Below, one piece after another: positions 1 to 64,000 of a stretch of 64,000 nucleotides of DNA. The position numbers and the translations under genes are program-made. The DNA comes from a virus: the IMG/VR virus record IMGVR_UViG_3300023181_000029, positions 1-64,000 of that record, one strand, 5' to 3'. Each line of letters opens with the position of its first letter. The first letter of the stretch is position 1. A model generated the notes under the pieces. That model was not told where the DNA came from. It made no database searches and saw only the letters and a program-made list of their open reading frames with translations.

Positions 1-93
1 GCTGAAACCGAGCAAGGTTATGATTATTGGGAAGCTATTGCGTCCACTATGCTTCAATCTAACACCCCAACCGAATTAACCCCTACAGTATGA
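1..93 (+). pseudogene. 3' fragment of a duplicated small gene (LPEP family)
   Basis: The first 30 codons read open in frame 1 and end at TGA 91-93. They are identical to the C-terminus of the 79-aa protein encoded on the other strand at 46568-46807. Only this fragment lies in the window. It is either the end of a second gene copy cut by the window edge or an assembly fold-back. No start can be seen. Function is unknown. Confidence 0.6.
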
Positions 94-97
94 GCAC
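1..97. repeat. 97-bp perfect inverted repeat, copy 1 (partner 46564-46660)
   Basis: Bases 1-97 are the exact reverse complement of 46564-46660. Identity stops at base 98, just inside a second reading frame (MSTEISR then stop at 111-113) that is a dead stub of the gene at 46368-46571. The repeat begins exactly at base 1, so it may extend to the left of the window or mark an assembly break. Confidence 0.95.
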
Positions 98-144
98 CGA
101 GATAAGCCGATAACAAAATAACGATTGACTAAACCCACATAGAT

Positions 145-336
145 ATGACAGTAAGAGAAGTTATTGAAAAATTACAGCAACACCCACCTACAATGGAAGT
201 AATGGTGCGTAGTGTATTTGGAGAGTTTGACTTAGCGCCAGTTGAAAGGGTGCATTTAAAATCAGTCCGCTTCCATGATGATACGGAAGGTGGCCCCGAG
301 GCCTATGATGATTGTATAATTATTAATGAGGAATAA
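145..336 (+). CDS. small conserved phage protein, unknown function
   Basis: A 63-aa acidic protein. Its N-terminus (MTVREVIEKLQQHPPTMEV) resembles a widespread type of small phage protein that begins with a 'keliekLq.lppd.eV' helix and strand and often ends in acidic residues. No catalytic motif is visible. It is the first complete gene of a short rightward run of five small genes. Calling it coding is fairly safe; its role is not known. Confidence 0.7.
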   Translation: MTVREVIEKLQQHPPTMEVMVRSVFGEFDLAPVERVHLKSVRFHDDTEGGPEAYDDCIIINEE

Positions 337-346
337 ATAACTACTC

Positions 347-505
347 ATGCTAACATGGAATATAAACAACAAAGACTTGCTGATATTAATTAAACAAGTT
401 GAAGATTACGTGCTCAAAACAGAGGATGTGGTAAACATAAACATTATAAAAACCAAAGGTGGGTTTAAGGCTATCATAAGAAGCGAAGACCCTGAAGATA
501 AATAA
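347..505 (+). CDS. small hypothetical protein (52 aa)
   Basis: ATG at 347, TAA at 503. The product is 52 aa, with an amphipathic helix (LLILIKQVEDYVLK) followed by a strand-like segment and a charged tail. It fits exactly between the stop of the gene ending at 336 and the ATG at 510, which supports it as a real member of the run. No homology recognised. Confidence 0.55.
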   Translation: MLTWNINNKDLLILIKQVEDYVLKTEDVVNINIIKTKGGFKAIIRSEDPEDK

Positions 506-509
506 AGCC

Positions 510-749
510 ATGACCGACAAACTACGCTCCGACCTGACAACCGCAATTGAGGCGGCAACGAAACCCATTAAATGGGAATTGTATAATGAATCGGAAGACC
601 ATTATACATTTATCGATATTGCAGATGGGGTGCATCAATCCGATGTACTTAAAGACAATATTTATGTGATATGCATGGAATTTGAAGAAAACGGTATGCC
701 ATTCAACACGGCTGCCTACGTCGACACTTTACGCAAATTAGGGTATTAA
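510..749 (+). CDS. hypothetical protein (79 aa)
   Basis: A 79-aa acidic protein beginning five bases after the preceding stop. It has a helical start (LRSDLTTAIEAATKPIKWEL), a central strand-rich stretch with two aromatic clusters, and a C-terminal helix. No motif is recognised. The minus-strand frame beneath its start (386-568) is a shadow. Confidence 0.65.
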   Translation: MTDKLRSDLTTAIEAATKPIKWELYNESEDHYTFIDIADGVHQSDVLKDNIYVICMEFEENGMPFNTAAYVDTLRKLGY

Positions 750-784
750 TCTTGGCACTACTCTTGCACCACAACCAATAAACT

Positions 785-970
785 ATGCCAGTAATCTCAA
801 TAATCCTCGTAATAGCCGTTTTAGGTGTGTTGGTGTGGCTGATAACTACAAGAATACCAATGCCTCCTCTGTATAAGAACATAATCTACATCGTTGCGCT
901 TATAGCCATTATCCTATACTTATTCAGGGCACTCGGTTTATGGGAGTATGTTAGTGCTGTGAGAATTTAG
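785..970 (+). CDS. small two-pass membrane protein (Thivi_2564-like)
   Basis: A 61-aa very hydrophobic protein with two predicted membrane helices (about residues 4-20 and 32-51) separated by TRIPMPPLYK. The pattern of two helices around a short proline-containing loop matches small membrane proteins annotated as the Thivi_2564 family; this is recognised by eye only. It would sit in the inner membrane. Its role in infection is unknown. Confidence 0.65.
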   Translation: MPVISIILVIAVLGVLVWLITTRIPMPPLYKNIIYIVALIAIILYLFRALGLWEYVSAVRI

Positions 971-978
971 TATATTTG
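971..978 (+). promoter_or_regulatory. possible -7 box TATATTTG
   Basis: A perfect TAnnTTTG element lies just after the stop of the membrane protein gene. No TTTG is seen at the proper upstream distance. Transcription from here would read the gene at 1026. An 8-codon frame starting at 982 is too short to call a gene. Confidence 0.35.
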
Positions 979-1025
979 AGTATGAAAAAGAAGTTCGATA
1001 GGCATTAGGTACTAAAACCTAATGT

Positions 1026-1295
1026 ATGCATTACAGAGTAGCAGAGGCTAAGGCTGAAAATAATGCCAGATGCCATAGACTTCTAACAACTATCAATCCA
1101 GACCCATATCCTTGGGCAGAAGAATCAGGCAGTTTATATAGATACCGAACTTGTAAAAGAGGCACGGTTGGGTACTGGAAACGAAAAGAGATCACATTGC
1201 AGCAAGTAAGGGAATATCGCTCATGGAAACACAATCGCAATACTCAATTTAAAACAACAAAACCCCAACGGTTAAGTCAGGGTTTTGAAGTATAG
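1026..1295 (+). CDS. hypothetical basic protein (89 aa)
   Basis: An 89-aa strongly basic protein rich in Arg, Lys, Tyr and Trp (for example GYWKRKEITLQQVREYRSWK), which suggests nucleic acid binding, though no fold is recognised. It is the last rightward gene before a converging leftward operon. An opposite-strand frame (1031-1240) overlaps it; the rightward frame is preferred because it has the better start context and a candidate promoter at 971. Confidence 0.45.
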   Translation: MHYRVAEAKAENNARCHRLLTTINPDPYPWAEESGSLYRYRTCKRGTVGYWKRKEITLQQVREYRSWKHNRNTQFKTTKPQRLSQGFEV

Positions 1296-1381
1296 GCCAG
1301 TTTTGCGTGTACACATTAAGCTGGTAATATTGGAATCAATTTCGTTACCTTATATGATTCCTAAATATCTTTCGATATGAA

Positions 1382-1423
1382 CCCATAATTACTCATTATG
1401 GGGGTGTTATACAAACATAACAC
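1382..1423. terminator. two tandem hairpins between convergent genes
   Basis: CCCATAAT (1382-1389) pairs with ATTATGGG (1395-1402) over a 5-base loop, and GTGTTAT (1404-1410) pairs with ATAACAC (1417-1423) over a 6-base loop. They lie between a rightward gene ending at 1295 and a leftward gene ending at 1490, where a two-way terminator is expected. Neither is followed by a long T run. The rest of 1296-1489 holds no gene I can see. Confidence 0.5.
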
Positions 1424-1489
1424 TATAATTCCTGCTGTGCAATACCTCTCTTTCCTATGAACAAAGCAATCATGGGGGTGCCTATAGTA

Positions 1490-1834
1490 TCAATATAAAT
1501 CTTCGCTAAATAATTTATTGCCGCGCACTTCTTTAGTGTCAATGGTTTGATTGGCGGCAATCGCTATCTGTAACCCTTCTTCTCTGCTAACGAATCTATC
1601 AAGGTTAGTAATAAATCCTTGCTCATGTGGGATTAAGGCGTGAAGCATCACCTTTCTATCGGCTTTATATTTATCTTGCGCAACACCCATCAATAGCGAT
1701 AGCGTAGCAAAACAGTTGTGATGCCTTCTGCCGGTTACAACAAATCCTGTTTCTATATTCTTTGGTTGGTGCGGGTAGTTTGGGTTGCAGTCGTTAAACC
1801 AAATCGCAGCACAAAGTATTTTCTCGCTTTTCAT
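1490..1834 (-). CDS. conserved hypothetical phage protein (114 aa)
   Basis: A 114-aa protein with conserved-looking blocks: GFVVTGRRHHNCFA, GFITNLDRFVSREEGLQIA and a C-terminal RGNKLFSEDLY. The 'GFlts.nRFvdReEA..IA...gq' and 'LfSEDLY' pattern is common in small proteins of tailed phages, with unknown function. It is the last gene of the leftward operon that starts at 5917, and its start overlaps the stop of the gene upstream by 4 bases. Confidence 0.75.
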   Translation of the reverse strand: MKSEKILCAAIWFNDCNPNYPHQPKNIETGFVVTGRRHHNCFATLSLLMGVAQDKYKADRKVMLHALIPHEQGFITNLDRFVSREEGLQIAIAANQTIDTKEVRGNKLFSEDLY

Positions 1835-2112
1835 ATCCCTCTCACAAGTTTATCAAATTCGTCATAATGTATATCCAGTACATACGTAGAGCCGTCGATA
1901 CTTACTTCCGTGGTGTCAACGTCGTCGAGCCATTGGTGTTTATTCTCAAAGTACGCTACTACGCTATCCAAATCTAATGTGACGCGCGTTCTAACTAAAT
2001 CGTCTTCGTCCGGTTCTGTTAGACTACGTAATAAATCATCGTCTATCTGCACTACCCGTTTGTGATAGTCTGATAGTACCCATGTAGCGGTAAATTCGTG
2101 GTATCTAGGCAT
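1831..2112 (-). CDS. hypothetical acidic protein (93 aa)
   Basis: A 93-aa very acidic protein (Asp/Glu-rich, for example SLTEPDEDDLVRT) with alternating strand-like segments. Low complexity in charge could suit a DNA-mimic or protein-binding role, but this is speculation. It lies in the leftward operon and overlaps both neighbours by a few bases, so it is likely co-translated with them. Confidence 0.65.
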   Translation of the reverse strand: MPRYHEFTATWVLSDYHKRVVQIDDDLLRSLTEPDEDDLVRTRVTLDLDSVVAYFENKHQWLDDVDTTEVSIDGSTYVLDIHYDEFDKLVRGI

Positions 2113-2393
2113 TATTTGTATTTATCTTTATTGAGTGGGCGAACCCTATTTTTAGCTGTTATTTCTCGTTTATGCTTTATGAGTGCCTTCTTACTTAGAG
2201 AACCCCCGACTGGTGTAACTGTTAACGGAGATTTATCTTTGCAAGTGCAGCCCTCTTTACCATACACTGCCGCGCCTATGCACATAGGTATTTCGTGACC
2301 TTTATACATGTGACAGACTTGTTTTATCGGCTTATCTCGAACCTTTAAGACTTTGCCCCAAAATATATCATCAATAGGCTCAAGCGACTGCAT
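2112..2393 (-). CDS. hypothetical basic protein (93 aa)
   Basis: The frame opens at 2423, but the ATG at 2393 is preferred because it lies at the end of the upstream gene (14-base overlap instead of 44). The product carries a CHMYKGHEIPMC segment and a basic tail (KKALIKHKREITAKNRVRP). The Cys/His spacing could bind zinc. No family recognised. Member of the leftward operon. Confidence 0.55.
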   Translation of the reverse strand: MQSLEPIDDIFWGKVLKVRDKPIKQVCHMYKGHEIPMCIGAAVYGKEGCTCKDKSPLTVTPVGGSLSKKALIKHKREITAKNRVRPLNKDKYK

Positions 2394-2559
2394 AGCGTGG
2401 ACATTCTTTTTTGCAATAAACACAAGCAGCGGTATCTAATGCTTTATCCTTGTGGACTTGAATTAGCCCATGTTCACCACAGCGGAAATTAACGTAAGTG
2501 CCGTCATTATTCAATCCTAGCATTACTTTCTCTACTTTACTTAGTTTCTTTGGCTTCAT
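2380..2559 (-). CDS. small zinc-ribbon-like protein (59 aa)
   Basis: The ATG at 2559 follows the upstream stop (2561-2563) by one base and is preferred over an in-frame ATG at 2589. The product is about 59 aa. It has a basic N-terminus (KPKKLSKVEKVM) and two paired metal-ligand-like sites, CGEHG and CVYCKKEC, spaced as in a small zinc ribbon. It may bind nucleic acid or a host protein. Function is unknown. Confidence 0.55.
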   Translation of the reverse strand: MKPKKLSKVEKVMLGLNNDGTYVNFRCGEHGLIQVHKDKALDTAACVYCKKECPRYAVA

Positions 2560-2560
2560 A

Positions 2561-2758
2561 TTAGTTATGGGATTTTTCTTGTGGTTCAATATGCTCCTCT
2601 AGCCAATTCTCTATATCGGCATGATTCACTTGTGTTAGTCTTTCTTTTAGTAGTGTATGGCTAACGGCGGCATATTTCTTGCGCCTTTTAGCCGACAACA
2701 AGTACTGCCCAAAAGTCAATAAATCCGCTCTTGTAAATAATTGGGTATCTATATTCAT
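2561..2758 (-). CDS. hypothetical protein (65 aa)
   Basis: A 65-aa helical protein (TRADLLTFGQYLLSAKRRKK ... LKERLTQVNHADIENWLEEH). The pattern is that of a small phage helical domain, of the 'lytFGkYLlSkeR...v..aDl.nwle' type often seen beside other small early phage genes. No enzymatic motif. Its start overlaps the upstream stop by 4 bases. Confidence 0.65.
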   Translation of the reverse strand: MNIDTQLFTRADLLTFGQYLLSAKRRKKYAAVSHTLLKERLTQVNHADIENWLEEHIEPQEKSHN

Positions 2759-2964
2759 ACGTCATCCTTACCTAAAGCGTTATTAGAATCATCCTCTGTT
2801 GATAGAAGAATAAAATTAGTTATAACATTCGCCCCGCAATCCTTCTCTGTTTCAGCCTCTATTTCCGAAAGCTGCTCATGCGTGGTTAATGCAGCCTGTA
2901 GCGTTACTATTTTGCGTCCAGTCATTGATTTTGCAACATAGGATATAAAATATCTGTAAGTCAT
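2755..2964 (-). CDS. hypothetical protein (69 aa)
   Basis: A 69-aa protein starting MTYRYFISYVAK. It resembles small phage proteins of about this size with an N-terminal 'YfiSY......g.....n' strand pair and then an acidic helix (EQLSEIEAETEKD). The later 'ITNFILLSTED' block is typical of the same type. Function is unknown. It is coupled to its neighbours by 4-base overlaps. Confidence 0.65.
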   Translation of the reverse strand: MTYRYFISYVAKSMTGRKIVTLQAALTTHEQLSEIEAETEKDCGANVITNFILLSTEDDSNNALGKDDV

Positions 2965-3617
2965 ACGTTGTCTTTTTCTTCGTTATAAATTTCCCAATCG
3001 GTTGCCTCAAGGTCACTAAGTGTAATAAGATAATCAGACTTGCTAAATGTTGTAAACGGGGAGCACACTAAAAACCTTCCATTATCAATGGTAATGCTCC
3101 ATTTTGGGAGCTGTTCTTTTCTCCTAACCCTCCAACCAGCCTTCATTTGTTCCAGCGCCCATTGAAAGTTGTTGCCTTTCGTTTCAGGCTCGTATAGCTG
3201 CCAGTCTGTAGCGGAAGTCAACAGGTCGCCAAACTCTGATATGATTGACGGCTTGCCATTATCTATCATTCCGTAATAAATTCCAAGTGTTTCGAAATAA
3301 GAAATATCAGGACGAGAACTTACGCACACTCGCTTCCCTTCCGCCATCATTTCAACCGCCCACTCCCAACTTCCAGCCGCAACAACCTTTTGTTCAGGCG
3401 GCGTGTATCCCTTATTGATTGCTTCCTTGATTTGTTGACGCGCATTAGTGTCGGCGGTATTAACTGGATTATTGACTATCCACTCATAAATCTTACGTGC
3501 CTCAACAAATAACCTATCGCCGTTATAGCTTTTAACTGCAATGTCTATACAGTATTTGCGTAGTTCTGTTTCGTTGTCTTTCATGTCAGTTGTTTCATTT
3601 CCTACTGGTGCGCTCAT
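2961..3617 (-). CDS. tandem Tad2-like (DUF2829) domain protein
   Basis: A 218-aa protein in three parts. Residues about 15-65 form a helical domain (VEARKIYEWIVNN). Residues about 82-142 and 148-213 each have the outline of DUF2829: an opening helix with W-A-x-E-x-M-x-x-G-x-x-V (WEWAVEMMAEGKRV; FQWALEQMKAGWRVRR) and a closing T/A-TDW-[QE]-[LI]-Y (SATDWQLYE; EATDWEIY). In known families DUF2829 includes Tad2, which sequesters the signalling nucleotide of Thoeris defence. Having two repeats plus an extra N-terminal domain is unusual. An anti-defence role is inference. The surrounding operon of small accessory genes suits it. Confidence 0.65.
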   Translation of the reverse strand: MSAPVGNETTDMKDNETELRKYCIDIAVKSYNGDRLFVEARKIYEWIVNNPVNTADTNARQQIKEAINKGYTPPEQKVVAAGSWEWAVEMMAEGKRVCVSSRPDISYFETLGIYYGMIDNGKPSIISEFGDLLTSATDWQLYEPETKGNNFQWALEQMKAGWRVRRKEQLPKWSITIDNGRFLVCSPFTTFSKSDYLITLSDLEATDWEIYNEEKDNV

Positions 3618-3772
3618 AATCTTGGGGTTAACTTTTCAATCAAAGCATCTATTTTTTCTACCTGTGCTTCAATAGTAGTTCGCCGTGCTGCGAAGTCGTC
3701 ATTAGATAGCTTAAAGAAATTATCAACTATTTCCTTGCGCTGTTTTATCAGTTCAGTTATTGCTTCGTTCAT
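3614..3772 (-). CDS. small coiled-coil protein (52 aa)
   Basis: The ATG at 3772 overlaps the stop of the upstream gene (ATGA) and is preferred over one at 3811. The product is 52 aa of almost pure charged helix (MNEAITELIKQRKEIVDNFF ... QVEKIDALIEKL), consistent with a short coiled coil. No homology recognised. It is likely translated together with the Tad2-like gene downstream. Confidence 0.6.
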   Translation of the reverse strand: MNEAITELIKQRKEIVDNFFKLSNDDFAARRTTIEAQVEKIDALIEKLTPRL

Positions 3773-4113
3773 ATCTTCTCTGTTTGTGGAAGTGGTGGTG
3801 CAAACATCCATACAGGGTATTCATTTTTATGAACCGGCAACCTTCCGCATGATGGTTCCCATGTTTCGGTTTCATCATCAAATTTAGCCATGCCTGCAAA
3901 CCCTTCTTTGTTTCTAACGTAGACCCATATGCCATAAGGCGCTGATTTATACTTGGTAATATTCCACGGGGATTGTTCTGCCTTAGCCTCGTAACCAGCT
4001 AGGAACATCTTTTCAAATAGGGCAGTCCTATGCTTTGATAATTCAAAATCAGAAGTGTTTTCAGTAAGTATCTCGGCGGCTTCTTTTGCGGCTTTGGCTT
4101 GTTCTTGGTTCAT
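3769..4113 (-). CDS. DUF551-like protein (114 aa)
   Basis: Residues about 60-110 have the shape of the DUF551 family: a strand with IWVYVRN, then a W-E-P turn and a C-terminal P-V-W-M-F-A-P-P-L-P close to the family's 'v.HWmPLPepP'. The N-terminal half (EQAKAAKEAAEIL ... FEKMFLAGYEAK) is a helical domain often joined to it in phage proteins. Such genes are common in phage early regions; their function is not established. Confidence 0.55.
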   Translation of the reverse strand: MNQEQAKAAKEAAEILTENTSDFELSKHRTALFEKMFLAGYEAKAEQSPWNITKYKSAPYGIWVYVRNKEGFAGMAKFDDETETWEPSCGRLPVHKNEYPVWMFAPPLPQTEKI

Positions 4114-4517
4114 GTTGTGGTGGTTTTTAGTTTATAGGTTCCTTCAGGTAATAACCCTAAATCGTAACCTTTGGATAATAGGTAGGCGGTGGTGGCGGGC
4201 GTTATTGCATCAAGAATAACTATTCCAGAGTATTTCCCATGCTGATAAAGAATGCCGCCTTTAAGGTGCCTTAGCTGCGTACGTTCCACTTCGGATACCC
4301 CAAATTGAATATTTATCACCTCCCTCATATGCTCCTCGGTCATGGCTGATAGTGGGATAAGGATAGGGGTAAACCTCGCTCGAATTAATGAGTATCTACT
4401 ACCGTCTGAATCGAGCATAAACCATTCTTCCCGCATATGTTCGTACCCAGTTAACTTACATGTACCATATGGTGTTTCGCACTCAATAGCGCCGATATAC
4501 AGTTGTAGATTATCCAT
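4110..4517 (-). CDS. hypothetical protein (135 aa)
   Basis: A 135-aa protein. The first half is strand-rich (LYIGAIECETPYGTCKLTGY; WFMLDSDGSRYSLI) and reads like a small beta domain that may describe a phage parameter-type protein. The middle has PILIPLSAMTEEHMREVI, which resembles small phage proteins with the 'pyLRpls.lt.ee' motif. Function is unknown. It overlaps the DUF551-like gene by 4 bases. Confidence 0.65.
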   Translation of the reverse strand: MDNLQLYIGAIECETPYGTCKLTGYEHMREEWFMLDSDGSRYSLIRARFTPILIPLSAMTEEHMREVINIQFGVSEVERTQLRHLKGGILYQHGKYSGIVILDAITPATTAYLLSKGYDLGLLPEGTYKLKTTTT

Positions 4518-4528
4518 TTGTAATATTT

Positions 4529-5026
4529 TCAGAGGTCCATGAATTTACTATGTGGTGTTGTGGATTTTAGGTACAAAGGGTGTTTCGGCGAGCCCCCCTT
4601 ATTCTTACCAAAACACATTGCATCAGCACCATACAGATCCGTAAAGTATTTGGTACGCCATTGTAATTGTGGCCGGTCCGCTATGTTAGACCAACAAAAT
4701 ACAACTACCTTACAACTTCTCCTTTGAGAGGCTAGTAAATCGGCATATTCTGGATGCACTAATTCACTAATTTCTTTATCGTACAGCACCTCCGGATGAG
4801 CTGAAACCAGCGTGAATAGGTTATGCATAAAGAAGCCACCTCCGCCATTGTTAGCTGTGAGGGTGTATAGCCGTCTTATTGTTGGGTCGTCCCCTGTTTC
4901 ATTTGCTGTGCTGGGATTAAGTCCCACATACATAAACAAGGGCTTACTGTCATCCCAAATTCGCCACAGCGCGAGCCTATGGCGATTATCATCTTTGAAT
5001 ACGGCTCCATTAATGCAGTTATCCAT
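4529..5026 (-). CDS. DUF1643 family protein
   Basis: A 165-aa protein with the clear signature of DUF1643: RHRLALWRIWDDSKP, then YVGLNPSTANETGDDPTIRR, then GFFMHNLFTLVSAHPEVL, and a later VVFCWSN. Length is typical. The family occurs widely in phages and bacteria and its activity is not established. Its start overlaps the end of the upstream HNH gene by 8 bases. The family call is confident because four blocks match in order. Confidence 0.85.
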   Translation of the reverse strand: MDNCINGAVFKDDNRHRLALWRIWDDSKPLFMYVGLNPSTANETGDDPTIRRLYTLTANNGGGGFFMHNLFTLVSAHPEVLYDKEISELVHPEYADLLASQRRSCKVVVFCWSNIADRPQLQWRTKYFTDLYGADAMCFGKNKGGSPKHPLYLKSTTPHSKFMDL

Positions 5027-5756
5027 TGCTTTGTCCCTCCTCCTTAATTACCGCGTAACCGGCCTCAACTACCTTATCTGCCTCGTTGTATGACTTTCTG
5101 TAAATGAGCATATATATTTGTTTACGAGTTATATTGTATTTTTTAGCCAGTGATACTTGGGTTATCCCACCTGATTTAAATTCATTCCTTATAGCTTCTG
5201 CTTCCAAATTAGTAAACTTAGCATTGCTATTCTTCTCGCCCCACGCTTGCTTTGTGTTGCCCAAAACCTCCCTTGAGTGTAAATTATTCTCAGCATAGGT
5301 GCACCATTCTAGGTTGCTTACCTTATTATTTAATTTATCCCCATCTATATGATTAACGCAAGGCTTGTTTTTGGGATTTTCTATAAAAGCAATGGCCACT
5401 AGTCTATGGACATGCTTAGTTAATGCAGTGTAATTACTAGTAAGTGTAACCCCGTAATATCCGTTTGTGATATGCGTTTTACGGTAAGTAAACCCAACCT
5501 TATTTTTCTTTCTTACCCTACCTTCTGAACTGACTTGATATTTTTCATACCCCTCAATAGGCAGAATAATCCACGTCTCATCCTCTAATGGCGTATCTAG
5601 TGCGTTATGCAAACATGATGATATTGGATTGTTTATTGCTACTCTGCGTCGGCAATTAGATTTTACCGTAGCGCCACATAGGCAAGGTTTGTCTTTTTTA
5701 GAGCCAATAACCTTACCTCTCATTCCAATCACCTGCGGTATAGTTAATGTGCTCAT
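5019..5756 (-). CDS. NUMOD4-HNH endonuclease with N- and C-terminal extensions
   Basis: A 245-aa protein. Residues about 58-165 carry a NUMOD4-type start (WIILPIEGYEKYQVSSEGRV), an HNH core (HVHRLVAIAFI ... VNHIDGDKLNNKVSNLEWC) and then a helix-turn-helix-like region (SLAKKYNITRKQIYMLI). This is the layout of a free-standing homing endonuclease that nicks DNA at a specific site. The first ~57 residues, with CLCGATVKSNC, and the last ~18 (VVEAGYAVIKEEGQSNG) are not part of this family, so it may be inserted in frame inside another small gene. It is the second gene of the leftward operon. Confidence 0.8.
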   Translation of the reverse strand: MSTLTIPQVIGMRGKVIGSKKDKPCLCGATVKSNCRRRVAINNPISSCLHNALDTPLEDETWIILPIEGYEKYQVSSEGRVRKKNKVGFTYRKTHITNGYYGVTLTSNYTALTKHVHRLVAIAFIENPKNKPCVNHIDGDKLNNKVSNLEWCTYAENNLHSREVLGNTKQAWGEKNSNAKFTNLEAEAIRNEFKSGGITQVSLAKKYNITRKQIYMLIYRKSYNEADKVVEAGYAVIKEEGQSNG

Positions 5757-5917
5757 TTATTTTCTTTTACGGGGTATTTCTCGTCCATTGTATCTCTAAC
5801 AACCTCCGATAGCGACTTATCATTTTTTACAGCAATCTTTTCCCAATGATTCTTTTGGCCTTCTGTTGTTCTAACCTCAAATCTTTCTGTGAGGTCTTTT
5901 TTATATTTTCGCTTCAT
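5753..5917 (-). CDS. ribbon-helix-helix regulator (54 aa)
   Basis: ATG at 5917, TGA overlapping the next start (ATGA). The 54-aa product has a strand (ERFEVRTTEGQ) followed by two helices with SLSEVVRDTMDEKY, the layout of an Arc/CopG-type ribbon-helix-helix DNA-binding protein. As the first gene of the leftward operon, directly below the divergent promoters, it is well placed to repress its own operon and perhaps the rightward one. The fold is inferred by eye. Confidence 0.6.
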   Translation of the reverse strand: MKRKYKKDLTERFEVRTTEGQKNHWEKIAVKNDKSLSEVVRDTMDEKYPVKENK

Positions 5918-5923
5918 ACCGTA

Positions 5924-5954
5924 CAAAGATAAGTAAAGTTATTACGTACGCAAA
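5924..5954 (-). promoter_or_regulatory. leftward promoter of the 1490-5917 operon
   Basis: Read on the minus strand: TTTG (5951-5954), 19 bp, TATCTTTG (5924-5931), a perfect Bacteroidota-type -33/-7 pair. Transcription would begin a few bases before the ATG at 5917. The -33 box forms half of the palindrome CAAATTTG shared with the rightward promoter. Confidence 0.8.
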
Positions 5955-5986
5955 TTTGTTTAACAATTTTCTTTATCCTACCTTTG
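5955..5986 (+). promoter_or_regulatory. rightward promoter for the 6003 operon
   Basis: TTTG (5955-5958), 20 bp, TACCTTTG (5979-5986). The -33 box abuts that of the leftward promoter, so the two polymerases cannot bind at once. The leader to the ATG at 6003 is about 10 bases. Confidence 0.8.
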
Positions 5987-6002
5987 GAGCAAATAATAAG
6001 AC

Positions 6003-6203
6003 ATGGAAGGAATATCAGTATCAATCCCGTATTTGCAGAACGAAGAAAATGGTCAACTAAAGTTATCGCTAACTAATATAGGCGAAGGGGAGTACTCTAT
6101 AAACTTTGAGCTGGAATTCGAAGCGTCGGATATAATTTCAATAGACGAGAAACAGTTACGCAAAGCACTCGAAATTCTTGACGGGCTAAAGGGGTCACAA
6201 TGA
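6003..6203 (+). CDS. small hypothetical acidic protein (66 aa)
   Basis: A 66-aa acidic protein with strands (QLKLSLTNIGEGEYSINFEL) and a C-terminal helix (DEKQLRKALEILDGLK). First gene after the rightward promoter at 5955-5986. It is followed by an overlapping gene and then the SSB-like gene, which suggests an early role, but no function is recognised. Confidence 0.65.
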   Translation: MEGISVSIPYLQNEENGQLKLSLTNIGEGEYSINFELEFEASDIISIDEKQLRKALEILDGLKGSQ

Positions 6204-6445
6204 CAATCACACACGACATGGAGCCGCATAGTAGCGACATGATAAGCAAAGCTGAGTTACTGGCTTATTTAGAGAAGCGATGTGTGATTCACAAAAGAAT
6301 TGAGTTGAATGCCAAGATTAGAACAGAAAAGCGAGTGAATCGAGCCATAGCTGTGGAACTGCTAAGAATGTATAGCGAAATTGGCGGCAATAAAACCGAA
6401 ATAGAGAATAAATTAAAGGAATTATATAAAACAACAATAAAATGA
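6200..6445 (+). CDS. small helical protein (81 aa)
   Basis: An 81-aa protein, mostly charged helix (ISKAELLAYLEKRC; RVNRAIAVELLRMYSEIGG). Its start overlaps the previous stop (ATGA) and its stop overlaps the SSB-like start, so the three genes form one tightly coupled unit. No family recognised. Confidence 0.65.
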   Translation: MTITHDMEPHSSDMISKAELLAYLEKRCVIHKRIELNAKIRTEKRVNRAIAVELLRMYSEIGGNKTEIENKLKELYKTTIK

Positions 6446-6753
6446 GAATCCAAGCATCAGGCACAATAACTAAAGTAACAGTTGACGGCGAGAAGGGTCA
6501 ATTAGTAATTACCGACAAGGACGATAGGCTATATGCCTTTGAGTTCTATAAGAAGGCCGAACTAATCCAAAACCTTAAAGAAGGCACCAGTGTAGAAGTA
6601 ACAGCTTTTATAAATACTCGCGAATGGAATAACAAGTATTTCGTCAACCTCAACGGCACCGAAGTAAAGGTAGTTGGCGATGTATTGAAAAATGCAAGAC
6701 CGGCAGAAGATAATAATAAAGAGGATGAACTGGACGATTCGCTACCCTTCTAG
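6442..6753 (+). CDS. single-stranded DNA-binding-like OB-fold protein
   Basis: A 103-aa protein. Residues 1-80 look like one OB fold (SGTITKVTVDGEKGQLVITD ... SVEVTAFINTREWNNKYFVN), close to the DUF3127 type common in Bacteroidota. The last residues are an acidic tail ending DDSLPF, the hallmark of SSB C-terminal tips that recruit replication partners. The likely role is to coat single-stranded phage DNA. It is shorter than bacterial SSB (about 170 aa). The fold is inferred; the tail is seen directly. Confidence 0.7.
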   Translation: MRIQASGTITKVTVDGEKGQLVITDKDDRLYAFEFYKKAELIQNLKEGTSVEVTAFINTREWNNKYFVNLNGTEVKVVGDVLKNARPAEDNNKEDELDDSLPF

Positions 6754-6756
6754 TAT

Positions 6757-6787
6757 TTTTAGTTTCCATTCTAATTGCGTATATTTA
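6757..6787 (+). promoter_or_regulatory. promoter just upstream of the HNH gene
   Basis: TTTT (6757-6760), 19 bp, TATATTTA (6780-6787). The -7 box ends only five bases before the ATG at 6793, so the message would have almost no leader. Confidence 0.5.
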
Positions 6788-6792
6788 CAAAT

Positions 6793-7314
6793 ATGAAGAA
6801 CTGTAGAAGATGCAACATAGAAAAACCGTTGACAGATTATTACAAACACGCCCAAATGGGCGATGGACACTTGAATATTTGTATTGATTGCACAAAAGCA
6901 AGAATTAACGAGCGGTTTAATAAGAAAATACAAGACCCCAGCTTCAAAGAAAGCGAGAAGCATAGGTCGAGAGAGAAATACCATAGATTATATGCAGGAA
7001 CAATAACCGTAGACCCTGAGTATAAAAAGAAAACAACGGCTAAGTATAATGAAAGATACCCAGAAAAAGCTAAAGCTCAATTATTATCACAACACGTCAA
7101 GCCTCTAATAAAAGGCAATCAGATGCACCATTGGAGTTATAATATTGAACACGCAAAATCTGTTATTGAAATGTCGCCAATGGAACACGCAAAGCTCCAC
7201 CGATACATAAAATACGACCAAGAGCGTATGATGTACCGTGGACTTGGTGGCGTATTGCTTGATACTAGAGAAGCGCATATTGCTTATTACGAAAGTTTAA
7301 AGGATAAGCCGTAG
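6793..7314 (+). CDS. HNH-type endonuclease with zinc finger
   Basis: The ATG at 6793 is preferred; an earlier TTG at 6775 lies inside the promoter. The product is about 173 aa. The N-terminus has two paired cysteines (CRRCNIEKPLTDYY ... ICIDCTKAR), a zinc-binding element. Near residue 115 are MHHWSYNIEHAKSVIEMSP and HAKLHR, an HNH-like metal site. Such proteins are often free-standing homing or packaging-associated nucleases in phages. It lies alone between two promoters, as mobile HNH genes often do. Confidence 0.7.
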   Translation: MKNCRRCNIEKPLTDYYKHAQMGDGHLNICIDCTKARINERFNKKIQDPSFKESEKHRSREKYHRLYAGTITVDPEYKKKTTAKYNERYPEKAKAQLLSQHVKPLIKGNQMHHWSYNIEHAKSVIEMSPMEHAKLHRYIKYDQERMMYRGLGGVLLDTREAHIAYYESLKDKP

Positions 7315-7328
7315 TGTTGCAAATAATT

Positions 7329-7359
7329 CTTGCACATATCATTTTTAGCACTATCTTTG
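7329..7359 (+). promoter_or_regulatory. promoter of the virion/glycosyltransferase operon
   Basis: CTTG (7329-7332), 19 bp, TATCTTTG (7352-7359). It lies between the HNH gene and the ATG at 7391 and gives a leader of about 27 bases. It is the only clear promoter before the long run of genes ending near 17199. Confidence 0.75.
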
Positions 7360-7390
7360 AACTAACGACCAAAACAATCGTTCAAGACGT

Positions 7391-8170
7391 ATGCCGATTT
7401 CTCAATTAATTCCTGTTACCTGTCTGAAAATCAACGGTAACACAGCAAGCCCTACTAACATAGGCATCAACCCTTACAACATTACGTTTGTTTCTCCAAT
7501 AGGAGTGACGGGCAATAACCAAATCATGCTTGACGGCAATGATTCGGCTTACAGAACGCTTGTTGTTAGTGACAATTTGCAAGACATAATCCAAGCATGT
7601 AGCGCTGCTGGTGCTTATGAAGCAGGATTAACCACTTGTACCTGTATAGCGAAGGACGGCAATACGCTTGTTGCCCCGCTATCAATCATAGTAAACACTA
7701 GGTACGTGTCGGAATACATCCCATTGTATAATGAGGATGGTTCTTTCTATGGTACTAAGATGATTTATGTGCAGAAAATGAAGATTCGCGAATGGCGTAG
7801 ACCGATAATTGTGTCGGAAGACCTTATTGGCGTAACTTCTGCCGATACTTACACCTACAGAGGCGAACCAAACAACCCTGCTGGTCAACAACCGGGCAAT
7901 AAGTTTATCGTTAATATGCCACAAGGCGTATTTAAAACCACTCCCCTTACTACCGCTGCTGGTTCGTTCACTACATTTACATTGGAGAACTCATTTATCA
8001 CCCCAACATCGGTGGTTATGTTTGAGATTGACGACTACGCTGGCACAACTGGTACTCCGGTTATCGAGGAAGCAGTTCCGCTTAACGGCTCAATTAGCTT
8101 CCGCGTAAACAACACGGGCGCTGCGGTACTGAATGGTGTGCTTACAATATCGTTTGCGGTAGAATTGTAA
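7391..8170 (+). CDS. probable virion surface or decoration protein
   Basis: A 259-aa protein, strand-rich, with many Thr, Asn and Gly and few charges, as in capsid decoration or fibre proteins. The C-terminal ~90 residues (GSFTTFTLENSFITPTSVVM ... ISFRVNNTGAAVLNGVLTIS) look like one beta sandwich of the kind at the end of phage head or tail proteins. No catalytic motif. Its promoter and the six glycosyltransferase-like genes directly behind it suggest it might be a target for glycosylation; that is inference. Confidence 0.5.
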   Translation: MPISQLIPVTCLKINGNTASPTNIGINPYNITFVSPIGVTGNNQIMLDGNDSAYRTLVVSDNLQDIIQACSAAGAYEAGLTTCTCIAKDGNTLVAPLSIIVNTRYVSEYIPLYNEDGSFYGTKMIYVQKMKIREWRRPIIVSEDLIGVTSADTYTYRGEPNNPAGQQPGNKFIVNMPQGVFKTTPLTTAAGSFTTFTLENSFITPTSVVMFEIDDYAGTTGTPVIEEAVPLNGSISFRVNNTGAAVLNGVLTISFAVEL

Positions 8171-8176
8171 CCGCTT

Positions 8177-8782
8177 ATGATAGGAAAGGTGAGAGTGATT
8201 AATTTAAAAAGGAGAAAAGACCGTATGTTGAAAATGCAGCAAAGACTAGATGGGCGAAATATCCCGTTTGAAGTACTGGAAGCAGTAGATTTTCAGCAAA
8301 CACCTATCTCTCAGGATAAATTATCACACACCGAGTACTGTTGCTTACAATCACATAAAAAGGCACTTGTGGGAAACCATGAGTGCCTTACTATTTTAGA
8401 GGACGATGTGATATTCCACCATGATTTCACCAATAGATTTAAGTCATTCATGTGTAAAGTGCCTGACTGGGACGGGATAATGTGGGGTTGCGTTCACATG
8501 ACGCTACCAAAGTTCGTTAACCCGCAAGTAGTTCAGTGCACTTACACATTAGGGGCATATGCTTTCACAGTTAAACCTCATGTAGCCGCTGAGTTAATCG
8601 CTATGTACGAAGTAGGCGACAAACAATCAGACGTATGTATCGGCGAGTTACAATCCAAGTACAAATTCTATGCACCAACAGAAGGGTTAATAGGTGTAGA
8701 AAAAGATTGGTCTGATGTGAAGCAGATGGTTTACAATCCAAAGACATTTTATTTACGAGATAATTTTCGCTATCGTGATTAA
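8177..8782 (+). CDS. glycosyltransferase family 25-like protein
   Basis: A 201-aa protein. The start (RVINLKRRKDRMLKMQQRLD) is the signature of family 25 glycosyltransferases of the LPS biosynthesis type, and CLTILEDDVIFHHDF near residue 72 gives the ED-D motif for nucleotide-sugar binding. The usual family length is 200-250 aa, so it looks complete. It would transfer a sugar, in the cytoplasm, to a protein or glycan. It is the first of six transferase-like genes; its start follows the putative virion gene by 6 bases. Confidence 0.8.
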   Translation: MIGKVRVINLKRRKDRMLKMQQRLDGRNIPFEVLEAVDFQQTPISQDKLSHTEYCCLQSHKKALVGNHECLTILEDDVIFHHDFTNRFKSFMCKVPDWDGIMWGCVHMTLPKFVNPQVVQCTYTLGAYAFTVKPHVAAELIAMYEVGDKQSDVCIGELQSKYKFYAPTEGLIGVEKDWSDVKQMVYNPKTFYLRDNFRYRD

Positions 8783-9404
8783 TCTATTTACCACATATTA
8801 CAGGGATAAGAACGTTGAGCGCGACTGCGAGAATAGAGATGCCTTATTCGCTAATATCGCGAACCGTAGGATTGACGGTGTATGGATAATGAGTGAAGTT
8901 GAGCCGCCATATAAAGACATATGGTCGCCGATACCACATAGACCTACATTTCAAGACTTCTTTAACAAGGCTAATGAGGTGGTTGAAATATGGAAAGACG
9001 AAACTGTATACTCTATAATCTGCAACACCGACATTTATTTCAAAGACCTCGACCTATCACAACTAGGCGAAAATGAATGTTGGGCACTAACTAGGTGGGA
9101 TATTCAAGAGAGTGGACGCGCAAGGTTCTTAAATAGACCGGATTCGCAAGACGCATGGATATTCAAAGGCAAAATAAAGAAAGGCAACTATAATTTCTGT
9201 AACGGAATTATGGGCTGCGATAACAGGTTAGCTCACGAATTAGAGGTTGCGGGATATAAAGTGCGAAACGTAAGCCTCGATGTTAAAGCATATCACTTAC
9301 ATTTGACGGGCGTTCGTAACTATAAAGAAACAGACAAGAAAGTGCCGCCGCCATATAAAACGTTGTGGCCTGAATTTATTGACCCTGAAAAGAATATGAA
9401 ATGA
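8775..9404 (+). CDS. glycosyltransferase-like protein
   Basis: A 209-aa protein with features of a GT-A fold: FTTYYRDKN at the start, then VYSIICNTDIYFKDLDL near residue 85 with a D-x-D-like NTD, CWALTRWDI, and CNGIMGCDNRLAHELEVAGY near residue 155 as the acceptor-side block. Proteins of this shape occur beside other glycosyltransferases in capsule and phage clusters. The sugar is unknown. It overlaps the gene upstream by 8 bases. Confidence 0.6.
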   Translation: MINLFTTYYRDKNVERDCENRDALFANIANRRIDGVWIMSEVEPPYKDIWSPIPHRPTFQDFFNKANEVVEIWKDETVYSIICNTDIYFKDLDLSQLGENECWALTRWDIQESGRARFLNRPDSQDAWIFKGKIKKGNYNFCNGIMGCDNRLAHELEVAGYKVRNVSLDVKAYHLHLTGVRNYKETDKKVPPPYKTLWPEFIDPEKNMK

Positions 9405-9628
9405 ATGCTAAAGAGGCAAAGGAATTAACTGATAAAATACGTAAATACGAATGTAGTAGCTTGGGCATTTACACTCGTATAGAAGCAGCCGCAAGAGATG
9501 GTCAATCTTGCATATATACAGGGATGCAATTTGGCAACCTAAATAGGGAGGTGCTAACCCAATTGAGTAAAGATGGTTTTATCGTAGAGCCGGGACATTC
9601 TGCGGGTGCTCACATAATTCGTTGGTAA
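9401..9628 (+). CDS. small conserved phage protein (75 aa)
   Basis: A 75-aa protein of a type frequent in tailed phages: N-terminal helix (AKELTDKIRKYECSSLGIYT) and then IEAAARDGQSCIYTGMQF and LSKDGFIVEPGHS. It reads like a small alpha-beta domain ('I..A...G...i.......l..L...Gy.V') with no known function. It sits between two glycosyltransferase genes and is not obviously one itself. Confidence 0.65.
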   Translation: MNAKEAKELTDKIRKYECSSLGIYTRIEAAARDGQSCIYTGMQFGNLNREVLTQLSKDGFIVEPGHSAGAHIIRW

Positions 9629-10540
9629 ATGAAAATATATCATATTGGACTAGCGGCAGGGACAAACGACGGGCTTTGCAGGGAACTGCAAAAGCTAGGT
9701 GAATACTATGAAATAAACACGTCAGTTAAAGGCTTAAAACACCAATGTGTAAATGAAGCCCGTGCGATAAAGCCTGATTTTATATTCATGCAGATACAGT
9801 CACCGGATATTATTGACGCGAGGACTGTGTACCAATTAAAACAAACAGGCGCAAAGATAGTTAACTGGACGGGTGATGTTAGACAGCCTATTCCGCAATG
9901 GTACGTAGAAGTGGGCGCTCATATTGACTACACGTTATTCTCGAATGAGCACGATGTAATTGAATTTACAAGGCTAGGACTACCAGCTAAATTTGTACAG
10001 ATAGGCTACGACCCTGAAATATTTACTCCAAAAGGAATACCGACCAAAGTAGCGGACATAATATTTGCTGGAAATCATTATGGCGAACATTTCCCCTTAG
10101 GTAAATTTAGAGAGAATATTGCTCACACACTAAAGAGAAGTTATAGTTCAGTAGCGGTATTTGGTTCAGGATGGAATCCGACTGGCTGGAAGGACAACGG
10201 CATAGTGTCAGACCTTGAATTGCAATCCGCATTATATCGCGGCTGTAAAATAGGCGTGAATTGCTCACACTTCGATATTGAGCGCTATTCTAGTGATAGG
10301 ATATTGCGAATAATGGGTTCCGGCGCATTTTGTTTAACCCACCACTATAAAGGAATTGAGAAAGATTATGTGGTTGGCGAACATTTAGCGACATTCACTG
10401 ATATGAAAGACCTGATTAATAAGGTTGAGTATTATTTGAACAACGATACTGAACGCGAACGAATAGCTAAAGCAGGGCACGAGCACACTTTGAATAATTT
10501 TACATGGGCACACATGGTTAAAAACATAATGGCTATATGA
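9629..10540 (+). CDS. CgeB-like group 1 glycosyltransferase
   Basis: A 303-aa protein. The N-terminal half has a Rossmann-like start (YHIGLAAGTNDGLCRELQKL) and FIFMQIQSPD, with NWTGDVRQPIPQWY near residue 80. The C-terminal half has IIFAGNHYGEHFPLG, VAVFGSGW, then YSSDRILRIMGSGAFCLTHH and HLATFTDMKDLINKVEYYLN. This order matches GT-B enzymes of the CgeB/glycosyltransferase group 1 type, in which the E/D-R-[IL]-[LF]...G motif binds the sugar nucleotide. Length is typical. It starts directly after the upstream stop. Confidence 0.75.
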   Translation: MKIYHIGLAAGTNDGLCRELQKLGEYYEINTSVKGLKHQCVNEARAIKPDFIFMQIQSPDIIDARTVYQLKQTGAKIVNWTGDVRQPIPQWYVEVGAHIDYTLFSNEHDVIEFTRLGLPAKFVQIGYDPEIFTPKGIPTKVADIIFAGNHYGEHFPLGKFRENIAHTLKRSYSSVAVFGSGWNPTGWKDNGIVSDLELQSALYRGCKIGVNCSHFDIERYSSDRILRIMGSGAFCLTHHYKGIEKDYVVGEHLATFTDMKDLINKVEYYLNNDTERERIAKAGHEHTLNNFTWAHMVKNIMAI

Positions 10541-11250
10541 AAACACTAGCCTACTACCCGCTACACTACGGCAAGGAGTATCTTGATATTTCCCTGCAAT
10601 CTATTTTGCCCCACGTAGACAAAGTGATTATACTGTTTAGTTCGCGTCCTTCATACGGACACGAAACAGTAGACCGAAATCCTGATACGCCCCGTGAAAT
10701 GATGGAGATATGCCTAAAATACCCCAAAGTACAATGGGTAGACATAACCGGAATACGTGGCGAGGGTAATCATCGCGACAGAATACTTAGATACGCGCAA
10801 GACTACGACTTAATACTAGCGGTGGACGCTGATGAGGTTTGGGGCGAAGATTTGCCACAAGCGCTTAAAATGGCTTACGAGGGAACGTCAAGGAATTACA
10901 TGATTAGGGGATATGTAAATTTTTGGCGTTCCTTTAACCATATCTGCAAAGACCACTTCACGCCAGTACGGATAATAAATCTGAAACATGGCGTTGGTGA
11001 AGTAATAATCGAGGGTACGATTTATCATTTCGGAACCGCGCAATCGGAAGCTGTAATGAGATACAAGTATCCTATTCATGGGCACAAAGATGAAATCCGT
11101 CCGAATTGGCTGGAAGAAAAGTACTTCGCAGGCGCAATAAATGATTTACACCCCACATCAATAGGATTGTGGAACGCAGAACCATACGACAAAAAACAAT
11201 TGCCTGATTTAATAAAGGGGCATGTAAATTACAAGAAAGCCGTAATATGA
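10537..11250 (+). CDS. glycosyltransferase family 2-like protein
   Basis: A 237-aa GT-A protein. It starts LAYYPLHYGKEYLDISLQSI, followed by VDKVIILFSSRP, the opening strands of family 2, and has LILAVDADEVWGED near residue 91 with the metal-binding D-A-D. Further on, YMIRGYVNFWRSF and a conserved-looking histidine (YPIHGHKDE) may contact the acceptor. It overlaps the neighbouring genes by 4 bases on each side. Confidence 0.75.
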   Translation: MKTLAYYPLHYGKEYLDISLQSILPHVDKVIILFSSRPSYGHETVDRNPDTPREMMEICLKYPKVQWVDITGIRGEGNHRDRILRYAQDYDLILAVDADEVWGEDLPQALKMAYEGTSRNYMIRGYVNFWRSFNHICKDHFTPVRIINLKHGVGEVIIEGTIYHFGTAQSEAVMRYKYPIHGHKDEIRPNWLEEKYFAGAINDLHPTSIGLWNAEPYDKKQLPDLIKGHVNYKKAVI

Positions 11251-11780
11251 CCCTAGGAGCCGTAATAGTAGAGAACCGTTTAAATGGCGCGTTCTCGTTA
11301 GCATGGAAGTCAGTTGAGAAACTAGGCATACCAATGGTGCATTTCGATAATCCCGATATTAAATCGCTGGAAGACTACAATAAACTATTAACCACGCCTG
11401 ATTTTTGGGAGAACATAGCGTTTGATAAAATACTGATATTTCAAAGTGATTGTCGTGTGTTACGCACCAATATTCAAGACTTCATTCAGTATGATTACGT
11501 TGGTGCACCGTGGGACTTTCAGCAAGACGGCGGTAATGGCGGATTATCGCTCAGAACCAAATCCGTTATGTTGGATGTTATTAAAAACCACCCACGCGCA
11601 AAAGGCATGAATGAGGATATTTATTTCTCAAAGTATATACCTGAACATGGTAAATTAGCGCCGCGTGACGTGTGTATGAGATTCTCCGTTGAAACAGTTT
11701 ATTATCCGACACCATTTGGAATACATGCGCCGTGGAAATGGCTACCAGTTGAACAGGTTAAAAAGTTAATGGTATCGTGA
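11247..11780 (+). CDS. DUF5672 glycosyltransferase-like protein
   Basis: A 177-aa protein with the blocks of DUF5672: DKILIFQSDCRVLR near residue 62, YDYVGAPWDF near 83, GGNGGLSLRTKSVML near 96 and NEDIYFSKYIPEHG near 123. The DUF5672 family is predicted to be a GT-A glycosyltransferase. The Q-S-D would be the metal site and NGGLSLR the acceptor loop. It is the fifth of six transferase-like genes and is coupled to both neighbours by 4-base overlaps. Confidence 0.75.
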   Translation: MTLGAVIVENRLNGAFSLAWKSVEKLGIPMVHFDNPDIKSLEDYNKLLTTPDFWENIAFDKILIFQSDCRVLRTNIQDFIQYDYVGAPWDFQQDGGNGGLSLRTKSVMLDVIKNHPRAKGMNEDIYFSKYIPEHGKLAPRDVCMRFSVETVYYPTPFGIHAPWKWLPVEQVKKLMVS

Positions 11781-12619
11781 ACGGCGTAGCTATTATAGCA
11801 CTAGGCAATAAGGTCTACGGACAGTATGCTTTCAATCTTGCATTGTCAATCAAATGGAACGACAACGCGCCTATCGCTGTGATACACGATAATACTTCGC
11901 TTGAATCATTGTCACATGAGCAATTAGCTTATTTCGACCACCTCATTGAGTGTAAAGAGGATTTTAAAGGCGAATATCAGAAATGCAAGTTTCTTTTGCA
12001 CAAACTAAGTCCATTCAATAGAACCCTGTATATAGACGCAGACAGCCTTTGGTGTCCACATCATACTTTAGACCCGTTTTTAACACATGATATACCATTG
12101 CAAAATAACTTTGCAATATCAACTTGCGGGTACTATAACATAAAAGAGGATAAATCCACGTCAGACAAGTATATGTATTGGGGTAGCCCTTATGAAACTG
12201 CAAAATATTTTAACATTATTGAGGGCAAAATGCCAAAAACATTTGCAGGGTTCTTTATCTTTGATAAGTGCGAGGCGGTAGATAGGGTATTTGAACGGGC
12301 ATTAGAGGTTTATGAATCGAATGCTCCATGTTCAGAATGGAATAATGGTAAGCCTGACGAATACTGTTTTAATGTTGCGCTGATAGATTATCCTTTAGAT
12401 TACGATTGGTGTCCTCAGTATTTTGACCACTTTATAGGATTCAAAACGCACCACCAAATAAAGAAAGAGTTTTGTTCTTTCGGTATGGCGGGACATAAAT
12501 CACATCAGTATATAAAAGACCTGTATAATTCGCTGATAAAACAGTACGGCAACAAGAGAATTGAAACATTTGAATACGTAGATAAAAACACAGTGCTAAA
12601 AAGTAGAGAAGTATGGTGA
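11777..12619 (+). CDS. glycosyltransferase family 8-like protein
   Basis: A 280-aa protein. It opens GVAIIALGNKVYGQYAFNLA, has LSPFNRTLYIDADSLWCPHH near residue 76 with the D-A-D motif, and FAGFFIFDKCEAVDRVFERA near 154, then DEYCFNVALIDYPL. This is the order seen in GT-A enzymes of the family 8 or stealth-like kind. GTG start at 11777. It may add the last sugar in the pathway encoded by this island. Confidence 0.7.
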   Translation: MNGVAIIALGNKVYGQYAFNLALSIKWNDNAPIAVIHDNTSLESLSHEQLAYFDHLIECKEDFKGEYQKCKFLLHKLSPFNRTLYIDADSLWCPHHTLDPFLTHDIPLQNNFAISTCGYYNIKEDKSTSDKYMYWGSPYETAKYFNIIEGKMPKTFAGFFIFDKCEAVDRVFERALEVYESNAPCSEWNNGKPDEYCFNVALIDYPLDYDWCPQYFDHFIGFKTHHQIKKEFCSFGMAGHKSHQYIKDLYNSLIKQYGNKRIETFEYVDKNTVLKSREVW

Positions 12620-12840
12620 ACCCACAAGACTATAAGTACGGATTCCATTGCCAGAGAGGCGCAAAGACAAGACCGGTTATTGAAAGCCTTACCTTTATCT
12701 CAAAAGAAGGCAACCATTTCGTAAAAATCAGACCACTCGAAGAAACATTTGAGTACACTACAGATTACAGCGACAGTTACTTGCCGATGGAAACGAGATT
12801 AGCCAACGATTTCTTGGCGCTTAAAACCAGTAAAAGATGA
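12613..12840 (+). CDS. hypothetical protein (75 aa)
   Basis: A 75-aa protein with KYGFHCQRGAKTRPVIESLT and a LEETFEYTTDYSDSYLPM block. It follows the last glycosyltransferase with an 8-base overlap and precedes the OB-fold-like gene by overlap. No family recognised. Confidence 0.65.
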   Translation: MVNPQDYKYGFHCQRGAKTRPVIESLTFISKEGNHFVKIRPLEETFEYTTDYSDSYLPMETRLANDFLALKTSKR

Positions 12841-13157
12841 TTACGGAAGACCAATGGACAACCGGCAAAGGTCGGAGAATGGAATGGGACGTTGAAATTC
12901 TTGAACTAGGCGTAGTGAAGCAGGTTCACGACAATCTAAGGACACGCGATATAAAGGTCGTAACCATAGAGCAATATCCGCAGCACTTCACTATTACCGC
13001 TATTAACAGGATTATACCGCATACCGAAAAATTAGTTGTAGGTACACGCCAATACATAGAGGTAAATCTTGAGGGTAAAAAAACAATGAAGGGTGAATTT
13101 AAAAACATAATGTTAAGACAAATAGGAAGGACAGATGCTAAAACCAACGTTCAATAA
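12837..13157 (+). CDS. DUF3127/OB-fold-like protein
   Basis: A 106-aa protein. The middle (RDIKVVTIEQYPQHFTITAI) closely resembles the 'REFVvttdEqYPQhi' block of DUF3127, an OB-fold family frequent in Bacteroidota. It is followed by VGTRQYIEVNLEGKKTMKGE in the place of the usual 'vGd.vkv.fnlrGre'. It lacks the acidic tail of the SSB-like protein at 6442. Its location before the co-chaperonins is unusual for a DNA-binding protein. The fold is inferred. Confidence 0.55.
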   Translation: MITEDQWTTGKGRRMEWDVEILELGVVKQVHDNLRTRDIKVVTIEQYPQHFTITAINRIIPHTEKLVVGTRQYIEVNLEGKKTMKGEFKNIMLRQIGRTDAKTNVQ

Positions 13158-13650
13158 TATCAAGATACGCCCATATTTGTGGGGTGAAAAGACCAATGGT
13201 GGGTTATTTATACCAGAGCCATCGCAAAAAAGACTACAGCCATTCGGCGAGATAACAGCCGTAGGCGACGGTTCGACCGAAAAGCCAATGACGTTTAAGG
13301 TTGGCGACATAGTATTGCTTCCTGCAAAAAAGAACAACTACTACGACGAAGACAAGGTGAAGCACCTGATTTGCTCGCAGTACGATATTTACCTCAGCAA
13401 GAACGACAAATTACAAGCTAGACAGGCGTGGGTATTAATCACGCCTGAAAAAGAGTACGATGGCCCTATTGTAATGATAGAAGAAACTCTACGTCACATG
13501 GGTAAAGTTATATCAGTAGGCGAACAGTGCGAAGTTATAAAAGAGGGTGACAGGGTTTATTATGAGGGCGCAAGGACTATTTATTACCATGACGAAGATG
13601 GAACTACTTACGAGCTGGTTCATTACTTGGACGTAAAGGCGATTCTATGA
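13135..13650 (+). CDS. GroES-like co-chaperonin, double domain
   Basis: A 171-aa protein made of two GroES-like halves. Half 1 (residues about 5-87) has IKIRPYLWGEKTNGGLFIPE, then PFGEITAVGDGS and FKVGDIVLLPAKK, the order of GroES (binding loop with G-G-[IL], then G-x-V-x-A-V-G, then K-x-G-D-x-V). Half 2 (about 100-171) repeats HMGKVISVGEQCEVIKEGDR. T4 gp31-like phage co-chaperonins help host GroEL fold the capsid protein. The overlap with the gene upstream is 23 bases. Confidence in the first half is high. Confidence 0.75.
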   Translation: MLKPTFNNIKIRPYLWGEKTNGGLFIPEPSQKRLQPFGEITAVGDGSTEKPMTFKVGDIVLLPAKKNNYYDEDKVKHLICSQYDIYLSKNDKLQARQAWVLITPEKEYDGPIVMIEETLRHMGKVISVGEQCEVIKEGDRVYYEGARTIYYHDEDGTTYELVHYLDVKAIL

Positions 13651-14327
13651 AAGCCAACCATAACCACGTAATAGTTAAGGTTGACGAGGACTACGACCAA
13701 GTGCGCGGCATATACGTTGGACTAACCAATAACAATAAGGGCTACAATGCACCACGCACAGGAACAGTAATAGCAGCGCCAGACGAAATAGTATTTAGGG
13801 GCAAGCAAATACGCGCAATCCGTAAGCACCATGAAGATGTAGGTGAAACTAATATCCGATTGATTCAGTACTATACTAAGATTTCTAACCACTACGGCAC
13901 AACGGCTGAATTAAAAGAAGGCGACAAAGTATGGTTTCCTTCGTCAGTGATGATGAATGACCTTAATGATTGCGGTGAATACAAGTCTATTCCATACCAC
14001 TACATTTATTGCGCCAGTCGTGAAGACGAAGTGGTGATGTGTAACGGATACTTATTGGTAGAGCCTGTTATTGAGCAAAAGAATATGTTCTCTATTGACG
14101 GCAACGATAAAGTAACTGAAATGTGGGGCGTGATTAAATATCTCGGCTCGTTAAATAAAGGCTATATCGGCTACCCTGATATTGAAGACGTAGACGAATT
14201 AAAGGCAGGAATGAAAATCGTATTCAATAAAGCATTTCAGACACCATTGGAGAATGACTTGCATAAGCGATTTGACAAAAATTATTTTATCATGCACCGT
14301 AAAGATGTTTTAGGCTATGAAGACTGA
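13647..14327 (+). CDS. second GroES-like co-chaperonin, double domain
   Basis: A 226-aa protein, again with two GroES-like halves. Half 1 begins NHVIVKVDEDYDQVRGIYVG and has RTGTVIAAPDEI and LKEGDKVWFPSS. Half 2 begins NGYLLVEPVIEQ and has MWGVIKYLGSLNK, LKAGMKIVFNKA and YFIMHRKDVLGY. The insert between conserved parts is longer than in GroES. It overlaps the first co-chaperonin by 4 bases and probably works with it, perhaps as a mixed ring that caps host GroEL. Confidence 0.65.
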   Translation: MKANHNHVIVKVDEDYDQVRGIYVGLTNNNKGYNAPRTGTVIAAPDEIVFRGKQIRAIRKHHEDVGETNIRLIQYYTKISNHYGTTAELKEGDKVWFPSSVMMNDLNDCGEYKSIPYHYIYCASREDEVVMCNGYLLVEPVIEQKNMFSIDGNDKVTEMWGVIKYLGSLNKGYIGYPDIEDVDELKAGMKIVFNKAFQTPLENDLHKRFDKNYFIMHRKDVLGYED

Positions 14328-14481
14328 AATAGAAGTGTTAATAACAAGAAAAACAACCGAACCTCATAGTAGTGTTCGGGCAGAGATTATTGTCACTAAA
14401 GAATTATTTACCATTACAGGTGAATTGGCTAATAATTTTGAAATTGACAAAACCTACAAAATAACTATTAGTGAAGTTTAA
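14317..14481 (+). CDS. small hypothetical protein (54 aa)
   Basis: The ATG at 14317 lies 11 bases inside the end of the co-chaperonin gene; TAA ends at 14481, overlapping the next start by 11 bases. The 54-aa product is strand-rich (EIEVLITRK; SVRAEIIVTKELFTITGEL; YKITISEV) and could be one beta domain. The fit between neighbours supports it. Function is unknown. Confidence 0.55.
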   Translation: MKTEIEVLITRKTTEPHSSVRAEIIVTKELFTITGELANNFEIDKTYKITISEV

Positions 14482-15079
14482 GCAGGAAGACTTCAAGAAG
14501 ATGCGCTATAACCCAATGGAAGTTCCAAAGGGCACTAGTCTATTAGACCACTATCCGACGCTTAAACTTTATAAGGAGCTTGACAAAAAGGTAGTAGGGT
14601 TTGACGCTGATAAAATACTATCCTACGTTATATTCCTAATAGATGACAATTCGCCGTTCTTTAAAGTAGAGGATTTCGCGCAAAGGCACCGATTGGCCGC
14701 GCAGCAAGCCGGACTAAAGGAAACCGACATTGAAAAGCTGGATATAAAGAGTAACGTTGCCCTTAATTCGATATTCTCAGGCTATCTGCGGGTAGTAAAC
14801 AGCGATGACTTTACGTTGTGGTTTTCTTTAAAGCAGAACTTCTACAACAACACTGAAATGATACGCGATGCTACACTTGAGGGCAACGACCCCGTAATGG
14901 CGGTAAAGCGTAAACAGGAAATAGGCATAGCGCTTAAAGATTCCCTGAACACAATCCGCGACCTAGAGGCTAGATTGTTTAAGGACGAAAGAATAAAGGA
15001 TAGGGTTACGCAATCAGCAATGATAGAAATGGTTAACTGGACAGAACGTTTGGCTGACCCATCAGGCACAGTACATTGA
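14471..15079 (+). CDS. hypothetical protein preceding TerL (candidate small terminase)
   Basis: A 202-aa mainly helical protein with a GTG start. It begins FKQEDFKKMRYNPMEVPKGT, has a central helical stretch with DFAQRHRLAAQQAGLKE, and a C-terminal helix (MIEMVNWTERLADPS). It lies directly before TerL, with the TTG start of TerL overlapping its stop, which is the usual place for a small terminase subunit. No helix-turn-helix is certain, so the role is inferred from position only. Confidence 0.5.
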   Translation: MKFKQEDFKKMRYNPMEVPKGTSLLDHYPTLKLYKELDKKVVGFDADKILSYVIFLIDDNSPFFKVEDFAQRHRLAAQQAGLKETDIEKLDIKSNVALNSIFSGYLRVVNSDDFTLWFSLKQNFYNNTEMIRDATLEGNDPVMAVKRKQEIGIALKDSLNTIRDLEARLFKDERIKDRVTQSAMIEMVNWTERLADPSGTVH

Positions 15080-17199
15080 GAGAATACACGATTAGTTGGC
15101 ACCAAGGCTTAACAAAGCAAATCGGCGAGTTTCAGGTTCCTATACCTGACATGCCGGAGCCTAAAGATATTATCAACTACGGACTACCGGCGCATAAGCA
15201 GTTCTTTGTTCGCACTATTATCCCAGAGGATATAATCACACGCACCTGTTCGCTACAAGTTGAAGAAAAGTTTGTTGAGCGAGAATGGCACCGTAGGCGT
15301 AACGGCGTATGGATGTATATTAAGGGTGAAGCACATTGGCTCCCCGGCAAGTTCTACTACTTTATGAATTACTGGACGTGCGAGTATGGCGGGTTGCCGC
15401 ACTTCCGTTTAGTGCAATTAAACGTAGCTCAGTTCTGGGAAATGTGCGTAGCTGATAAAGATTGTTTTGGAATGCTACTCATAAAGCCACGTAGGGTAGG
15501 CGGAACAGAATATGCGCTATGTGATACAGCCGAACATACTACTAGGGTAGATGAGGCTAGGGCAGGTATGCAAAATATGACTGACGACGACGCGAAAGCA
15601 GATGTCACGCGTATTAACAAGGCGCTAAAGAAGATGCCTCACTACTTTTTGCCGGTAATGGCAACTCCGTTTACCTCAAAAGATAAAGTGGTGTTCGACA
15701 TACCTAGCGAGCGTCAAACTAAAGCAAAATCACAAGAGAAGTTTAAGAGAAGCGCTGAGAATAAGGGTATTAAGGTGCTAGGGTCTGAAATAATCATCGA
15801 GGCAACAAAAATATCAGGCTTCGACGGTAAACGTTTAACGCGCCACAGGTTAGGTGAGTGCCTAAAAATAGACCCCGCGCGGATGAACATTAAGACGCAA
15901 TGGAATAACGTGCGTATGTGTATCTCGTTAAATAACGGGCAAGATTTAGTAGGTAAGGGCTATTGGGAATCTACAGTAGAGCAGGCGGAGGGCGGTAAAA
16001 ACAAAGAACTAACCAACTTAAAGCAGGTTCAAGAATTATGGGAAGAATCAGACCCTATGATTCGCGATAGGAACGGGCGCACATTATCTGGCATGTACCG
16101 TCTGTTTATTGATGCATCACAAGCCGCCAAAGTGGATGAATACGGATATCCTGAATCAGAGAAAACGGTTAAATTCCTATTGCAGCAATGGGAAGACTGG
16201 ACTAAGAAAGGAAAGTTTGACGATGTTTTGATTGACCAGCGCAAAAACCCGCTCACAATAGAACACGCGCTTACTCCAAGTAACGAGCAATGCCCATTCT
16301 TACCTCAGATACTAAAAGAAAGACTAGGCAAGATATTCCAAGGATTAGACTATAGAGGCGAAACTACCGATGTATTTGGGCGCGAAGTAAAAGATAAGGT
16401 AGGGAAATTTAATCTTATCCGCGAAGGCGGTCAGCAGGATGGTCGGGTTATCGCGGTTCCTGACCCTGAGAATGGACGGTGGGAAATGCTACTAGGACAC
16501 CCAGAAGAAACCAACAAATCGACGTTCTCAAACAACGCCAAATATCCTACCAATACCGATAAGTATTGTATGGGCGTTGACCCTTACGATGACGCTACTA
16601 CTGCCTCAGTCTATCATAGGTCAAAGGGAGCCTGTGTAGTATTTAGGAAGTTTGATTCATTATTAGATGGCAACAAATACGATGTAGTTCAAACTACAGA
16701 AGGCGAAATACAAAAACCACTTGCAGGACAGTATGCGTCGTTTATGCCCGTAGCAGTCTATGTGCACAGGCACGACAACCCTAAGCATTTCTATGAAGAC
16801 ATGGTAATGACGGCTCAATTCTTTGGATGTGAAATGCTACCTGAAACTAATAAGAAACAAATCATACCATACTTCCAAGAGCGAGGTTACGGTAGTTACA
16901 TAATGTATCCACCGGGCTATATGTTAGACGGCAAAACAGTTCGACAGCCGGGGCTTGCATCTTCTACCAACGTAATAGAGGACTACATGCAAAAAATTCA
17001 AGCATACGTATCCGAATATGGCGACGCTATACATTTTGCAACGCTACTGAAAGATTTATTAATGTTCACTCCCGCCACACGTAAAAAGCGGGATTTATCA
17101 GTAGCATTCGGCTTTGCATTGATAGCCAACTCAAATCTATTTGTTCAGGAACTAGACGACGATATATCAACGTTCACCCTAGACTTCCATACTTTGTGA
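15076..17199 (+). CDS. terL: terminase large subunit
   Basis: A 707-aa protein with a TTG start overlapping the upstream TGA. A Walker A-like P-loop is at about residue 136 (IKPRRVGGTEYALCD), where the usual GK is replaced by GG; the preceding region (HWLPGKFYYFMNYWTCEYGG) is typical of long TerL proteins of Bacteroidota phages. The C-terminal RNase H-like nuclease begins near residue 498 with YCMGVDPYDDATTAS. It drives ATP-dependent packaging into the prohead through the portal encoded next. This is the packaging enzyme of this phage and differs from the orphan nuclease at 48024. Confidence 0.9.
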   Translation: MREYTISWHQGLTKQIGEFQVPIPDMPEPKDIINYGLPAHKQFFVRTIIPEDIITRTCSLQVEEKFVEREWHRRRNGVWMYIKGEAHWLPGKFYYFMNYWTCEYGGLPHFRLVQLNVAQFWEMCVADKDCFGMLLIKPRRVGGTEYALCDTAEHTTRVDEARAGMQNMTDDDAKADVTRINKALKKMPHYFLPVMATPFTSKDKVVFDIPSERQTKAKSQEKFKRSAENKGIKVLGSEIIIEATKISGFDGKRLTRHRLGECLKIDPARMNIKTQWNNVRMCISLNNGQDLVGKGYWESTVEQAEGGKNKELTNLKQVQELWEESDPMIRDRNGRTLSGMYRLFIDASQAAKVDEYGYPESEKTVKFLLQQWEDWTKKGKFDDVLIDQRKNPLTIEHALTPSNEQCPFLPQILKERLGKIFQGLDYRGETTDVFGREVKDKVGKFNLIREGGQQDGRVIAVPDPENGRWEMLLGHPEETNKSTFSNNAKYPTNTDKYCMGVDPYDDATTASVYHRSKGACVVFRKFDSLLDGNKYDVVQTTEGEIQKPLAGQYASFMPVAVYVHRHDNPKHFYEDMVMTAQFFGCEMLPETNKKQIIPYFQERGYGSYIMYPPGYMLDGKTVRQPGLASSTNVIEDYMQKIQAYVSEYGDAIHFATLLKDLLMFTPATRKKRDLSVAFGFALIANSNLFVQELDDDISTFTLDFHTL

Positions 17200-17210
17200 T
17201 GCAATAATAT

Positions 17211-17240
17211 TTTGCATTTATAAAAATATCATTACCTTTA
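17211..17240 (+). promoter_or_regulatory. promoter upstream of the portal gene
   Basis: TTTG within TTTTGCA (17211-17214), 18 bp, TACCTTTA (17233-17240). The stretch resembles the promoter before 40997 and probably starts a head-gene message. The leader to the TTG at 17257 is about 10 bases. Confidence 0.7.
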
Positions 17241-17256
17241 CTGAAATACCTTTAGC

Positions 17257-19764
17257 TTGCCGGATTATTTAGCCAATCAGTTTCTCAATACGTCTGATTT
17301 TATGGGAGGGAACCACCCCTTTCCAGACGAGAATATTGACCCCAAAAAGAAAGGCAAGGATTACTGGTTAAAAGTAGTCTACGCTACTTGGCACCTATAC
17401 CTGAACAACAGGTGCATTGTGCCGTATAATTTCCCGTCAACAGGGTTTGATGATTCGGAATATTCTATAGACGAGCAACGCGCATATGCAACCGGCAAAA
17501 TAAACGTCAACAAATACAAGCCATTATTAGCGCAACTATCTAAATCAACGCACCCTGTATTGGCTGGCAAGACCATGATGAATATTTCATGGAGGCAGGT
17601 TCCTATCATTCCTAAGTTCGTAGACATTGCCAAGGGAATGTTTATGCAGATGGATTACGACTTCGACGTTAATTCTGTTGACGCGCGCGACGTAGAAGAA
17701 AAGGAATTGCAAAAGGCGTTCTATAAAGTAGAGCACAATATAGAGTACCGCAAGTTCGTAGCGGGCATGGAAGCATTGGGTGTTCAGGTAAATAAAGAGG
17801 CCAAGGATAAGTTTGAGAGTGAAGCCCAAGTAGACCTAGCAGCAATGATGGGCATGTTTAAGGTAGCTCACGAAGCCGAACTATACACAGCGCTTAAAGC
17901 TACTATGGACGCTAGTTCATGGGACATTATTAAGGATAAGCTGTTTGAGGATTTAATATCTGTTTCCAAGACTGCTACTTGCACATACGTAGAGCCTAGT
18001 ACCCAAACAGTAAAAACCCGTTGGGCTGATATACGCAATGTCATCAGCAGGAAGTCTCCGTATGAAGACGGTCGTACTATTGACTGGATAGGCGAAATAA
18101 GATACAATGTAACTATCTCAGAACTTCGTGAGCAATTCAAGGTCGAGGAAACTACATTGCGTAAAATAGTGAAGGACTATTCGCAGATGCGGAACTGGAA
18201 CGCCACCAATATATACAATACAGTATATCAGGGGCAGTCATACGCGCAGAACGGATTCTATAGTTACGATGGATTTGGTGTTGACTTGCTTGAACTATAC
18301 TATATATCCGGTGATACCGAAAAGTACACCGAGGTATACAATAAGAAAAAAGCCAGAACCTCATTCAATAAAGTAGGTAACGATTATCAGGAAAGCGAGG
18401 AAGGCAAGAAAGACGGCAAGAAACTGAGTACCGTTCGCGAGGAAAGACTATATAAGATAGTATGGGTTGTAGGCACTGACATATTAGTAGAATGCGGATT
18501 AGCGCACGATGTACCATATCAGGACGGCAAACCAATGTTGCCTATTCAGGTCTATGATACAAAAACCGTTTCCCTAGTTTCCAGAATGATAGGGTTTCAG
18601 GACGACATAAACCTTGCTACTTATAAATTTAGAAATGCACTAGCTAAAGTGCCGCCACCGCCACGCATGCAAGTAGAGCAACGTTCTATATCGAATGTTA
18701 CGCTTGGCGGCACTAAGATGAAGGAAACGGACGTTATTAATCTGTTCGGAGAATCGGGCTTATTCCTTATGAATAGCCTGAATGACCACCGCCAACCGAA
18801 TAGCGCGACACCCGGCAGACCTGTTACATACTTACAATCAGGTATAGCAGAAGACTTCGGAATGTTTATTCAGACCATAGACCACAACATCAATATGATG
18901 CGACTGGTAATAGGCATGAATGAAACCGCTGACGGTTCTACTCAGGGCGAAAGAAAAGCAGTAAGGGTAGCGCAAATGGAAATGAATAGCACTAATAATG
19001 CTTTGTTTCCTATACAGCGTGGCTATATATCAATCTTTGAGCGCACAATGGACGTTGCTATGTGCAAGTGGCAGATAGTAGCAAGCGGCGGCAAAGAAAT
19101 AAAATACAAGGGGCTTAATCAGTCTACTTACGATATTATTAAATTAGGCGCAACACATAGTGCGCGTAATTTCGGCTTAAAGGTTAAAATCCTGCCGACC
19201 AAAGAAGAACTGAAACAATTCTTGGTGAATATCGAGAACATGTACGCAGGTCGCCAACAGACAGGACAAGGCGGTATTAGCTACGAAAAATACATCATCC
19301 TCACTAGAATAATTCAAACCGGCAACCTAGACCTTGCTCAGTTGATGGCTGTTCAATTGGTCAACAAGCAACGCCAAGAAGACGCAGAAACCAAAGCGCA
19401 GGATGTACAACTAAATGCTGACCAGCAAATACAATCAGCACAAGCCGCCAACGAAATGAAGATGGGCGAAATCCAGATGGAAATCGACCTGCAACTCAAG
19501 GCTGATATGCAGATGAAAGATTTGGATTTCCAAATGAAAGAACTGGAATCGCAACTTAGAATGCAGGAAATGATTTTGCAAAGTAAACTTGCAAAAGGCG
19601 AAATAGAAACTGTAGAGCAGTTTGAAACTATGCGCACCACTATGAAGTTAGCTATTCAGGAACAGAAGGACGCTTTAATGGCGGCAACTCAAATAAAGAT
19701 AGCTGAAATATCCGCAGCAGCTAAGAAACAAACTGCTAACAAATCGAGCAAGAAAGTTGCGTAA
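17257..19764 (+). CDS. portal protein
   Basis: An 835-aa protein with a TTG start. Length, position between TerL and scaffold, and composition fit the portal of podovirus-like Bacteroidota phages. The stem-type region includes LINLATYKFRNALAKVPPPP-like segments near residue 450 (seen as DDINLATYKFRNALAKVPP), then NMMRLVIGMNETADGSTQGE. From about residue 690 to the end the sequence is a long Gln/Met/Glu-rich coiled coil (QIQSAQAANEMKMGEIQMEI), probably the helical barrel. Twelve copies would form the ring through which DNA enters. The call is by position and size; no single motif is decisive. Confidence 0.8.
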   Translation: MPDYLANQFLNTSDFMGGNHPFPDENIDPKKKGKDYWLKVVYATWHLYLNNRCIVPYNFPSTGFDDSEYSIDEQRAYATGKINVNKYKPLLAQLSKSTHPVLAGKTMMNISWRQVPIIPKFVDIAKGMFMQMDYDFDVNSVDARDVEEKELQKAFYKVEHNIEYRKFVAGMEALGVQVNKEAKDKFESEAQVDLAAMMGMFKVAHEAELYTALKATMDASSWDIIKDKLFEDLISVSKTATCTYVEPSTQTVKTRWADIRNVISRKSPYEDGRTIDWIGEIRYNVTISELREQFKVEETTLRKIVKDYSQMRNWNATNIYNTVYQGQSYAQNGFYSYDGFGVDLLELYYISGDTEKYTEVYNKKKARTSFNKVGNDYQESEEGKKDGKKLSTVREERLYKIVWVVGTDILVECGLAHDVPYQDGKPMLPIQVYDTKTVSLVSRMIGFQDDINLATYKFRNALAKVPPPPRMQVEQRSISNVTLGGTKMKETDVINLFGESGLFLMNSLNDHRQPNSATPGRPVTYLQSGIAEDFGMFIQTIDHNINMMRLVIGMNETADGSTQGERKAVRVAQMEMNSTNNALFPIQRGYISIFERTMDVAMCKWQIVASGGKEIKYKGLNQSTYDIIKLGATHSARNFGLKVKILPTKEELKQFLVNIENMYAGRQQTGQGGISYEKYIILTRIIQTGNLDLAQLMAVQLVNKQRQEDAETKAQDVQLNADQQIQSAQAANEMKMGEIQMEIDLQLKADMQMKDLDFQMKELESQLRMQEMILQSKLAKGEIETVEQFETMRTTMKLAIQEQKDALMAATQIKIAEISAAAKKQTANKSSKKVA

Positions 19765-19780
19765 TTCAGAAATTTAAATA

Positions 19781-19788
19781 TACATTTG
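19781..19788 (+). promoter_or_regulatory. -7 box TACATTTG before the scaffold gene
   Basis: A perfect TAnnTTTG ends four bases before the ATG at 19793. The -33 region has only GTTG at 19756-19759, 21 bp away. If used, the message would be leaderless or start at the internal ATG at 19814. Confidence 0.4.
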
Positions 19789-19792
19789 TATC

Positions 19793-20803
19793 ATGGGAGA
19801 AAATAGTGCCACAATGGATTTAGTTGCCGCAGCCGTTCAACGCGCTAGTGGGCAAGAACAATCAGTTCAACAAGAACAGCAGGCTCAAGAAACCACGCAA
19901 GAACAGTCAGCTACAGAGCAGGCGCAAGAGCAACAAACTACTACTGTTACAGAAAAACAATGGTGGGAATCAGTAGAGAATCCAACAGAGTTCCTTGAAA
20001 ACGCTAACAAGTACAAAGAGATAGCCCCAAAGGTTACTGAGTACGAAGAAAAGTTAAAGGGCTACGAAGGGTACGTTAAACCAGCCAACGATTATGTAAA
20101 AGGATTAAACGACCTTTTATCGAGTGGCGCTGACGAAGGTAAGATACGTGCTTTTCAAAAGGTAAACACGGTAGCTTTCGACAAACTCAACCCCATAGAT
20201 AAGGTTTCGCTTCAATTGCAACTTGATAAAGGTTGGGATGAAGACCGCGTTCAGTATGAGTTGGGCAAAAAATACAGACTTGATCCTGACGTATATACAG
20301 AGGATGAAGTAAGTGATTCAAAGCGCCAATTACAATATGACGCTCAGGACGCTGAAAAATTCCTAGGTGACTACAAGAAAAATTTTGAGATACCAAATCC
20401 TGCCAAAGAACAAGAACAACTTGAACTAAGGGCGCAGGAAAATCTCAGGGAACTGGATAAAATAGTGCCGCAGTTTAAGTTTGAAGGAGTAAAAGTTGGC
20501 GACTTAGAATTTAAGCCAACTGACGAATTCAGCCGACAACTGCCGGAAATGACTAAGAATTTAATGATACAGTTTGGGATACCGCCGACCACGGAGGGTC
20601 TTGAAAAGGTTAGACCTGCTGTAGAAGCTGCTTACAAGGCAGCGAGCTTTGAGAATGCCGTAAAACATGCTGCTGACGAAAGGGAAAAAGCTGTACGCGC
20701 TGAATATAACAACCCGTCTAGGGACAGACGCGGTGAAGAGCAAGGACAGATAACTACCGATAATCAGAAAATAGCACAAGCGATATTGTCAATGCGTAAG
20801 TAG
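19793..20803 (+). CDS. candidate capsid scaffolding protein
   Basis: A 336-aa highly charged protein. Residues about 18-55 are Gln/Glu-rich and low complexity (EQSVQQEQQAQETTQEQS). The rest is helical with YKEIAPKVTEYEEKLKGYEG, and the C-terminus is basic (NNPSRDRRGEEQGQ ... IAQAILSMRK). A charged helical protein just before the major capsid gene is the usual scaffold, which shapes the prohead and leaves before DNA packaging. No homology is recognised; the role comes from position and composition. Confidence 0.7.
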   Translation: MGENSATMDLVAAAVQRASGQEQSVQQEQQAQETTQEQSATEQAQEQQTTTVTEKQWWESVENPTEFLENANKYKEIAPKVTEYEEKLKGYEGYVKPANDYVKGLNDLLSSGADEGKIRAFQKVNTVAFDKLNPIDKVSLQLQLDKGWDEDRVQYELGKKYRLDPDVYTEDEVSDSKRQLQYDAQDAEKFLGDYKKNFEIPNPAKEQEQLELRAQENLRELDKIVPQFKFEGVKVGDLEFKPTDEFSRQLPEMTKNLMIQFGIPPTTEGLEKVRPAVEAAYKAASFENAVKHAADEREKAVRAEYNNPSRDRRGEEQGQITTDNQKIAQAILSMRK

Positions 20804-20834
20804 GTAATAAGCCAAAACGGGATATTCCCAGATT

Positions 20835-20861
20835 TTGGGTTTTTAACACATAAAAACCCAA
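20835..20861 (+). promoter_or_regulatory. hairpin immediately upstream of the major capsid gene
   Basis: TTGGGTTTTT (20835-20844) pairs perfectly with AAAAACCCAA (20852-20861) over a 7-base loop and ends seven bases before the ATG at 20869. A competing hairpin, CCCA...TGGG then TTTTT, begins at 20827. It may end upstream messages, protect the 5' end of the capsid message, or set capsid translation. Confidence 0.6.
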
Positions 20862-20868
20862 CAAAACA

Positions 20869-22323
20869 ATGCCTTATAGTAACAACGTAAACCCTAACCC
20901 CGCAAACTCGCAAGGTGTTAGGCTTCCCGTGGGCACAGTAGGCGGCGGTGCAAACTCCGGCGCGATACTAGATGCTTACGATGAATCAATTTTCCCTCTT
21001 GACAACTTACTACAGTTGTTCCAGCAACACGGCGTAAAGCCCGGCTACCGCATGGCGCTAAAATCAGTAGGGTTCAACCTGCCGGTAAACACGCTTGGCA
21101 CAAGTCACTTTGAAACCTCATGGTACAAAAACAACGTAACCGTAGGCTCAATAGTAACCCCTGCCGCCGGTGCTGGTAATGACATGGTAATTGCTATTGA
21201 CCCTGATGATATGTGGTCTGTGCCGGTTGCCGGTAATACCCTGAGGTCTTCTTATCCAAAAGAAGGCGATGTGCTAGTATTTGACGCAGGTATAAACGCC
21301 CGTGTTCAATCTAAGAACACATCTGTTAACCCTCACCAACTGACACTTACCCCTGTACTTGCGTCTACTGACCTTGACAGCTACGTGGTTTCTGGTGGTA
21401 CTTATTTCATAAGTCACAACTCGAACCCAGAAGGCGCTCAAATGGGTAAAGGCCGTCAAACCCGCGTATTCAAATACACCAACTCTCTAGTAGAGATACG
21501 CGAAGCAGCTTTCACCTCTGGTACTGCGCTAACACTTGGCACTGCGTTCCAGCCTGTGCCGGGTCAGGATGGCACTTTCTTTATGCTAGTACAGCAACAA
21601 ACTACCCAACGCTTCGAGGATTCATGCTCGAACGCATTGCTGTTTGGTACTAACTCAAACAACGTGCAAACCGTATCTCCGGGTCTTGGATACACCGTTA
21701 ATGTACCGGATACCGAAGGTCTTGTAACATGGGCTTCATTATATGGTCATGGCGTTCAAACCAATCCGGGTTTCACCACCTTTGCAGATTGGAAAGAATC
21801 GCAGCAAACTATCGTGAACGAGCAAGTACCTACCGATACTTACTTCGCATGGCAAGGAAACAGGGCTTACACAGACGTTATAGACGTTTTGCGTGATTAC
21901 CTAGGCGACGTTGACAGGTTCGCAGAAGGCACAGGAAATGACATCGCAGTTAAAGTAGGTTTCAAGTCTATTGAGTACGGCGGCATCAAGTTCATGTTCA
22001 AGAAACTGCACGAATTTGATGATATTAAAGGTGCAGGTGGCCCCGGCTATCAGTTCACTAACTGGTCAATACTTACACCTAACTATATGGTGGAGGGACG
22101 CGACCAAGCAGGTGCAGCTAAAGCAATGCCGTCTATAGGTTACGTATACCGTTCTTACCAAGGCTACAACCGTGAAAACATCGTAAGGATGCAAGACGGT
22201 ACTGGTCTATCTGGCAAAATGGTTAACACTGACCTTGACATGCAGAAAGTAGAGTACAGCGCGAACATCGGCGCTCACTTCGGTTGCCCTAACCAAGTAA
22301 TTGTAATGGCACCAAATATTTAA
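20869..22323 (+). CDS. major capsid protein
   Basis: A 484-aa protein placed after the scaffold and followed by a strong hairpin, as expected for the most abundant structural gene. It is rich in Gly, Asn and Thr with few cysteines. It starts MPYSNNVNPNPANSQGVRLP and has a long middle with beta-type segments (GTFFMLVQQQTTQRFEDSCS) and a late NWSILTPNYMVEGRD block. Length (about 480) is typical of crAss-like and related HK97-fold capsid proteins. The call is by context; a structure prediction would test it. Confidence 0.8.
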   Translation: MPYSNNVNPNPANSQGVRLPVGTVGGGANSGAILDAYDESIFPLDNLLQLFQQHGVKPGYRMALKSVGFNLPVNTLGTSHFETSWYKNNVTVGSIVTPAAGAGNDMVIAIDPDDMWSVPVAGNTLRSSYPKEGDVLVFDAGINARVQSKNTSVNPHQLTLTPVLASTDLDSYVVSGGTYFISHNSNPEGAQMGKGRQTRVFKYTNSLVEIREAAFTSGTALTLGTAFQPVPGQDGTFFMLVQQQTTQRFEDSCSNALLFGTNSNNVQTVSPGLGYTVNVPDTEGLVTWASLYGHGVQTNPGFTTFADWKESQQTIVNEQVPTDTYFAWQGNRAYTDVIDVLRDYLGDVDRFAEGTGNDIAVKVGFKSIEYGGIKFMFKKLHEFDDIKGAGGPGYQFTNWSILTPNYMVEGRDQAGAAKAMPSIGYVYRSYQGYNRENIVRMQDGTGLSGKMVNTDLDMQKVEYSANIGAHFGCPNQVIVMAPNI

Positions 22324-22335
22324 TCAACCAAGGAC

Positions 22336-22357
22336 GGGGCGGCGTAACAACCGCCCC
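22336..22357 (+). terminator. GC-rich hairpin after the major capsid gene
   Basis: GGGGCGG (22336-22342) and CCGCCCC (22351-22357) form a 7-bp all-GC stem with an 8-base loop, 13 bases after the capsid stop. There is no T run after it, so it is probably a partial terminator or a 3'-end stabiliser that raises capsid mRNA over the genes that follow. Confidence 0.65.
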
Positions 22358-22377
22358 TAACCCTTAAAACAAGGACA

Positions 22378-23535
22378 ATGCTATACGTAGATAATGTAAA
22401 AGTATCAGCTAAAGAGCTGGAAGACAGGTTTAAAGTTACCTTGCCAAAAGCAGAGGTATTGACTTTTGAATTAACTCCAAGAAAGAGGAAATTCAGCTAT
22501 GACAACAACGTAGAGGTTCACCCGCCATCAATAAAGATAAGGAGTTATTTTTCTGCTTCTGATAACACGGGTCAATCATGCGAGATTCGTTTTGCTACTG
22601 GTTCACCGGTTCGCAAAAAAGACAGGAATGGTAACGTTGATATGGAGTTCCCAGAGAACTTTATTACGTGGTCTGGAAAGACAATGATATTCGACCCTAT
22701 CCGCGATAGAGAAAGAGTTCTATACTTGTATTTGAATGAGGCTTGCGGTAATAGCCCGTTCTGTGCTAAAAAAGACAAAGCTACTTATGCGATTAAAGAC
22801 TTTAACGCAGAGGCAGAACAAGAAAACCTAAAAGACGACTACCTGCTTGACGCACTTACTATTGTTTCTCAATTGAGCGACGAAGACTTGCGTTTCAGGG
22901 CTAAAGGCCTTGATATACATAGCGTGGACAAAATGACCACCGAACAAGTTAAAAGAGAACTTAATACCCGCGCTAAAACTAATCCGTATGAGTTTATACG
23001 ATTAATGAAAGGTAAGGAAATAAAAGTTACCGGAATTATCAGGAACGCTATCGACAAGCAAATAGTAATTGTCAAGAAAGTAGACCTGAATGATTCATGG
23101 GTGTGGAATCACGGGATACAGAAAGGAACGTTTATGTGCGTGGTTAAACCACAACACAGAGGCAAGCCTAGCGTATCACTGATAGAGTTCTTGCAAACAT
23201 CTGGCAACGAGGACTGGTACGGTAATATTATGACCGCCAATGCAGAAACTAATACCAGTTCCAATATATCGAAACTGGCTGACATGACACCTGATGATGA
23301 TATTGGCGGTGTTGCTGAGAATATAAGCGACAAAGACCATTACTCTATAGGTATAGCCAAAGGGGTGCTCCAATTGGACGGCAACACGGTATATACCAAA
23401 AACAAAGGTAACGGCGAGCGTAAAGATATAATGACGTTCAGCGAAAACGCAAAGACTGAATTTAACAACTTCATCGTTAAGCCTGAAAACGGTAAAATGA
23501 TGCGTGAAATAAACCTTAAAATAAGCAAAGCCTAA
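22378..23535 (+). CDS. head-region structural protein, unknown
   Basis: A 385-aa protein. The first 120 residues form strands (VLTFELTPRKRKFSYDNNVE; SCEIRFATGSPVRKKDRNGN). The middle is helical (DDYLLDALTIVSQLSDEDLR) and includes VDKMTTEQVKRELNTRAKTN, similar to a small DNA- or protein-binding helical repeat of the SAP/LEM kind, though weakly. The C-terminal half is mixed. It lies directly after the capsid gene, where head completion or decoration genes usually are. Confidence 0.6.
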   Translation: MLYVDNVKVSAKELEDRFKVTLPKAEVLTFELTPRKRKFSYDNNVEVHPPSIKIRSYFSASDNTGQSCEIRFATGSPVRKKDRNGNVDMEFPENFITWSGKTMIFDPIRDRERVLYLYLNEACGNSPFCAKKDKATYAIKDFNAEAEQENLKDDYLLDALTIVSQLSDEDLRFRAKGLDIHSVDKMTTEQVKRELNTRAKTNPYEFIRLMKGKEIKVTGIIRNAIDKQIVIVKKVDLNDSWVWNHGIQKGTFMCVVKPQHRGKPSVSLIEFLQTSGNEDWYGNIMTANAETNTSSNISKLADMTPDDDIGGVAENISDKDHYSIGIAKGVLQLDGNTVYTKNKGNGERKDIMTFSENAKTEFNNFIVKPENGKMMREINLKISKA

Positions 23536-25013
23536 TGGCAAACATAATCAGTCTGGATTTTACTGTCACGTTTGACCTCGATACTAACTCAGCCACAGTA
23601 GGCAAGTTTCTTATCGAGGACATAACGGGTTACGCTGGATTAGGTATAAATACCAACAACGTAATAGGATACTTCGACATAGTGTATCCTGACGGCACAA
23701 TAAGGACTGGTTCTTTTGGCTCGCCTGATATTTTAGGCTCTGCTTCATTGGAGTTTAACACCCTTGATATTCCAACGGATATTAACGGGGATTATCTTCA
23801 AGGGGATTACAGGTTTACATACTACGAGAGAACATCGGGCGGCGTACTGCCCGGTGATTCTCAATTAGCTCAGTCGTTTAAGTTCTGTCCACCAATACCT
23901 GTGAATGCTAATATATCTGTTACTACGGATTGTATACTGCATAAGATGTCTGTAGTGGATTTAACTATGTACCCGGCAACATCCGTTCAAAGTAAACTAA
24001 TAACGCTTACACCGCCGTTAAACACGGGTCAAACTACCGCTACTACTACGGGTTCAAATATTGTTTACCAATTCACGCATACAGGCGTGTATACGGTAAC
24101 GATTCAAAACCAAGTAACCGTAGTAAGTGGTAATTTCACTGTTGTAGGATTATGTGTAGCTACCAAGATGGTACAGGTTGACTGCAACGTCAATATGTGT
24201 AAGCTGGTTAACTGCTACAACGATTACATAACGGATGCAGAAGCAGCTATTGCTCAGTACGGCTCGTTAAACAAAATACCTAATAACACTTACTCTAAGT
24301 ACGAATTGATAGTAGGCTGGTATATAGGGTTTATTCAATCCTATAATTGCCAGTTATACGACGAAACTACGGCTTACTACAAGAAGCTAATTAAGGCGCT
24401 GAAATGTAATTGCGGTTGTTCTGGAAATGGCACACCTCAGTTGATTAACCCGTTCGGCCAAATCAATACTGGCCCCCCTGGCCCTCAAGGAGCAACTGGT
24501 GCTACCGGTGCTCAGGGCGCAGCAGGAGCACAAGGACAAGCGGGCGTATCTATTCTTTATAATTCTAACACGGATTCAGGGACAGGGGCTAACACCACTA
24601 ATACGGTGCTCAAAACATATACGCTGCCAGCCGATACTTTGAGTGATAATGGCGATGAGTTGCACATCCGCGCTATATTTAAAGTTGGCCTTAATGCCAG
24701 CGCTAAAACGATGCAGATATTCTTTGGCGACCTGTTATCTTCTGTAGGAAATCTTAGCGTTAATAACAACAATCTTTTCACTTATCGTTTTGAATTTAAT
24801 TGTGTTGTTTCGCGTCGCGGTGCAGCAACTCAAACGATATTTACGCAGACTATCCTTTATGGACTACCGACAAACACGGTACTGAATCAGTATACTGCTA
24901 CTAACGATTTTACCACTGCTTTAGTAATAAGAGCAACAGGACAGAATGGAACAGCTACAGCAAATGACGTTGTGTGCGAGCAATTAATGGTTGAATTACA
25001 CAAAACAGTATAG
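23535..25013 (+). CDS. collagen-like fibre or head-fibre protein
   Basis: A 492-aa protein. Residues 1-300 are strand-rich with several cysteines (KMVQVDCNVNMCKLVNCYND). Residues about 313-337 hold eight Gly-X-Y triplets ([15 protein letters not shown]...), a short collagen-like triple helix. The last ~150 residues form a beta domain (NGDELHIRAIFKVGLNASAK) typical of a trimeric fibre tip. It is probably a trimeric fibre attached to the head or neck. It overlaps the upstream gene by 1 base. Confidence 0.7.
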   Translation: MANIISLDFTVTFDLDTNSATVGKFLIEDITGYAGLGINTNNVIGYFDIVYPDGTIRTGSFGSPDILGSASLEFNTLDIPTDINGDYLQGDYRFTYYERTSGGVLPGDSQLAQSFKFCPPIPVNANISVTTDCILHKMSVVDLTMYPATSVQSKLITLTPPLNTGQTTATTTGSNIVYQFTHTGVYTVTIQNQVTVVSGNFTVVGLCVATKMVQVDCNVNMCKLVNCYNDYITDAEAAIAQYGSLNKIPNNTYSKYELIVGWYIGFIQSYNCQLYDETTAYYKKLIKALKCNCGCSGNGTPQLINPFGQINTGPPGPQGATGATGAQGAAGAQGQAGVSILYNSNTDSGTGANTTNTVLKTYTLPADTLSDNGDELHIRAIFKVGLNASAKTMQIFFGDLLSSVGNLSVNNNNLFTYRFEFNCVVSRRGAATQTIFTQTILYGLPTNTVLNQYTATNDFTTALVIRATGQNGTATANDVVCEQLMVELHKTV

Positions 25014-26165
25014 ATGCCCCAGATACTACCTTATGAGTACATAGAGATAACCGCAGGTGGTGGCACTCTTAATCTTACCAACGATGATTATAAGTCTATA
25101 TACATCGCTTTTGGGGATACTACTTTAACTTCATCATGGACGGTACAATTGAATGGCGAGGAAACGCCTACTGTTGGAACTGTCTTTCAGTTTATATATA
25201 ACGCCACTATAGTTCTTAATGGCAACTCAATAACTTTCTTTGGCAAGGATATAGATAACTTCGCTGATAAAGTTTGTAAGATTACCTGCGTGTATGGGTT
25301 TGACGCTGATTTCGGCGACAATAAATGGAACGTAATAGTTAGCCCTGATTTTGAGGGCGTAGGGTTTATTGAAACAGAGGATATTGCTGATTCGGCGGTC
25401 ACCACTGCGAAGCTAGCAGCTAATGCAGTAACCACAGTTAAAATAACAGACGCAAACGTCACAGTATCAAAACTTGCTACCGATTCTGTTACTACTGTTA
25501 AAATCGTTGACGCAAACGTAACCGCTGCGAAACTAGCAAGTGACGCGGTAACAACAGTTAAGATACTTGATGCGAATGTAACGACAACTAAGATTGCTGA
25601 TTCCAATGTCACTACCGCAAAAATAGCTGACAGTAATATAACTACTGCGAAGATTAATGATTCAGCTGTAACTACAGGCAAGGTGGCTGATTTGGCTATT
25701 ACTGGCGCTAAACTAGCAGATACGACAATTACAGTAGGTAAAATTGCATCGAACGCAGTAACCAATGTAAAGGTATTAGCGGATACATTGCAGCCATCCA
25801 AGTCAACCCAATTGGCGAGAACCGAAGTAATCACAGCCTTTGTAAGTTTCGAAACAGCAGAACAAGGCACTTACAAAGTGTATTGTCCGTATAAAGGCAA
25901 CGTGACAAGCGCTGCATTTAGCGTAACAAAAGCGTTATCCAACACAGATGACGGCTCAATAATATTAAGGAATGACGCAGGAACCGTAATGACTGGCGGA
26001 ACTCTGACAGTTCCATTATCTAGTGCAATAGGAACCAACATAGAGGTATCGCCAAGCGCCAATAACGCAGTTGACCCCGGCGACTATATTCAGATGGTTA
26101 TTTCAAAAACCACAGTAGGCGGCAAAGGAACAATATTCATAGGTATAGAAAGACAAGATAGCTAA
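25014..26165 (+). CDS. fibre protein with 13 decapeptide repeats
   Basis: A 383-aa protein. Residues about 125-254 hold 13 tandem copies of a ten-residue unit of the form A-D-S-N-V-T-T-A-K-I. The alternation of hydrophobic V/I and T/K positions suggests a beta-solenoid or trimeric shaft. The C-terminal ~110 residues form a beta domain (GTYKVYCPYKGNVTSAAFSV) that resembles fibre tips. Its start is directly after the stop of the collagen-like fibre gene, so the two may form one appendage. Low-complexity repeats explain the long open frame on the other strand. Confidence 0.75.
   Translation: MPQILPYEYIEITAGGGTLNLTNDDYKSIYIAFGDTTLTSSWTVQLNGEETPTVGTVFQFIYNATIVLNGNSITFFGKDIDNFADKVCKITCVYGFDADFGDNKWNVIVSPDFEGVGFIETEDIADSAVTTAKLAANAVTTVKITDANVTVSKLATDSVTTVKIVDANVTAAKLASDAVTTVKILDANVTTTKIADSNVTTAKIADSNITTAKINDSAVTTGKVADLAITGAKLADTTITVGKIASNAVTNVKVLADTLQPSKSTQLARTEVITAFVSFETAEQGTYKVYCPYKGNVTSAAFSVTKALSNTDDGSIILRNDAGTVMTGGTLTVPLSSAIGTNIEVSPSANNAVDPGDYIQMVISKTTVGGKGTIFIGIERQDS
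25385..25780 (+). repeat. thirteen degenerate 30-bp coding repeats
   Basis: The DNA under the decapeptide repeats of the fibre gene is repetitive with a 30-bp period, for example ATAGCTGACAGTAATATAAC-like units. Such tracts change length by recombination, so the shaft may vary among relatives. Confidence 0.7.
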
Positions 26166-26171
26166 TGTACT

Positions 26172-26858
26172 ATGATAGATGTAAACAGCGTAAAACTCCA
26201 AATAGATAATCTTTCTAAGAAAGACCAAGCTGGCTATTCTACTAAGGATGAATTTAACCTTGACCTAAACGCTGCGCAGACTTTCTTATTCCAATACTTT
26301 TACAAGCAGTATCAGGATAGCCAAAATGTCGTTGATGCGCTTGAGCCATTTCTTTTAGACGTTCAATTACCGGTTGCTATAGATGGGCGTGTTGATTACC
26401 CAGTAGATTACGCGCATTGGGCAGGCATGTATTTTAGGATGGTTAAAAATAACCCATGTAAAGACCCTACGGTATCATGGTTGCCTATTGACCTAATGAT
26501 GGCAAATGAGTTTGCGTACACGATGTCTAACTCAATTCGTAAGCCTAGCATTGAAAACGAGATACTTCGCTACAGAGCGGTTAATAACGCCATGTTTGTG
26601 TACCCGAATAACCTTAAGAATATTAAGTTGGTGTATTTTAGGAAGCCAATTGACGCGCTATGGAATACTATTACAGTAGTTACACCAACAGAGGACATAG
26701 AAGAATACGACCCTGCGACATCTATTCAATTAGAATGGAACAAAGAGCAGGAGCAGGATTTCGTGGATATAATGCTATTCTTACGAGGCATAGAAATACG
26801 CGAAACAGCATTGATACAGTTTGTTAAGCTAAAACAGAAAGAGGGTATCGTTAATTAA
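26172..26858 (+). CDS. head-tail neck/adaptor protein candidate
   Basis: A 228-aa protein. It begins MIDVNSVKLQIDNLSKKDQA and has LDLNAAQTFLFQYFYKQYQD and later DIMLFLRGIEIRETALIQFV. Proteins of this size with helical ends around a strand-rich middle (LVYFRKPIDALW) occur in the neck genes between capsid and tail stub in Bacteroidota podoviruses. The precise role is unknown. It is the first of three adjacent small structural genes. Confidence 0.55.
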   Translation: MIDVNSVKLQIDNLSKKDQAGYSTKDEFNLDLNAAQTFLFQYFYKQYQDSQNVVDALEPFLLDVQLPVAIDGRVDYPVDYAHWAGMYFRMVKNNPCKDPTVSWLPIDLMMANEFAYTMSNSIRKPSIENEILRYRAVNNAMFVYPNNLKNIKLVYFRKPIDALWNTITVVTPTEDIEEYDPATSIQLEWNKEQEQDFVDIMLFLRGIEIRETALIQFVKLKQKEGIVN

Positions 26859-26860
26859 TT

Positions 26861-27478
26861 ATGGGCTACACTAAGCGCGAACTGGCAGACCAGATACTAT
26901 TAAAGGTCAACGGCGGCAAACCGTCGCAGGATACCCGTGTGCGCCGTGAAGACATCTACAAGTATGTTCCGGCAGCAGTTAATTACGCGATGACTAAGCA
27001 GTACTACATCAATAGTCAAGATGGGTACAAGCAATTACCCGATGATTTCATAGCTACTTATGAATCAGTGCCAGTTCAATTTAATGCCGCGCGTGAACTA
27101 TACTACGTGCAGTTACCAGCGCGAATAATATCATTACCTAGGAATATTGGGTTAGATACTATTAGCCCAATGAAAGGGTTTACTAACTTCGTTGAAACGT
27201 CATTTTCATCACGTCAATTAGATTCATATTCACTAAAACACATGGCTGACCAAGTGTTGTATTGGATAGAGTTTGATAAGGTTTACTTTGAACAGTTGTC
27301 GGATTTGGTTACTGAGTTACTTGTTCGAATGATTGCAAGTGTTGATGACCTAAGCCCTGACGACCAATTACCGATACCGCCGGGTATGGAGGTAGAAGTG
27401 CTGAAAATAGTAGAGGAATTTTTCCTTGAGCAGAGAAAGATACCAGCGGATACATTGGATAACAATAATAACAACTAA
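26861..27478 (+). CDS. head-tail neck/adaptor protein candidate
   Basis: A 205-aa protein. It opens MGYTKRELADQILLKVNGGK, a helical start followed by a middle with YKQLPDDFIATYESVPV, and a C-terminal helical segment (MEVEVLKIVEEFFLEQRKIP) with an Asn tail. The helical start resembles the next gene's and suggests related neck-ring folds. No motif allows a firmer call. Confidence 0.55.
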   Translation: MGYTKRELADQILLKVNGGKPSQDTRVRREDIYKYVPAAVNYAMTKQYYINSQDGYKQLPDDFIATYESVPVQFNAARELYYVQLPARIISLPRNIGLDTISPMKGFTNFVETSFSSRQLDSYSLKHMADQVLYWIEFDKVYFEQLSDLVTELLVRMIASVDDLSPDDQLPIPPGMEVEVLKIVEEFFLEQRKIPADTLDNNNNN

Positions 27479-28227
27479 TGCTGACGCTAGACGAATTGGT
27501 GCGAAATGTATGCGAGGAATCGGGGGATACTAAGTTTAAAATGTATCCTAAGTTTCTCAGGTTAGCGATACGCTGCTATCGTGACTTAGGGCTATTTGTG
27601 ATACCTACCATAAAATCCGTAGAGTTACCAATAAATAACAATAATACTGTAGACCTTCCGGCTGATTTTATATACCTAAATAAGGTAGGTATTTGCTGTG
27701 GTGGGCGCATTGTGACGTTATCGGTAGACGACTCGTTGTGTATCCCAGAAGAATTATGTTCGTGTGCTGATATAAACGAAGAAATTTCACACGTTAACGG
27801 GTGCTGTACTGGCGCAATCAACCCTAGTGGCACCACTGCCTTTTACGGGTGGAATGGTGGCTACGGCGAGCTATATGGACTAGGCGCAGGATACAACTGT
27901 TTAGGGTATTATCGTTTTGATAAAGAGAACCAAAGATTAATACTTAATTCGGGCTATCCAAATCAGCTGAAGCCCACTATAATTGTAGAGTATAAGGCTG
28001 ACGGAACCGCGAATGGGGTAAGATACGTACCAGCGGAGGCGCAGGAAACAATAATTGCTTGGATAAACTATAAACACTTTCTGCAAAGCAACAGGGGTGT
28101 ATCTGAATCGGAGTGGTACAAATACACCATTAACTACGATAAACTCATTAAGCTATACGGCTCAATGAATATGGAGGACTGGCATCATACAGTATTGCAA
28201 ACCATCAAATCCTCACCTAAAAGGTAA
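27478..28227 (+). CDS. tail tubular protein A-like adaptor
   Basis: A 249-aa protein. LTLDELVRNVCEESGDTKFK and KFLRLAIRCYRDLGLF at the start, then VELPINNNNTVDLPADFIYL, match the pattern of the gateway or tubular A type of neck protein in podoviruses (helical bundle, then a 'v.LP.d....P.d' strand pair). A Gly/Cys-rich insert lies near residues 85-130. The C-terminal helix has AQETIIAWINYKHFLQSNRG. It lies directly before the tail-stub gene, as such adaptors do. Confidence 0.6.
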   Translation: MLTLDELVRNVCEESGDTKFKMYPKFLRLAIRCYRDLGLFVIPTIKSVELPINNNNTVDLPADFIYLNKVGICCGGRIVTLSVDDSLCIPEELCSCADINEEISHVNGCCTGAINPSGTTAFYGWNGGYGELYGLGAGYNCLGYYRFDKENQRLILNSGYPNQLKPTIIVEYKADGTANGVRYVPAEAQETIIAWINYKHFLQSNRGVSESEWYKYTINYDKLIKLYGSMNMEDWHHTVLQTIKSSPKR

Positions 28228-31200
28228 TGGCTAAAGAACACCAATCAAGTAAAAATGAGTTCAAGGGTGGACTGGATTACGATAGCGACAAGCTAACTAT
28301 AAGTCCAGACAACTATACTTATGGGCTTAATATCCGCAATGGTGTAGCAGGTAAAGGAAAATTCGGAAGAATAACCAATGTCAAGGGTAATGCTAAGGTT
28401 AATTACTTATTGCCGGGCGGTATAAATAAATGTATCGGCTCGTATGAATACACCCCTACTGACCAAGTATTTTACTTCGTTTACAATTCTAATGCAAATC
28501 ACACGATATTAAGATACGATGGTGCTTCTATAATTGAGGTAATGCGTTTTGATTTTGGCTGGACGGAAGACCAAAAGATAACCCATATTGATTTAGTTGA
28601 TGGCAAGCTATTGTATTGGGTAGACCCCAAACCGCGTAAAATAAACATCGAGAAAGCCATCAATGTCGGCAAGAAGAAAAAGTGGAATTGGTACCTAATA
28701 GGCGACATAGTTAGATTACAAATAACCGACGAACAAGGTACAGTTTCTGATTTGGATTTTAATGTACCGGCGACTACATTAGAATCCATAGTAGATACCT
28801 TAAATTTTATTCCGGTATTTAACCGTGGACTTGCCGCAACTCTATGTAGCGGCAAAGTAGAAATCGAGCAACTGACCGCTGACAACGGGTACAATATAGA
28901 GGGGCAGTTAGAGTCTATTGTTGTTGCCCAGAACTTTTACTCAGAGATATTTGAAGAAACTGTTTATCGCGGCAAGTACCCGTTTCCATGTTTTCCCAAC
29001 GTAGCGTTACGAAGAAACAACGATGTTACCTATAATTATATTGAGCAGCGAATATTCCAATTCAGAACCTCTATAGTTTATGACGATTATGACTACTCTG
29101 TAATGAGTGCCATATCTGATATAACCGTTGATAGCTGCAAAACAGGACACAATTATATTGAGGTCGATTTCACAATAGGTAAACTTAACGACCCGGCTCA
29201 ATTAGAAATAGTGCGCGCAGTCAAATTATATGTTCGCGAAATAGCCGACATGGACACTACCTATGCTAATGCACCGTGGAAACTTGTTAAAGAAATAACC
29301 CAAGGCGAATTATGGGACTATTCAAATCAATTAGGTACAAATACTTTTGACTTCTATAACGATTCCACTTACACCGTTATAGATGAAGCGTACTCCACTA
29401 AACAGTATGATGCACTCGGTATAGAAATTCAATGCTCTGAATTTACCGACAATAGGTTAGTTGACGCTAATTTTACAGAAAACTATGAGCAACCGTGTAA
29501 TAACGATACTATTGACGTAGAGTTTCTCCCGAAAGAAAACCCGAATCGCTTTAATATAGAGGGCGTAATAAGAGTAGCAAGCGCGGCTCAATTTAGGGGG
29601 CCAGTAATATCGAATAGTGGTCGCATAGGGGCTATATACAGGACTGGTGAAAACCTATTTAATGAGGTTGATATTCCGGTTTTTGGCGGCGCTGATTCGC
29701 ATAACATACTTGAATGGACTGGCGCTGGCGCTTATCAATATTTACCAGAGGGCGGATGGCCTATATATGTAGCCGGAACTGACTTGCTTACTATTAGTAA
29801 ACAGAGAAAAATAACCAATCTCTCATACCTGCCTAACGGAGTTATTGACGCTACGGCCGCTGGCTCTCAGGATGAATTAAAGGGGTGGTATAGCGATTAC
29901 GAGGATGGCATTCAGACTGGCAATATGCTTTCTGACTTTAAATTAGAAGGAGTGCCGTCTGGTCGATATGTTATACGGCTTGGTTCTCACAATTGTTCTT
30001 TTGGCGACAAGCTAGGATTTGGGCGGTTATACGACCTCAATAACAATTTAGGGTACCAAAGAACCAGTACACATGTTTACGGCATTTTCGACCCTGATAA
30101 CAATTACAACCAGATAGGCGATACCGAAATGGTAATCCAAATAGCCGACAATGGTGATTACGAGTTAAGCTCTCCGGGGTATGGTGCTATAAGAACAGGC
30201 AATATTCCTTCTGGCGGCTCTGTGTTTATCGGCGACTATATAGTTATGGATTTAACGGAGCCTGCAAATTATTACGATTCAGCGGATGACGATAAGCAAA
30301 ACTATATCACTGGGTACTTGTATGATGGCGGCGGCGTAGGAACCTTACAGGAAGTGGCGGCAGGCACACCAATAGAGCGACAAGTAATTCAGTTGGATGC
30401 CGGAACCAATCAGGCAAGCGAGGGCGTAATACAGCCGCTAAGACGGCTAATAACAGACCATAACGGGTTCTTCTTCTTTGGTACTTTTTATGGCGGTAAG
30501 AAAACGTCTGATTCTAATTTGTTTTCTTATATCCAGTTACGGGCTTATGGGGCGTCACAAATCAATATCAAAACGGCACTTGACGGGCATATCGTTGGTA
30601 ACCTTGACCAATTATTTAATCTAACCGCCGTTCCTGATAATAGTGGCTTTATAGAGGTTCAAGATAAAATTCACACCTCTTCTGTAATATATAACGCAAA
30701 CCAAAGTTTTTATAACCAACAAAGAACCGTTGTCCAAGGGACTATTATTGACAACACGGGTAACGGTGTAGATGGTGTTTCTGTCGTGTTAACCAGAACG
30801 TCGCGCTCACAGGATACAGACATGAATGGCGACTATTCTATAGTGGCTTACTCTCAGGCTTATTCCCCTAATGCCGGCGGGTATTTATTCGGTGAGCCTC
30901 AATTTTCACCTAATAACACTGGCGGTAATTTTCCCGGCCCCGGTATTCCTGTTCCTGCAATAGATGGTATATTTAAAAGGACTTTGGATTACCTGATATT
31001 TAATACAGGCATTGATTGTCCAGTAGTTTATACTAACGGCGATAATTACTTTGTTTACGAGGTTGATATTACATACCCACTTTATAACAATACTACGCCG
31101 TACCCTATTTCCGATATAGTGTTCAACCGCCCTGTTTCTTATTTAAAGAAATATTTAAAGAGTGGCGGAAGCTATTCTTTCGCAGAGTTATGGGTGGACG

Positions 31201-33080
31201 ACATGAATAGGCGTTGTTCAATCAGCACCAAGACTGACTTTGACAAATATATCCCATTTATTACTGAGGACGTAAATAAATACTACCCGAATATACCGTC
31301 GCAGCAGGCAGAAGGGTCGTTTAAATTAACGCTTAACCTTAACGGCTCGCCGCCTGATTGGGCAGTAAAGCTATATATTCTAAGAACCAAGAACGCCAAC
31401 TATAATGCGTATCTGCAATTTCCAGTTACGCAAATAAAGTATGCCTACGGATACGATTCAGATGATGATTCTATATTCGAAACTACTTATCAGAACAGGG
31501 ATGCGAACCTAATATTTATTGATTTACTGGGTGCGCTTAAGAATTACAAAGAGTATAACGCGGGTTCTAATAAGAATTGGGTATTTGAGGAAGGCGACAG
31601 AATTCGATTCATAAGAACCTCTGATGGGCAATTGTTTGACAGGCTTATTGATTTGCCTATACGCCAGCAAGTAGGCGATTACTATGTCATAGAGGCCGTA
31701 GATGACTTGCCGGAGTTAAAGCCGGGCACCCTAATAGAAATATTCAACCCTAAACTAAAGACGGATACCGATTTATTCTTTGAAATACCTATTTGCGTAG
31801 ACATAGTAAATGGTCAATACGCCGTAAATTCAGTTGAATTAATTACTGGCGACACCTACCGCAGAGGACGGAGCGTTACAGTTGATGGCGTTGGTGGTAT
31901 AAGAAGCGCTATAGAAGACGCTGCGCTATCAGATTTTTATGCATCTACTGTGCAGGATATAGGGCGCATCAACTTTGAAGACGATTCATTTGGCAGGTTA
32001 AATAGAACACAAGCATTACGTTACTCGAATCAATACGTATCCGATACTAAGATTAATGGATTATCTTCATTTGAAGGCGCAAACGTTATTCAGTTAGAGT
32101 ATCAATACGGCGCGATAAATTTCTTAACTAACACTTCTGATAATAATTATCGAGAGGTTCTGTTAGCTATTTGCTCAAACAGGGTAGCTAGTATTTATGT
32201 TGGTGAGGTATTGTATTCTGATGTGCAAGGTGACGCCTTTATCGCTACTTCTGATAAAGTACTAGGTACTAATAGGATGATGCTAGGGGAGTATGGCACA
32301 GTAAATCCAGAATCAGTAGTAGTGCTAGATGGCAACGTTTGGTTTTGGGACGGGATAAGAGGCAGATTTATAAAATACTCAGTAAACGGGCTTAATCCTA
32401 TTTCCGATTACTTCATGGCTTCATACGCACAGGAAAAGTTACGTCAATACACAGGGCTTAATTATAAAGTAGACGGCGTATATGATAGGTATTATCGTGA
32501 TGTGATTTGGACATTCTCAGCAACAGAAGAAATACCGGCAGAAACCTTAGCGTTCAACGAGATTAAAAACCTATGGACTTCATTCTTTTCATTTACGCCG
32601 GAAGAATATTCTACTTTGAACGACAAAGTGATTTCATTCCTGAATGGAGAATTATGGGTGCATGATACCAATGAAACGCGCGATAACTTTTACGGTATAC
32701 AATACACTTCACAGGTTAAATTCGTGCATAATCTTAACCCGTACCAATTGAAATTATTCTACTCATTCAGAGAGAATGCGAATAAGAAATGGTACCTACC
32801 TGACATTACCACTATACCAAATAGTTCGTATCCGGTGGGCATGAAGTCGAGGGTTAAAAAGAACAACATAGGGTTGTATGAAGGTGACTTCTGGGCTGAA
32901 TTTTTACGCGATATGAACGACCCTGCATTCTACAATCAGCCACAAGTAAATGCTTTACTAAGAGGCAGGATGTTGCGAGGCGGGATGCTAGAAATACTAT
33001 TGGAGAACGACGACACTACTGATGCTGATTTGAAATACTTTGAGGTCTACAGTTATCCATCAGACCAAACTAATCCGTAA
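28227..33080 (+). CDS. giant tail-stub/stabilisation protein
   Basis: A 1617-aa protein. It begins with FKGGLDYDSDKLTISPDNYT, typical of the large stabilisation proteins of short tails in crAss-like and P22 gp10-like phages, then shows propeller-like repeats (YEYTPTDQVFYFVYNSN; THIDLVDGKLLYWVDPK). Around residue 840 is a carboxypeptidase-regulatory-like domain (VQGTIIDNTGNGVDGVSVVL) such as occurs in surface proteins. The C-terminal third again has propeller-like strands (ESVVVLDGNVWFWDGIRGRF). It probably forms the nozzle that fibres attach to. It overlaps its upstream neighbour by 1 base. Confidence 0.7.
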   Translation: MAKEHQSSKNEFKGGLDYDSDKLTISPDNYTYGLNIRNGVAGKGKFGRITNVKGNAKVNYLLPGGINKCIGSYEYTPTDQVFYFVYNSNANHTILRYDGASIIEVMRFDFGWTEDQKITHIDLVDGKLLYWVDPKPRKINIEKAINVGKKKKWNWYLIGDIVRLQITDEQGTVSDLDFNVPATTLESIVDTLNFIPVFNRGLAATLCSGKVEIEQLTADNGYNIEGQLESIVVAQNFYSEIFEETVYRGKYPFPCFPNVALRRNNDVTYNYIEQRIFQFRTSIVYDDYDYSVMSAISDITVDSCKTGHNYIEVDFTIGKLNDPAQLEIVRAVKLYVREIADMDTTYANAPWKLVKEITQGELWDYSNQLGTNTFDFYNDSTYTVIDEAYSTKQYDALGIEIQCSEFTDNRLVDANFTENYEQPCNNDTIDVEFLPKENPNRFNIEGVIRVASAAQFRGPVISNSGRIGAIYRTGENLFNEVDIPVFGGADSHNILEWTGAGAYQYLPEGGWPIYVAGTDLLTISKQRKITNLSYLPNGVIDATAAGSQDELKGWYSDYEDGIQTGNMLSDFKLEGVPSGRYVIRLGSHNCSFGDKLGFGRLYDLNNNLGYQRTSTHVYGIFDPDNNYNQIGDTEMVIQIADNGDYELSSPGYGAIRTGNIPSGGSVFIGDYIVMDLTEPANYYDSADDDKQNYITGYLYDGGGVGTLQEVAAGTPIERQVIQLDAGTNQASEGVIQPLRRLITDHNGFFFFGTFYGGKKTSDSNLFSYIQLRAYGASQINIKTALDGHIVGNLDQLFNLTAVPDNSGFIEVQDKIHTSSVIYNANQSFYNQQRTVVQGTIIDNTGNGVDGVSVVLTRTSRSQDTDMNGDYSIVAYSQAYSPNAGGYLFGEPQFSPNNTGGNFPGPGIPVPAIDGIFKRTLDYLIFNTGIDCPVVYTNGDNYFVYEVDITYPLYNNTTPYPISDIVFNRPVSYLKKYLKSGGSYSFAELWVDDMNRRCSISTKTDFDKYIPFITEDVNKYYPNIPSQQAEGSFKLTLNLNGSPPDWAVKLYILRTKNANYNAYLQFPVTQIKYAYGYDSDDDSIFETTYQNRDANLIFIDLLGALKNYKEYNAGSNKNWVFEEGDRIRFIRTSDGQLFDRLIDLPIRQQVGDYYVIEAVDDLPELKPGTLIEIFNPKLKTDTDLFFEIPICVDIVNGQYAVNSVELITGDTYRRGRSVTVDGVGGIRSAIEDAALSDFYASTVQDIGRINFEDDSFGRLNRTQALRYSNQYVSDTKINGLSSFEGANVIQLEYQYGAINFLTNTSDNNYREVLLAICSNRVASIYVGEVLYSDVQGDAFIATSDKVLGTNRMMLGEYGTVNPESVVVLDGNVWFWDGIRGRFIKYSVNGLNPISDYFMASYAQEKLRQYTGLNYKVDGVYDRYYRDVIWTFSATEEIPAETLAFNEIKNLWTSFFSFTPEEYSTLNDKVISFLNGELWVHDTNETRDNFYGIQYTSQVKFVHNLNPYQLKLFYSFRENANKKWYLPDITTIPNSSYPVGMKSRVKKNNIGLYEGDFWAEFLRDMNDPAFYNQPQVNALLRGRMLRGGMLEILLENDDTTDADLKYFEVYSYPSDQTNP

Positions 33081-33086
33081 AATAAC

Positions 33087-33094
33087 TATATTTA
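33087..33094 (+). promoter_or_regulatory. possible -7 box TATATTTA
   Basis: The motif ends six bases before the ATG at 33101. No TTTG is found 19-20 bp upstream. It might drive the internal virion genes but is weak evidence alone. Confidence 0.3.
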
Positions 33095-33100
33095 CAGTGT

Positions 33101-33910
33101 ATGATTCCTATCATGGCAATAATGGGCGCTGCTCAAGGCGCAATGCAACTTATACAGGGCGTTAAGCAAGGTAACCAAGCTGATGCTTTAAAAGCAGGCA
33201 ATAAGCGTCCTGTAATGGGTATTCCTAAAGGCATAAAGCAGGCGGAGAACATCTACCAGAATAACGCCTATGGTACAAGATTGCCGGGTCAAGGCTATTT
33301 AGAGAATCAGCTACAGCAATCTACCGCTAACGGAATGAGGGCTATAAGTGAAACAGCACAAGACCCTGCGTCTAAACTGGCGGCAATATCCTCACTATAC
33401 GGCAATCAAATGGCGGCTCAGGATAAAATAGGTTTTGAGGCAGCAAATAACTACTATGGTAATCAACAGAACCTTGCTCAGTTTCTAGGCGGCACAAAGG
33501 CTAATGCTGAAAGAGAGGTGTTTGATTACAACGCGATAAAGCCTTACGAAGAAACAGCAGCAGCAGCAAGCGCATTGGAAGGTGCAAGTCTACAGAATAA
33601 ATACAAGGGAACGTCGGGACTACTGGGTTCTATAGGGGGTGTAGCGGGATTAGGTATTAATAACGCAGTAGATAAAAATGTTTACGGCGCGATGTATAGG
33701 AAGCAAAACCCTAACGCTACTCAGCAAGACATTAATCAGGCATTCATGTCAAGCAAAAGATATGGCACTAACACCCTAAGTTCACAGAGAGCAAGCGGTG
33801 GTGGCGACAGGTCAATATACGATAAGTATTTTGGTAAGAAAGACGACGGATTTAGCTTTGAGGACATGTACAATACAAATTATCAATCCGCAACCCCATA
33901 CATACGCTAA
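33101..33910 (+). CDS. internal virion (ejection) protein candidate
   Basis: A 269-aa protein. It begins with MIPIMAIMGAAQGAMQLIQG, a hydrophobic glycine/alanine-rich helix, then helical Gln/Asn/Ala-rich sequence and a second hydrophobic glycine patch (LLGSIGGVAGLGINNAVDKN). This composition resembles small ejection proteins such as T7 gp14 that leave the head and enter the host membrane. It is followed by two longer internal proteins, which is the usual ejection cassette. Confidence 0.6.
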   Translation: MIPIMAIMGAAQGAMQLIQGVKQGNQADALKAGNKRPVMGIPKGIKQAENIYQNNAYGTRLPGQGYLENQLQQSTANGMRAISETAQDPASKLAAISSLYGNQMAAQDKIGFEAANNYYGNQQNLAQFLGGTKANAEREVFDYNAIKPYEETAAAASALEGASLQNKYKGTSGLLGSIGGVAGLGINNAVDKNVYGAMYRKQNPNATQQDINQAFMSSKRYGTNTLSSQRASGGGDRSIYDKYFGKKDDGFSFEDMYNTNYQSATPYIR

Positions 33911-35346
33911 TGGCAGACGGAAAAGAAATAGTGTATAGAGGGCTTGAGGGCACAGGCGCAGCTCAGATATACGACAACAACCTTGTCGATAGAGGGCTTG
34001 ACGAAATCGCTAAGGAAGATGCGCGTAATAATGCGTGGCGACAGAAAGTAGGTCAGGAAATGAAACCTAAGCCCGTAGGTAAACTACCTAATTATAAGAT
34101 AGATTACACAGCCAAAGACCAGCAATTCCTGCTTGGTGTAGACAATGATATTAAAACCCATCTGGCTAAAAACATCAATCTTGTTACTGACCCGAACAAT
34201 CAGGAATATTGGGATGGGCAGAAGCTAATGCAACTAGGCATATCATATGGAGCCAAAGCAAAGGAAAATGAAGCCACGTATAATGCAATGGTCAATGATG
34301 TAAGCGCTAATCCAACTAAATTTAAAGACGGCGCAATCGACGAACTTAATGCGTGGTATGATGTGCCGCTTGACCAACGTCCGGCTAAACCACCTGTATT
34401 GTATAAGGGTGCTACATACGACCCTATAGAGTTCTCAAAAAAGATGAATACCATTATCACTAACCCTGATGTGGTAGATTCTTATGGGATGGATAATAAC
34501 CTAGGGGCAATAGTTACCAATAAATCCACCGAATATTCATTGCCACGAAAGATAGCATACGGCGCAATAGCGGGAAAGGATAAAATGTTCCGCGATACTT
34601 ACGAGCCTATCTATGAGGCGCTGCCGGACGATAAAAAACAATCGCTTCAAAAGAAAGCTGATGAAGCTAATAAAAAGGCAGGCGTAGATACATTTACGCC
34701 GTTTGACGTGTTCGCTGCTCAACAAACAGAAGTTGCGTCACAATTCAATAAGACACAGGATAAGGGTGTCCAATTCCTGCCTAAAGATATGCGAGGCGGC
34801 GGTTCTGGTAACAAGGAAGCAGCACAAACTTTTGCTATGAGGGTTAAGCAGATGATGACTGGTTCGCCTGAAATGTACGGGCAGATGGGTACCCCAAGCG
34901 TGGTATCTCCTACTTTAATGGGCGGTGCGCCTACTGTTACTGAAAGAGGAGAAACCCTTGAGTTCCTTAATGGTATGACCATAGGCGAAAAAGCTGATAG
35001 TGAAGGTAAGATTGTCAAAGAGGTCATTACTAAAATTGAGTACAAGAATGGGAAGCCTTATGTTTATACTAACAGGGACACAGACGGCAAGCCAATATCA
35101 AACCCGCTTGACCTATTACAGAACCTACGAGTTAAAAACAGCGGCTCAAAGGATATGATAGATGAAACTATTAAAATCCTGAAAGAAGACGGCTCACTGG
35201 ATAGTAATGATACATGGAATAGCGGCGATACAAAATCAGTTCCTAAATCAACTATCAAGAACCTAGTCGGCAAGAAAGGCTACGAAGGGTACACTGAACA
35301 AGAATTAATCGAATATTACAAGTCACAAGGATATAACGTAGAATAA
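33910..35346 (+). CDS. internal virion protein candidate (478 aa)
   Basis: A 478-aa hydrophilic protein. The N-terminus has DRGLDEIAKEDARNNAWRQK and a helical middle with repeated Lys/Ala/Asp. The C-terminus ends with a small helical module (KNLVGKKGYEGYTEQELIEYYKSQGY) that looks like a protein-binding helical repeat. It lies between a membrane-type ejection protein and the 1863-aa protein, overlapping each by one base, so it is likely ejected with them. Confidence 0.6.
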   Translation: MADGKEIVYRGLEGTGAAQIYDNNLVDRGLDEIAKEDARNNAWRQKVGQEMKPKPVGKLPNYKIDYTAKDQQFLLGVDNDIKTHLAKNINLVTDPNNQEYWDGQKLMQLGISYGAKAKENEATYNAMVNDVSANPTKFKDGAIDELNAWYDVPLDQRPAKPPVLYKGATYDPIEFSKKMNTIITNPDVVDSYGMDNNLGAIVTNKSTEYSLPRKIAYGAIAGKDKMFRDTYEPIYEALPDDKKQSLQKKADEANKKAGVDTFTPFDVFAAQQTEVASQFNKTQDKGVQFLPKDMRGGGSGNKEAAQTFAMRVKQMMTGSPEMYGQMGTPSVVSPTLMGGAPTVTERGETLEFLNGMTIGEKADSEGKIVKEVITKIEYKNGKPYVYTNRDTDGKPISNPLDLLQNLRVKNSGSKDMIDETIKILKEDGSLDSNDTWNSGDTKSVPKSTIKNLVGKKGYEGYTEQELIEYYKSQGYNVE

Positions 35347-38300
35347 TGCTGCCACCTCCACCGCCTAAGAGAAGTACTAATAACGGAGATAGCGGAATTT
35401 TACCGCCGCCTCCAAAAAAAAAAGATGTCTCCGATGGTATAGAACCTCAGACGGATGGCAGCTCATTATCTGGAACTGGTCAATCACTTTCGCCAGAATA
35501 TAATAGCGATTTAGCAAATCAAGGTTATCAGTGGGGTGGCGAACCAACGACCACTGTGGGCGTAGTAAGCCCAACAATAGGCAATCAGGCAGAAACTCAA
35601 CAAGCGGTAAATCCTAGTACTGCAAAAGAAATAGAAAACGTTGTTTATCCTGAATATTCTGGCACTCCAAAGACCGATAGCCCAACGTATGTGTGGGGGG
35701 ATAGAGAATTAACCCGCGACCAGTTTACGGCCAATATCTCTGACGAAAAAACCATGCAGGATATTTTGCAAGGCAAGCAGGATTTCCAGATACACAACGA
35801 CCCTAAATTACAAGAATACCTAGCCAAAGCAAAAGACAAGTACGATTCAGACTTGAACTACATGCAATGGAAAGAAAAAGAGTTAGGCATTCCAATAGCA
35901 GTATCGCAAGCTGAGAATGCTTTTGTAAAAAGAGCGTCAGAAGTAGTTAGCGGTGCGTTAAAATCTATTTCCATTGGTGGCAGAGAGGTTGATAAGATTT
36001 GGGACGGCGAAAAGCCTATCGAGGATTACACCATGTTTAAATTAGGCAAAAAGGTCGATGAAATAATAGACATTGGATTTCCTGAATTGCCTGAATATAA
36101 AGACGATGTATTAACGAACGTAGCCGGTATGGCTGGAACCATAACAGGACTAGCCGCTGGTGGTGCTGTTACCCGTTCTTACTCATTACCCGCGGGTATA
36201 TCTGAGAAAATAGCCGCCAATACTATTACAGCAGGGTTAATTCCTACCGAGATAAGCAGTGGCGCAATGATATTTGGTGGAACTACTGTTGCTGCCCCTG
36301 AATATGAAGCAGCGCTAGAGGCCACTGGCGACCCTGATAAAGCATTTAAGGTGTGGATGGCTAACATGGCTATCGGCGCTACTGAAACTGTGCCTATTAA
36401 TAACTTTCTAAAACGATTAAACGGCGTATCAGGCGGTAAATTCGCCAACATTTTAGCCGAAGGATTTAAAGGTTCGGCAGAAAGCGCAACTCAAGAGGTA
36501 TTTCAACAACTCGCCAGTAACCTTACCGCGCAACAAACCTATGATTTAACGCGCGAACTCACAGAAGGATTAGCTGAAAGTGCTATGTATGGTGGATTAA
36601 TGGGCGGTGTGTTTAGTGGAGCAGCAGTTGCTTTGCAATCTAAAGTAGACCAATTGCCACCAAGCCCTGAAAAAGAGCAACTACAAGCAGTAGTGCAGAC
36701 TTACGAAGAAAAAGCACAAGAAGCATCTACTAAAGATGTAACCGACATAAACGATTACGCTAATACGCCACAGGTTCAAGAATTATTGAAACAAAAGTCT
36801 GAGGTAGATGCTGATTTACAAAAACCAAATCCACCAGAAGTAAAAGCAACCCTAGAGCAACAATCAACACAAATTGACGCTCAATTAAAAGAAGCACAGG
36901 CGCAAGGACTAAAAGAGAATATTGAAACCGAAGCAGCGCATAAAGTAGCTGACAAAAAACAAATAGAGGTCGAACAGCTAGATACAGCCTTACAGAACGA
37001 AACGCTGTCAGAAGCCTCAAAACAGGCATTAATCGGCAAGAAAGAAGCATTAACGCAAGAAGTAGAACAAATACGCTCACAAATACCAGAAAGAACAGTA
37101 GTTGAAACAGAAACCATTAATACAAGTGACGGTACGGCAAGTGAAACTATCGGAGTTGCCGCCACCAATGAGCCGGCAGGAGATACAGAAGCAGCTAGAC
37201 AAGTTAAAGAAGTAAGTGCAGAAATTGCACCAACTGAACCAACAGTCAAAGAAAATGTGACAGTTGAGCCGATTACTTTTAAAACAGGTCGTGGCAGCGC
37301 ATATCAATTAATCAAAGGCGAAAATGGATACCAAACTATTCGCGATAAAGTAGTTGATGCGGCGCATCCTGACGGCGGCATTCAAGATAAATCCGAACGA
37401 ACTATTTTTATAGACCCTAAAGATATTGGCGCTGCTACAGAGTTAAGCGCTCAAGGCCACATAAGTTCCGAAGAAGTAGATGCAGGGGATAAGCTAATTA
37501 TAACCAGAACATTCGAGAATGGGCGCAAGAAGGTTATAGAAATCCCATATCACACTGAACCAACAGTAGGCGACCATCCACTCGAATTATGGAGTGACGC
37601 GAAACACTTAGGCAGCAAAATAACTGAGATAAATTCGCCTAATGCTACTTTAGAGCCTGAAAGTAAATTAACCGAACCCGTAAATGTAGTTTCGGATACC
37701 GAAAGCAACACCAATAACGTACAAACAACGGAAGTCACAGAAACCGAAGTAATACCCCCTGCAAAAGAATCTGATGTTCCAGAGGGTATGCGTCGCAGGA
37801 AATTAGCGGAACGTATTAAAGACAGCACTGAAATATCGCAGGATTTAAAGGACTCGCTAAAGCCTGATGCTGAATTTTACGTGCCAAAATCATTGAATGC
37901 AACTGACGCAGAAGTTAAAGCATTGGTTGATTTCTATGGCTTAGAGGCTGCTACTGAATCGGCATTAGACCCGCAATCCAAAATGACTGGCGATACGCGC
38001 TCTAGGTTAATGCAATATGGTATTAAAGAATTGGATAAGCAGGCCGCTAAAACCGAAGACCCTATAGAGAAAAACAGGCTGCAAGATAAAGCCAACAAAA
38101 TAGCTGACGCTTACACTAAGTTTGGAACCGAAGCCGGTCAAACCGTCAACTCATTCAAGGGATGGTCTATTAACTCGGGACGTGGCATAGTAAGGCAGTA
38201 TGAGAAGACTATTGAAAAAGCCAAACAAAAAGCAGAAGAAAAACTAGAGCCAGTAGTTAAAAAGGTTCGCAAGGCGGTTGATAGCGGGAATAAAAAAGCT

Positions 38301-40937
38301 GCCGAGAAAGCCGTTGATTCTTTTATGAAAAAGAAAGGTATCAAAGTAGATACGGTATTCGGCTTAACTAAAACGCAAGCCCAAAAAATACAGAAAGACG
38401 CACTGTCTGATTTCCGTAAAGCAATGACTACAACCAATAGCGGCGTTAACCCGGAGGCTTTAAAGGCTATGGTTAAATACGGGTACGGGTTAGCAGCGGA
38501 AGGCATCATAGATTTCAAACAATGGGCTAGAAGGATGCGCTCAGATTTAGGTGTTGACTTTAAAGATGAAGACTTACTGACTGCATGGAAAGATAACGCA
38601 GATGGCAAATCTATTGAGGACAGAATAAATGACAATATTAAGGTTAAGGATATTGTTATCAACCACCTGAAAAATGGCAAGGTAGATGGGCTAAGCGATA
38701 AAATTCAATCAGAAATAGGTATTGAGAAAACGATTGCTGATGCTATCGAAACAGAAATAGGCAAAGAATTTACTGTTGCTCAAAAGCAAGAGTTAGATGT
38801 AGAGGCTAAAAAGAGTGGTAAAAGAGAGTCCATTCAGGAAGCTATAAGAAGTGGTTCTGCAAGACCAGAAGAAATAATCAATTCATTAAAGAAAGAGTTT
38901 AAGATTCCAGAAGTATCGCCAGAGGTAGTTGCCGAACTCATGGAGATGGATGCTAAAAGGCAGCAATTACCAGAAGGTAAAATACAGGACGAGCAAACTA
39001 TTAAGATGCTTGACCTCATAGCCAGCAAAACCAAAATACCAAAAGCTGACTTAATAATGTCGATATGGTATGCCTCTATACTTTCTGGCCCAGGAACACA
39101 TATGGTCAACGTTGCAGGTAACTTAGTAAACTCTACTATGGAGGGCGGTATTGACGCAATGGAGCAATTGGCTAAAGGCGACCCTACTTATTTGTTACGT
39201 TTAGCGCCATATTTATTCCAGCAAACCAATAAGGCATTCTCTGAATCTAAAGCGGTATGGACAAAAGGTTTAGATTCAAGCAGGAGTGCAGCAATGAATC
39301 AAATGCCTAACCCTTTAGAGCAAGTTAAATTCAAAGGCGGCAAAGCAAATCCATTCAATTACTATAAGTATGTTGGGCGTGGACTATCGGCAGTGGATGC
39401 TTTTTTCTATTCTATGGCTACAGATTCGCGTTCATTCCTTGAGGCAAACAGAATTGCGCGTGAAGAAGGGTTAAAGGGTCAAAAATTAGTAGACCGAACC
39501 AACGAGATACTATATAACAATAAAGAAATAGCAGAAGAAGCCGGGATACAGGCGAGAACAGAACTTGAATTAGCCAGCGAAAAAACGGGTATAAAATTTA
39601 CAGAGAACGATATTAAGCGTCGCAAGTTCGAGATACTTGAGCAGAAGCGCTTAGACAGGGTATCGAACGCTGCTAAAACGTTTGCTCAACAGGTAACCTA
39701 TAATTACACCCCTCAAGGTGTATTGGGCATGTTTGCGAAAGTATTTCAATACGCAGGTGACAATTTTAAGCCATTTAAGGCTATTATACCGTTTACCAGA
39801 ATCGTAGCTAACGTTCTTAACCAGCAGCTAGATTATACGCCATATGGGTACGCAAGGGCATTTGATAAAAGTTTAAGCGGTATATTTTTCCCAGAGGATT
39901 TTCAAATAGGTTCTACTGGTGCAAAAACCGTTGAAGAACGAAACAGAAAACTAATAAAAGCATCTATAGGATTGTCTACAATGGCGGGATTATACGCTAT
40001 GGCAGCTTATTATGACGGACTAGAAGATGACGACCCTAGAAAGAATTACTTTGACATTATTGGACGTGGGCCATCTGACCCGAATAAGAAAGGCCAACTA
40101 ATGACACAAGGGGTAAAATTCAATTCCCTTAAAATTGGTGACAAGTATATTAACTTCCAATATACCCCTCTAGGATTAATACTAGGACTAACTGGAAACT
40201 ACAGGGACGCGGTCAAGTATAAAGAGCTGGATAAAAAGGCTATCGACCAAAGATTAGCGTATGCGGCAATGAATATTCCCGGCGCTATACTTGATATGTC
40301 ATTCTTATCATCGTTATCAGACATGTTATCGTCATTAGGGCGCGAAACAAGCCCCGAAACAGCACAAAACATAGCAACTGGCATGATAGCCCGTAATGCT
40401 ACTTCTTTTGTGCCAGCAATGTTTAAACAGATAGACAAATGGTTCGACCCAACTATTTATGACGCTACAGATTTTCAGTCAGCTATCCTTAAGGAGATAC
40501 CGTTTGTTGACGACCAATCAGGACTAAAGCCTAAGCTAAATATATTAGGACAACCAATCTCAAAACAAGGTCGTTTTACTTCGCCACAGAATACAGAGCC
40601 AGTTTGGAGATTCTTAGCTAAGAAAGAGATATTCATATCAGCAGCCGGTAGAACCACAACACTAAATGGTCAAGTAATGACACCTGAGCAATACTATGAG
40701 TACGTAGAAAAATCAGGCAAAAGAAGCTACGACCAAATTGAATCAATTATTTCTGAGTTAGAATCAATGCCTAAATCAGAGGCTAAGAAGCTAATAGATA
40801 AGCTGGTTAAGAAAAACAGAAAGAAAGTCAAGGCTGAAATGGCAGGCGTACAACCAGAATCAGAAGAACAAGAAGAATCTAGCGATAACGGTTATTCTGA
40901 CGCATATTATAAAGCGTTAGAGAAAGTGTCGAAATAA
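35346..40937 (+). CDS. giant internal virion protein
   Basis: A 1863-aa protein. Residues 1-25 are proline/lysine-rich (LPPPPPKRSTNNGDSG). Residues about 255-360 and 410-435 are glycine/alanine-rich hydrophobic stretches (VAGMAGTITGLAAGGAV) that could cross a membrane. Residues about 440-640 form Gln/Glu-rich coiled coil. A conserved-looking block near residue 1235 (MSIWYASILSGPGTHMVNVA) is shared with very large virion proteins of other phages. No peptidoglycan hydrolase or polymerase motif is evident. It probably enters the cell with the DNA and forms a channel. A run of ten A lies at 35414-35423. Confidence 0.65.
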   Translation: MLPPPPPKRSTNNGDSGILPPPPKKKDVSDGIEPQTDGSSLSGTGQSLSPEYNSDLANQGYQWGGEPTTTVGVVSPTIGNQAETQQAVNPSTAKEIENVVYPEYSGTPKTDSPTYVWGDRELTRDQFTANISDEKTMQDILQGKQDFQIHNDPKLQEYLAKAKDKYDSDLNYMQWKEKELGIPIAVSQAENAFVKRASEVVSGALKSISIGGREVDKIWDGEKPIEDYTMFKLGKKVDEIIDIGFPELPEYKDDVLTNVAGMAGTITGLAAGGAVTRSYSLPAGISEKIAANTITAGLIPTEISSGAMIFGGTTVAAPEYEAALEATGDPDKAFKVWMANMAIGATETVPINNFLKRLNGVSGGKFANILAEGFKGSAESATQEVFQQLASNLTAQQTYDLTRELTEGLAESAMYGGLMGGVFSGAAVALQSKVDQLPPSPEKEQLQAVVQTYEEKAQEASTKDVTDINDYANTPQVQELLKQKSEVDADLQKPNPPEVKATLEQQSTQIDAQLKEAQAQGLKENIETEAAHKVADKKQIEVEQLDTALQNETLSEASKQALIGKKEALTQEVEQIRSQIPERTVVETETINTSDGTASETIGVAATNEPAGDTEAARQVKEVSAEIAPTEPTVKENVTVEPITFKTGRGSAYQLIKGENGYQTIRDKVVDAAHPDGGIQDKSERTIFIDPKDIGAATELSAQGHISSEEVDAGDKLIITRTFENGRKKVIEIPYHTEPTVGDHPLELWSDAKHLGSKITEINSPNATLEPESKLTEPVNVVSDTESNTNNVQTTEVTETEVIPPAKESDVPEGMRRRKLAERIKDSTEISQDLKDSLKPDAEFYVPKSLNATDAEVKALVDFYGLEAATESALDPQSKMTGDTRSRLMQYGIKELDKQAAKTEDPIEKNRLQDKANKIADAYTKFGTEAGQTVNSFKGWSINSGRGIVRQYEKTIEKAKQKAEEKLEPVVKKVRKAVDSGNKKAAEKAVDSFMKKKGIKVDTVFGLTKTQAQKIQKDALSDFRKAMTTTNSGVNPEALKAMVKYGYGLAAEGIIDFKQWARRMRSDLGVDFKDEDLLTAWKDNADGKSIEDRINDNIKVKDIVINHLKNGKVDGLSDKIQSEIGIEKTIADAIETEIGKEFTVAQKQELDVEAKKSGKRESIQEAIRSGSARPEEIINSLKKEFKIPEVSPEVVAELMEMDAKRQQLPEGKIQDEQTIKMLDLIASKTKIPKADLIMSIWYASILSGPGTHMVNVAGNLVNSTMEGGIDAMEQLAKGDPTYLLRLAPYLFQQTNKAFSESKAVWTKGLDSSRSAAMNQMPNPLEQVKFKGGKANPFNYYKYVGRGLSAVDAFFYSMATDSRSFLEANRIAREEGLKGQKLVDRTNEILYNNKEIAEEAGIQARTELELASEKTGIKFTENDIKRRKFEILEQKRLDRVSNAAKTFAQQVTYNYTPQGVLGMFAKVFQYAGDNFKPFKAIIPFTRIVANVLNQQLDYTPYGYARAFDKSLSGIFFPEDFQIGSTGAKTVEERNRKLIKASIGLSTMAGLYAMAAYYDGLEDDDPRKNYFDIIGRGPSDPNKKGQLMTQGVKFNSLKIGDKYINFQYTPLGLILGLTGNYRDAVKYKELDKKAIDQRLAYAAMNIPGAILDMSFLSSLSDMLSSLGRETSPETAQNIATGMIARNATSFVPAMFKQIDKWFDPTIYDATDFQSAILKEIPFVDDQSGLKPKLNILGQPISKQGRFTSPQNTEPVWRFLAKKEIFISAAGRTTTLNGQVMTPEQYYEYVEKSGKRSYDQIESIISELESMPKSEAKKLIDKLVKKNRKKVKAEMAGVQPESEEQEESSDNGYSDAYYKALEKVSK

Positions 40938-40961
40938 TTCACATACATTTTGCAAAATAAT

Positions 40962-40992
40962 TTTGCACTTTTAAATATTCCGCATATCTTTA
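40962..40992 (+). promoter_or_regulatory. promoter of the distal fibre genes
   Basis: TTTG in TTTTGCA (40962-40965), 19 bp, TATCTTTA (40985-40992). It is the closest match to the portal-gene promoter. The -7 box ends four bases before the ATG at 40997, which implies a leaderless message. Confidence 0.7.
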
Positions 40993-40996
40993 CGAT

Positions 40997-41464
40997 ATGG
41001 CTATTACTACCACTCGTAACGTAACAGGAATAAGCACTATCCCATTAGGTACTGCTAAAGCTGGAACCGTGACGGGCGAAACAGTAGGCGGCAGATTCTA
41101 CCTACGTGGCACTGGAACTGATTTTAATTCATTTCTAAGTATAGCCCGTGATAACGATTACATTTTTGTTGAGTCTGATTACTTGCTATTTCAGGTAAAA
41201 TCCGTATTCAAAGACGTTATCGAGGTAGACCAAGACCCTACAGCAGTAAGTGGGGCAACATTCACATACGTATATGCTAATCTAGCAAGCTACACTTGCA
41301 CAAATCAAGGTTCAGCCGATGCTGACTTTGATGGAGCCGTAATGGAAGCGGGAGTAACGGAACAAGACGAAAGGACTGACTACAATCAAGTAAGGCAATC
41401 ACTTTGCCAAGCTGTTAAGATTGATGGTAGTGGTACTGACTTGTTAATCCGCGAAAGCCTGTAA
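40997..41464 (+). CDS. virion-associated protein (155 aa)
   Basis: A 155-aa Thr/Gly-rich protein. The start (ITTTRNVTGISTIPLGTAKA) and VGGRFYLRGTGTDFNSFLSI suggest a beta domain. A later segment has YANLASYTCTNQGSADADFD. It is the first gene after the 40962 promoter and is followed by fibre genes, so it may be an adaptor linking fibres to the tail. No family recognised. Confidence 0.6.
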   Translation: MAITTTRNVTGISTIPLGTAKAGTVTGETVGGRFYLRGTGTDFNSFLSIARDNDYIFVESDYLLFQVKSVFKDVIEVDQDPTAVSGATFTYVYANLASYTCTNQGSADADFDGAVMEAGVTEQDERTDYNQVRQSLCQAVKIDGSGTDLLIRESL

Positions 41465-41719
41465 ATGAGTGTAAGAAGTTCAATCTCTAAAAGTTCAGGT
41501 GGTGGTGGCGGTCTCCCAACAGGCGGCGAACCAAACGATATTCTATCAATAGACGAGAACGGCGACCCGATTTGGCTATCCTATGTTCCGATTGGTAGCG
41601 ACTGGCGTTTACGCGAAACCGACGTATCTGATGCAGAAGGCGCAGGCAACCTAATCACAGAGAACAATAATCCCGGCGACTGGACTGAAAAATCTATTGA
41701 CTACAAGATTGAACCATAG
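41465..41719 (+). CDS. small structural-region protein (84 aa)
   Basis: An 84-aa protein with a glycine run after SVRSSISKSSGG, then NDILSIDENGDPIWLSYVPI and an acidic end. The 'ndilsid.nG.piW' phrase is frequent in short phage fibre-linker proteins. It begins directly after the upstream stop. Function is unknown. Confidence 0.6.
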   Translation: MSVRSSISKSSGGGGGLPTGGEPNDILSIDENGDPIWLSYVPIGSDWRLRETDVSDAEGAGNLITENNNPGDWTEKSIDYKIEP

Positions 41720-41726
41720 TTAACAT

Positions 41727-41744
41727 CCCTTCTTAGGGCTTTTT
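41727..41744 (+). terminator. weak hairpin with T run before the signal-peptide fibre genes
   Basis: CCCT (41727-41730) and AGGG (41735-41738) around TCTT, followed by CTTTTT. The stem is only 4 bp, so it could be a partial terminator or a leader structure for the gene at 41750. Confidence 0.35.
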
Positions 41745-41749
41745 AAAAA

Positions 41750-43441
41750 ATGAAACACATTAAAACTAGCCTTATATTATACCTAGTGTTAGGTATATTC
41801 GTTGCTCATTCCCAAAACGTACCACCGGGCACACAATCAGCTTGGTCATATGACATATCAGGAAACACTACTACTGGCGTAGGGACATACATGGGCAACA
41901 GAACTTATAATGTCAACGGCATGGTTGGCTGGAAAAACCTTGTACAAAGCGCACCGACTACACCGACAGACAGTAATGGATTATTTTTGTCAAAAGACAC
42001 TAGCTACCTTTGGAGTAATAATATATGGCGCATACTGGGGCCAAGTGTGAGCATCGGTTGCTTAGCGGGTACCGGAACGCGGGTAGTTACGACGAATGCT
42101 ACAGGTGGGCTGGGGTTTAATAAATTAGAGAATATGGCTTGGGGGTTAACAGGCAACGACGGTACAGACCCTACCATTAATTTTATAGGAACCACTGACG
42201 CAGTGGATTTTGTCTTTAAAGCAGACAATACGGATTTCGGTCGGGTTACAAGCATGGGCAGCTGGCAGTTTGGGCAAGACAATGATGTGTCAGGCATTTC
42301 TACTTCTATGGCTATAGGAAATGGAGATACCGTATTGGGTAGGGCTTCTGTAGCAACCGGAACGGGGCTATATCTGAATGACATTTACACTTACGCCACG
42401 GGTGAATACAATGAACGCAATGTGCCTAATTTACTTTGGGCGCTAGGTAATGGAACGACCTTTGACGACGCGTCGCGTAAAAACGCCATTACAGTACTAA
42501 AAAATGGAAACGTAGGCATAGGCACATCAACGCCAAATTATAAATTAGATATACAAGGAGATTTAGGCGTTTACGCTAGTTTGGCGGGGGATGAAACAAG
42601 TGTAGTTGTTGTTCCTGGGAGAAGTGAAACACAAATTACCACCTCGCTAGGTGGGTTAAGTTTATTTCAACAAACAGAAGGATTGCAATTTACTGGTTCT
42701 GGGGATGTCATTTTGCAATACTCTGTCGGTAATGGTAACGTAGGCATAGGGATGTCTAGTCCGCTAGCCAAACTTGATGTAACGGGCACATTCAGACAAC
42801 AGTTTGATAACGGCACCACTACAGCAGTAATTACTAATGATGGTAATAATATAAGGCTTACTACTTCTAACAACACATCGGGTGAGCGTACAATATTAAA
42901 CGTGTATTCTGACGGGATTGGACTTGATTATGACCAAGATAACACCGGAACGCTTACGCAATCTATATTAGCTAATTCTAGTGGATTGTTGTTAAATAGC
43001 GGTTCCAATGATAAAAATGTAGGTATAGGTACGACCACACCGATAACAAAACTAGATGTAGCAGGAATTGTTGGAAACGAGGGTTTGCGATTTAAAAGCA
43101 CTAACTATGGTACGGATAGCGTAGAATTAGAACCACAAGTATATGGATGCGGTTGTGATTGGGACACTTATAAGTCATTAGCTTTTACTGACTATAATAA
43201 TGACGAAGTAGTATTATCAGTGCCGTATCTAAGTAACGGGGGTGGTGCGTATCTAGGATTAAGCGATAACGTAGGTATTGGAACAACAACCCCTGCCAGT
43301 AAATTAACCGTAACCGATGGGGACGTGTATATAACTGACATTGGTAGCGGCGTAATAACTAAAGACGATGATGGCTTTTGCTGGCGTTGTCGCGCGTCTA
43401 CCGTAGGAGCATTTGAATGCGTAAGTATAACCTGTCCATAA
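41750..43441 (+). CDS. fibre protein with Sec signal peptide and GIGT repeats
   Basis: A 563-aa protein. Residues 1-22 form a Sec-type signal peptide ([20 protein letters not shown] then SQ). Four GIGT motifs near residues 254, 330, 423 and 507 (for example [17 protein letters not shown]) mark a fibre shaft of the kind seen in Bacteroidota phage and cell-surface proteins. The C-terminus is cysteine-rich ([20 protein letters not shown]). A leader peptide is unexpected for a fibre assembled in the cytoplasm. It may be an adhesin taken from a host, or be exported on purpose. Confidence 0.75.
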
Positions 43442-43451
43442 ATTAAGAACC

Positions 43452-44600
43452 ATGAAACGTGTATTGCTTGCGCTTTTGTTCCTGATGCCTTTTGCGGCTT
43501 TCGCACAAGGCACACTAGCCTACCCGCTCGTAGATATTTTGAAGCTAAAGCGTGTCGCAATAGATGGCTTTTCCGGTGACAGTACCATGTATTTAAACGC
43601 CCCAAAGACACGGGTAAACAACTTCCAGATACATATAGGTTCAGCGTGTGCCGGCTGCATATTGCTAGGTACTGATAATAACGGTAATGTTGTTTGGGCG
43701 GCTCCATCGACTATGGATATAAGCGCATTTAATAACGATGCCAGTTATATGTCATACAACGACACTGTACCGATGGGTAAGGTGATGACAAGGAGTTCAG
43801 CAGAAAACTCAATAGGCATTCTTGAAGATAGTATAGCGGCATTGCGTAATTCAATAAACACTATAAGCCTTACGCCCGGCGCAACCGGTTCTACCGGCGC
43901 TACAGGATTGCAAGGCGCTACAGGTTCTAACGGGCTTACCGGAGCCACCGGAACGGCCGGAGTAACTGGTAGTACCGGAACCGTTGGAGCCACGGGCGCA
44001 ACCGGTGTTATAGGCATAACGGGCAGTACAGGCTTAACAGGCAGTATAGGGGCTACAGGTTTGCAAGGTAGCACCGGCGCGACTGGTAGCACGGGTAGCA
44101 CTGGCCTCACCGGAGCCAATGGCGTAACAGGCATTACGGGCGCTACCGGCCTCGCTGGTACTACTGGGGCGACTGGAAGTACCGGCACAGCGGGCACAAA
44201 CGGAACGAATGGGGCTACGGGTGCGACAGGAGCCACGGGTGGAACTGATGGCACATATACACCAACGTTCACCCCTGTAACGAACATTCTTAGTGGTAGT
44301 ATTACGGGGACGCTAGCAATGTACACCCGCATAGGTAATACAGTGGAGGTATCAGGTACATTCACCTGTACGCCTACATTGATAGGTAATACCACGTTCA
44401 CTATATCATTACCTGTAGCCTCCAATATGACGGTATCGTATGACCTATCGGGTCAATATGCAAGTGCTAATCTTGTAAGTGTTGGCAACGTTGGCATTAC
44501 TGGCAATCCAACTACTGACTTAGCAACAGTATCTTTTAGTTCCTTGCTGGCATTAGGCACCGCTACCGTTCCGTATAACTTCACATATCGAGTTAAATAA
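43452..44600 (+). CDS. collagen-like protein with Sec signal peptide
   Basis: A 382-aa protein. Residues 1-19 are a signal peptide ([19 protein letters not shown], cut after AFA). Residues about 143-265 are about 40 Gly-X-Y triplets, mainly G-A-T-G and S-T-G types with almost no proline, forming a long triple helix. The last ~110 residues are a beta domain ([20 protein letters not shown]) typical of fibre tips or adhesins. The gene follows another signal-peptide fibre gene by 10 bases. Both may form one appendage or be exported. Confidence 0.75.
43878..44250 (+). repeat. collagen-like GXY coding repeat
   Basis: About forty 9-bp units encoding Gly-X-Y triplets. The tract has higher G+C than its surroundings and explains the long proline-rich open frame on the opposite strand. 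It is prone to length change. Confidence 0.8.
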
Positions 44601-44601
44601 C

Positions 44602-44862
44602 ATGAAACTACTATCTGTACTATTCTTATTGCTGCCGGCAGCGCTGTTTGCACAATGTTCAAGTGGTGGTGGACACGACTTAGCGGGCATCTTATCCATA
44701 ACCGATGAGCCATGTGAGCAGCAGGTGACAGAAACAAAAGACAGCATCGTAGTAGTACAAAGGTACTGCCTGATGCAAACTGGTGAGTGTATTAAATGCC
44801 ATCAAGTAATCACACAGCCAAGGAAAGAACAGTATAGGTACGCATTTAAACGGAAGGAATAA
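44602..44862 (+). CDS. small secreted cysteine-rich protein
   Basis: An 86-aa protein. Residues 1-18 form a signal peptide (MKLLSVLFLLLPAALFAQ). The mature part has six cysteines (CSSGGGHD; CEQQ; YCLMQTGECIKCHQV), consistent with disulphides outside the cytoplasm. It starts one base after the stop of the collagen-like gene. It could be a subunit or chaperone for the exported fibres. No family recognised. Confidence 0.65.
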   Translation: MKLLSVLFLLLPAALFAQCSSGGGHDLAGILSITDEPCEQQVTETKDSIVVVQRYCLMQTGECIKCHQVITQPRKEQYRYAFKRKE

Positions 44863-44863
44863 G

Positions 44864-44871
44864 TATATTTA
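44864..44871 (+). promoter_or_regulatory. possible -7 box TATATTTA
   Basis: The element ends four bases before the ATG at 44876, as at 40992. No clear -33 box. It might start a lysis-gene message. Confidence 0.35.
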
Positions 44872-44875
44872 GCAA

Positions 44876-44983
44876 ATGAAAAAGATAATAAAAGCCATAG
44901 CGTTTATTTTCCCTACTACAATATGCTACCCTTTGTTTCATCCATATATTGAACCTGTAACACGGTACGAATTTAAAAAGTAA
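44876..44983 (+). CDS. small hydrophobic peptide (35 aa)
   Basis: ATG at 44876, TAA at 44981. The 35-aa product (MKKIIKAIAFIFPTTICYPL, then FHPYIEPVTRYEFKK) has a basic start and a hydrophobic stretch, so it is a short membrane or exported peptide. It ends two bases before the peptidase start. It may be part of the lysis cassette. Confidence 0.5.
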   Translation: MKKIIKAIAFIFPTTICYPLFHPYIEPVTRYEFKK

Positions 44984-44985
44984 TA

Positions 44986-45459
44986 ATGGATAAGGTAACA
45001 CTAGATAGAATCCAATTGCTTCACCCCAAATTGCGGGTTGAGGCTTTGGCTATTTATACTGAAATATGCGCTGCATTAACAGGTACCGTTATTTGCCGCT
45101 TTACCCATACGCTTAGGACGATAAAGGAGCAAAACGACTTGTACGCTATTGGGCGCACTAAGCCGGGTAAAATTGTGACTAATGCTAAAGGCGGCACATC
45201 GTACCATAACTACGGACTGGCGATAGATATTTGCTTAATTATCAACGGCAAAGAAGCATCATGGGACACAGTTAAGGATTTTGATGCTGATGGAACTGCT
45301 GATTGGATGGAAATAGTACTTATATTTAAGAAGCATGGTTTTGAGTGGGGCGGTGACTGGAAGTTTAAAGACTATCCGCATTTCCAAAAGACTTTCGGAT
45401 TAACTATAAAGCAATGTCAGGCTTTGGTAACTAAAGAACCTTATATACAGATAGTATGA
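44986..45459 (+). CDS. endolysin, M15 family peptidase
   Basis: A 157-aa protein with the M15 (VanY/CwlK-like) core: CRFTHTLRTIKEQNDLYAIG, then GGTSYHNYGLAIDI with the H-x(6)-D zinc motif, and FEWGGDWKFKDYPHFQ with the closing W-G-G-D-W...D-x-P-H-F. All the expected metal ligands are present. It cuts peptide stems of peptidoglycan at the end of infection. There is no signal peptide, so it needs the holin-like proteins encoded next for release. Confidence 0.92.
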   Translation: MDKVTLDRIQLLHPKLRVEALAIYTEICAALTGTVICRFTHTLRTIKEQNDLYAIGRTKPGKIVTNAKGGTSYHNYGLAIDICLIINGKEASWDTVKDFDADGTADWMEIVLIFKKHGFEWGGDWKFKDYPHFQKTFGLTIKQCQALVTKEPYIQIV

Positions 45460-45662
45460 GCATAAAGAAACCTAAAAGTTGGAGAACGACAGTTTTAGGC
45501 TGTATAGGAGCCGTTATAATGGCTGCGGTTCCGTTTTTACAGCAAGACAGCTTTGAAATTTCAAAGGATTGGAAGTATCTTGCCGCTGCTGTATTAATAG
45601 CCCTTTATGGTGCTGTGTCAAAAGACGCTCAGGTATCTGGAAATGGAACTAAGCCGCAATAA
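45456..45662 (+). CDS. holin-like small membrane protein
   Basis: A 68-aa protein with two hydrophobic stretches (residues about 12-27, VLGCIGAVIMAAVPF, and 41-54, YLAAAVLIALYGAV), a basic start and a soluble tail. Size, topology and location directly after the peptidase fit a small holin or holin-associated protein. It overlaps the peptidase by 4 bases. Confidence 0.65.
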   Translation: MSIKKPKSWRTTVLGCIGAVIMAAVPFLQQDSFEISKDWKYLAAAVLIALYGAVSKDAQVSGNGTKPQ

Positions 45663-46197
45663 CGATAGAGTGGTAAAGATAGCTATGTGGGTTTTACGGC
45701 AATATAACATGACAGAAATAATCTGTGCGGAAAATCTTCAATATCTGCTAAAGAATACTATACTGGTGTCTATTGGGTTCTTTGCTATCGTGGAACTAAT
45801 AATAGATTATCCTGTACGGCTTATGGCTGTATTTGTTATATTGGGTATATTTTGCGACCTAACTTGTGGAATATGGGCGAATTGCTGGAAGGGTGACGAA
45901 AAAATTAGCCCTAAGAAAATAGCAACCTCGATAGGCTATGGAATATACCTAATATCACTGATAGTGCTGCTTTCTTACTTCAAATACATCATTAGCGTGG
46001 TGGAACTGAAATGGGGACACGATTTGTTAGTATTCAGCGTAGACGCGCTTTTTATAACGAGTATTAGTATTTTTTTTATATCCCTTGTATTAAACATAGT
46101 ATCAAATGGCGCAAAAGTTGGAGTATATGGGTGTAGAAGGCTTGCTAAAGTACTAAAATTGAAATTAGACCGAATAAGTGATGACAACGGTAATTAA
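45643..46197 (+). CDS. phage holin family-like membrane protein
   Basis: The frame opens at 45607; the ATG at 45643 is preferred to limit overlap with the upstream gene, and others at 45686 or 45710 are possible. There are about four membrane helices (ILVSIGFFAIVELIIDY; LMAVFVILGIFCDLTCGIWA; GIYLISLIVLLSYFKYII; VDALFITSISIFFISLVLNI). The 'FDLiTGiwa..k.g..isS.k...t..K' pattern of Bacteroidota phage holins is seen as IFCDLTCGIWANCWKGDEKI. It would form the membrane lesion at lysis. Confidence 0.65.
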   Translation: MELSRNNDRVVKIAMWVLRQYNMTEIICAENLQYLLKNTILVSIGFFAIVELIIDYPVRLMAVFVILGIFCDLTCGIWANCWKGDEKISPKKIATSIGYGIYLISLIVLLSYFKYIISVVELKWGHDLLVFSVDALFITSISIFFISLVLNIVSNGAKVGVYGCRRLAKVLKLKLDRISDDNGN

Positions 46198-46339
46198 TAC
46201 ATTTTTTGCTCTTTCGCTACTAGGCATAGGTGTGGTGGCTTGTGCGCCTGCTTTCCTTTATGGCAAAAAGCGCCTACAGCCGATGTGGCTGGAGATTAAG
46301 CATTTTGTGATGTCGTTGTTTTATCGAACGCATCCATAA
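46181..46339 (+). CDS. small lipoprotein-like or spanin-like protein (52 aa)
   Basis: ATG at 46181 overlaps the end of the holin gene by 17 bases; TAA ends at 46339. The product begins with a hydrophobic stretch ending LLGIGVVACAPAF, where GVVAC resembles a lipobox with Cys21, then a basic tail. It could be an outer-membrane spanin or a simple membrane peptide. It is the last rightward late gene, 28 bases before a converging gene. That short gap holds no hairpin. Confidence 0.5.
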   Translation: MTTVINTFFALSLLGIGVVACAPAFLYGKKRLQPMWLEIKHFVMSLFYRTHP

Positions 46340-46367
46340 ATCAGAGTGTATTTTTATCGGTCATAGG

Positions 46368-46571
46368 TTATTTATCTTTGTGCCAGTCATATATTTCGCC
46401 ATCTGCGCTTCGGTAGGCGAAGTCGCCAGTGAAGTCATCCAAAAAGTAGTAGCTCAAAGCAACAAAGAAATCTTTAATTGCTGGCGTCATTTCGGAATCT
46501 GGAATGCTTAAAGCCTTATTCTGCAATACACGGTACCTTAATGCTTGCTCTGTTTTTATTTCTGTGCTCAT
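46368..46571 (-). CDS. hypothetical protein (67 aa)
   Basis: A 67-aa acidic protein starting MSTEIKTEQALRYRVLQNKA and ending with DDFTGDFAYRSADGEIYDWH. Its first codons are duplicated as a dead stub at 90-113. It is the last gene of a leftward operon of seven. No function recognised. Confidence 0.7.
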   Translation of the reverse strand: MSTEIKTEQALRYRVLQNKALSIPDSEMTPAIKDFFVALSYYFLDDFTGDFAYRSADGEIYDWHKDK

Positions 46572-46660
46572 ACTGTAGGGGTTAATTCGGTTGGGGTGTT
46601 AGATTGAAGCATAGTGGACGCAATAGCTTCCCAATAATCATAACCTTGCTCGGTTTCAGC
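46564..46660. repeat. 97-bp perfect inverted repeat, copy 2 (partner 1-97)
   Basis: It covers the last 30 codons of the 79-aa gene and the first bases of the next one. The intact flanks on both sides show this is the original copy, and the one at the window start is the derivative or an assembly product. Confidence 0.95.
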
Positions 46661-46807
46661 CCATCCAAATGCAGATTTTAACGCCAAATAAAACGTACTA
46701 TACGACATTAGGTTACTATGCTTATCATCGCTATCTAGCCCGTAATAATATAATGCCTGCTCCCTTATAGGCTCTGGCAATCTATCTAACCATTGTGCTA
46801 TTGTCAT
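46568..46807 (-). CDS. LPEP-type small phage protein (79 aa)
   Basis: A 79-aa protein: AQWLDRLPEPIREQALYYYG at the start, a middle with FYLALKSAFGWAETEQGYDYW. It is related to the 70-aa protein at 59887 (LPEPYRAQALENH ... FYWAFDWDGSTERFDYW): both share LPEP-R-x-Q-A-L and the [FW]-x-W...[YF]-D-YW pattern. Such proteins are frequent in Bacteroidota phages and have no known function. Its 3' end is the part duplicated at 1-97. Confidence 0.75.
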   Translation of the reverse strand: MTIAQWLDRLPEPIREQALYYYGLDSDDKHSNLMSYSTFYLALKSAFGWAETEQGYDYWEAIASTMLQSNTPTELTPTV

Positions 46808-47028
46808 TTCTTGGTGGTTTCAAGTTCAATTATAAAATCAGGCTTGCTTAGCTGTAGGGTGTAGCCGTAGTGGTTGAATAGCTTTACCATGTCGGGGAAC
46901 TTAGGTACCCATAAGCCTTTCTCATACTTGCGGTAGGCTACCGTGGATACCCCCATGCCTGATGCTGCTTCGCTTTGTTTTTGCTTGTGTAGCTTACGAT
47001 AGTGGGTTAATAGTTCGGGTGTGGTCAT
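46804..47028 (-). CDS. XRE-family DNA-binding protein
   Basis: A 74-aa protein with a classic helix-turn-helix of the XRE/Cro type: LLTHYRKLHKQKQSEAASGM followed by GVSTVAYRKYEKGLWVPKFP, then DMVKLFNHYGYTLQL. It probably binds an operator in the leftward control region. It overlaps the gene downstream by 4 bases and is preceded by a 21-aa frame with one base between. Confidence 0.75.
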   Translation of the reverse strand: MTTPELLTHYRKLHKQKQSEAASGMGVSTVAYRKYEKGLWVPKFPDMVKLFNHYGYTLQLSKPDFIIELETTKK

Positions 47029-47029
47029 T

Positions 47030-47095
47030 TTAGTAATAATAATCCCTTAAATGCGCAGGAAATACGTTTCCAATAATTTCGCTTTCAAATTTCAT
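47030..47095 (-). CDS. candidate 21-aa microprotein
   Basis: ATG at 47095 overlaps the stop of the upstream gene (ATGA); TAA ends one base before the XRE gene start. The product is MKFESEIIGNVFPAHLRDYY plus Y. The tight fit on both sides suggests it is translated, either as a functional peptide or to link translation of the two neighbours. Confidence 0.4.
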   Translation of the reverse strand: MKFESEIIGNVFPAHLRDYYY

Positions 47096-47319
47096 AATAC
47101 TCTGTTTATTTCCTTTAGAAAGGCATTCCATTCAGACATGTTGCCAATGGTTCCAGTGCAAGCCATACGTTCTATGTGTTCAGCTAAAAGAGGGTATTTT
47201 TCAAATGGCTGCTTATTTGCTTCTTCTGCCCCTTTTACTTCCCACCCAACACCAAAAATAGCATCCATTAACTTTTGCTCCTGTGGTGTATATCCATTCT
47301 TATTTGTCTCGGTGCTCAT
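47092..47319 (-). CDS. hypothetical protein (75 aa)
   Basis: A 75-aa protein: MSTETNKNGYTPQEQKLMDA, then EYPLLAEHIERMACTGTIGN-like sequence (here KYPLLAEHIERMACTG) and a C-terminal helix with MSEWNAFLKEINRVL. It has the look of small phage proteins built from two helices and a loop. Its first codons share the MST start seen in several genes of this phage. Function is unknown. Confidence 0.65.
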   Translation of the reverse strand: MSTETNKNGYTPQEQKLMDAIFGVGWEVKGAEEANKQPFEKYPLLAEHIERMACTGTIGNMSEWNAFLKEINRVL

Positions 47320-47336
47320 ATCTATGAGGTTTTAGT

Positions 47337-47627
47337 CTATCCATTAGTTAATAATACTCTACAATTGTTAACCGCCACTTCAAAGTCAGAGGTTATATCG
47401 TAGCGGCTTGATTGCAACATTACCTCAACCGCTTCGCTACCTGTAGAGCATGGGTTAAATTCCCATCCCAAGTTGTTTTCATAGAAATTATACCCGCGCT
47501 GCTTCTCTTTACTGTCAATCCAGCAGACGGCTATTGTTTCATGCTCTTTTTTGTCAAGAATAAAATACTTGGCGTTTACTTTAAGCCATTCAAGGGTTAA
47601 TATTCTTTCTTCTGTTTCTGGTGTCAT
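47337..47627 (-). CDS. hypothetical protein (96 aa)
   Basis: A 96-aa protein with TEERILTLEWLKVNAKYFIL and IAVCWIDSKEKQRGYNFYEN, then EAVEVMLQSSRYDITSDFEV. Strands in the first half and helices in the second; no motif recognised. Its ATG overlaps the stop of the gene upstream (ATGA). Confidence 0.65.
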   Translation of the reverse strand: MTPETEERILTLEWLKVNAKYFILDKKEHETIAVCWIDSKEKQRGYNFYENNLGWEFNPCSTGSEAVEVMLQSSRYDITSDFEVAVNNCRVLLTNG

Positions 47628-47797
47628 ATGGTTTCTTTTACGTAATCTTCAATTGATAATTCACTGCAAAAACTTTCGTACACATCACCACGTGTTGGTA
47701 GCCGGTATTTATACCCCGCAACCTCTAGGGCTTCACATATTGCGCTCCAATACTTATCAAGGTCTTCGTTGTACCAGTTATCTGTTTGTGTGCTCAT
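47624..47797 (-). CDS. small acidic protein (57 aa)
   Basis: ATG at 47797, TGA overlapping the next start. The product (MSTQTDNWYNEDLDKYWSAI, then CEALEVAGYKYRLPTRGDVY and more) is acidic and helical. It shares one base with the stop of the upstream gene. No family recognised, but the overlaps on both sides support it. Confidence 0.6.
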   Translation of the reverse strand: MSTQTDNWYNEDLDKYWSAICEALEVAGYKYRLPTRGDVYESFCSELSIEDYVKETI

Positions 47798-47937
47798 TAT
47801 CTATCTAATTGGCTTTCGTTAATGTAAAAGTACATTCCATATTCATGTGAGTTAATAAACTTTTCAGCTTTCTCTCTTGTGCTAAAGCCCTGAATATAAC
47901 TATCCGTAATTTCTCTAAAAACTAAGTACACTATCAT
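47797..47937 (-). CDS. small hypothetical protein (46 aa)
   Basis: ATG at 47937, TAA at 47797-47799. The product (MIVYLVFREITDSYIQGFST, then REKAEKFINSHEYGMYFYIN) has a strand-helix-strand pattern typical of a small phage domain ('ifvF......i.G.FsT.EkAekyi....'). It is the first gene behind the promoter at 47957-47988. Confidence 0.6.
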   Translation of the reverse strand: MIVYLVFREITDSYIQGFSTREKAEKFINSHEYGMYFYINESQLDR

Positions 47938-47956
47938 GTTTGTGGTTTTTGTCTTA

Positions 47957-47988
47957 CAAATATAACACAAAGGTTTTGATTTAGCAAG
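47957..47988 (-). promoter_or_regulatory. leftward promoter of the 46368-47937 operon
   Basis: On the minus strand: CTTG (47985-47988), 20 bp, TATATTTG (47957-47964). The leader to the ATG at 47937 is about 15 bases. Confidence 0.7.
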
Positions 47989-48023
47989 TCTAAAGACGCT
48001 ATTATATGAAGTAACGTTTCCTT

Positions 48024-48737
48024 TTACCGCTTCTGCTTCTCGATGAAGTTGGCAAAGTAGGTATTATCCATGTAGCGGAGCGTGTCAAGCAAGTGGGTGC
48101 GCTTTAAATCCGTTTTCACCATGCGCCCTTCCTCTATAGCGTCTTTCATCAACTTGCCTGATTCCCAGCGCACTAGCCTCATGTCCTCAATAAGGTTATA
48201 GCAGCTGGAATGAAACTTCCTGTTAGGGTGGCGGCCAAGTATCGTATTTGATAAAGTCCGGCTCTCGCTTACATTGGGGTTGGAGCGGGTTACATCAATC
48301 TTTGCGGGCTTTAGCACTTGCTGTACTATTTCCCAATCCCGGAACCTGGATGAGGTCTTACGTGCCCAGCCGCTACTATCACCGGTGCATCTTATGTGGC
48401 AATGCCCTAACTCGGCTTTAATCCTTTCGCATAGCTTTTCAGTGTTGCTATCGTTCAAATTATATTCCTTGAGCGTATAGTACCAGCCATCCCCGTACTG
48501 ATGCACAGAGCATGTTATAGGATCTACGTTAAAGTCAAATGACAAGTAAACGGTAAGCCGTGGGTTGATAGTTATTGAATCGTCAATAAAGGATTCATCC
48601 CAGCAGTACATAAATGGATTCGTAACCTCTGTATGGCCCCATTCGCCTTTAAAGTATATCCGGTAGTAGTCATAGATGAACACAAAAGTAATCATCGTAA
48701 TTGGAATTATAAACAAGAGCCTGTCAAGCAACATCAT
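48024..48737 (-). CDS. ATPase-less, membrane-anchored terminase nuclease domain
   Basis: A 237-aa protein. Residues 7-22 are one hydrophobic helix (LLFIIPITMITFVFIY). From residue 24 it follows the C-terminal half of a Bacteroidota large terminase: the linker YYRIYFKGEWG, then VYLSFDFNVDPITC (D68), HIRCTGDSSGW (D120), the SNPNVSESRTLSN-type loop, CYNLIEDMRLVRW and RTHLLDTLRYMDN (D218). All three acidic positions expected of the RNase H-like nuclease are kept. No Walker motifs are present. TerL of this phage is at 15076, so this is a second, partial terminase from another lineage. It lies in an operon with two membrane proteins and an HNH gene. Confidence 0.75.
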   Translation of the reverse strand: MMLLDRLLFIIPITMITFVFIYDYYRIYFKGEWGHTEVTNPFMYCWDESFIDDSITINPRLTVYLSFDFNVDPITCSVHQYGDGWYYTLKEYNLNDSNTEKLCERIKAELGHCHIRCTGDSSGWARKTSSRFRDWEIVQQVLKPAKIDVTRSNPNVSESRTLSNTILGRHPNRKFHSSCYNLIEDMRLVRWESGKLMKDAIEEGRMVKTDLKRTHLLDTLRYMDNTYFANFIEKQKR

Positions 48738-48892
48738 TGTAAAACACTTAAGCAGGTTACCATAAGGACTATTAAAGACAGTATAAGCGTAAAACTAGTA
48801 AAGGCAATAGTATAAACATGAGCCTCAAATTTGCGTCGCCCGCCATAGCTTGCTAAATACCTATTATTCCAGAGTGTAATAAATTCCCTCAT
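48734..48892 (-). CDS. small single-pass membrane protein (52 aa)
   Basis: ATG at 48892 and TGA at 48734 overlap both neighbours by 4 bases. The product has a polar start (MREFITLWNNRYLASYGGRR) and one membrane helix (YTIAFTSFTLILSLIVLMVT). It may hold the downstream nuclease at the membrane. No family recognised. Confidence 0.6.
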   Translation of the reverse strand: MREFITLWNNRYLASYGGRRKFEAHVYTIAFTSFTLILSLIVLMVTCLSVLQ

Positions 48893-49119
48893 AAGGTGCG
48901 GTTTTTAGCTTTCATATCAAGCAAACCGTTCAATACAGTCAAGATATAATTAGCACCAATTAGGTTAACGATAGGAATAAATGCAACTATCAGTAATGGT
49001 TTCTTCTTAAAATTCTCATCCTGCCGGGCTGCCCAAAACGTAAAGCATACAATAACAAGCAATGGGAATACGTATGCAAATACACTAATCCATAAATACT
49101 CCTCGTTAGTAAACTCCAT
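48889..49119 (-). CDS. small two-pass membrane protein (76 aa)
   Basis: A 76-aa protein with two membrane helices (residues about 9-29, WISVFAYVFPLLVIVCFTFW, and 42-62, LLIVAFIPIVNLIGANYILT) and a charged loop. It is the first gene behind a strong leftward promoter at 49138. Translation is coupled to the 52-aa membrane protein and on to the terminase-like nuclease. Confidence 0.65.
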   Translation of the reverse strand: MEFTNEEYLWISVFAYVFPLLVIVCFTFWAARQDENFKKKPLLIVAFIPIVNLIGANYILTVLNGLLDMKAKNRTL

Positions 49120-49137
49120 AGCCGTGGTTTTGTCCTA

Positions 49138-49168
49138 CAAATATACACCTTGCTTTCTATTGTGCAAA
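49138..49168 (-). promoter_or_regulatory. strong leftward promoter before the membrane/nuclease operon
   Basis: On the minus strand: TTTG (49165-49168), 19 bp, TATATTTG (49138-49145), the best consensus pair in the window. It lies between the HNH gene and the gene at 49119, so the operon can be transcribed without the HNH gene. Confidence 0.8.
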
Positions 49169-49187
49169 TTTTTGTCGTACAAATATT

Positions 49188-49631
49188 TTACTTCTTTACG
49201 TCAATGCGAGTTTTAGCCTTATGACATGACTTGCATAGTCCTTGAAAATTCCACAAACCCATTCCGCCACCGCCTTTATGAACCGGCAATATGTGGTCAA
49301 CATCATCAAAGCCTTCTACGCCGCAATGTTTACAGAAATCCCCTTGAGTAATATACAACATACGCCGTATAGACGAACTATCAGAGGAGCATAACCGCCA
49401 TAACCACTCTAATGTAGAAGCACATTCGCTAGAAGACCAGCGCGTTTGACGACCTGTAATCGGTGTTCCGCAGCCACAATCGCATAATCCATCGTTCTTA
49501 GGCGGCAATAATCTAGTAAAGAAATTAGATGTCTTTTGTCTGCGGCTGTATGGATTAATAATACCATCAGCAACCAACTTATTAAATCGGGCTAAATCAT
49601 AATTGGCTACTATTTGTGGTATTGTATCCAT
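49188..49631 (-). CDS. HNH endonuclease
   Basis: A 147-aa protein. The N-terminal part has a cysteine cluster (LCDCGCGTPITGRQTRW, C50-C54), which looks like a zinc-bound recognition element. The HNH core runs from residue 100: FCKHCG, then DDVDHILPVHKGG (D112, H113) and LWNFQGLCKSCHKAKT. All core residues are in place. In phages HNH proteins of this size often sit near terminase genes and help packaging. Here the neighbour is a terminase nuclease fragment, suggesting both came from one source. Confidence 0.85.
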   Translation of the reverse strand: MDTIPQIVANYDLARFNKLVADGIINPYSRRQKTSNFFTRLLPPKNDGLCDCGCGTPITGRQTRWSSSECASTLEWLWRLCSSDSSSIRRMLYITQGDFCKHCGVEGFDDVDHILPVHKGGGGMGLWNFQGLCKSCHKAKTRIDVKK

Positions 49632-49639
49632 GTGTAGAA

Positions 49640-49647
49640 CAAAGCTA
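49640..49647 (-). promoter_or_regulatory. -7 box TAGCTTTG before the HNH gene
   Basis: On the minus strand a perfect TAnnTTTG ends eight bases before the ATG at 49631. No clear -33 TTTG is seen at 19-20 bp, so it may be weak or regulated. Confidence 0.45.
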
Positions 49648-49726
49648 AATAGAATTTCCTGTAATGGGCAGGGAGTATTAATACTATAAATGGTAAAAGG
49701 TAATTGCTATAGGGTACCTGTGATAT

Positions 49727-49960
49727 AATGAGAGGTGACCTGCGGAAATGTTTCGGGAATACTAATATTGACTATCTCTGCTTGATAACAATCTTGCTTG
49801 ACAGAGTATATGTGTACTTCGTGCATGTATACCGGGCATTTAATCCGCGAGGGCAAGTCGCTCAATCTCGACCGGGTACATCAACCTCACGAAATCCTAA
49901 CTTGCCCACCAATTTCAAAACCAAAGCACAAAAGCCAGTCCATACTATAGAACTAAGCTA
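49727..49960 (+). ncRNA. candidate structured RNA or RNA switch
   Basis: The stretch contains several pairings. ATATGTGTA (49808-49816) can pair with TGCATGTAT (49822-49830) through three G-U pairs over a CUUCG loop, which only makes sense in RNA. TGTATACCGG (49826-49835) can pair instead with CCGGGTACA (49872-49880). GCGA (49847-49850) pairs with TCGC (49858-49861), and the loop GGGCAAG is complementary to ACTTGCCC at 49900-49907. A 77-codon frame (49728-49961) is open, but its composition is not protein-like and I do not call it. The rest of 49648-50034 shows no gene. Confidence 0.4.
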
Positions 49961-50034
49961 AAACATGGTTATGACGTAGCGATACATCAATTAATCATGT
50001 GTGCTAATGGGAATGACTTACTGTGTGGTATGTG

Positions 50035-50184
50035 CTAGGCTGTGGTGCTAATGCGAATTATCTCATTAGGTTGCAATACGTCTATGGTTAAGTTATCATA
50101 CACGCCAGTTAAACGACTAGGTGAATATAACGACTGCTCATACATTGTATGTATTTCAATTAAGTATCTTGTTTGGTTGCTCAT
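50035..50184 (-). CDS. small hypothetical protein (49 aa)
   Basis: ATG at 50184 and stop at 50035. The product (MSNQTRYLIEIHTMYEQSLY, then SPSRLTGVYDNLTIDVLQPN and a short end) has regular strand-like segments and reads as protein. It lies alone between the RNA-like region and the G-rich tract. Function is unknown. Confidence 0.5.
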   Translation of the reverse strand: MSNQTRYLIEIHTMYEQSLYSPSRLTGVYDNLTIDVLQPNEIIRISTTA

Positions 50185-50269
50185 AGGGCTAAGGTAATAA
50201 TATTGCAGTTAACTATATTAGCGATGATAGTTTACAATGCGCCTAATTACATGTTATTTCTGGATTATC

Positions 50270-50293
50270 GGTGGGGTAGGGGAGGGGCTGAGG
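50270..50293 (+). other. G-rich tract, possible G-quadruplex
   Basis: Three runs of four G separated by one or two bases, flanked by GG on both sides, in a genome that is otherwise A+T-rich. It lies in the 250-bp gap (50185-50433) between a small leftward gene and the XRE gene. The rest of the gap holds only an operator and a promoter. Confidence 0.55.
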
Positions 50294-50353
50294 CACACTG
50301 ACATAATGGCTATTTAACATAAACGTGGTTATCGTGGGATTTTGGTAAACGCT

Positions 50354-50381
50354 GGAAACTTTAAATGTTCCCGCAGTTTCC
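50354..50381. promoter_or_regulatory. 28-bp operator, copy 1
   Basis: GGAAACTTTAAA at the left and AGTTTCC at the right form an inverted repeat spanning 28 bp. The same outer sequence and length recur at 50749-50776. Copy 1 lies right before the -33 box of the XRE gene, where its product could control its own promoter. Confidence 0.65.
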
Positions 50382-50382
50382 T

Positions 50383-50414
50383 ATTGCAATCCTCATACCT
50401 ATGTATTATCTTTG
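50383..50414 (+). promoter_or_regulatory. promoter of the XRE gene
   Basis: ATTG (50383-50386), 20 bp, TATCTTTG (50407-50414). It begins two bases after operator copy 1. The leader to the ATG at 50434 is about 15 bases. Confidence 0.7.
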
Positions 50415-50433
50415 TTGACATAAGTCGCTGCAA

Positions 50434-50658
50434 ATGATTAGTAAAAGCCCACTTTTGGCAAAAGACATACTTAAGGAAGCACGTAAAAGGCGTAAATTGA
50501 CGCTATCGCAGGCCGCAATAGTTACTAAAATTAAGGCATCGACACTATCAAGGTATGAAAACGGCAACAGAAAGATATCAGCAGATGACTTTATAAGTAT
50601 TTTGGGTTATTATAGTGCTCATATTGCCATTATTGAGGCAGATTTTCTATTAACTTGA
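50434..50658 (+). CDS. XRE-family repressor
   Basis: A 74-aa protein with a clear helix-turn-helix of the XRE type: LAKDILKEARKRRKLTLSQA, AAIVTKIKASTLSRYENGNR, KISADDFISILGYY. It is a single DNA-binding domain. Matching 28-bp inverted repeats flank it at 50354 and 50749, each next to a promoter, so it probably represses itself and the gene at 50819. It may act as the phage's central switch or limit early expression. Confidence 0.85.
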   Translation: MISKSPLLAKDILKEARKRRKLTLSQAAIVTKIKASTLSRYENGNRKISADDFISILGYYSAHIAIIEADFLLT

Positions 50659-50748
50659 CATTACCTGCTGGAATATGCACACAAAAGGCATGTTTTGGCA
50701 ATTATTATGAGTGAAAACAGGTGCAAGAAACAGTCAAAATCCCTTAAC

Positions 50749-50776
50749 GGAAACTTTAAACACACTGAAAGTTTCC
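50749..50776. promoter_or_regulatory. 28-bp operator, copy 2
   Basis: GGAAACTTT (50749-50757) and AAAGTTTCC (50768-50776) form a perfect 9-bp inverted repeat with a 10-bp spacer, better than copy 1. It lies eight bases before a TATATTTT -7-like element (50785-50792) that would serve the gene at 50819. Confidence 0.75.
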
Positions 50777-50818
50777 ATAGTTCCTATATTTTAGCGGTAA
50801 ATAGTTGATATTCACAGC

Positions 50819-51304
50819 GTGAGCAATGCGAAGTCATACGCCTATAAGACTAGCGGATATAATACTCCTGAGCGTGATACACAGAAGTCTGTCCCTGCTA
50901 TCACTGCTTATCTTCATGAGCGTAGGCGCATCTATACACTTGTCCTGCATGAATTATGCCCTCCCCGCCCTTCGGGGTCTACTGATAGACGTAAACGTAT
51001 CTTAGATGATATTGTACACTCTGACTTAGATACACTTCTTTACTGTGTTGGTCTGGATATGCGTGAGATAGTCATTATTATAGGCTGTGATTTACTCGAT
51101 AATACTGGCCTGCCTTTAGTTGAAGGCCTTTCAAAGCGTGAGTTTAACCGCATGGATAAATTAGGTCTATTAGGTATCCGCAAGCGTGGGCGTGTTGAGG
51201 TCGAAGGCAAATACTATGATACAGCACGAATATCTGATAAAGGCTTAAAGCTATGCGCACGTATTGGTGAGCTTGTGCGCAAGGTTGCGCAAGATTACCG
51301 ATAA
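50819..51304 (+). CDS. hypothetical protein with possible winged-helix end
   Basis: A 161-aa protein with a GTG start. The N-terminal part is basic and tyrosine-rich, with TAYLHERRRIYTLVLHELCP. The C-terminal part (LSKREFNRMDKLGLLGIRKR, then EVEGKYYDTARISDKGLKLC) looks like a winged helix, with the 'L...GL......g....Y.iTdkG..l' layout common in regulators. It is under the second operator of the XRE repressor and ends at a strong terminator. It may be an opposing regulator. Confidence 0.6.
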   Translation: MSNAKSYAYKTSGYNTPERDTQKSVPAITAYLHERRRIYTLVLHELCPPRPSGSTDRRKRILDDIVHSDLDTLLYCVGLDMREIVIIIGCDLLDNTGLPLVEGLSKREFNRMDKLGLLGIRKRGRVEVEGKYYDTARISDKGLKLCARIGELVRKVAQDYR

Positions 51305-51305
51305 T

Positions 51306-51338
51306 AACAAAGCCCCGCATTACTGCAAGGGCTTTGTT
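51306..51338. terminator. strong two-way terminator
   Basis: AACAAAGCCC (51306-51315) and GGGCTTTGTT (51329-51338) form a perfect 10-bp stem followed by TTAATTG on the right and preceded by A-rich sequence on the left. It separates the rightward gene ending at 51304 from the leftward gene ending at 51357. Confidence 0.85.
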
Positions 51339-51356
51339 TAATTGTTGTTACTGGTG

Positions 51357-51518
51357 TTAGCTCTTAACTAATATCCGTAACGCTATAGATAGGGCTTCGT
51401 ATGCATCTCCTATTAATTTGTCTTTGTTGTGGCGGTCAGGATGTGCGCCTACTAGCCCCATTGCTTGCGCTATGTGTAATATTGCATCCTTTCTGCTCTT
51501 ATCTTCTTGCTCTTTCAT
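51357..51518 (-). CDS. small hypothetical protein (53 aa) with HPD motif
   Basis: ATG at 51518, TAA at 51357. The product (MKEQEDKSRKDAILHIAQAM, then GLVGAHPDRHNKDKLIGDAY and EALSIALRILVKS) contains HPDRH and AYEALS, as in J-domains, but is too short for one and lacks the first helix. It may be a remnant or chance likeness. It ends the leftward run that begins at 52187. Confidence 0.5.
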   Translation of the reverse strand: MKEQEDKSRKDAILHIAQAMGLVGAHPDRHNKDKLIGDAYEALSIALRILVKS

Positions 51519-51539
51519 TCTGTTATGTTTAGTGGCTAG

Positions 51540-51741
51540 TTATTTGATTTTCTTTCTAAAGCTAGCGGTTACTACATAATCACATAGTTCACTACCATAA
51601 GCCTCAATCCAATTTTGGGCTTGTGCGCTTTATATCCTGCTTATTATTACAATAATGAACCTCGCAATACTTCCCGCTACTTATTACTAATTGGTGCCCT
51701 CCGGTGCTGTGTTATAGGCTTGATGTCTTTATAGTGCTCAT
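51540..51741 (-). pseudogene. decayed small gene with stop and frameshifts
   Basis: An ATG at 51741 overlaps the stop of the upstream gene (ATGA) but meets a stop at codon 10. Protein-like sequence continues in other frames: EHYKDIKPITQH, then HQLVISSGKYCEVHYCNNKQ in the ATG frame, then AQAQNWIEAYGSELCDYVVT to a stop at 51540. Each change of frame is +1, so at least two single-base changes have occurred. Sequencing error is an alternative. Confidence 0.5.
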
Positions 51742-51932
51742 ATAATTTCCCTTGTGGTTATTGTAGTTACTTTTACTATGCGGGTTTGGTATGCCTCAAA
51801 TAGTTCGCTTGCTGCTGTCTTTGCCGCTTCACTTAATGTATCTTCAAGTATGGTGCATTGCGCCCAATTCTCATGCTTTGGGCTTTTGTATTCAATTTGG
51901 TAGTATTCCGTTGTTTCTGTCTTTGTGCTCAT
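51738..51932 (-). CDS. hypothetical protein (64 aa)
   Basis: A 64-aa protein starting MSTKTETTEYYQIEYKSPKH, with helix DTLSEAAKTAASELFEAYQT and end strands. This pattern (strand, W, helix, strand) is common in small phage proteins that resemble 'y.i...... W......f.t...A......y.......RIv'. Function is unknown. The next gene in the operon is decayed. Confidence 0.65.
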   Translation of the reverse strand: MSTKTETTEYYQIEYKSPKHENWAQCTILEDTLSEAAKTAASELFEAYQTRIVKVTTITTREII

Positions 51933-51935
51933 GGG

Positions 51936-52187
51936 TTAGATTTCTGTGATTATTATTTTAGGCATGTCATACGCTACATAGTAAGACCCTTTTATTTTCG
52001 TCTCTCCTATTTCCTGCAACTTATTAAATACTTCGCTGTGCTTACCCTTGTGCGCTGCGGTATTAGCGCCAACTTCACAAATAAATTTAGGGATGTTCTT
52101 TTCTACCCTGTAAACAAGTAGTGTGTAATTCGTGCCGCCCGTCTTTAGCCGCCTTTCTGATACTGTGGTGAATATGTAGCTTTTCAT
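51936..52187 (-). CDS. hypothetical protein (83 aa)
   Basis: An 83-aa basic protein: SYIFTTVSERRLKTGGTNYT, LLVYRVEKNIPKFICEVGAN, then AHKGKHSEVFNKLQEIGETK and a C-terminal strand. It is the first gene behind the promoter at 52220-52251. No family recognised, but the block 'vyrv.kN.P.fi' is the kind shared by small Bacteroidota phage proteins. Confidence 0.65.
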   Translation of the reverse strand: MKSYIFTTVSERRLKTGGTNYTLLVYRVEKNIPKFICEVGANTAAHKGKHSEVFNKLQEIGETKIKGSYYVAYDMPKIIITEI

Positions 52188-52219
52188 AAGTCCGTTTTTT
52201 GTTTCGATTATTAATACGT

Positions 52220-52251
52220 CAAACCTACATAAATGTTTTCATTTCTGCAAA
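52220..52251 (-). promoter_or_regulatory. leftward promoter of the 51357-52187 operon
   Basis: On the minus strand: TTTG (52248-52251), 20 bp, TAGGTTTG (52220-52227). Confidence 0.75.
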
Positions 52252-52340
52252 TTTATTTTTGCATGAAATTTATTTTTAGTGCTCAAATACAGTCGTAGTG
52301 CAGATTTATTGCTGAAAGAAAATTTATTTTGAATTATTTT
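52248..52340. repeat. A+T-rich direct repeats in the divergent control region
   Basis: AAATTTATTTT recurs at about 52250, 52266 and 52320, with a related GATTTATTGC between. The repeats lie between the leftward promoter and the rightward early promoter and could be regulator sites or origin iterons. Confidence 0.5.
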
Positions 52341-52350
52341 CTGTAAAACA

Positions 52351-52383
52351 TTTGGATTTATGGTTCCGATTGTATTATGTTTG
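52351..52383 (+). promoter_or_regulatory. rightward early promoter
   Basis: TTTG (52351-52354), 21 bp, TATGTTTG (52376-52383). It stands at the head of the long rightward early block and overlaps the ATG at 52377, so that codon cannot be the start in transcripts from here. Confidence 0.7.
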
Positions 52384-52442
52384 TGGAGAAGAAAATAACA
52401 ACTAATCAATCACAATTACGTAAACAGATAAAACGCAACTTT

Positions 52443-52613
52443 ATGACACCTACCAAATTAAACTTCTCAGGCGTGAAACATGATGTATACGATTTCCACA
52501 ATATACACGTAAAAAGAAACAATAAATTACTTTTCGTAAGGGCAAGCGAGGTTAATATAAATGAAAGCGTATATACAATAGATGGCTACCTAATGGGTCA
52601 AAGACTTAATTAA
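52443..52613 (+). CDS. small hypothetical protein (56 aa)
   Basis: The ATG at 52443 is chosen because an earlier ATG at 52377 lies in the -7 box. The product (MTPTKLNFSGVKHDVYDFHN, then IHVKRNNKLLFVRASEVNIN) has regular strands. It is the first gene of the early block. A hairpin, ACGGG (52619-52623) with CCCGT (52630-52634), follows its stop and may reduce read-through. Confidence 0.55.
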   Translation: MTPTKLNFSGVKHDVYDFHNIHVKRNNKLLFVRASEVNINESVYTIDGYLMGQRLN

Positions 52614-52704
52614 CCGAAACGGGTTTAGTCCCGTCTATGTCTACCCCATAAAGGACATACTGAGGAGAAGGGAATTAACTAATAAACTAAAAAAAATTGC
52701 ACCA

Positions 52705-53220
52705 ATGAAAGACAAGAAAGAAGTATTCAACCTGGCTAATGGCAATATACTAATTGTTGAATATGGTTTATTAACCACTAATTCGTCCCCATATTTTTCT
52801 ATTACCGGCAGTCTGTACGAAAAACAACCGCTAACAGATAGAAACATGATTTCGTGCAGTTGTATACATGATGATATACTAGACAATGCGCCACAATTTA
52901 CTGACCTTGTAGCATTGCACCTATCAGGCATTGACGGCACACCAATGTATGTAGTAGAGAATGGTTTTTATCACTTTCAAACTGCTATTGGAACAGCACA
53001 ATATCATACTAAAGAGGACGGAGATAGGGAGAAGTACACCAAAGTAGTAGCCGACCATTTACGTATCTCATTAGTAGATGCAACGGCACTAATTGAACGA
53101 CTGGAAAAACTTACACCAAGCCAGCAAAAAATGGAGTTTACGGAATTTGTAGTAAAACAGCGTGAGCGCTGGAATAAAGAAGCACAGGACGCAGTATCTA
53201 AATACGGCTTAACAGCTTAA
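52705..53220 (+). CDS. hypothetical early protein (171 aa)
   Basis: A 171-aa protein. The first ~75 residues are strands with KEVFNLANGNILIVEYGLLT and YFSITGSLYEKQPLTDRNMI. The next segment has CSCIHDDILDNAPQFTDLVA and VVENGFYHFQTA. The C-terminal ~60 residues are helical (LIERLEKLTPSQQKMEFTEF). Proteins with this order occur in early regions of other phages as unknowns. It is the largest of the small early genes. Confidence 0.7.
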   Translation: MKDKKEVFNLANGNILIVEYGLLTTNSSPYFSITGSLYEKQPLTDRNMISCSCIHDDILDNAPQFTDLVALHLSGIDGTPMYVVENGFYHFQTAIGTAQYHTKEDGDREKYTKVVADHLRISLVDATALIERLEKLTPSQQKMEFTEFVVKQRERWNKEAQDAVSKYGLTA

Positions 53221-53267
53221 CAACTTCCAATCCCTGCAATAATTCATAACACGTAAAAACTAAACCC

Positions 53268-53516
53268 ATGAATAAATCAAAACAATTGCGTCAGCTACTT
53301 AAGGAATTAGGCTATATAGACAATACGCTTATTAATGAATCTATGCAAGCATTTGAAAACAGTAAACCAATAGCGCATCCCTTAATAAACCTCATAGCGG
53401 ACAGGCTGCGTGTTAGCGCATGGGAAAATACAGCAGACAAGATAAAGAGCGATTTAAACACTTTAAAGAAGGCCAGTAAGCTAATCCAGCAATTACATGC
53501 CGATACTAACGCATAA
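53268..53516 (+). CDS. small helical protein (82 aa), tandem paralogue 1
   Basis: An 82-aa helical protein starting NKSKQLRQLLKELGYIDNTL, with PIAHPLINLIADRLRVSAWE. Its outline (helix ending LG-Y, then helix, then [AN]-H/P-L..I) is like that of the next gene, which suggests a tandem duplication. No function recognised. Confidence 0.65.
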   Translation: MNKSKQLRQLLKELGYIDNTLINESMQAFENSKPIAHPLINLIADRLRVSAWENTADKIKSDLNTLKKASKLIQQLHADTNA

Positions 53517-53558
53517 GAAAGGACGATACAGATTAGAGCATATTTAAAAAAACTAACG

Positions 53559-53831
53559 ATGAAAAACAAGGAAATACTAACGGCGGCATTAAATGCGCTA
53601 GGCTACCCTGAAAAGCAACATTCTGCCATAATCGAAAAGTGTAATACTGGCGATTTTGGCAACCCGCTAACACTGTACATTGTAGCCACCATAAACAGCA
53701 GCGATGATACCGGCATGATAGAGGCAGACTTTGAAGATGTGCGGGAGATACTGCAAAACGTTATTGACGCAATACAAAACCTAACCCATGAAAAAGGACA
53801 CAACAATAACCGAAGTGCAATTTCTAGTTAA
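53559..53831 (+). CDS. small helical protein (90 aa), tandem paralogue 2
   Basis: A 90-aa acidic helical protein: MKNKEILTAALNALGYPEKQ, then GDFGNPLTLYIVATINSSDD. It resembles the 82-aa neighbour upstream in layout. Its 3' end overlaps the next gene by 44 bases, a long overlap, so the last residues may be unimportant. Confidence 0.65.
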   Translation: MKNKEILTAALNALGYPEKQHSAIIEKCNTGDFGNPLTLYIVATINSSDDTGMIEADFEDVREILQNVIDAIQNLTHEKGHNNNRSAISS

Positions 53832-54054
53832 TGACAAAGAACACGGATTCGATGATGTCTTTGCTTTTTTCCCAAAAGAAAACTATAACGATTTTTCAGA
53901 CCAAACGAAAAACTCGTACACCCATATCGGTCAACATGGGCCATGTCACGTAGACTATGCAGCAGAAAGCAGACCAGCGACACCGGAAGAATACAAAGAC
54001 CTGAAAAGTGAACTTGAATCATTGGGGTATAACTTGAAAATTGTGCAGCTATGA
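53788..54054 (+). CDS. hypothetical protein (88 aa)
   Basis: An 88-aa protein with VQFLVNDKEHGFDDVFAFFP, then YTHIGQHGPCHVDYAAESRP and EYKDLKSELESLGYNLKI. The 'D.faffp......f..ysHvGQHs....eya...k.At..EY.dL...Le..GY.L.v' pattern is a widespread small phage protein of unknown function. The match is strong by eye. Confidence 0.75.
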   Translation: MKKDTTITEVQFLVNDKEHGFDDVFAFFPKENYNDFSDQTKNSYTHIGQHGPCHVDYAAESRPATPEEYKDLKSELESLGYNLKIVQL

Positions 54055-54239
54055 ATATAAGGCAAAGATACCGCCTATCAGATATAGCGCTTGCTATTCA
54101 AAAAGTGCGAGATAATTGGGAGCGACTAACGTTAAGCGAAGACCCTATTTATGAAGTGGCGAAACTCAATCTTATGTGCCAAAGTGATGCGCAGATAGTA
54201 CTAACCATTGTTAAAAGCGAAAAACTAACCACAGCATGA
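54051..54239 (+). CDS. hypothetical protein (62 aa)
   Basis: A 62-aa helical protein (RYRLSDIALAIQKVRDNWER; YEVAKLNLMCQSDAQIVLTI). It overlaps the upstream gene by 4 bases and the downstream one by 4 bases. No motif recognised. Confidence 0.6.
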   Translation: MNIRQRYRLSDIALAIQKVRDNWERLTLSEDPIYEVAKLNLMCQSDAQIVLTIVKSEKLTTA

Positions 54240-54376
54240 AGATAAAATACACCGACTGGCTTAATCTTGACAAAAGCAAGAAAGACGAGCTAAGAAGTAA
54301 AAACGAAGTTGTTTACCCGAAATCAATAGGCGCAAAACTCACTTTGGTGCCAAAACAAATAAAACTAGGATTGTGA
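54236..54376 (+). CDS. small basic protein (46 aa)
   Basis: ATG at 54236, TGA at 54374. The 46-aa product (MKIKYTDWLNLDKSKKDELR, then SKNEVVYPKSIGAKLTLVPK) is basic. It is joined to both neighbours by 4-base overlaps (ATGA and GTGA), which supports it. Function is unknown. Confidence 0.55.
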   Translation: MKIKYTDWLNLDKSKKDELRSKNEVVYPKSIGAKLTLVPKQIKLGL

Positions 54377-54597
54377 AATACGCAAAAACTCACCCTGCTT
54401 TTAATTGGCGGGAATATGTCGAGAAAATACCACAAGGCGAAACTAATTGCATTTCGTGGGCATGGAGGCTAAACGGAGAGCGTATTAAATTTGACAAACT
54501 AGTAAAACTAGGGTATTACCAAAAACGTAGCTCAAAAGGCATTGACGCATTTACAAGAACCGGTAAAAGTTGGGCAGAACCACATTATACATTATAA
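54373..54597 (+). CDS. hypothetical protein (74 aa)
   Basis: A 74-aa basic protein with a GTG start. NWREYVEKIPQGETNCISWA and WRLNGERIKFDKLVKLGYYQ are aromatic-rich and could form a small DNA- or RNA-binding fold, but no family is recognised. A 27-base frame (54600-54626) follows and is too short to call. Confidence 0.55.
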   Translation: MKYAKTHPAFNWREYVEKIPQGETNCISWAWRLNGERIKFDKLVKLGYYQKRSSKGIDAFTRTGKSWAEPHYTL

Positions 54598-54629
54598 CAA
54601 TGGAATTTACTAACGATAAAAAGTAGGCC

Positions 54630-54980
54630 ATGAGCGATAGTAAGAAAAGAACAATAACCCGCATGCTAGGTATTGCCTCAATGATGGGCGCAACTGGATT
54701 ATTTACGGAAGATAGGATACCAAAGAAGGGCGAAGAAAAGCCGTTTGAAGACTCATATTTACCATATGCAATAGAATTAAAACCGCATCATGGAGGCGAA
54801 CGATATTTAGGAAAACCAAAAACTAAGCAACCATACGGCACAAAATGGTTAGGGGATACTGAAAACTTAACCGTGCGCCCATTTCAGACTGGCAAACTGA
54901 ATCGGGAAATATTAGTTTATGGTGAAACCGAAGCAAAAGCACTAAAGAATTTAAAACTGAAACTAAAACACGAGAAATGA
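54630..54980 (+). CDS. hypothetical basic protein (116 aa)
   Basis: A 116-aa protein. KRTITRMLGIASMMGATGLF at the start is a hydrophobic helix-like segment after a charged tip. Then YLPYAIELKPHHGGERYLGK and a C-terminal helix (EAKALKNLKLKLKHEK), which resembles the 'ae(s)..eA..nmi..L' end of phage proteins. It may associate with the membrane. Function is unknown. Confidence 0.65.
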   Translation: MSDSKKRTITRMLGIASMMGATGLFTEDRIPKKGEEKPFEDSYLPYAIELKPHHGGERYLGKPKTKQPYGTKWLGDTENLTVRPFQTGKLNREILVYGETEAKALKNLKLKLKHEK

Positions 54981-55026
54981 GGCCACGTCAATACTATATC
55001 GCATTTTATTCCAATAAGCTAGAATC

Positions 55027-55314
55027 TTGGGTTTACCATTCTCGATAGCTAATACGGACGGCTGGAATAAAACATTAGAAGCAAATACTGACGGTTATGG
55101 GGCCGCAGGACTAAGATACGCGGCACGTTGGGCTAACTACATGGAGAAAGAAATAGCAAATGGCAATCAACTGTCAGACATAGCCGAACAAACAAGCAGT
55201 GAAGCAGATAAAGAAGGTATAACTGGCTTTCAATACGGATGTGCGTTATCTATTCTTACGCAAGTTTGGGCACACGGGGCAGAACTTAAAAAATGGAAGG
55301 AGGCTCAAAGATGA
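55027..55314 (+). CDS. conserved hypothetical phage protein (95 aa)
   Basis: A 95-aa protein with a TTG start. LRYAARWANYMEKEIANGNQ, SDIAEQTSSEADKEGITGFQ and YGCALSILTQVWAHGAELKK match a well-known family of small phage proteins ('..faarWA..ME......g......a...s.eAdteGITGfmyg.Av..La..W.hG..L..Wh'). The function of the family is unknown. A 23-codon frame upstream (54977-55048) overlaps the start and is not called. Confidence 0.75.
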   Translation: MGLPFSIANTDGWNKTLEANTDGYGAAGLRYAARWANYMEKEIANGNQLSDIAEQTSSEADKEGITGFQYGCALSILTQVWAHGAELKKWKEAQR

Positions 55315-55454
55315 AAGCCATCCTGCAACTAATCCGTGGCGAAATCAGAGAGGAGCCGCCATATTATAGTCCCTTGAGGTGCTATAAAGCCAAAGATGCA
55401 AAATTTAATGACTGGGCTTTACATATTTCACAACAACTAAAACTCAAAAAATGA
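55311..55454 (+). CDS. small hypothetical protein (47 aa)
   Basis: ATG at 55311, TGA at 55452. The 47-aa basic product (MKAILQLIRGEIREEPPYYS, then PLRCYKAKDAKFNDWALHIS) overlaps both neighbours by 4 bases. No family recognised. Confidence 0.55.
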   Translation: MKAILQLIRGEIREEPPYYSPLRCYKAKDAKFNDWALHISQQLKLKK

Positions 55455-55630
55455 AAAGAATATCACTATCAGATTTACAGGCAGTAATGCAATACGCCAA
55501 AGAAAAAAGCGAAAAAGCAGTAGGCTATTCTCATAAAATACAGGATTTTTGGGATGGCGTTTATCAAGACGCAAATGATGAATTTATCACTCGATTGCGT
55601 GAAATAGGATATAATGAATACGAATATTAA
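55451..55630 (+). CDS. small helical protein (59 aa)
   Basis: ATG at 55451, TAA at 55628. The product (MKRISLSDLQAVMQYAKEKS, EKAVGYSHKIQDFWDGVYQD, ANDEFITRLREIGYNEYEY) is helical and charged. It is joined to the upstream gene by ATGA overlap and shares its end with the following gene. Confidence 0.55.
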   Translation: MKRISLSDLQAVMQYAKEKSEKAVGYSHKIQDFWDGVYQDANDEFITRLREIGYNEYEY

Positions 55631-55643
55631 AACCAATAAAATT

Positions 55644-55934
55644 ATGAAGAAGCAGAAATTAGGCGACATCACCAGAAAAGTAAAAGACGCGTTATTAAAC
55701 CCTAGCGAAATCCTAGTGATTGAAACACTTAGCAACAGGGCTATGACGGCAGCGGAATTATCAGCTATTCTAAAACGTGCACCAGGGTCGATAAGCACTA
55801 CCTGTGTTAGCCTGAAATCTAAAGGCTACCTAACCAGCGAAAGAAATGGCACAGACTATCGCACCAACGTCTATAAAGTAGACCACGAGAAAGTAGCCGC
55901 ATTAACTGAACGCTTGCAAAACGCTGTAGAGTAA
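55644..55934 (+). CDS. winged-helix DNA-binding protein
   Basis: The ATG at 55644 is preferred; one at 55614 is possible but overlaps the upstream gene. The product is about 96 aa with a winged-helix core: EILVIETLSNRAMTAAELSA, AILKRAPGSISTTCVSLKSK, GYLTSERNGTDYRTNVYKV. This is the MarR/ArsR-like layout for a small regulator. It could control the early block. It has no ligand-binding domain. Confidence 0.65.
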   Translation: MKKQKLGDITRKVKDALLNPSEILVIETLSNRAMTAAELSAILKRAPGSISTTCVSLKSKGYLTSERNGTDYRTNVYKVDHEKVAALTERLQNAVE

Positions 55935-55964
55935 TTTCAAATAACCGCTTAAAACTAAACGACA

Positions 55965-56357
55965 ATGGACACAATGACATTTATGGATATGGTTCGCCAC
56001 GAAGTTGAGCAACTGAAAATCCACCTAACAGACGAGCAAAAAGGGAAACTGGATAAAGCCACGTTTAAGCCCACTCATTCAGAACATTGCGTATATGGGC
56101 AAATAACAGGGGATTGCTTTTCACATGAGGCTGCCAAATTGGTAGATGCTTGTGCGGTAAGTATTGGTGTTGCCGATTGTCCTCTTGATGTTAAATCGTT
56201 TGATTTGCCACCTAGCGAAAGGGGGTTTTTTGACGGGTACGCGCCTATAGGATTCACCCCACTAGAAAAATACATCTACGGCTCTCCTAAACACAACATC
56301 CTAGAATATCTGAAAGGCGAGGCTGATACACTACAACTTGAAAAAATTACCCCTTGA
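55965..56357 (+). CDS. conserved hypothetical phage protein (130 aa)
   Basis: A 130-aa protein. HVYGQ- or here HCVYGQITGDCFSHEAAKLV resembles the 'h.CiYGQmTG.C.s.rA..LI..C' signature of a common Bacteroidota phage protein of unknown function, followed by FFDGYAPIGFTPLEKYIYGS, also shared ('....ytyLE.yIy'). Cysteine positions look conserved and could bind a metal. Confidence 0.75.
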   Translation: MDTMTFMDMVRHEVEQLKIHLTDEQKGKLDKATFKPTHSEHCVYGQITGDCFSHEAAKLVDACAVSIGVADCPLDVKSFDLPPSERGFFDGYAPIGFTPLEKYIYGSPKHNILEYLKGEADTLQLEKITP

Positions 56358-56502
56358 CCCCATCGGAGCGCACCTACTGGCAGCTACGACAATAAAGTAC
56401 ACTGCCTTTTTATCCCACTACGCAAGGGAAAGTGATAGTAGGGCGGTACAGTACAAAGAGTATTTAAATAATGCAAACAACAAGCTAAAACCACAGAGAT
56501 GA
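56338..56502 (+). CDS. small hypothetical protein (54 aa)
   Basis: TTG at 56338 within the end of the upstream gene, TGA at 56500 overlapping the next start. The product (LKKLPLDPIGAHLLAATTIK, then YTAFLSHYARESDSRAVQYK) is helical and basic. The long overlap with the previous gene makes the start uncertain; the frame itself fits the operon. Confidence 0.5.
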   Translation: MKKLPLDPIGAHLLAATTIKYTAFLSHYARESDSRAVQYKEYLNNANNKLKPQR

Positions 56503-56885
56503 AATACGCAATAATTAGTGAATTATATGAAGAAATTGCACACTTGAAAAGCTTATGCAGTACGGGGCCCTACCCAATGGAGGCGCACGACTTTGACAGT
56601 ATTGAGACGGTATATAAGATGCTTTTAAGCTCACACGAGCCCGATGAAGTGTACGAGGTAAAGCGCATACACAACGCTACCACAATAGAGCCATCACGTA
56701 CTATGATTGCGGCAATGGCTATGCAGGGTATGATAGCTTCATTTGAGCGTAACCTACAGTTAGTGATTTCAAACTCTAAAAGCTCAGGTTGGAAAGTAAT
56801 ATATCCGCCTGAAACAGTTGCTGAGCATTCAGCTAAATACGCTGATGCCCTTTTATTGGAGCTTGCTAAACCTGTGGCGCAATGA
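56499..56885 (+). CDS. hypothetical protein (128 aa)
   Basis: A 128-aa helical protein: MKYAIISELYEEIAHLKSLC, then SIETVYKMLLSSHEPDEVYE and TMIAAMAMQGMIASFERNLQ. The 'ta.AAMQGmla......' phrase is found in many unrelated phage proteins of unknown role, often described only as conserved. It overlaps both neighbours by 4 bases. Confidence 0.6.
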   Translation: MKYAIISELYEEIAHLKSLCSTGPYPMEAHDFDSIETVYKMLLSSHEPDEVYEVKRIHNATTIEPSRTMIAAMAMQGMIASFERNLQLVISNSKSSGWKVIYPPETVAEHSAKYADALLLELAKPVAQ

Positions 56886-57163
56886 TAGACTTCAATAATA
56901 TAACGGTAGAAAAGGCAAATGAATACAACAATCTACTTACTAGGTTACAGCCTCAACTGGAAGATTTCCTGCCGAATTGGGAAGAAGCCGATGCGCTAAC
57001 AATATACTCTGTGTGCCCAGGATACATAGAAGAAATTGTATCCTTTTGGATGGATTGGGATGCGAGAAAGCAAAAAGACTTCTGCCTTGTGATTGGAGTA
57101 TTTGTATGGATTAGAGATAGCGAAGAACTTAAAAACGCTTTGCAAAGGCATTACAAAGCCTAA
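56882..57163 (+). CDS. hypothetical protein (93 aa)
   Basis: A 93-aa acidic protein rich in Trp and Glu (FLPNWEEADALTIYSVCPGY; VSFWMDWDARKQKDFCLVIG). Acidic and aromatic-rich composition is compatible with binding a host protein, but nothing specific is recognised. Confidence 0.6.
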   Translation: MIDFNNITVEKANEYNNLLTRLQPQLEDFLPNWEEADALTIYSVCPGYIEEIVSFWMDWDARKQKDFCLVIGVFVWIRDSEELKNALQRHYKA

Positions 57164-57214
57164 AGCCATGAAGCCACACCCACTAGATAACGCCGGGCTT
57201 AAAAACTAAATAAA

Positions 57215-57550
57215 ATGATAGGGATAAATCTAAATAAACAAGGTCAATTCTCAATAAAAGGGACAAAGCACTTTAACTCTGTATCAGCAATAGGTAGCTA
57301 CGAAATTATTAACGGTAAGCCGGTAATTCAGAAACTAGAGATTGAAATTGACCGAGATACTATGAATTGCGGGTTAACAATTGAGAGCAACAAGGTTACG
57401 GGCTATTGGGGTAGAAATGAATCATTTGCCATAAAGAATGATAGATGGCTTGTGTATTTCGGACTATATACCGACCCGCCAAATATCAAGGTGGACTTTA
57501 ATCAAAAGGTGGTCAATATTAAACTTCAACCAGTAAAAATTACACAATGA
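57215..57550 (+). CDS. hypothetical strand-rich protein (111 aa)
   Basis: A 111-aa protein of alternating strands (KGTKHFNSVSAIGSYEIING; TMNCGLTIESNKVTGYWGRN; IKVDFNQKVVNIKLQPVKI), likely a small beta barrel or sandwich. It overlaps the next gene by 4 bases. No family recognised. Confidence 0.6.
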   Translation: MIGINLNKQGQFSIKGTKHFNSVSAIGSYEIINGKPVIQKLEIEIDRDTMNCGLTIESNKVTGYWGRNESFAIKNDRWLVYFGLYTDPPNIKVDFNQKVVNIKLQPVKITQ

Positions 57551-57732
57551 AACAGGACAACGAAACGCTAAATACCGGCTTCTACGACGATGTAGTGCCA
57601 AAATGGAGAGAAATGCAAGACTTTATCAACCTATGGGCACCGTTCATGGTAGATAGAGAAACTGGATACATCTGCTTATCCGACTTTTTGATAGGCGAAC
57701 TTGAAAAGAAATACAACTTAAGTAAAAAATAG
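57547..57732 (+). CDS. small hypothetical protein (61 aa)
   Basis: A 61-aa acidic protein (ETLNTGFYDDVVPKWREMQD; FMVDRETGYICLSDFLIGEL). It ends the uninterrupted early run; a 145-bp gap then precedes an HNH gene. The gap contains only a 21-codon frame (57793-57858), which I do not call. Confidence 0.6.
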   Translation: MKQDNETLNTGFYDDVVPKWREMQDFINLWAPFMVDRETGYICLSDFLIGELEKKYNLSKK

Positions 57733-57877
57733 TCCAACTTTAATTTGGCAGTTGCATTTTATTGCCGATATTTGGTGTAGAATATATGACGTATGGAACA
57801 CGTCTTTCTAAAATACTACAGCCCTATTAACTTGACGCAAGTTCCATTTGCCGACTAGTTTCTAGGGCTTCTTTTTT

Positions 57878-58384
57878 ATGCCTGAGCAAAATATAATATG
57901 GCGACCAATAGTTGGTTTCAATGGAAAATACTTGGTAAGCAATACAGGTCAAGTAAAATCTACAATCAGGGGCAATATCTTTAAAAACCAAGTTCAACAA
58001 CCTGGATATTGCAGAATAGTTCTGTACTTAGATAAAAAGCCTTACACCTCTCAAGTACACCGCTTGGTCGCACAAGCGTTTATATCAAACCCCGAAAACA
58101 AGAAAGAAGTTAACCATAAAAATGGTTGCAAAACAGACAACAGGGTTGAAAACTTAGAGTGGTGTACTGCAAGCGAGAATCAGAAACATGCATATAAATA
58201 TTTGGGAAGAATCCCTCAAACAGGAGAGAAGTGTGGACACGCTAAATTTACTAACAACCAAGTAGCTTTAATTAGAAAAGAACATGCCCCGGGTAATTTT
58301 TCGATAAAAGACTTGTGTCTTAAATATCCTATATCCTACTGCGGGATGCGTAATATTGTTAATTACACTACATATAGATTTTAA
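57878..58384 (+). CDS. NUMOD4-HNH homing endonuclease
   Basis: A 168-aa protein. NUMOD4 region at residues 7-30 (WRPIVGFNGKYLVSNTGQVK), HNH core at about 58-95 (SQVHRLVAQAFISNPENKKE, VNHKNGCKTDNRVENLEWC), and a C-terminal helix-turn-helix-like module (FSIKDLCLKYPISYCGMRNI). All HNH residues are present, so it should be active as a site-specific nickase or nuclease. It is free-standing, flanked by non-coding sequence on the left, and probably mobile. It is related to the enzyme at 5019. Confidence 0.9.
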   Translation: MPEQNIIWRPIVGFNGKYLVSNTGQVKSTIRGNIFKNQVQQPGYCRIVLYLDKKPYTSQVHRLVAQAFISNPENKKEVNHKNGCKTDNRVENLEWCTASENQKHAYKYLGRIPQTGEKCGHAKFTNNQVALIRKEHAPGNFSIKDLCLKYPISYCGMRNIVNYTTYRF

Positions 58385-58447
58385 TACAACCACGACCACA
58401 AGAAAGATTGCACCGGGATTTTTATTTTACAAAACTTAAAGAGCATA

Positions 58448-58942
58448 ATGAAATTCAAGATACTAAAAGGAACACCAACGTTTGAGAAACTGCAAGGCTT
58501 GTATCAGTTAATAATAAGCATTAACAAAAAGACAAAAGCCTTGGTTGAACGACTGGGCGCTGAACAATTTTTAAGAAACGACAATTATCTAGCAGGTGCG
58601 CCAATAGGATTCCAGTTTGACAAATGCCCTGACGGCTGGAAAAGCGAAGGTCAAGGTTGCTATTTTCCTAAAGCAAACCTTAAAGCCAACAAACCACTAC
58701 TTGCTGAGATAAAGGCACTCCCGAAATTAGATAAACAAGAACTTTTAACTATACTAGGTTACAAGCCGATGCAACGAGGTAAGGGTAATATTATTTACTT
58801 TTCACCATCTTTCAGGTGGGGTAACGAGTTTTGCTTACTTGAAGTCCAAGAGGATATTAAATTTACCCCTAACGCTGACATGATAGAAATTCTTAGCAGC
58901 GAGTATAAGACATTATCTAACCAAATAGACTTAGAGCCATGA
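58448..58942 (+). CDS. hypothetical protein (164 aa)
   Basis: A 164-aa protein. KFKILKGTPTFEKLQGLYQL at the start, then AGAPIGFQFDKCPDGWKSEG and ALPKLDKQELLTILGYKPMQ. The order resembles Bacteroidota phage proteins that start 'MkfkvlkgT..FekL..l...i.......' and are annotated only as hypothetical. Coding is clear. Its role is unknown. Confidence 0.7.
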   Translation: MKFKILKGTPTFEKLQGLYQLIISINKKTKALVERLGAEQFLRNDNYLAGAPIGFQFDKCPDGWKSEGQGCYFPKANLKANKPLLAEIKALPKLDKQELLTILGYKPMQRGKGNIIYFSPSFRWGNEFCLLEVQEDIKFTPNADMIEILSSEYKTLSNQIDLEP

Positions 58943-59334
58943 ATACCGACACATTACGTAAACTCGCAGCCTACATCGGCGCAAAATGCGAATACACAAA
59001 ACGCGCAATATCTTACAGTGGAGAGTTTGGATTTGATGAATTGTCGCTATTACAGTTTAATCCCCCTTCCGATTTCAAAGTCCACCTGAGAACAATTGAT
59101 AGTATCACAGAAGGCGAATTGGCAGATATTTATGATGAATTTATTGATAAGGTATCCGATTTTACAGCAAAATTCTCATACAGCGCTGAATCGAAAGCAA
59201 GTATTGTTTCTAGCTACTTAAATGGCGGTAGACAGCTTTATTTAGACCAAGCCAATATTTTGCTTAATATTTGCCGTAACCACTTTATCCTAGTAGACGA
59301 CATTCCCCTTGAACTTGTAAAAATTATTAACTAA
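58939..59334 (+). CDS. hypothetical protein (131 aa)
   Basis: A 131-aa protein. NTDTLRKLAAYIGAKCEYTK, then DSITEGELADIYDEFIDKVS and LNGGRQLYLDQANILLNICR. Alternating helices, no known motif. It overlaps the upstream gene by 4 bases and the next one by 1 base. Confidence 0.65.
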   Translation: MNTDTLRKLAAYIGAKCEYTKRAISYSGEFGFDELSLLQFNPPSDFKVHLRTIDSITEGELADIYDEFIDKVSDFTAKFSYSAESKASIVSSYLNGGRQLYLDQANILLNICRNHFILVDDIPLELVKIIN

Positions 59335-59678
59335 TGGGAGCGCACAAGAACATCAAACAACTAGCCGAAGAATGGTACGATAACAATTCTGACAGCCTAG
59401 TTATAGAACACACTTACAGCGATATAATCACAACATTCGAAGCAGGTTACAAAGCCGCTTCTGAGGGAATGTATTCGCTTGACCAAGTAATTCAGATGAT
59501 TTCCGATGAACGCGATAGGTGCATGGAGATATGTCAGACCCATATAATAAAACCAAACGACATACGAGCGCTAACAGTTGCAATGGAAATCAATAATAAA
59601 ATAGCAAACCGCACACAAGAAGGTTCGCAGCCATTAACTGATAGGATTCGCCAAGAACTACTAAATGCTGGAATATGA
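59334..59678 (+). CDS. hypothetical phage protein with AGYKA motif (114 aa)
   Basis: A 114-aa protein. KQLAEEWYDNNSDSLVIEHT, then IITTFEAGYKAASEGMYSLD and ISDERDRCMEIC. The 'F.aGykaa...' helix is common in small phage proteins, including part of the DUF551-like protein at 3769. The ATG shares a base with the preceding stop (TAATG). Function is unknown. Confidence 0.65.
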   Translation: MGAHKNIKQLAEEWYDNNSDSLVIEHTYSDIITTFEAGYKAASEGMYSLDQVIQMISDERDRCMEICQTHIIKPNDIRALTVAMEINNKIANRTQEGSQPLTDRIRQELLNAGI

Positions 59679-59854
59679 TAATCACAAAAGGAACAATCAA
59701 CGATAACGCATGGGTAAATAACACATGGTTGGCACCATACTTTAAATACCCTGTAACGCTGCGAAAGTTTATTACTGGCAGGATTGACTTACTTCTTGAT
59801 GGTGAATGGTATGAACGTGTTGATGGTGAGTATTTAACGTCTAATGGTTATTAA
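59675..59854 (+). CDS. small hypothetical protein (59 aa)
   Basis: ATG at 59675 overlapping the previous stop, TAA at 59852. The product (MIITKGTINDNAWVNNTWLA, PYFKYPVTLRKFITGRIDLL, LDGEWYERVDGEYLTSNGY) is strand-rich and aromatic. No family recognised. Confidence 0.55.
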   Translation: MIITKGTINDNAWVNNTWLAPYFKYPVTLRKFITGRIDLLLDGEWYERVDGEYLTSNGY

Positions 59855-59886
59855 TATACTATTGAAAAACTTATAACGACCACACC

Positions 59887-60099
59887 ATGAAAACGATACG
59901 CGAACATTTGGAAACTTTGCCGGAGCCATACCGCGCTCAGGCGTTAGAGAATCATGCTGCCTATCCGATGCCTAATGCTCCTGAATCATTTGAAAGCCTT
60001 TTAGAGGCATTTTATTGGGCTTTTGATTGGGATGGCTCAACTGAGAGATTTGATTACTGGTGCGAACTTTCTGACCGCATCGAATCCAACACACTTTAA
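59887..60099 (+). CDS. LPEP-type small phage protein (70 aa)
   Basis: A 70-aa acidic protein: REHLETLPEPYRAQALENHA, then SLLEAFYWAFDWDGSTERFD and YWCELSDRIE. It is a distant relative of the protein at 46568 (LPEPIREQAL ... GYDYWE). Two members in one phage genome, in opposite control regions, suggest a shared but unknown role. Confidence 0.7.
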   Translation: MKTIREHLETLPEPYRAQALENHAAYPMPNAPESFESLLEAFYWAFDWDGSTERFDYWCELSDRIESNTL

Positions 60100-60131
60100 C
60101 TACAGTTTTAACCAGTAAAGAGAGAAGTAAT

Positions 60132-60920
60132 ATGCAGTACAGTATTTCCTTTAACCAAAAAGCAGCCGTTGATAGCAAGTTGCCACTGGATGTTATAGAT
60201 TTATCAATCCTTGCTTTCATTAAGGATTTTACGCATACTGGAAACTGTAACCATGTAAATTTTGGCGGTAAATCATATTACTGGATTAGCCATAAGCTAA
60301 TAATCGATAACATGCCGTGTTTAGGTATAACTTCTAAGAGCGGTATCTTTAAAAGAGTTAAAAAACTATGCGAATTAAAGGTACTTACGGCGCATCCAGA
60401 CAATCAAATACTATCATCGTCTTACTATACTTTTGGCGACAATTATTCAGCATTATTTTTCTCAACATCTACCGAACAAAAAAACGACTTGTCACCTACG
60501 CCTGAAAGTATGCACCCTACGCCTGAAAAGCCGAAGGGCTACTCCCGAAAAGGCATAGCCCCTACGCCTGAAAAGGTAGAGTACTATAAATACTACTTAG
60601 ATAATGGGAATAAAGAACAAACTATTAAGGTTCCAAGTGATTTTTTGAAATCTTCTGAGGCAGAAAAAGAACGGTACTTAATTTTCCAAAGGCAGATTGA
60701 AGAAGAATATCAAAAGGTTTATCAGTTAGAACCGATAAGTATTAAAATATTAACCAACTGTTGTGTGATTTACGGCAAAGAAACAGTTATGGATAAAATA
60801 GGGGCTATGGAAAATTGCGCTGATTTGCTGAAAAAATATAGTAGCGCAGGGCTTACTCTTAAAACTTGGCTAAAAAGAGAATTAACGCTGGAACAAAAAC
60901 GGGCACAGAAAAAGGGATGA
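60132..60920 (+). CDS. replication initiation-like winged-helix protein
   Basis: A 262-aa protein. Residues about 15-105 form a winged-helix like that of phage and plasmid initiators (DVIDLSILAFIKDFTHTGNC; YWISHKLIIDNMPCLGITSK; GIFKRVKKLCELKVLTAH). A linker with repeated TPE follows (residues about 124-150). The C-terminal part is helical, with MENCADLLKKYSSAGLTLKT resembling a DnaD-like end that binds helicase or DNA. It overlaps the primase-helicase start (ATGA), so it likely loads that enzyme at the origin. Confidence 0.7.
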   Translation: MQYSISFNQKAAVDSKLPLDVIDLSILAFIKDFTHTGNCNHVNFGGKSYYWISHKLIIDNMPCLGITSKSGIFKRVKKLCELKVLTAHPDNQILSSSYYTFGDNYSALFFSTSTEQKNDLSPTPESMHPTPEKPKGYSRKGIAPTPEKVEYYKYYLDNGNKEQTIKVPSDFLKSSEAEKERYLIFQRQIEEEYQKVYQLEPISIKILTNCCVIYGKETVMDKIGAMENCADLLKKYSSAGLTLKTWLKRELTLEQKRAQKKG

Positions 60921-62677
60921 TACGCAATATTTGGAACGAGATAGATTTCAAGGGGCGCGCAAGTGGACAGCACAAATTTATTTGCCCCAATTGCAGCCAC
61001 ACTCGCAAGGATAAGAAAGACCCTTGCTTGTCAGTGAACCTCAATGAGCAAACATACAATTGTCATAACTGCGGCGCTACCGGCTGCAAACTAAGACCAG
61101 TGAGAGAGAAAAAAGAACCTGTTATTTTACCAAAATTAAACACCTCCGATTTGAGCGATAAAACGTTCAAGTATCTGAACGAGGTTCGTATGATTTCTAA
61201 TACAACAATCAAGCGCAACAGGATTACCGAAGGTCAGTATTTTATGCGAGGTGAGAATATGAATTGCATTTGGTTTAATTACTATGTGGATGGGCAGCAC
61301 ACGAATACTAAATTCAGGAGCGGAAAGAAGCAGTTCGCACAAGTATCTAATGCTGATAAGCACTTTTATAAGGTTGATGATTTAGTAGGGCAAACCGAGG
61401 CGCTGATTTCGGAAGGTGAATTTGACGCCTTGTCATGGGAAGAAGCAGGATTCTTAAATTGCGTATCGGTTCCTGATGGAGCATTGCAGCCTACCCAAAA
61501 TCATAGTGATAAGAAGTTTGAGTATATCGACAATGATATTGATAAGTTTGCCACTATTGAACGGATTTACTTAACTACGGATAATGATGCGCCGGGTATT
61601 GCTTTGCAGAAAGAGTTATCGCGTAGGTTTGGTAGAGAGCGTTGTTATATCATTGATTTAGGTGAATACAAGGACGCTAACGAAGTTTTGCAGAAGCTAG
61701 GCCGCTTTGATGGTTGCGAGTATTTGAAAGCCGCTAAAGAAGCCGCAAAGCCTTACCCACTGGAAGGGGTGCAAACAGTGGATGATTTAGCCGCCTCTGT
61801 GTTTGAGATTTATGTAAATGGCATTGATAATGGCGCAGGTATAGGATTTGGCTCACTGGATGAGCATGTTCGATGGCTAGTTGGGTGGTTTTATTTAATT
61901 ACTGGCGTGCCATCACATGGGAAAAGCTCGTGGTTAGACCAAGTGCTTTGTAAGCTAATGGAAAGGGAATGGAAGTTTGCTATATTTTCTCCCGAACATG
62001 CCCCTGAGTTACACCTACATAGAATGGCTAAAATAATATCTGGTAAAGCGTTTTGGGGCACTGAAAGAATGTCTTCTGACGAGTTAGAGGATATTTTATA
62101 TCAGCTAAATAAGAGGTTGTTTTTTATACGCCCAGACGACGAGGACTTTTCACTAGATAATATCCTAAAACTATCCCGTCAGTTAGTGGCGCGGCATGGT
62201 ATTAAGGGTTTAGTTATCGACCCGTGGAATACACTAGACCACCAGGGAGCAGGAAGGGATAAGGGCGATTATATAAGCAATGCCCTTAGTAAGATTAATG
62301 TATTTAAGCTACGTAATGATTGCTCCGTATTTCTAGTGGCGCATCCGACTAAAATGCAGAAGAATGATGACGGTACATATAAGGTTCCAACCGGTTATAA
62401 CATTAGTGATAGCGCTCACTTCTATAACAAATGCGATATAGGGATTACCGTTTACCGAAACGATAATAATATCGTTGACGTAGAGATGTGGAAGGTAAAA
62501 TTTGAAGGACTAATAGGCAAGAAAGGAACCGTCCAGTTTACATACGATAAGATTAATAATCGTTACACAGAGTATAGTGAGTTCCAGCAAGTTCAAGACA
62601 CTCGATACGAAGTCGAGAACAACCGAAAGATAGCAAGACTCACAGAGGAGCCTAAAATTTCAAACGTACCTTTTTGA
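60917..62677 (+). CDS. T7 gp4-like primase-helicase
   Basis: The ATG at 60917 overlaps the upstream TGA and is preferred over a TTG at 60866. The product is about 586 aa. A zinc-binding domain is near residues 22-55 (FICPNCSHTRK ... YNCHNCGATGCK). The Toprim primase core has LISEGEFDALSWEEAG near 162 and YLTTDNDAPGIALQ near 218. The helicase starts near 325 with LITGVPSHGKSSWLDQVL (Walker A) and has GIKGLVIDPWNTLDH and FLVAHPTKM as later RecA motifs. It unwinds DNA and makes primers at the fork, probably with host polymerase because no phage polymerase is in the window. Confidence 0.92.
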   Translation: MIRNIWNEIDFKGRASGQHKFICPNCSHTRKDKKDPCLSVNLNEQTYNCHNCGATGCKLRPVREKKEPVILPKLNTSDLSDKTFKYLNEVRMISNTTIKRNRITEGQYFMRGENMNCIWFNYYVDGQHTNTKFRSGKKQFAQVSNADKHFYKVDDLVGQTEALISEGEFDALSWEEAGFLNCVSVPDGALQPTQNHSDKKFEYIDNDIDKFATIERIYLTTDNDAPGIALQKELSRRFGRERCYIIDLGEYKDANEVLQKLGRFDGCEYLKAAKEAAKPYPLEGVQTVDDLAASVFEIYVNGIDNGAGIGFGSLDEHVRWLVGWFYLITGVPSHGKSSWLDQVLCKLMEREWKFAIFSPEHAPELHLHRMAKIISGKAFWGTERMSSDELEDILYQLNKRLFFIRPDDEDFSLDNILKLSRQLVARHGIKGLVIDPWNTLDHQGAGRDKGDYISNALSKINVFKLRNDCSVFLVAHPTKMQKNDDGTYKVPTGYNISDSAHFYNKCDIGITVYRNDNNIVDVEMWKVKFEGLIGKKGTVQFTYDKINNRYTEYSEFQQVQDTRYEVENNRKIARLTEEPKISNVPF

Positions 62678-62678
62678 T

Positions 62679-63194
62679 ATGATAAAAGCAATCAACACAT
62701 TTTATAACGGACATTATTTTCGTAGCCGCACAGAAGCTAGGTGGGCTGTATATTTTGACACGTTAGGTGTAAAATGGCTCTATGAAGTAGAGGGGTATGA
62801 ATTAGGCGATGGCGTTAGATATTTGCCTGATTTTTATTTTCCAGACTTTGACTTTTACCTAGAAGTGAAGCGAGAGAATTTTGGTGATTCTGACCTACCA
62901 AGATGGAAGGAGTTTGTTATGCAATCACAGAAGTCGCTAGTGATAATGGAGGGGTTACCGATGGTAGATAAACTAGGCGCGTTATTAGAAATACAATACG
63001 GGCAAGTGCTCCACACAGAAGGTATATTTATATTTGGGCATATAACAGGGAAAGACGTATTCTACGCTGGTAATCTTTATGATTACTCCGAAATTTATCA
63101 AGAAGCTGTTATCGCTGCTAGATGTGCAAGATTTGAATTTTTAGATAATCAACAAACCAAATCACAACATGAGAACAATCAAATTCAGAGGTAA
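62679..63194 (+). CDS. PD-(D/E)XK family nuclease
   Basis: A 171-aa protein. FRSRTEARWAVYFDTLGVKW (E19), YLPDFYFPDF (D51) and YLEVKRENF (E62, K64) form the E...D...E-x-K catalytic set. This arrangement is common in small phage nucleases placed near primase-helicase genes, likely acting in recombination or DNA end processing. The C-terminal half is of unknown role. It starts one base after the primase-helicase stop. Confidence 0.85.
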   Translation: MIKAINTFYNGHYFRSRTEARWAVYFDTLGVKWLYEVEGYELGDGVRYLPDFYFPDFDFYLEVKRENFGDSDLPRWKEFVMQSQKSLVIMEGLPMVDKLGALLEIQYGQVLHTEGIFIFGHITGKDVFYAGNLYDYSEIYQEAVIAARCARFEFLDNQQTKSQHENNQIQR

Positions 63195-63567
63195 AAAATT
63201 AGACAACAAAGAATGGGTCTATGGCGACTTAGTTCACGGTCAGGGCTATAAGGAAGGTAAGATGTTTATTTTGCCGCAAACACAATATTACCCACAAGGT
63301 TGCCATAGTCTTGATGGATGGGATGTTGACCCTGATACCGTTGGGCAGTTTAGTGACTTAGTAGACATTAACAGGAAAGAAATTTACGAAGGACATCGCG
63401 TTAATTGCAATAATGTAGTTGTGACCGAAAGTGTATTGGACGCAGAAGTGGTATTTGTTATGGGTGCATTCAGGGATAACTACAATGGATATGTGCTTGC
63501 TGACGCTTACCGTAATATTGAAATCATCGGCGACATTTACTCACAACCCATATCCACAAACCCATGA
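63169..63567 (+). CDS. YopX family protein
   Basis: A 132-aa protein with the full YopX layout: TIKFRGKKLDNKEWVYGDLV at the start, VDPDTVGQFSDLVDINRKEI, then IYEGHRVN, a strand for the body, and an end with NIEIIGDIYSQP ('.ievIGNiyen'). YopX proteins are common in phages of Gram-positive and Bacteroidota hosts and have no settled function. It overlaps the nuclease gene by 26 bases. Confidence 0.92.
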   Translation: MRTIKFRGKKLDNKEWVYGDLVHGQGYKEGKMFILPQTQYYPQGCHSLDGWDVDPDTVGQFSDLVDINRKEIYEGHRVNCNNVVVTESVLDAEVVFVMGAFRDNYNGYVLADAYRNIEIIGDIYSQPISTNP

Positions 63568-63842
63568 TAACCGATATAATAAAAGACCTGAAAGAGAAAC
63601 GGGATAATTGTGAAATATCAGACCGAGAAATGGCCTACGATTACGCCATAACCAAACTTGAAGAACTTATTGCGGCCAATACGGTGGTAACATACGAGGT
63701 AAAAGAAGTGAAGGGACATTATGGAAACCCGCTAGAATACGATACGCTTTCTCATGCTGAGAAAATACAGATAGTAGAAGGGGGTAAAATATTCGAGCGC
63801 ACCACCATATCAATAACCGAAACCCACGATAAAGAGCTATGA
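63564..63842 (+). CDS. hypothetical protein (92 aa)
   Basis: A 92-aa protein. ITDIIKDLKEKRDNCEISDR and YAITKLEELIAANTVVTYEV form a helix-helix-strand unit similar to other small phage proteins with the 'e.l...Re.....se..w..A.d.aI..L.' pattern. Coupled to its neighbours by 4-base overlaps. Confidence 0.65.
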   Translation: MITDIIKDLKEKRDNCEISDREMAYDYAITKLEELIAANTVVTYEVKEVKGHYGNPLEYDTLSHAEKIQIVEGGKIFERTTISITETHDKEL

Positions 63843-64000
63843 GACAGACAAAAATAAGGAAAGAAGTAGAGCTATTGTTCGAACTTAATTTTGGCGACTA
63901 TTCATGCTTTAAGTGGAAATATATAGACGAAGATGAAGATTCTTGTACCCTTCAATTTGTCTATGAGGGCTATAGCGAGTATGTATCATTGGAGTTAATG
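63839..64000 (+). CDS. partial hypothetical protein at the window edge
   Basis: ATG at 63839 overlaps the upstream stop (ATGA) and the frame is open for 54 codons to the edge. It begins MRQTKIRKEVELLFELNFGD and continues with YIDEDEDSCTLQFVYEGYSE. The rest lies outside the window, which shows that the early block continues. Confidence 0.55.
   Translation, partial: MRQTKIRKEVELLFELNFGDYSCFKWKYIDEDEDSCTLQFVYEGYSEYVSLELM

Follow-up and report, generated by a model that had tools for sequence, protein, structure and literature searches.

The 237-residue open reading frame (ORF) at 48024-48737 on the minus strand joins, in a single frame, a hydrophobic N-terminal segment to the nuclease domain of a large terminase (TerL). 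The gene lies in a 64,000-nucleotide stretch of viral DNA (the window) that belongs to a record of 78,594 bp. It is probably a mosaic gene made by recombination, in which an intact fragment from another phage was imported and is now carried mainly as a passenger. The TerL-homologous part (residues 23-237, 48027-48671, minus strand) comprises the end of the interdomain linker and the RNase H-like nuclease with D68, D120, and D218 present. Residues 1-22 (48672-48737, minus strand) form a leader without TerL homology that may be a transmembrane helix. The N-terminal ASCE ATPase of a TerL, with its Walker A and Walker B motifs, is found neither in the ORF nor anywhere in the record, so the ORF is not a complete TerL. 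The sequence-only reading, which had described a terminase nuclease with one hydrophobic helix in place of the packaging ATPase, is thus borne out by 51% identity to a full-length TerL and by a hydrophobic start of about 21 residues.

The nuclease domain

TerL loci were collected from viral contigs by a pattern scan with the motifs EWG and FDFNVDP, the best of them being L035 (viral contig IMGVR_UViG_3300038701_001089), and an alignment-based scan added 80 loci. In a single comparison with the full-length TerL of L035 (424 aa), residues 23-232 of the window protein are 51% identical over 210 residues (E 1e-73). The TerL domains of many further loci match the ORF at about 27-38% identity, and the TerL proteins of known phages at roughly 25-29%. 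In the close alignments the similarity starts at about residue 22-27, which corresponds to the end of the linker that follows the ATPase.

The three putative catalytic residues lie in the motifs SFDFNVDP (D68), TGDxxG (D120), and HLLDxxRY (D218) and are invariant across 39 aligned nuclease domains, in agreement with what had been noticed from the letters alone. Of 19 alignment columns without variation in 37 other TerLs, the window protein matches 18. In the tree, a fully supported split sets the window protein and its full-length sister apart from the rest; with branch lengths of 0.597 and 0.590, respectively, the two are equal, and the TerL piece shows no sign of decay.

The AlphaFold model (39 sequences) has a mean pLDDT of 86.5, and most values within the domain exceed 90. 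Foldseek places the D6E TerL at the top of the matches to this model (7e-10), followed by the nuclease domains of P22, SPP1, and G20c (to 8e-5), and the HCMV and T4 terminases are also among the matches. By homology and by its modeled RNase H-like fold the ORF is a TerL nuclease domain, for which DNA cleavage is a prediction. Compared with the L035 TerL, the protein carries about nine additional residues around positions 200-208, where AlphaFold gives short strands. For a β-hairpin of TerL nucleases, a function as activity switch has been proposed (PMC7617512), and the stretch with the insertion may correspond to this hairpin. Pfam matched no family to the ORF, even at E 1. The label “Terminase_6C-like,” under which a profile search had been suggested, is therefore not upheld; the full-length relatives match Pfam Terminase_3 in their ATPase half.

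The missing ATPase

A total of 119 TerL frames were recovered from the loci, with some contigs counted repeatedly. ATPases are present in 108, ten run into the 5′ end of their contig, and one is short; this one is the window's, the only short frame that is not cut by a contig edge. Among 396 Bacteroidota genomes, 16 of the 17 matches lie in frames of 410-476 aa, and the remaining one (217 aa) begins at a contig end. Relatives are thus full-length wherever the contig does not cut them, which the sequence-only reading had granted would count against it if joined to a frameshift in the window; the ORF, however, carries no frameshift.

A frameshifted or scattered ATPase was rejected, because a profile built from 84 distinct full-length TerLs finds the ORF alone in the record, with the next match being noise. 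The ATPase half of the source TerL family was not found in the 78,594 bp. Together with the identity to L035, the lack of an ATPase remnant in the record upholds the suggestion that the ORF is a nuclease-only piece from another type of phage. Single-protein scans revealed no close relatives of the ORF, the neighboring HNH protein, or the neighboring 76-aa ORF in viral contigs, and none of the ORF in the genomes. Matches in Kagunavirus and Vibrio were considered as possible split TerLs, and the two that were checked (Schulenburg and SSP002) are ordinary full-length genes.

The hydrophobic leader

Residues 1 to about 21, for which TerL proteins have no counterpart, are hydrophobic. In 19-residue Kyte-Doolittle windows the best mean is 2.17 at residue 3, and the maximum past residue 30 is 0.69. 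AlphaFold gives a helix at residues 3-29 that is poorly determined (residues 1-30, mean pLDDT 47-66 per block). The ORF also contains the in-frame internal starts M15 and V19, from which a protein lacking most of the hydrophobic helix could be made. Of the proposed membrane-tied nuclease, the single hydrophobic helix therefore stands, while the tethering is put in doubt by the low pLDDT and the internal starts; anchoring of the nuclease by this predicted helix is plausible. The possibility that the leader is frameshifted TerL sequence was dismissed, since the other frames, judged by eye, do not resemble the L035 linker. A degenerate pattern scan of viral contigs for the peptide across the leader–nuclease junction found none.

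The resident terminase

The phage has its own complete TerL at 15076-17199 (plus strand), which matches phrog_6681 (E 2e-64) and is of the elemovirus/Cellulophaga podovirus type. As the sequence-only reading had stated, a complete and different terminase is encoded at 15076, and its family is another one. The resident TerL keeps the acidic residues conserved in its group (D502, E574, and D673), which may be its catalytic residues. It adjoins the portal gene of the phage at 17257. The 237-aa ORF is located beside neither TerS nor portal and is surrounded by small ORFs on the minus strand.

An HNH gene from the same kind of module

An HNH endonuclease gene (147 aa, 49188-49631, minus strand; Pfam HNH, E 1.6e-7) lies about 0.5 kb upstream of the TerL-nuclease ORF. 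Its product is 47% identical over 139 residues to the HNH protein of L035 (234 aa). The gene order in L035 is TerS, HNH, TerL, and the HNH and TerL genes overlap by four bases. The two window genes match adjoining genes of L035 at 47% and 51% identity, respectively, which indicates that both are pieces of one HNH-TerL module. The HNH partner had been overlooked in the sequence-only reading; with it, the import concerns pieces of a module rather than one domain alone. In place of the L035-type ATPase part and the tail of the HNH protein, the window has a stretch of about 0.5 kb in which two small membrane ORFs follow a promoter-like site. A relative of the L035 TerS, or a remnant of it, was not found in the 78,594-bp record.

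HNH and TerL nuclease are the only blocks of such strength shared between the L035 genome and the phage. The next best match to L035 is that of 11762-12619 (plus strand), whose product is distantly similar (24% identity, E 1e-14) to a protein of the L035 genome at G001:30712-31506 and has no Pfam match. HNH proteins are a known component of packaging machines, as in HK97, where gp74 promotes the cleavage of cos by TerL (PMC9410871). With its HNH motif and the TerS/TerL adjacency of its homolog in L035, the window HNH protein is a putative packaging-associated HNH protein. The HNH protein of locus L143 was discarded as a relative because of its weak similarity and because no TerL adjoins it in the stretch examined. 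Among the PADLOC defense profiles, none matches the TerL-nuclease ORF, and those that match the HNH protein do so only weakly and in part (best E 0.0034).

Gene neighborhood

A promoter-like match of the Bacteroidota type, TTTG-N19-TATATTTG (49138-49168, minus strand), fits the Bacteroides consensus (PMC7366714) and lies 18 bp upstream of a 76-aa ORF (48889-49119, minus strand) that has hydrophobic stretches and no convincing relatives. It is followed by a 52-aa ORF with a single hydrophobic, probably transmembrane stretch (48734-48892, minus strand) and then by the TerL-nuclease ORF. The starts are connected by ATGA-type overlaps: the 52-aa ORF overlaps the next start, and its stop overlaps the start ATG of the TerL-nuclease ORF.

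An 18-bp direct repeat (TATATTTGTARGACAAAA) occurs in three copies on the minus strand (47947-47964, 49128-49145, and 49170-49187), with a chance expectation of 0.35 in the window. The −7 element of the promoter-like site falls inside it. The copies lie at the borders of the run of small genes, where they might act as recombination points for gene cassettes. Misassembly was considered in view of the repeats at the flanks of the run, which are short.

Small HTH_3 proteins are encoded on either side of the minus-strand run (46804-47028, minus strand; 50434-50658, plus strand). The former has a weak match to the MqsA antitoxin and may be part of a regulatory or toxin–antitoxin pair. At 44986-45459 (plus strand), shortly before the minus-strand block, lies the gene of a D-alanyl-D-alanine carboxypeptidase of the Peptidase M15/VanY type, which is likely the endolysin. 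The product of 45607-46197 is holin-like by eye and has no Pfam match.

Codon composition

The ORF has a GC3 of 0.571, compared to a mean of 0.397 (sd 0.039, maximum 0.471) in 37 other genes. This outlier value marks the TerL piece as foreign and points to a fairly recent arrival. The HNH gene (0.358) and the small ORFs (0.32-0.39) do not depart from what is usual in the phage, so the TerL piece may be a later arrival and the two module pieces may not stem from one event. GC3 does not change at the junction, as the value of the leader (12 of 21 codons) equals that of the TerL part; the leader may therefore have arrived with the TerL piece and not from the resident operon. Total GC falls from 0.46 to 0.33 at the junction, but base composition was not accepted as a boundary, since this drop is confounded by the hydrophobic codons and is not mirrored in GC3. 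The argument that intact catalytic residues speak against decay turns out to be weak: a recent acquisition looks alike, and GC3 points to one.

Origin and possible roles

The likely source is a phage of Bacteroidota whose packaging module was of the Terminase_3 type, in the order TerS-HNH-TerL. Two pieces of this module, the core of the HNH gene and the nuclease-coding C-terminal half of TerL, now sit on the minus strand of an unrelated podovirus, past the lysis end of its late genes. There the TerL piece is fused in frame to a short hydrophobic leader and closes a series of small membrane ORFs that begins with the promoter-like site. The fragment appears to be recent, probably transcribed, and mostly a passenger. 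Packaging would be carried out by the resident TerL, with no part played by the fragment. As there is no ATPase, there is no DNA translocation, and a role as packaging motor is excluded on present knowledge. Without the ATPase that grips the DNA, the protein, if made, would cut weakly and unspecifically at most. Several observations sit uneasily with a mosaic passenger. The open frame, the ATGA overlap, and the promoter-like site resemble an organized operon rather than debris, and both nucleases keep their catalytic motifs. A single origin of the two pieces is weakened by the HNH gene, whose GC3 is no outlier like that of the TerL piece, so that separate events may be involved. The equal GC3 of leader and TerL part may mean that the leader was not taken from the resident operon.

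The same organization could be read as a selected nuclease pair, in which the HNH protein and a membrane-tied TerL nuclease cut the DNA of incoming or co-infecting phages with a source-type packaging system, possibly at their packaging site. Two nuclease genes of one module have stayed close with intact motifs behind a promoter-like site, and by analogy HK97 gp74 shows that an HNH protein can assist TerL at cos (PMC9410871). This selected function is nevertheless unlikely. No second example was found in viral contigs, TerL loci, or Bacteroidota genomes, the ORF has no defense-family match in PADLOC, and such a nuclease would endanger the phage's own DNA. None of the results points to superinfection exclusion, which the sequence-only reading had put forward for a membrane-held nuclease. 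Isolated TerL nuclease domains are also reported to be poor enzymes, with that of SPP1 being less active than the full enzyme and that of P22 inactive (PMC5389553). Separated T4 terminase domains, in contrast, are reported to retain their functions (PMC9958956). In view of these reports, the earlier premise by which terminase nucleases need the hold of the motor in order to cut is too absolute. Nuclease activity would not be needed if the fragment acted as a dominant negative that poisons packaging in a co-infecting source-type phage by binding to its portal, HNH, or TerL. The natural C terminus and the linker end retained in the fragment would suit this role, but it has the same lack of a second example, would not call for conserved catalytic residues, and would be hindered by a membrane anchor in reaching the capsid; we regard it as rather improbable. 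Cutting or dominant-negative action on rivals that use a source-type terminase is possible but conjectural. That a motorless, membrane-tethered TerL nuclease and an HNH protein form a phage competition system, assembled from a rival's packaging parts to cut or poison rivals of that packaging type, is doubtful.

A pure relic that is undergoing decay and is never made as protein would account for the lost ATPase and the unique architecture, and the resident TerL with its own conserved acidic residues needs no help. The intact frame, the 18 of 19 conserved columns, the rate that is not raised, and the promoter-like site with overlapping starts make such a relic improbable as well, to the same degree as the selected nuclease pair. 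In PHROGs, one TerL family has the size of the ATPase (3717) and another that of the nuclease (10250), which shows that cut or split TerLs occur among phage records, and the ORF could accordingly come from a split terminase, with the ATPase half encoded at another site. This is very unlikely, since no ATPase half of the family is present in the record (which may be incomplete) and the phage already has another complete TerL.

If the mosaic gene is a passenger, which is more likely, it is a clear case of terminase modules breaking up and spreading among unrelated phages and a warning against classifying a phage by one terminase match alone. If it is functional, it would be a packaging nuclease used outside of packaging and a natural test of TerL nuclease action without the ATPase.

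Comparison with known terminases

The L035 TerL is the closest counterpart, with a nuclease half that is 51% identical and an HNH neighbor of the same kind. In contrast to the window protein, it has an ATPase (Pfam Terminase_3, E 2e-44) and an upstream TerS, where the window protein has its hydrophobic leader of about 21 residues instead. A weak match connects residues 53-233 of the ORF to phrog_10250 (E 0.0019), a TerL family of 228 positions that covers the nuclease half only. The HNH protein resembles HK97 gp74-type proteins in its gene association: these are associated with TerL, as is the HNH protein in L035 and next to the TerL nuclease in the window. Unlike them, the window HNH has no complete TerL of that type alongside. 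The TerL nucleases of SPP1 (G2P), P22 (gp2), G20c, and D6E have the RNase H-like fold in common with the ORF. The SPP1, P22, and G20c domains were, however, excised from full-length enzymes by experimenters, whereas in the window the gene itself encodes the nuclease alone.
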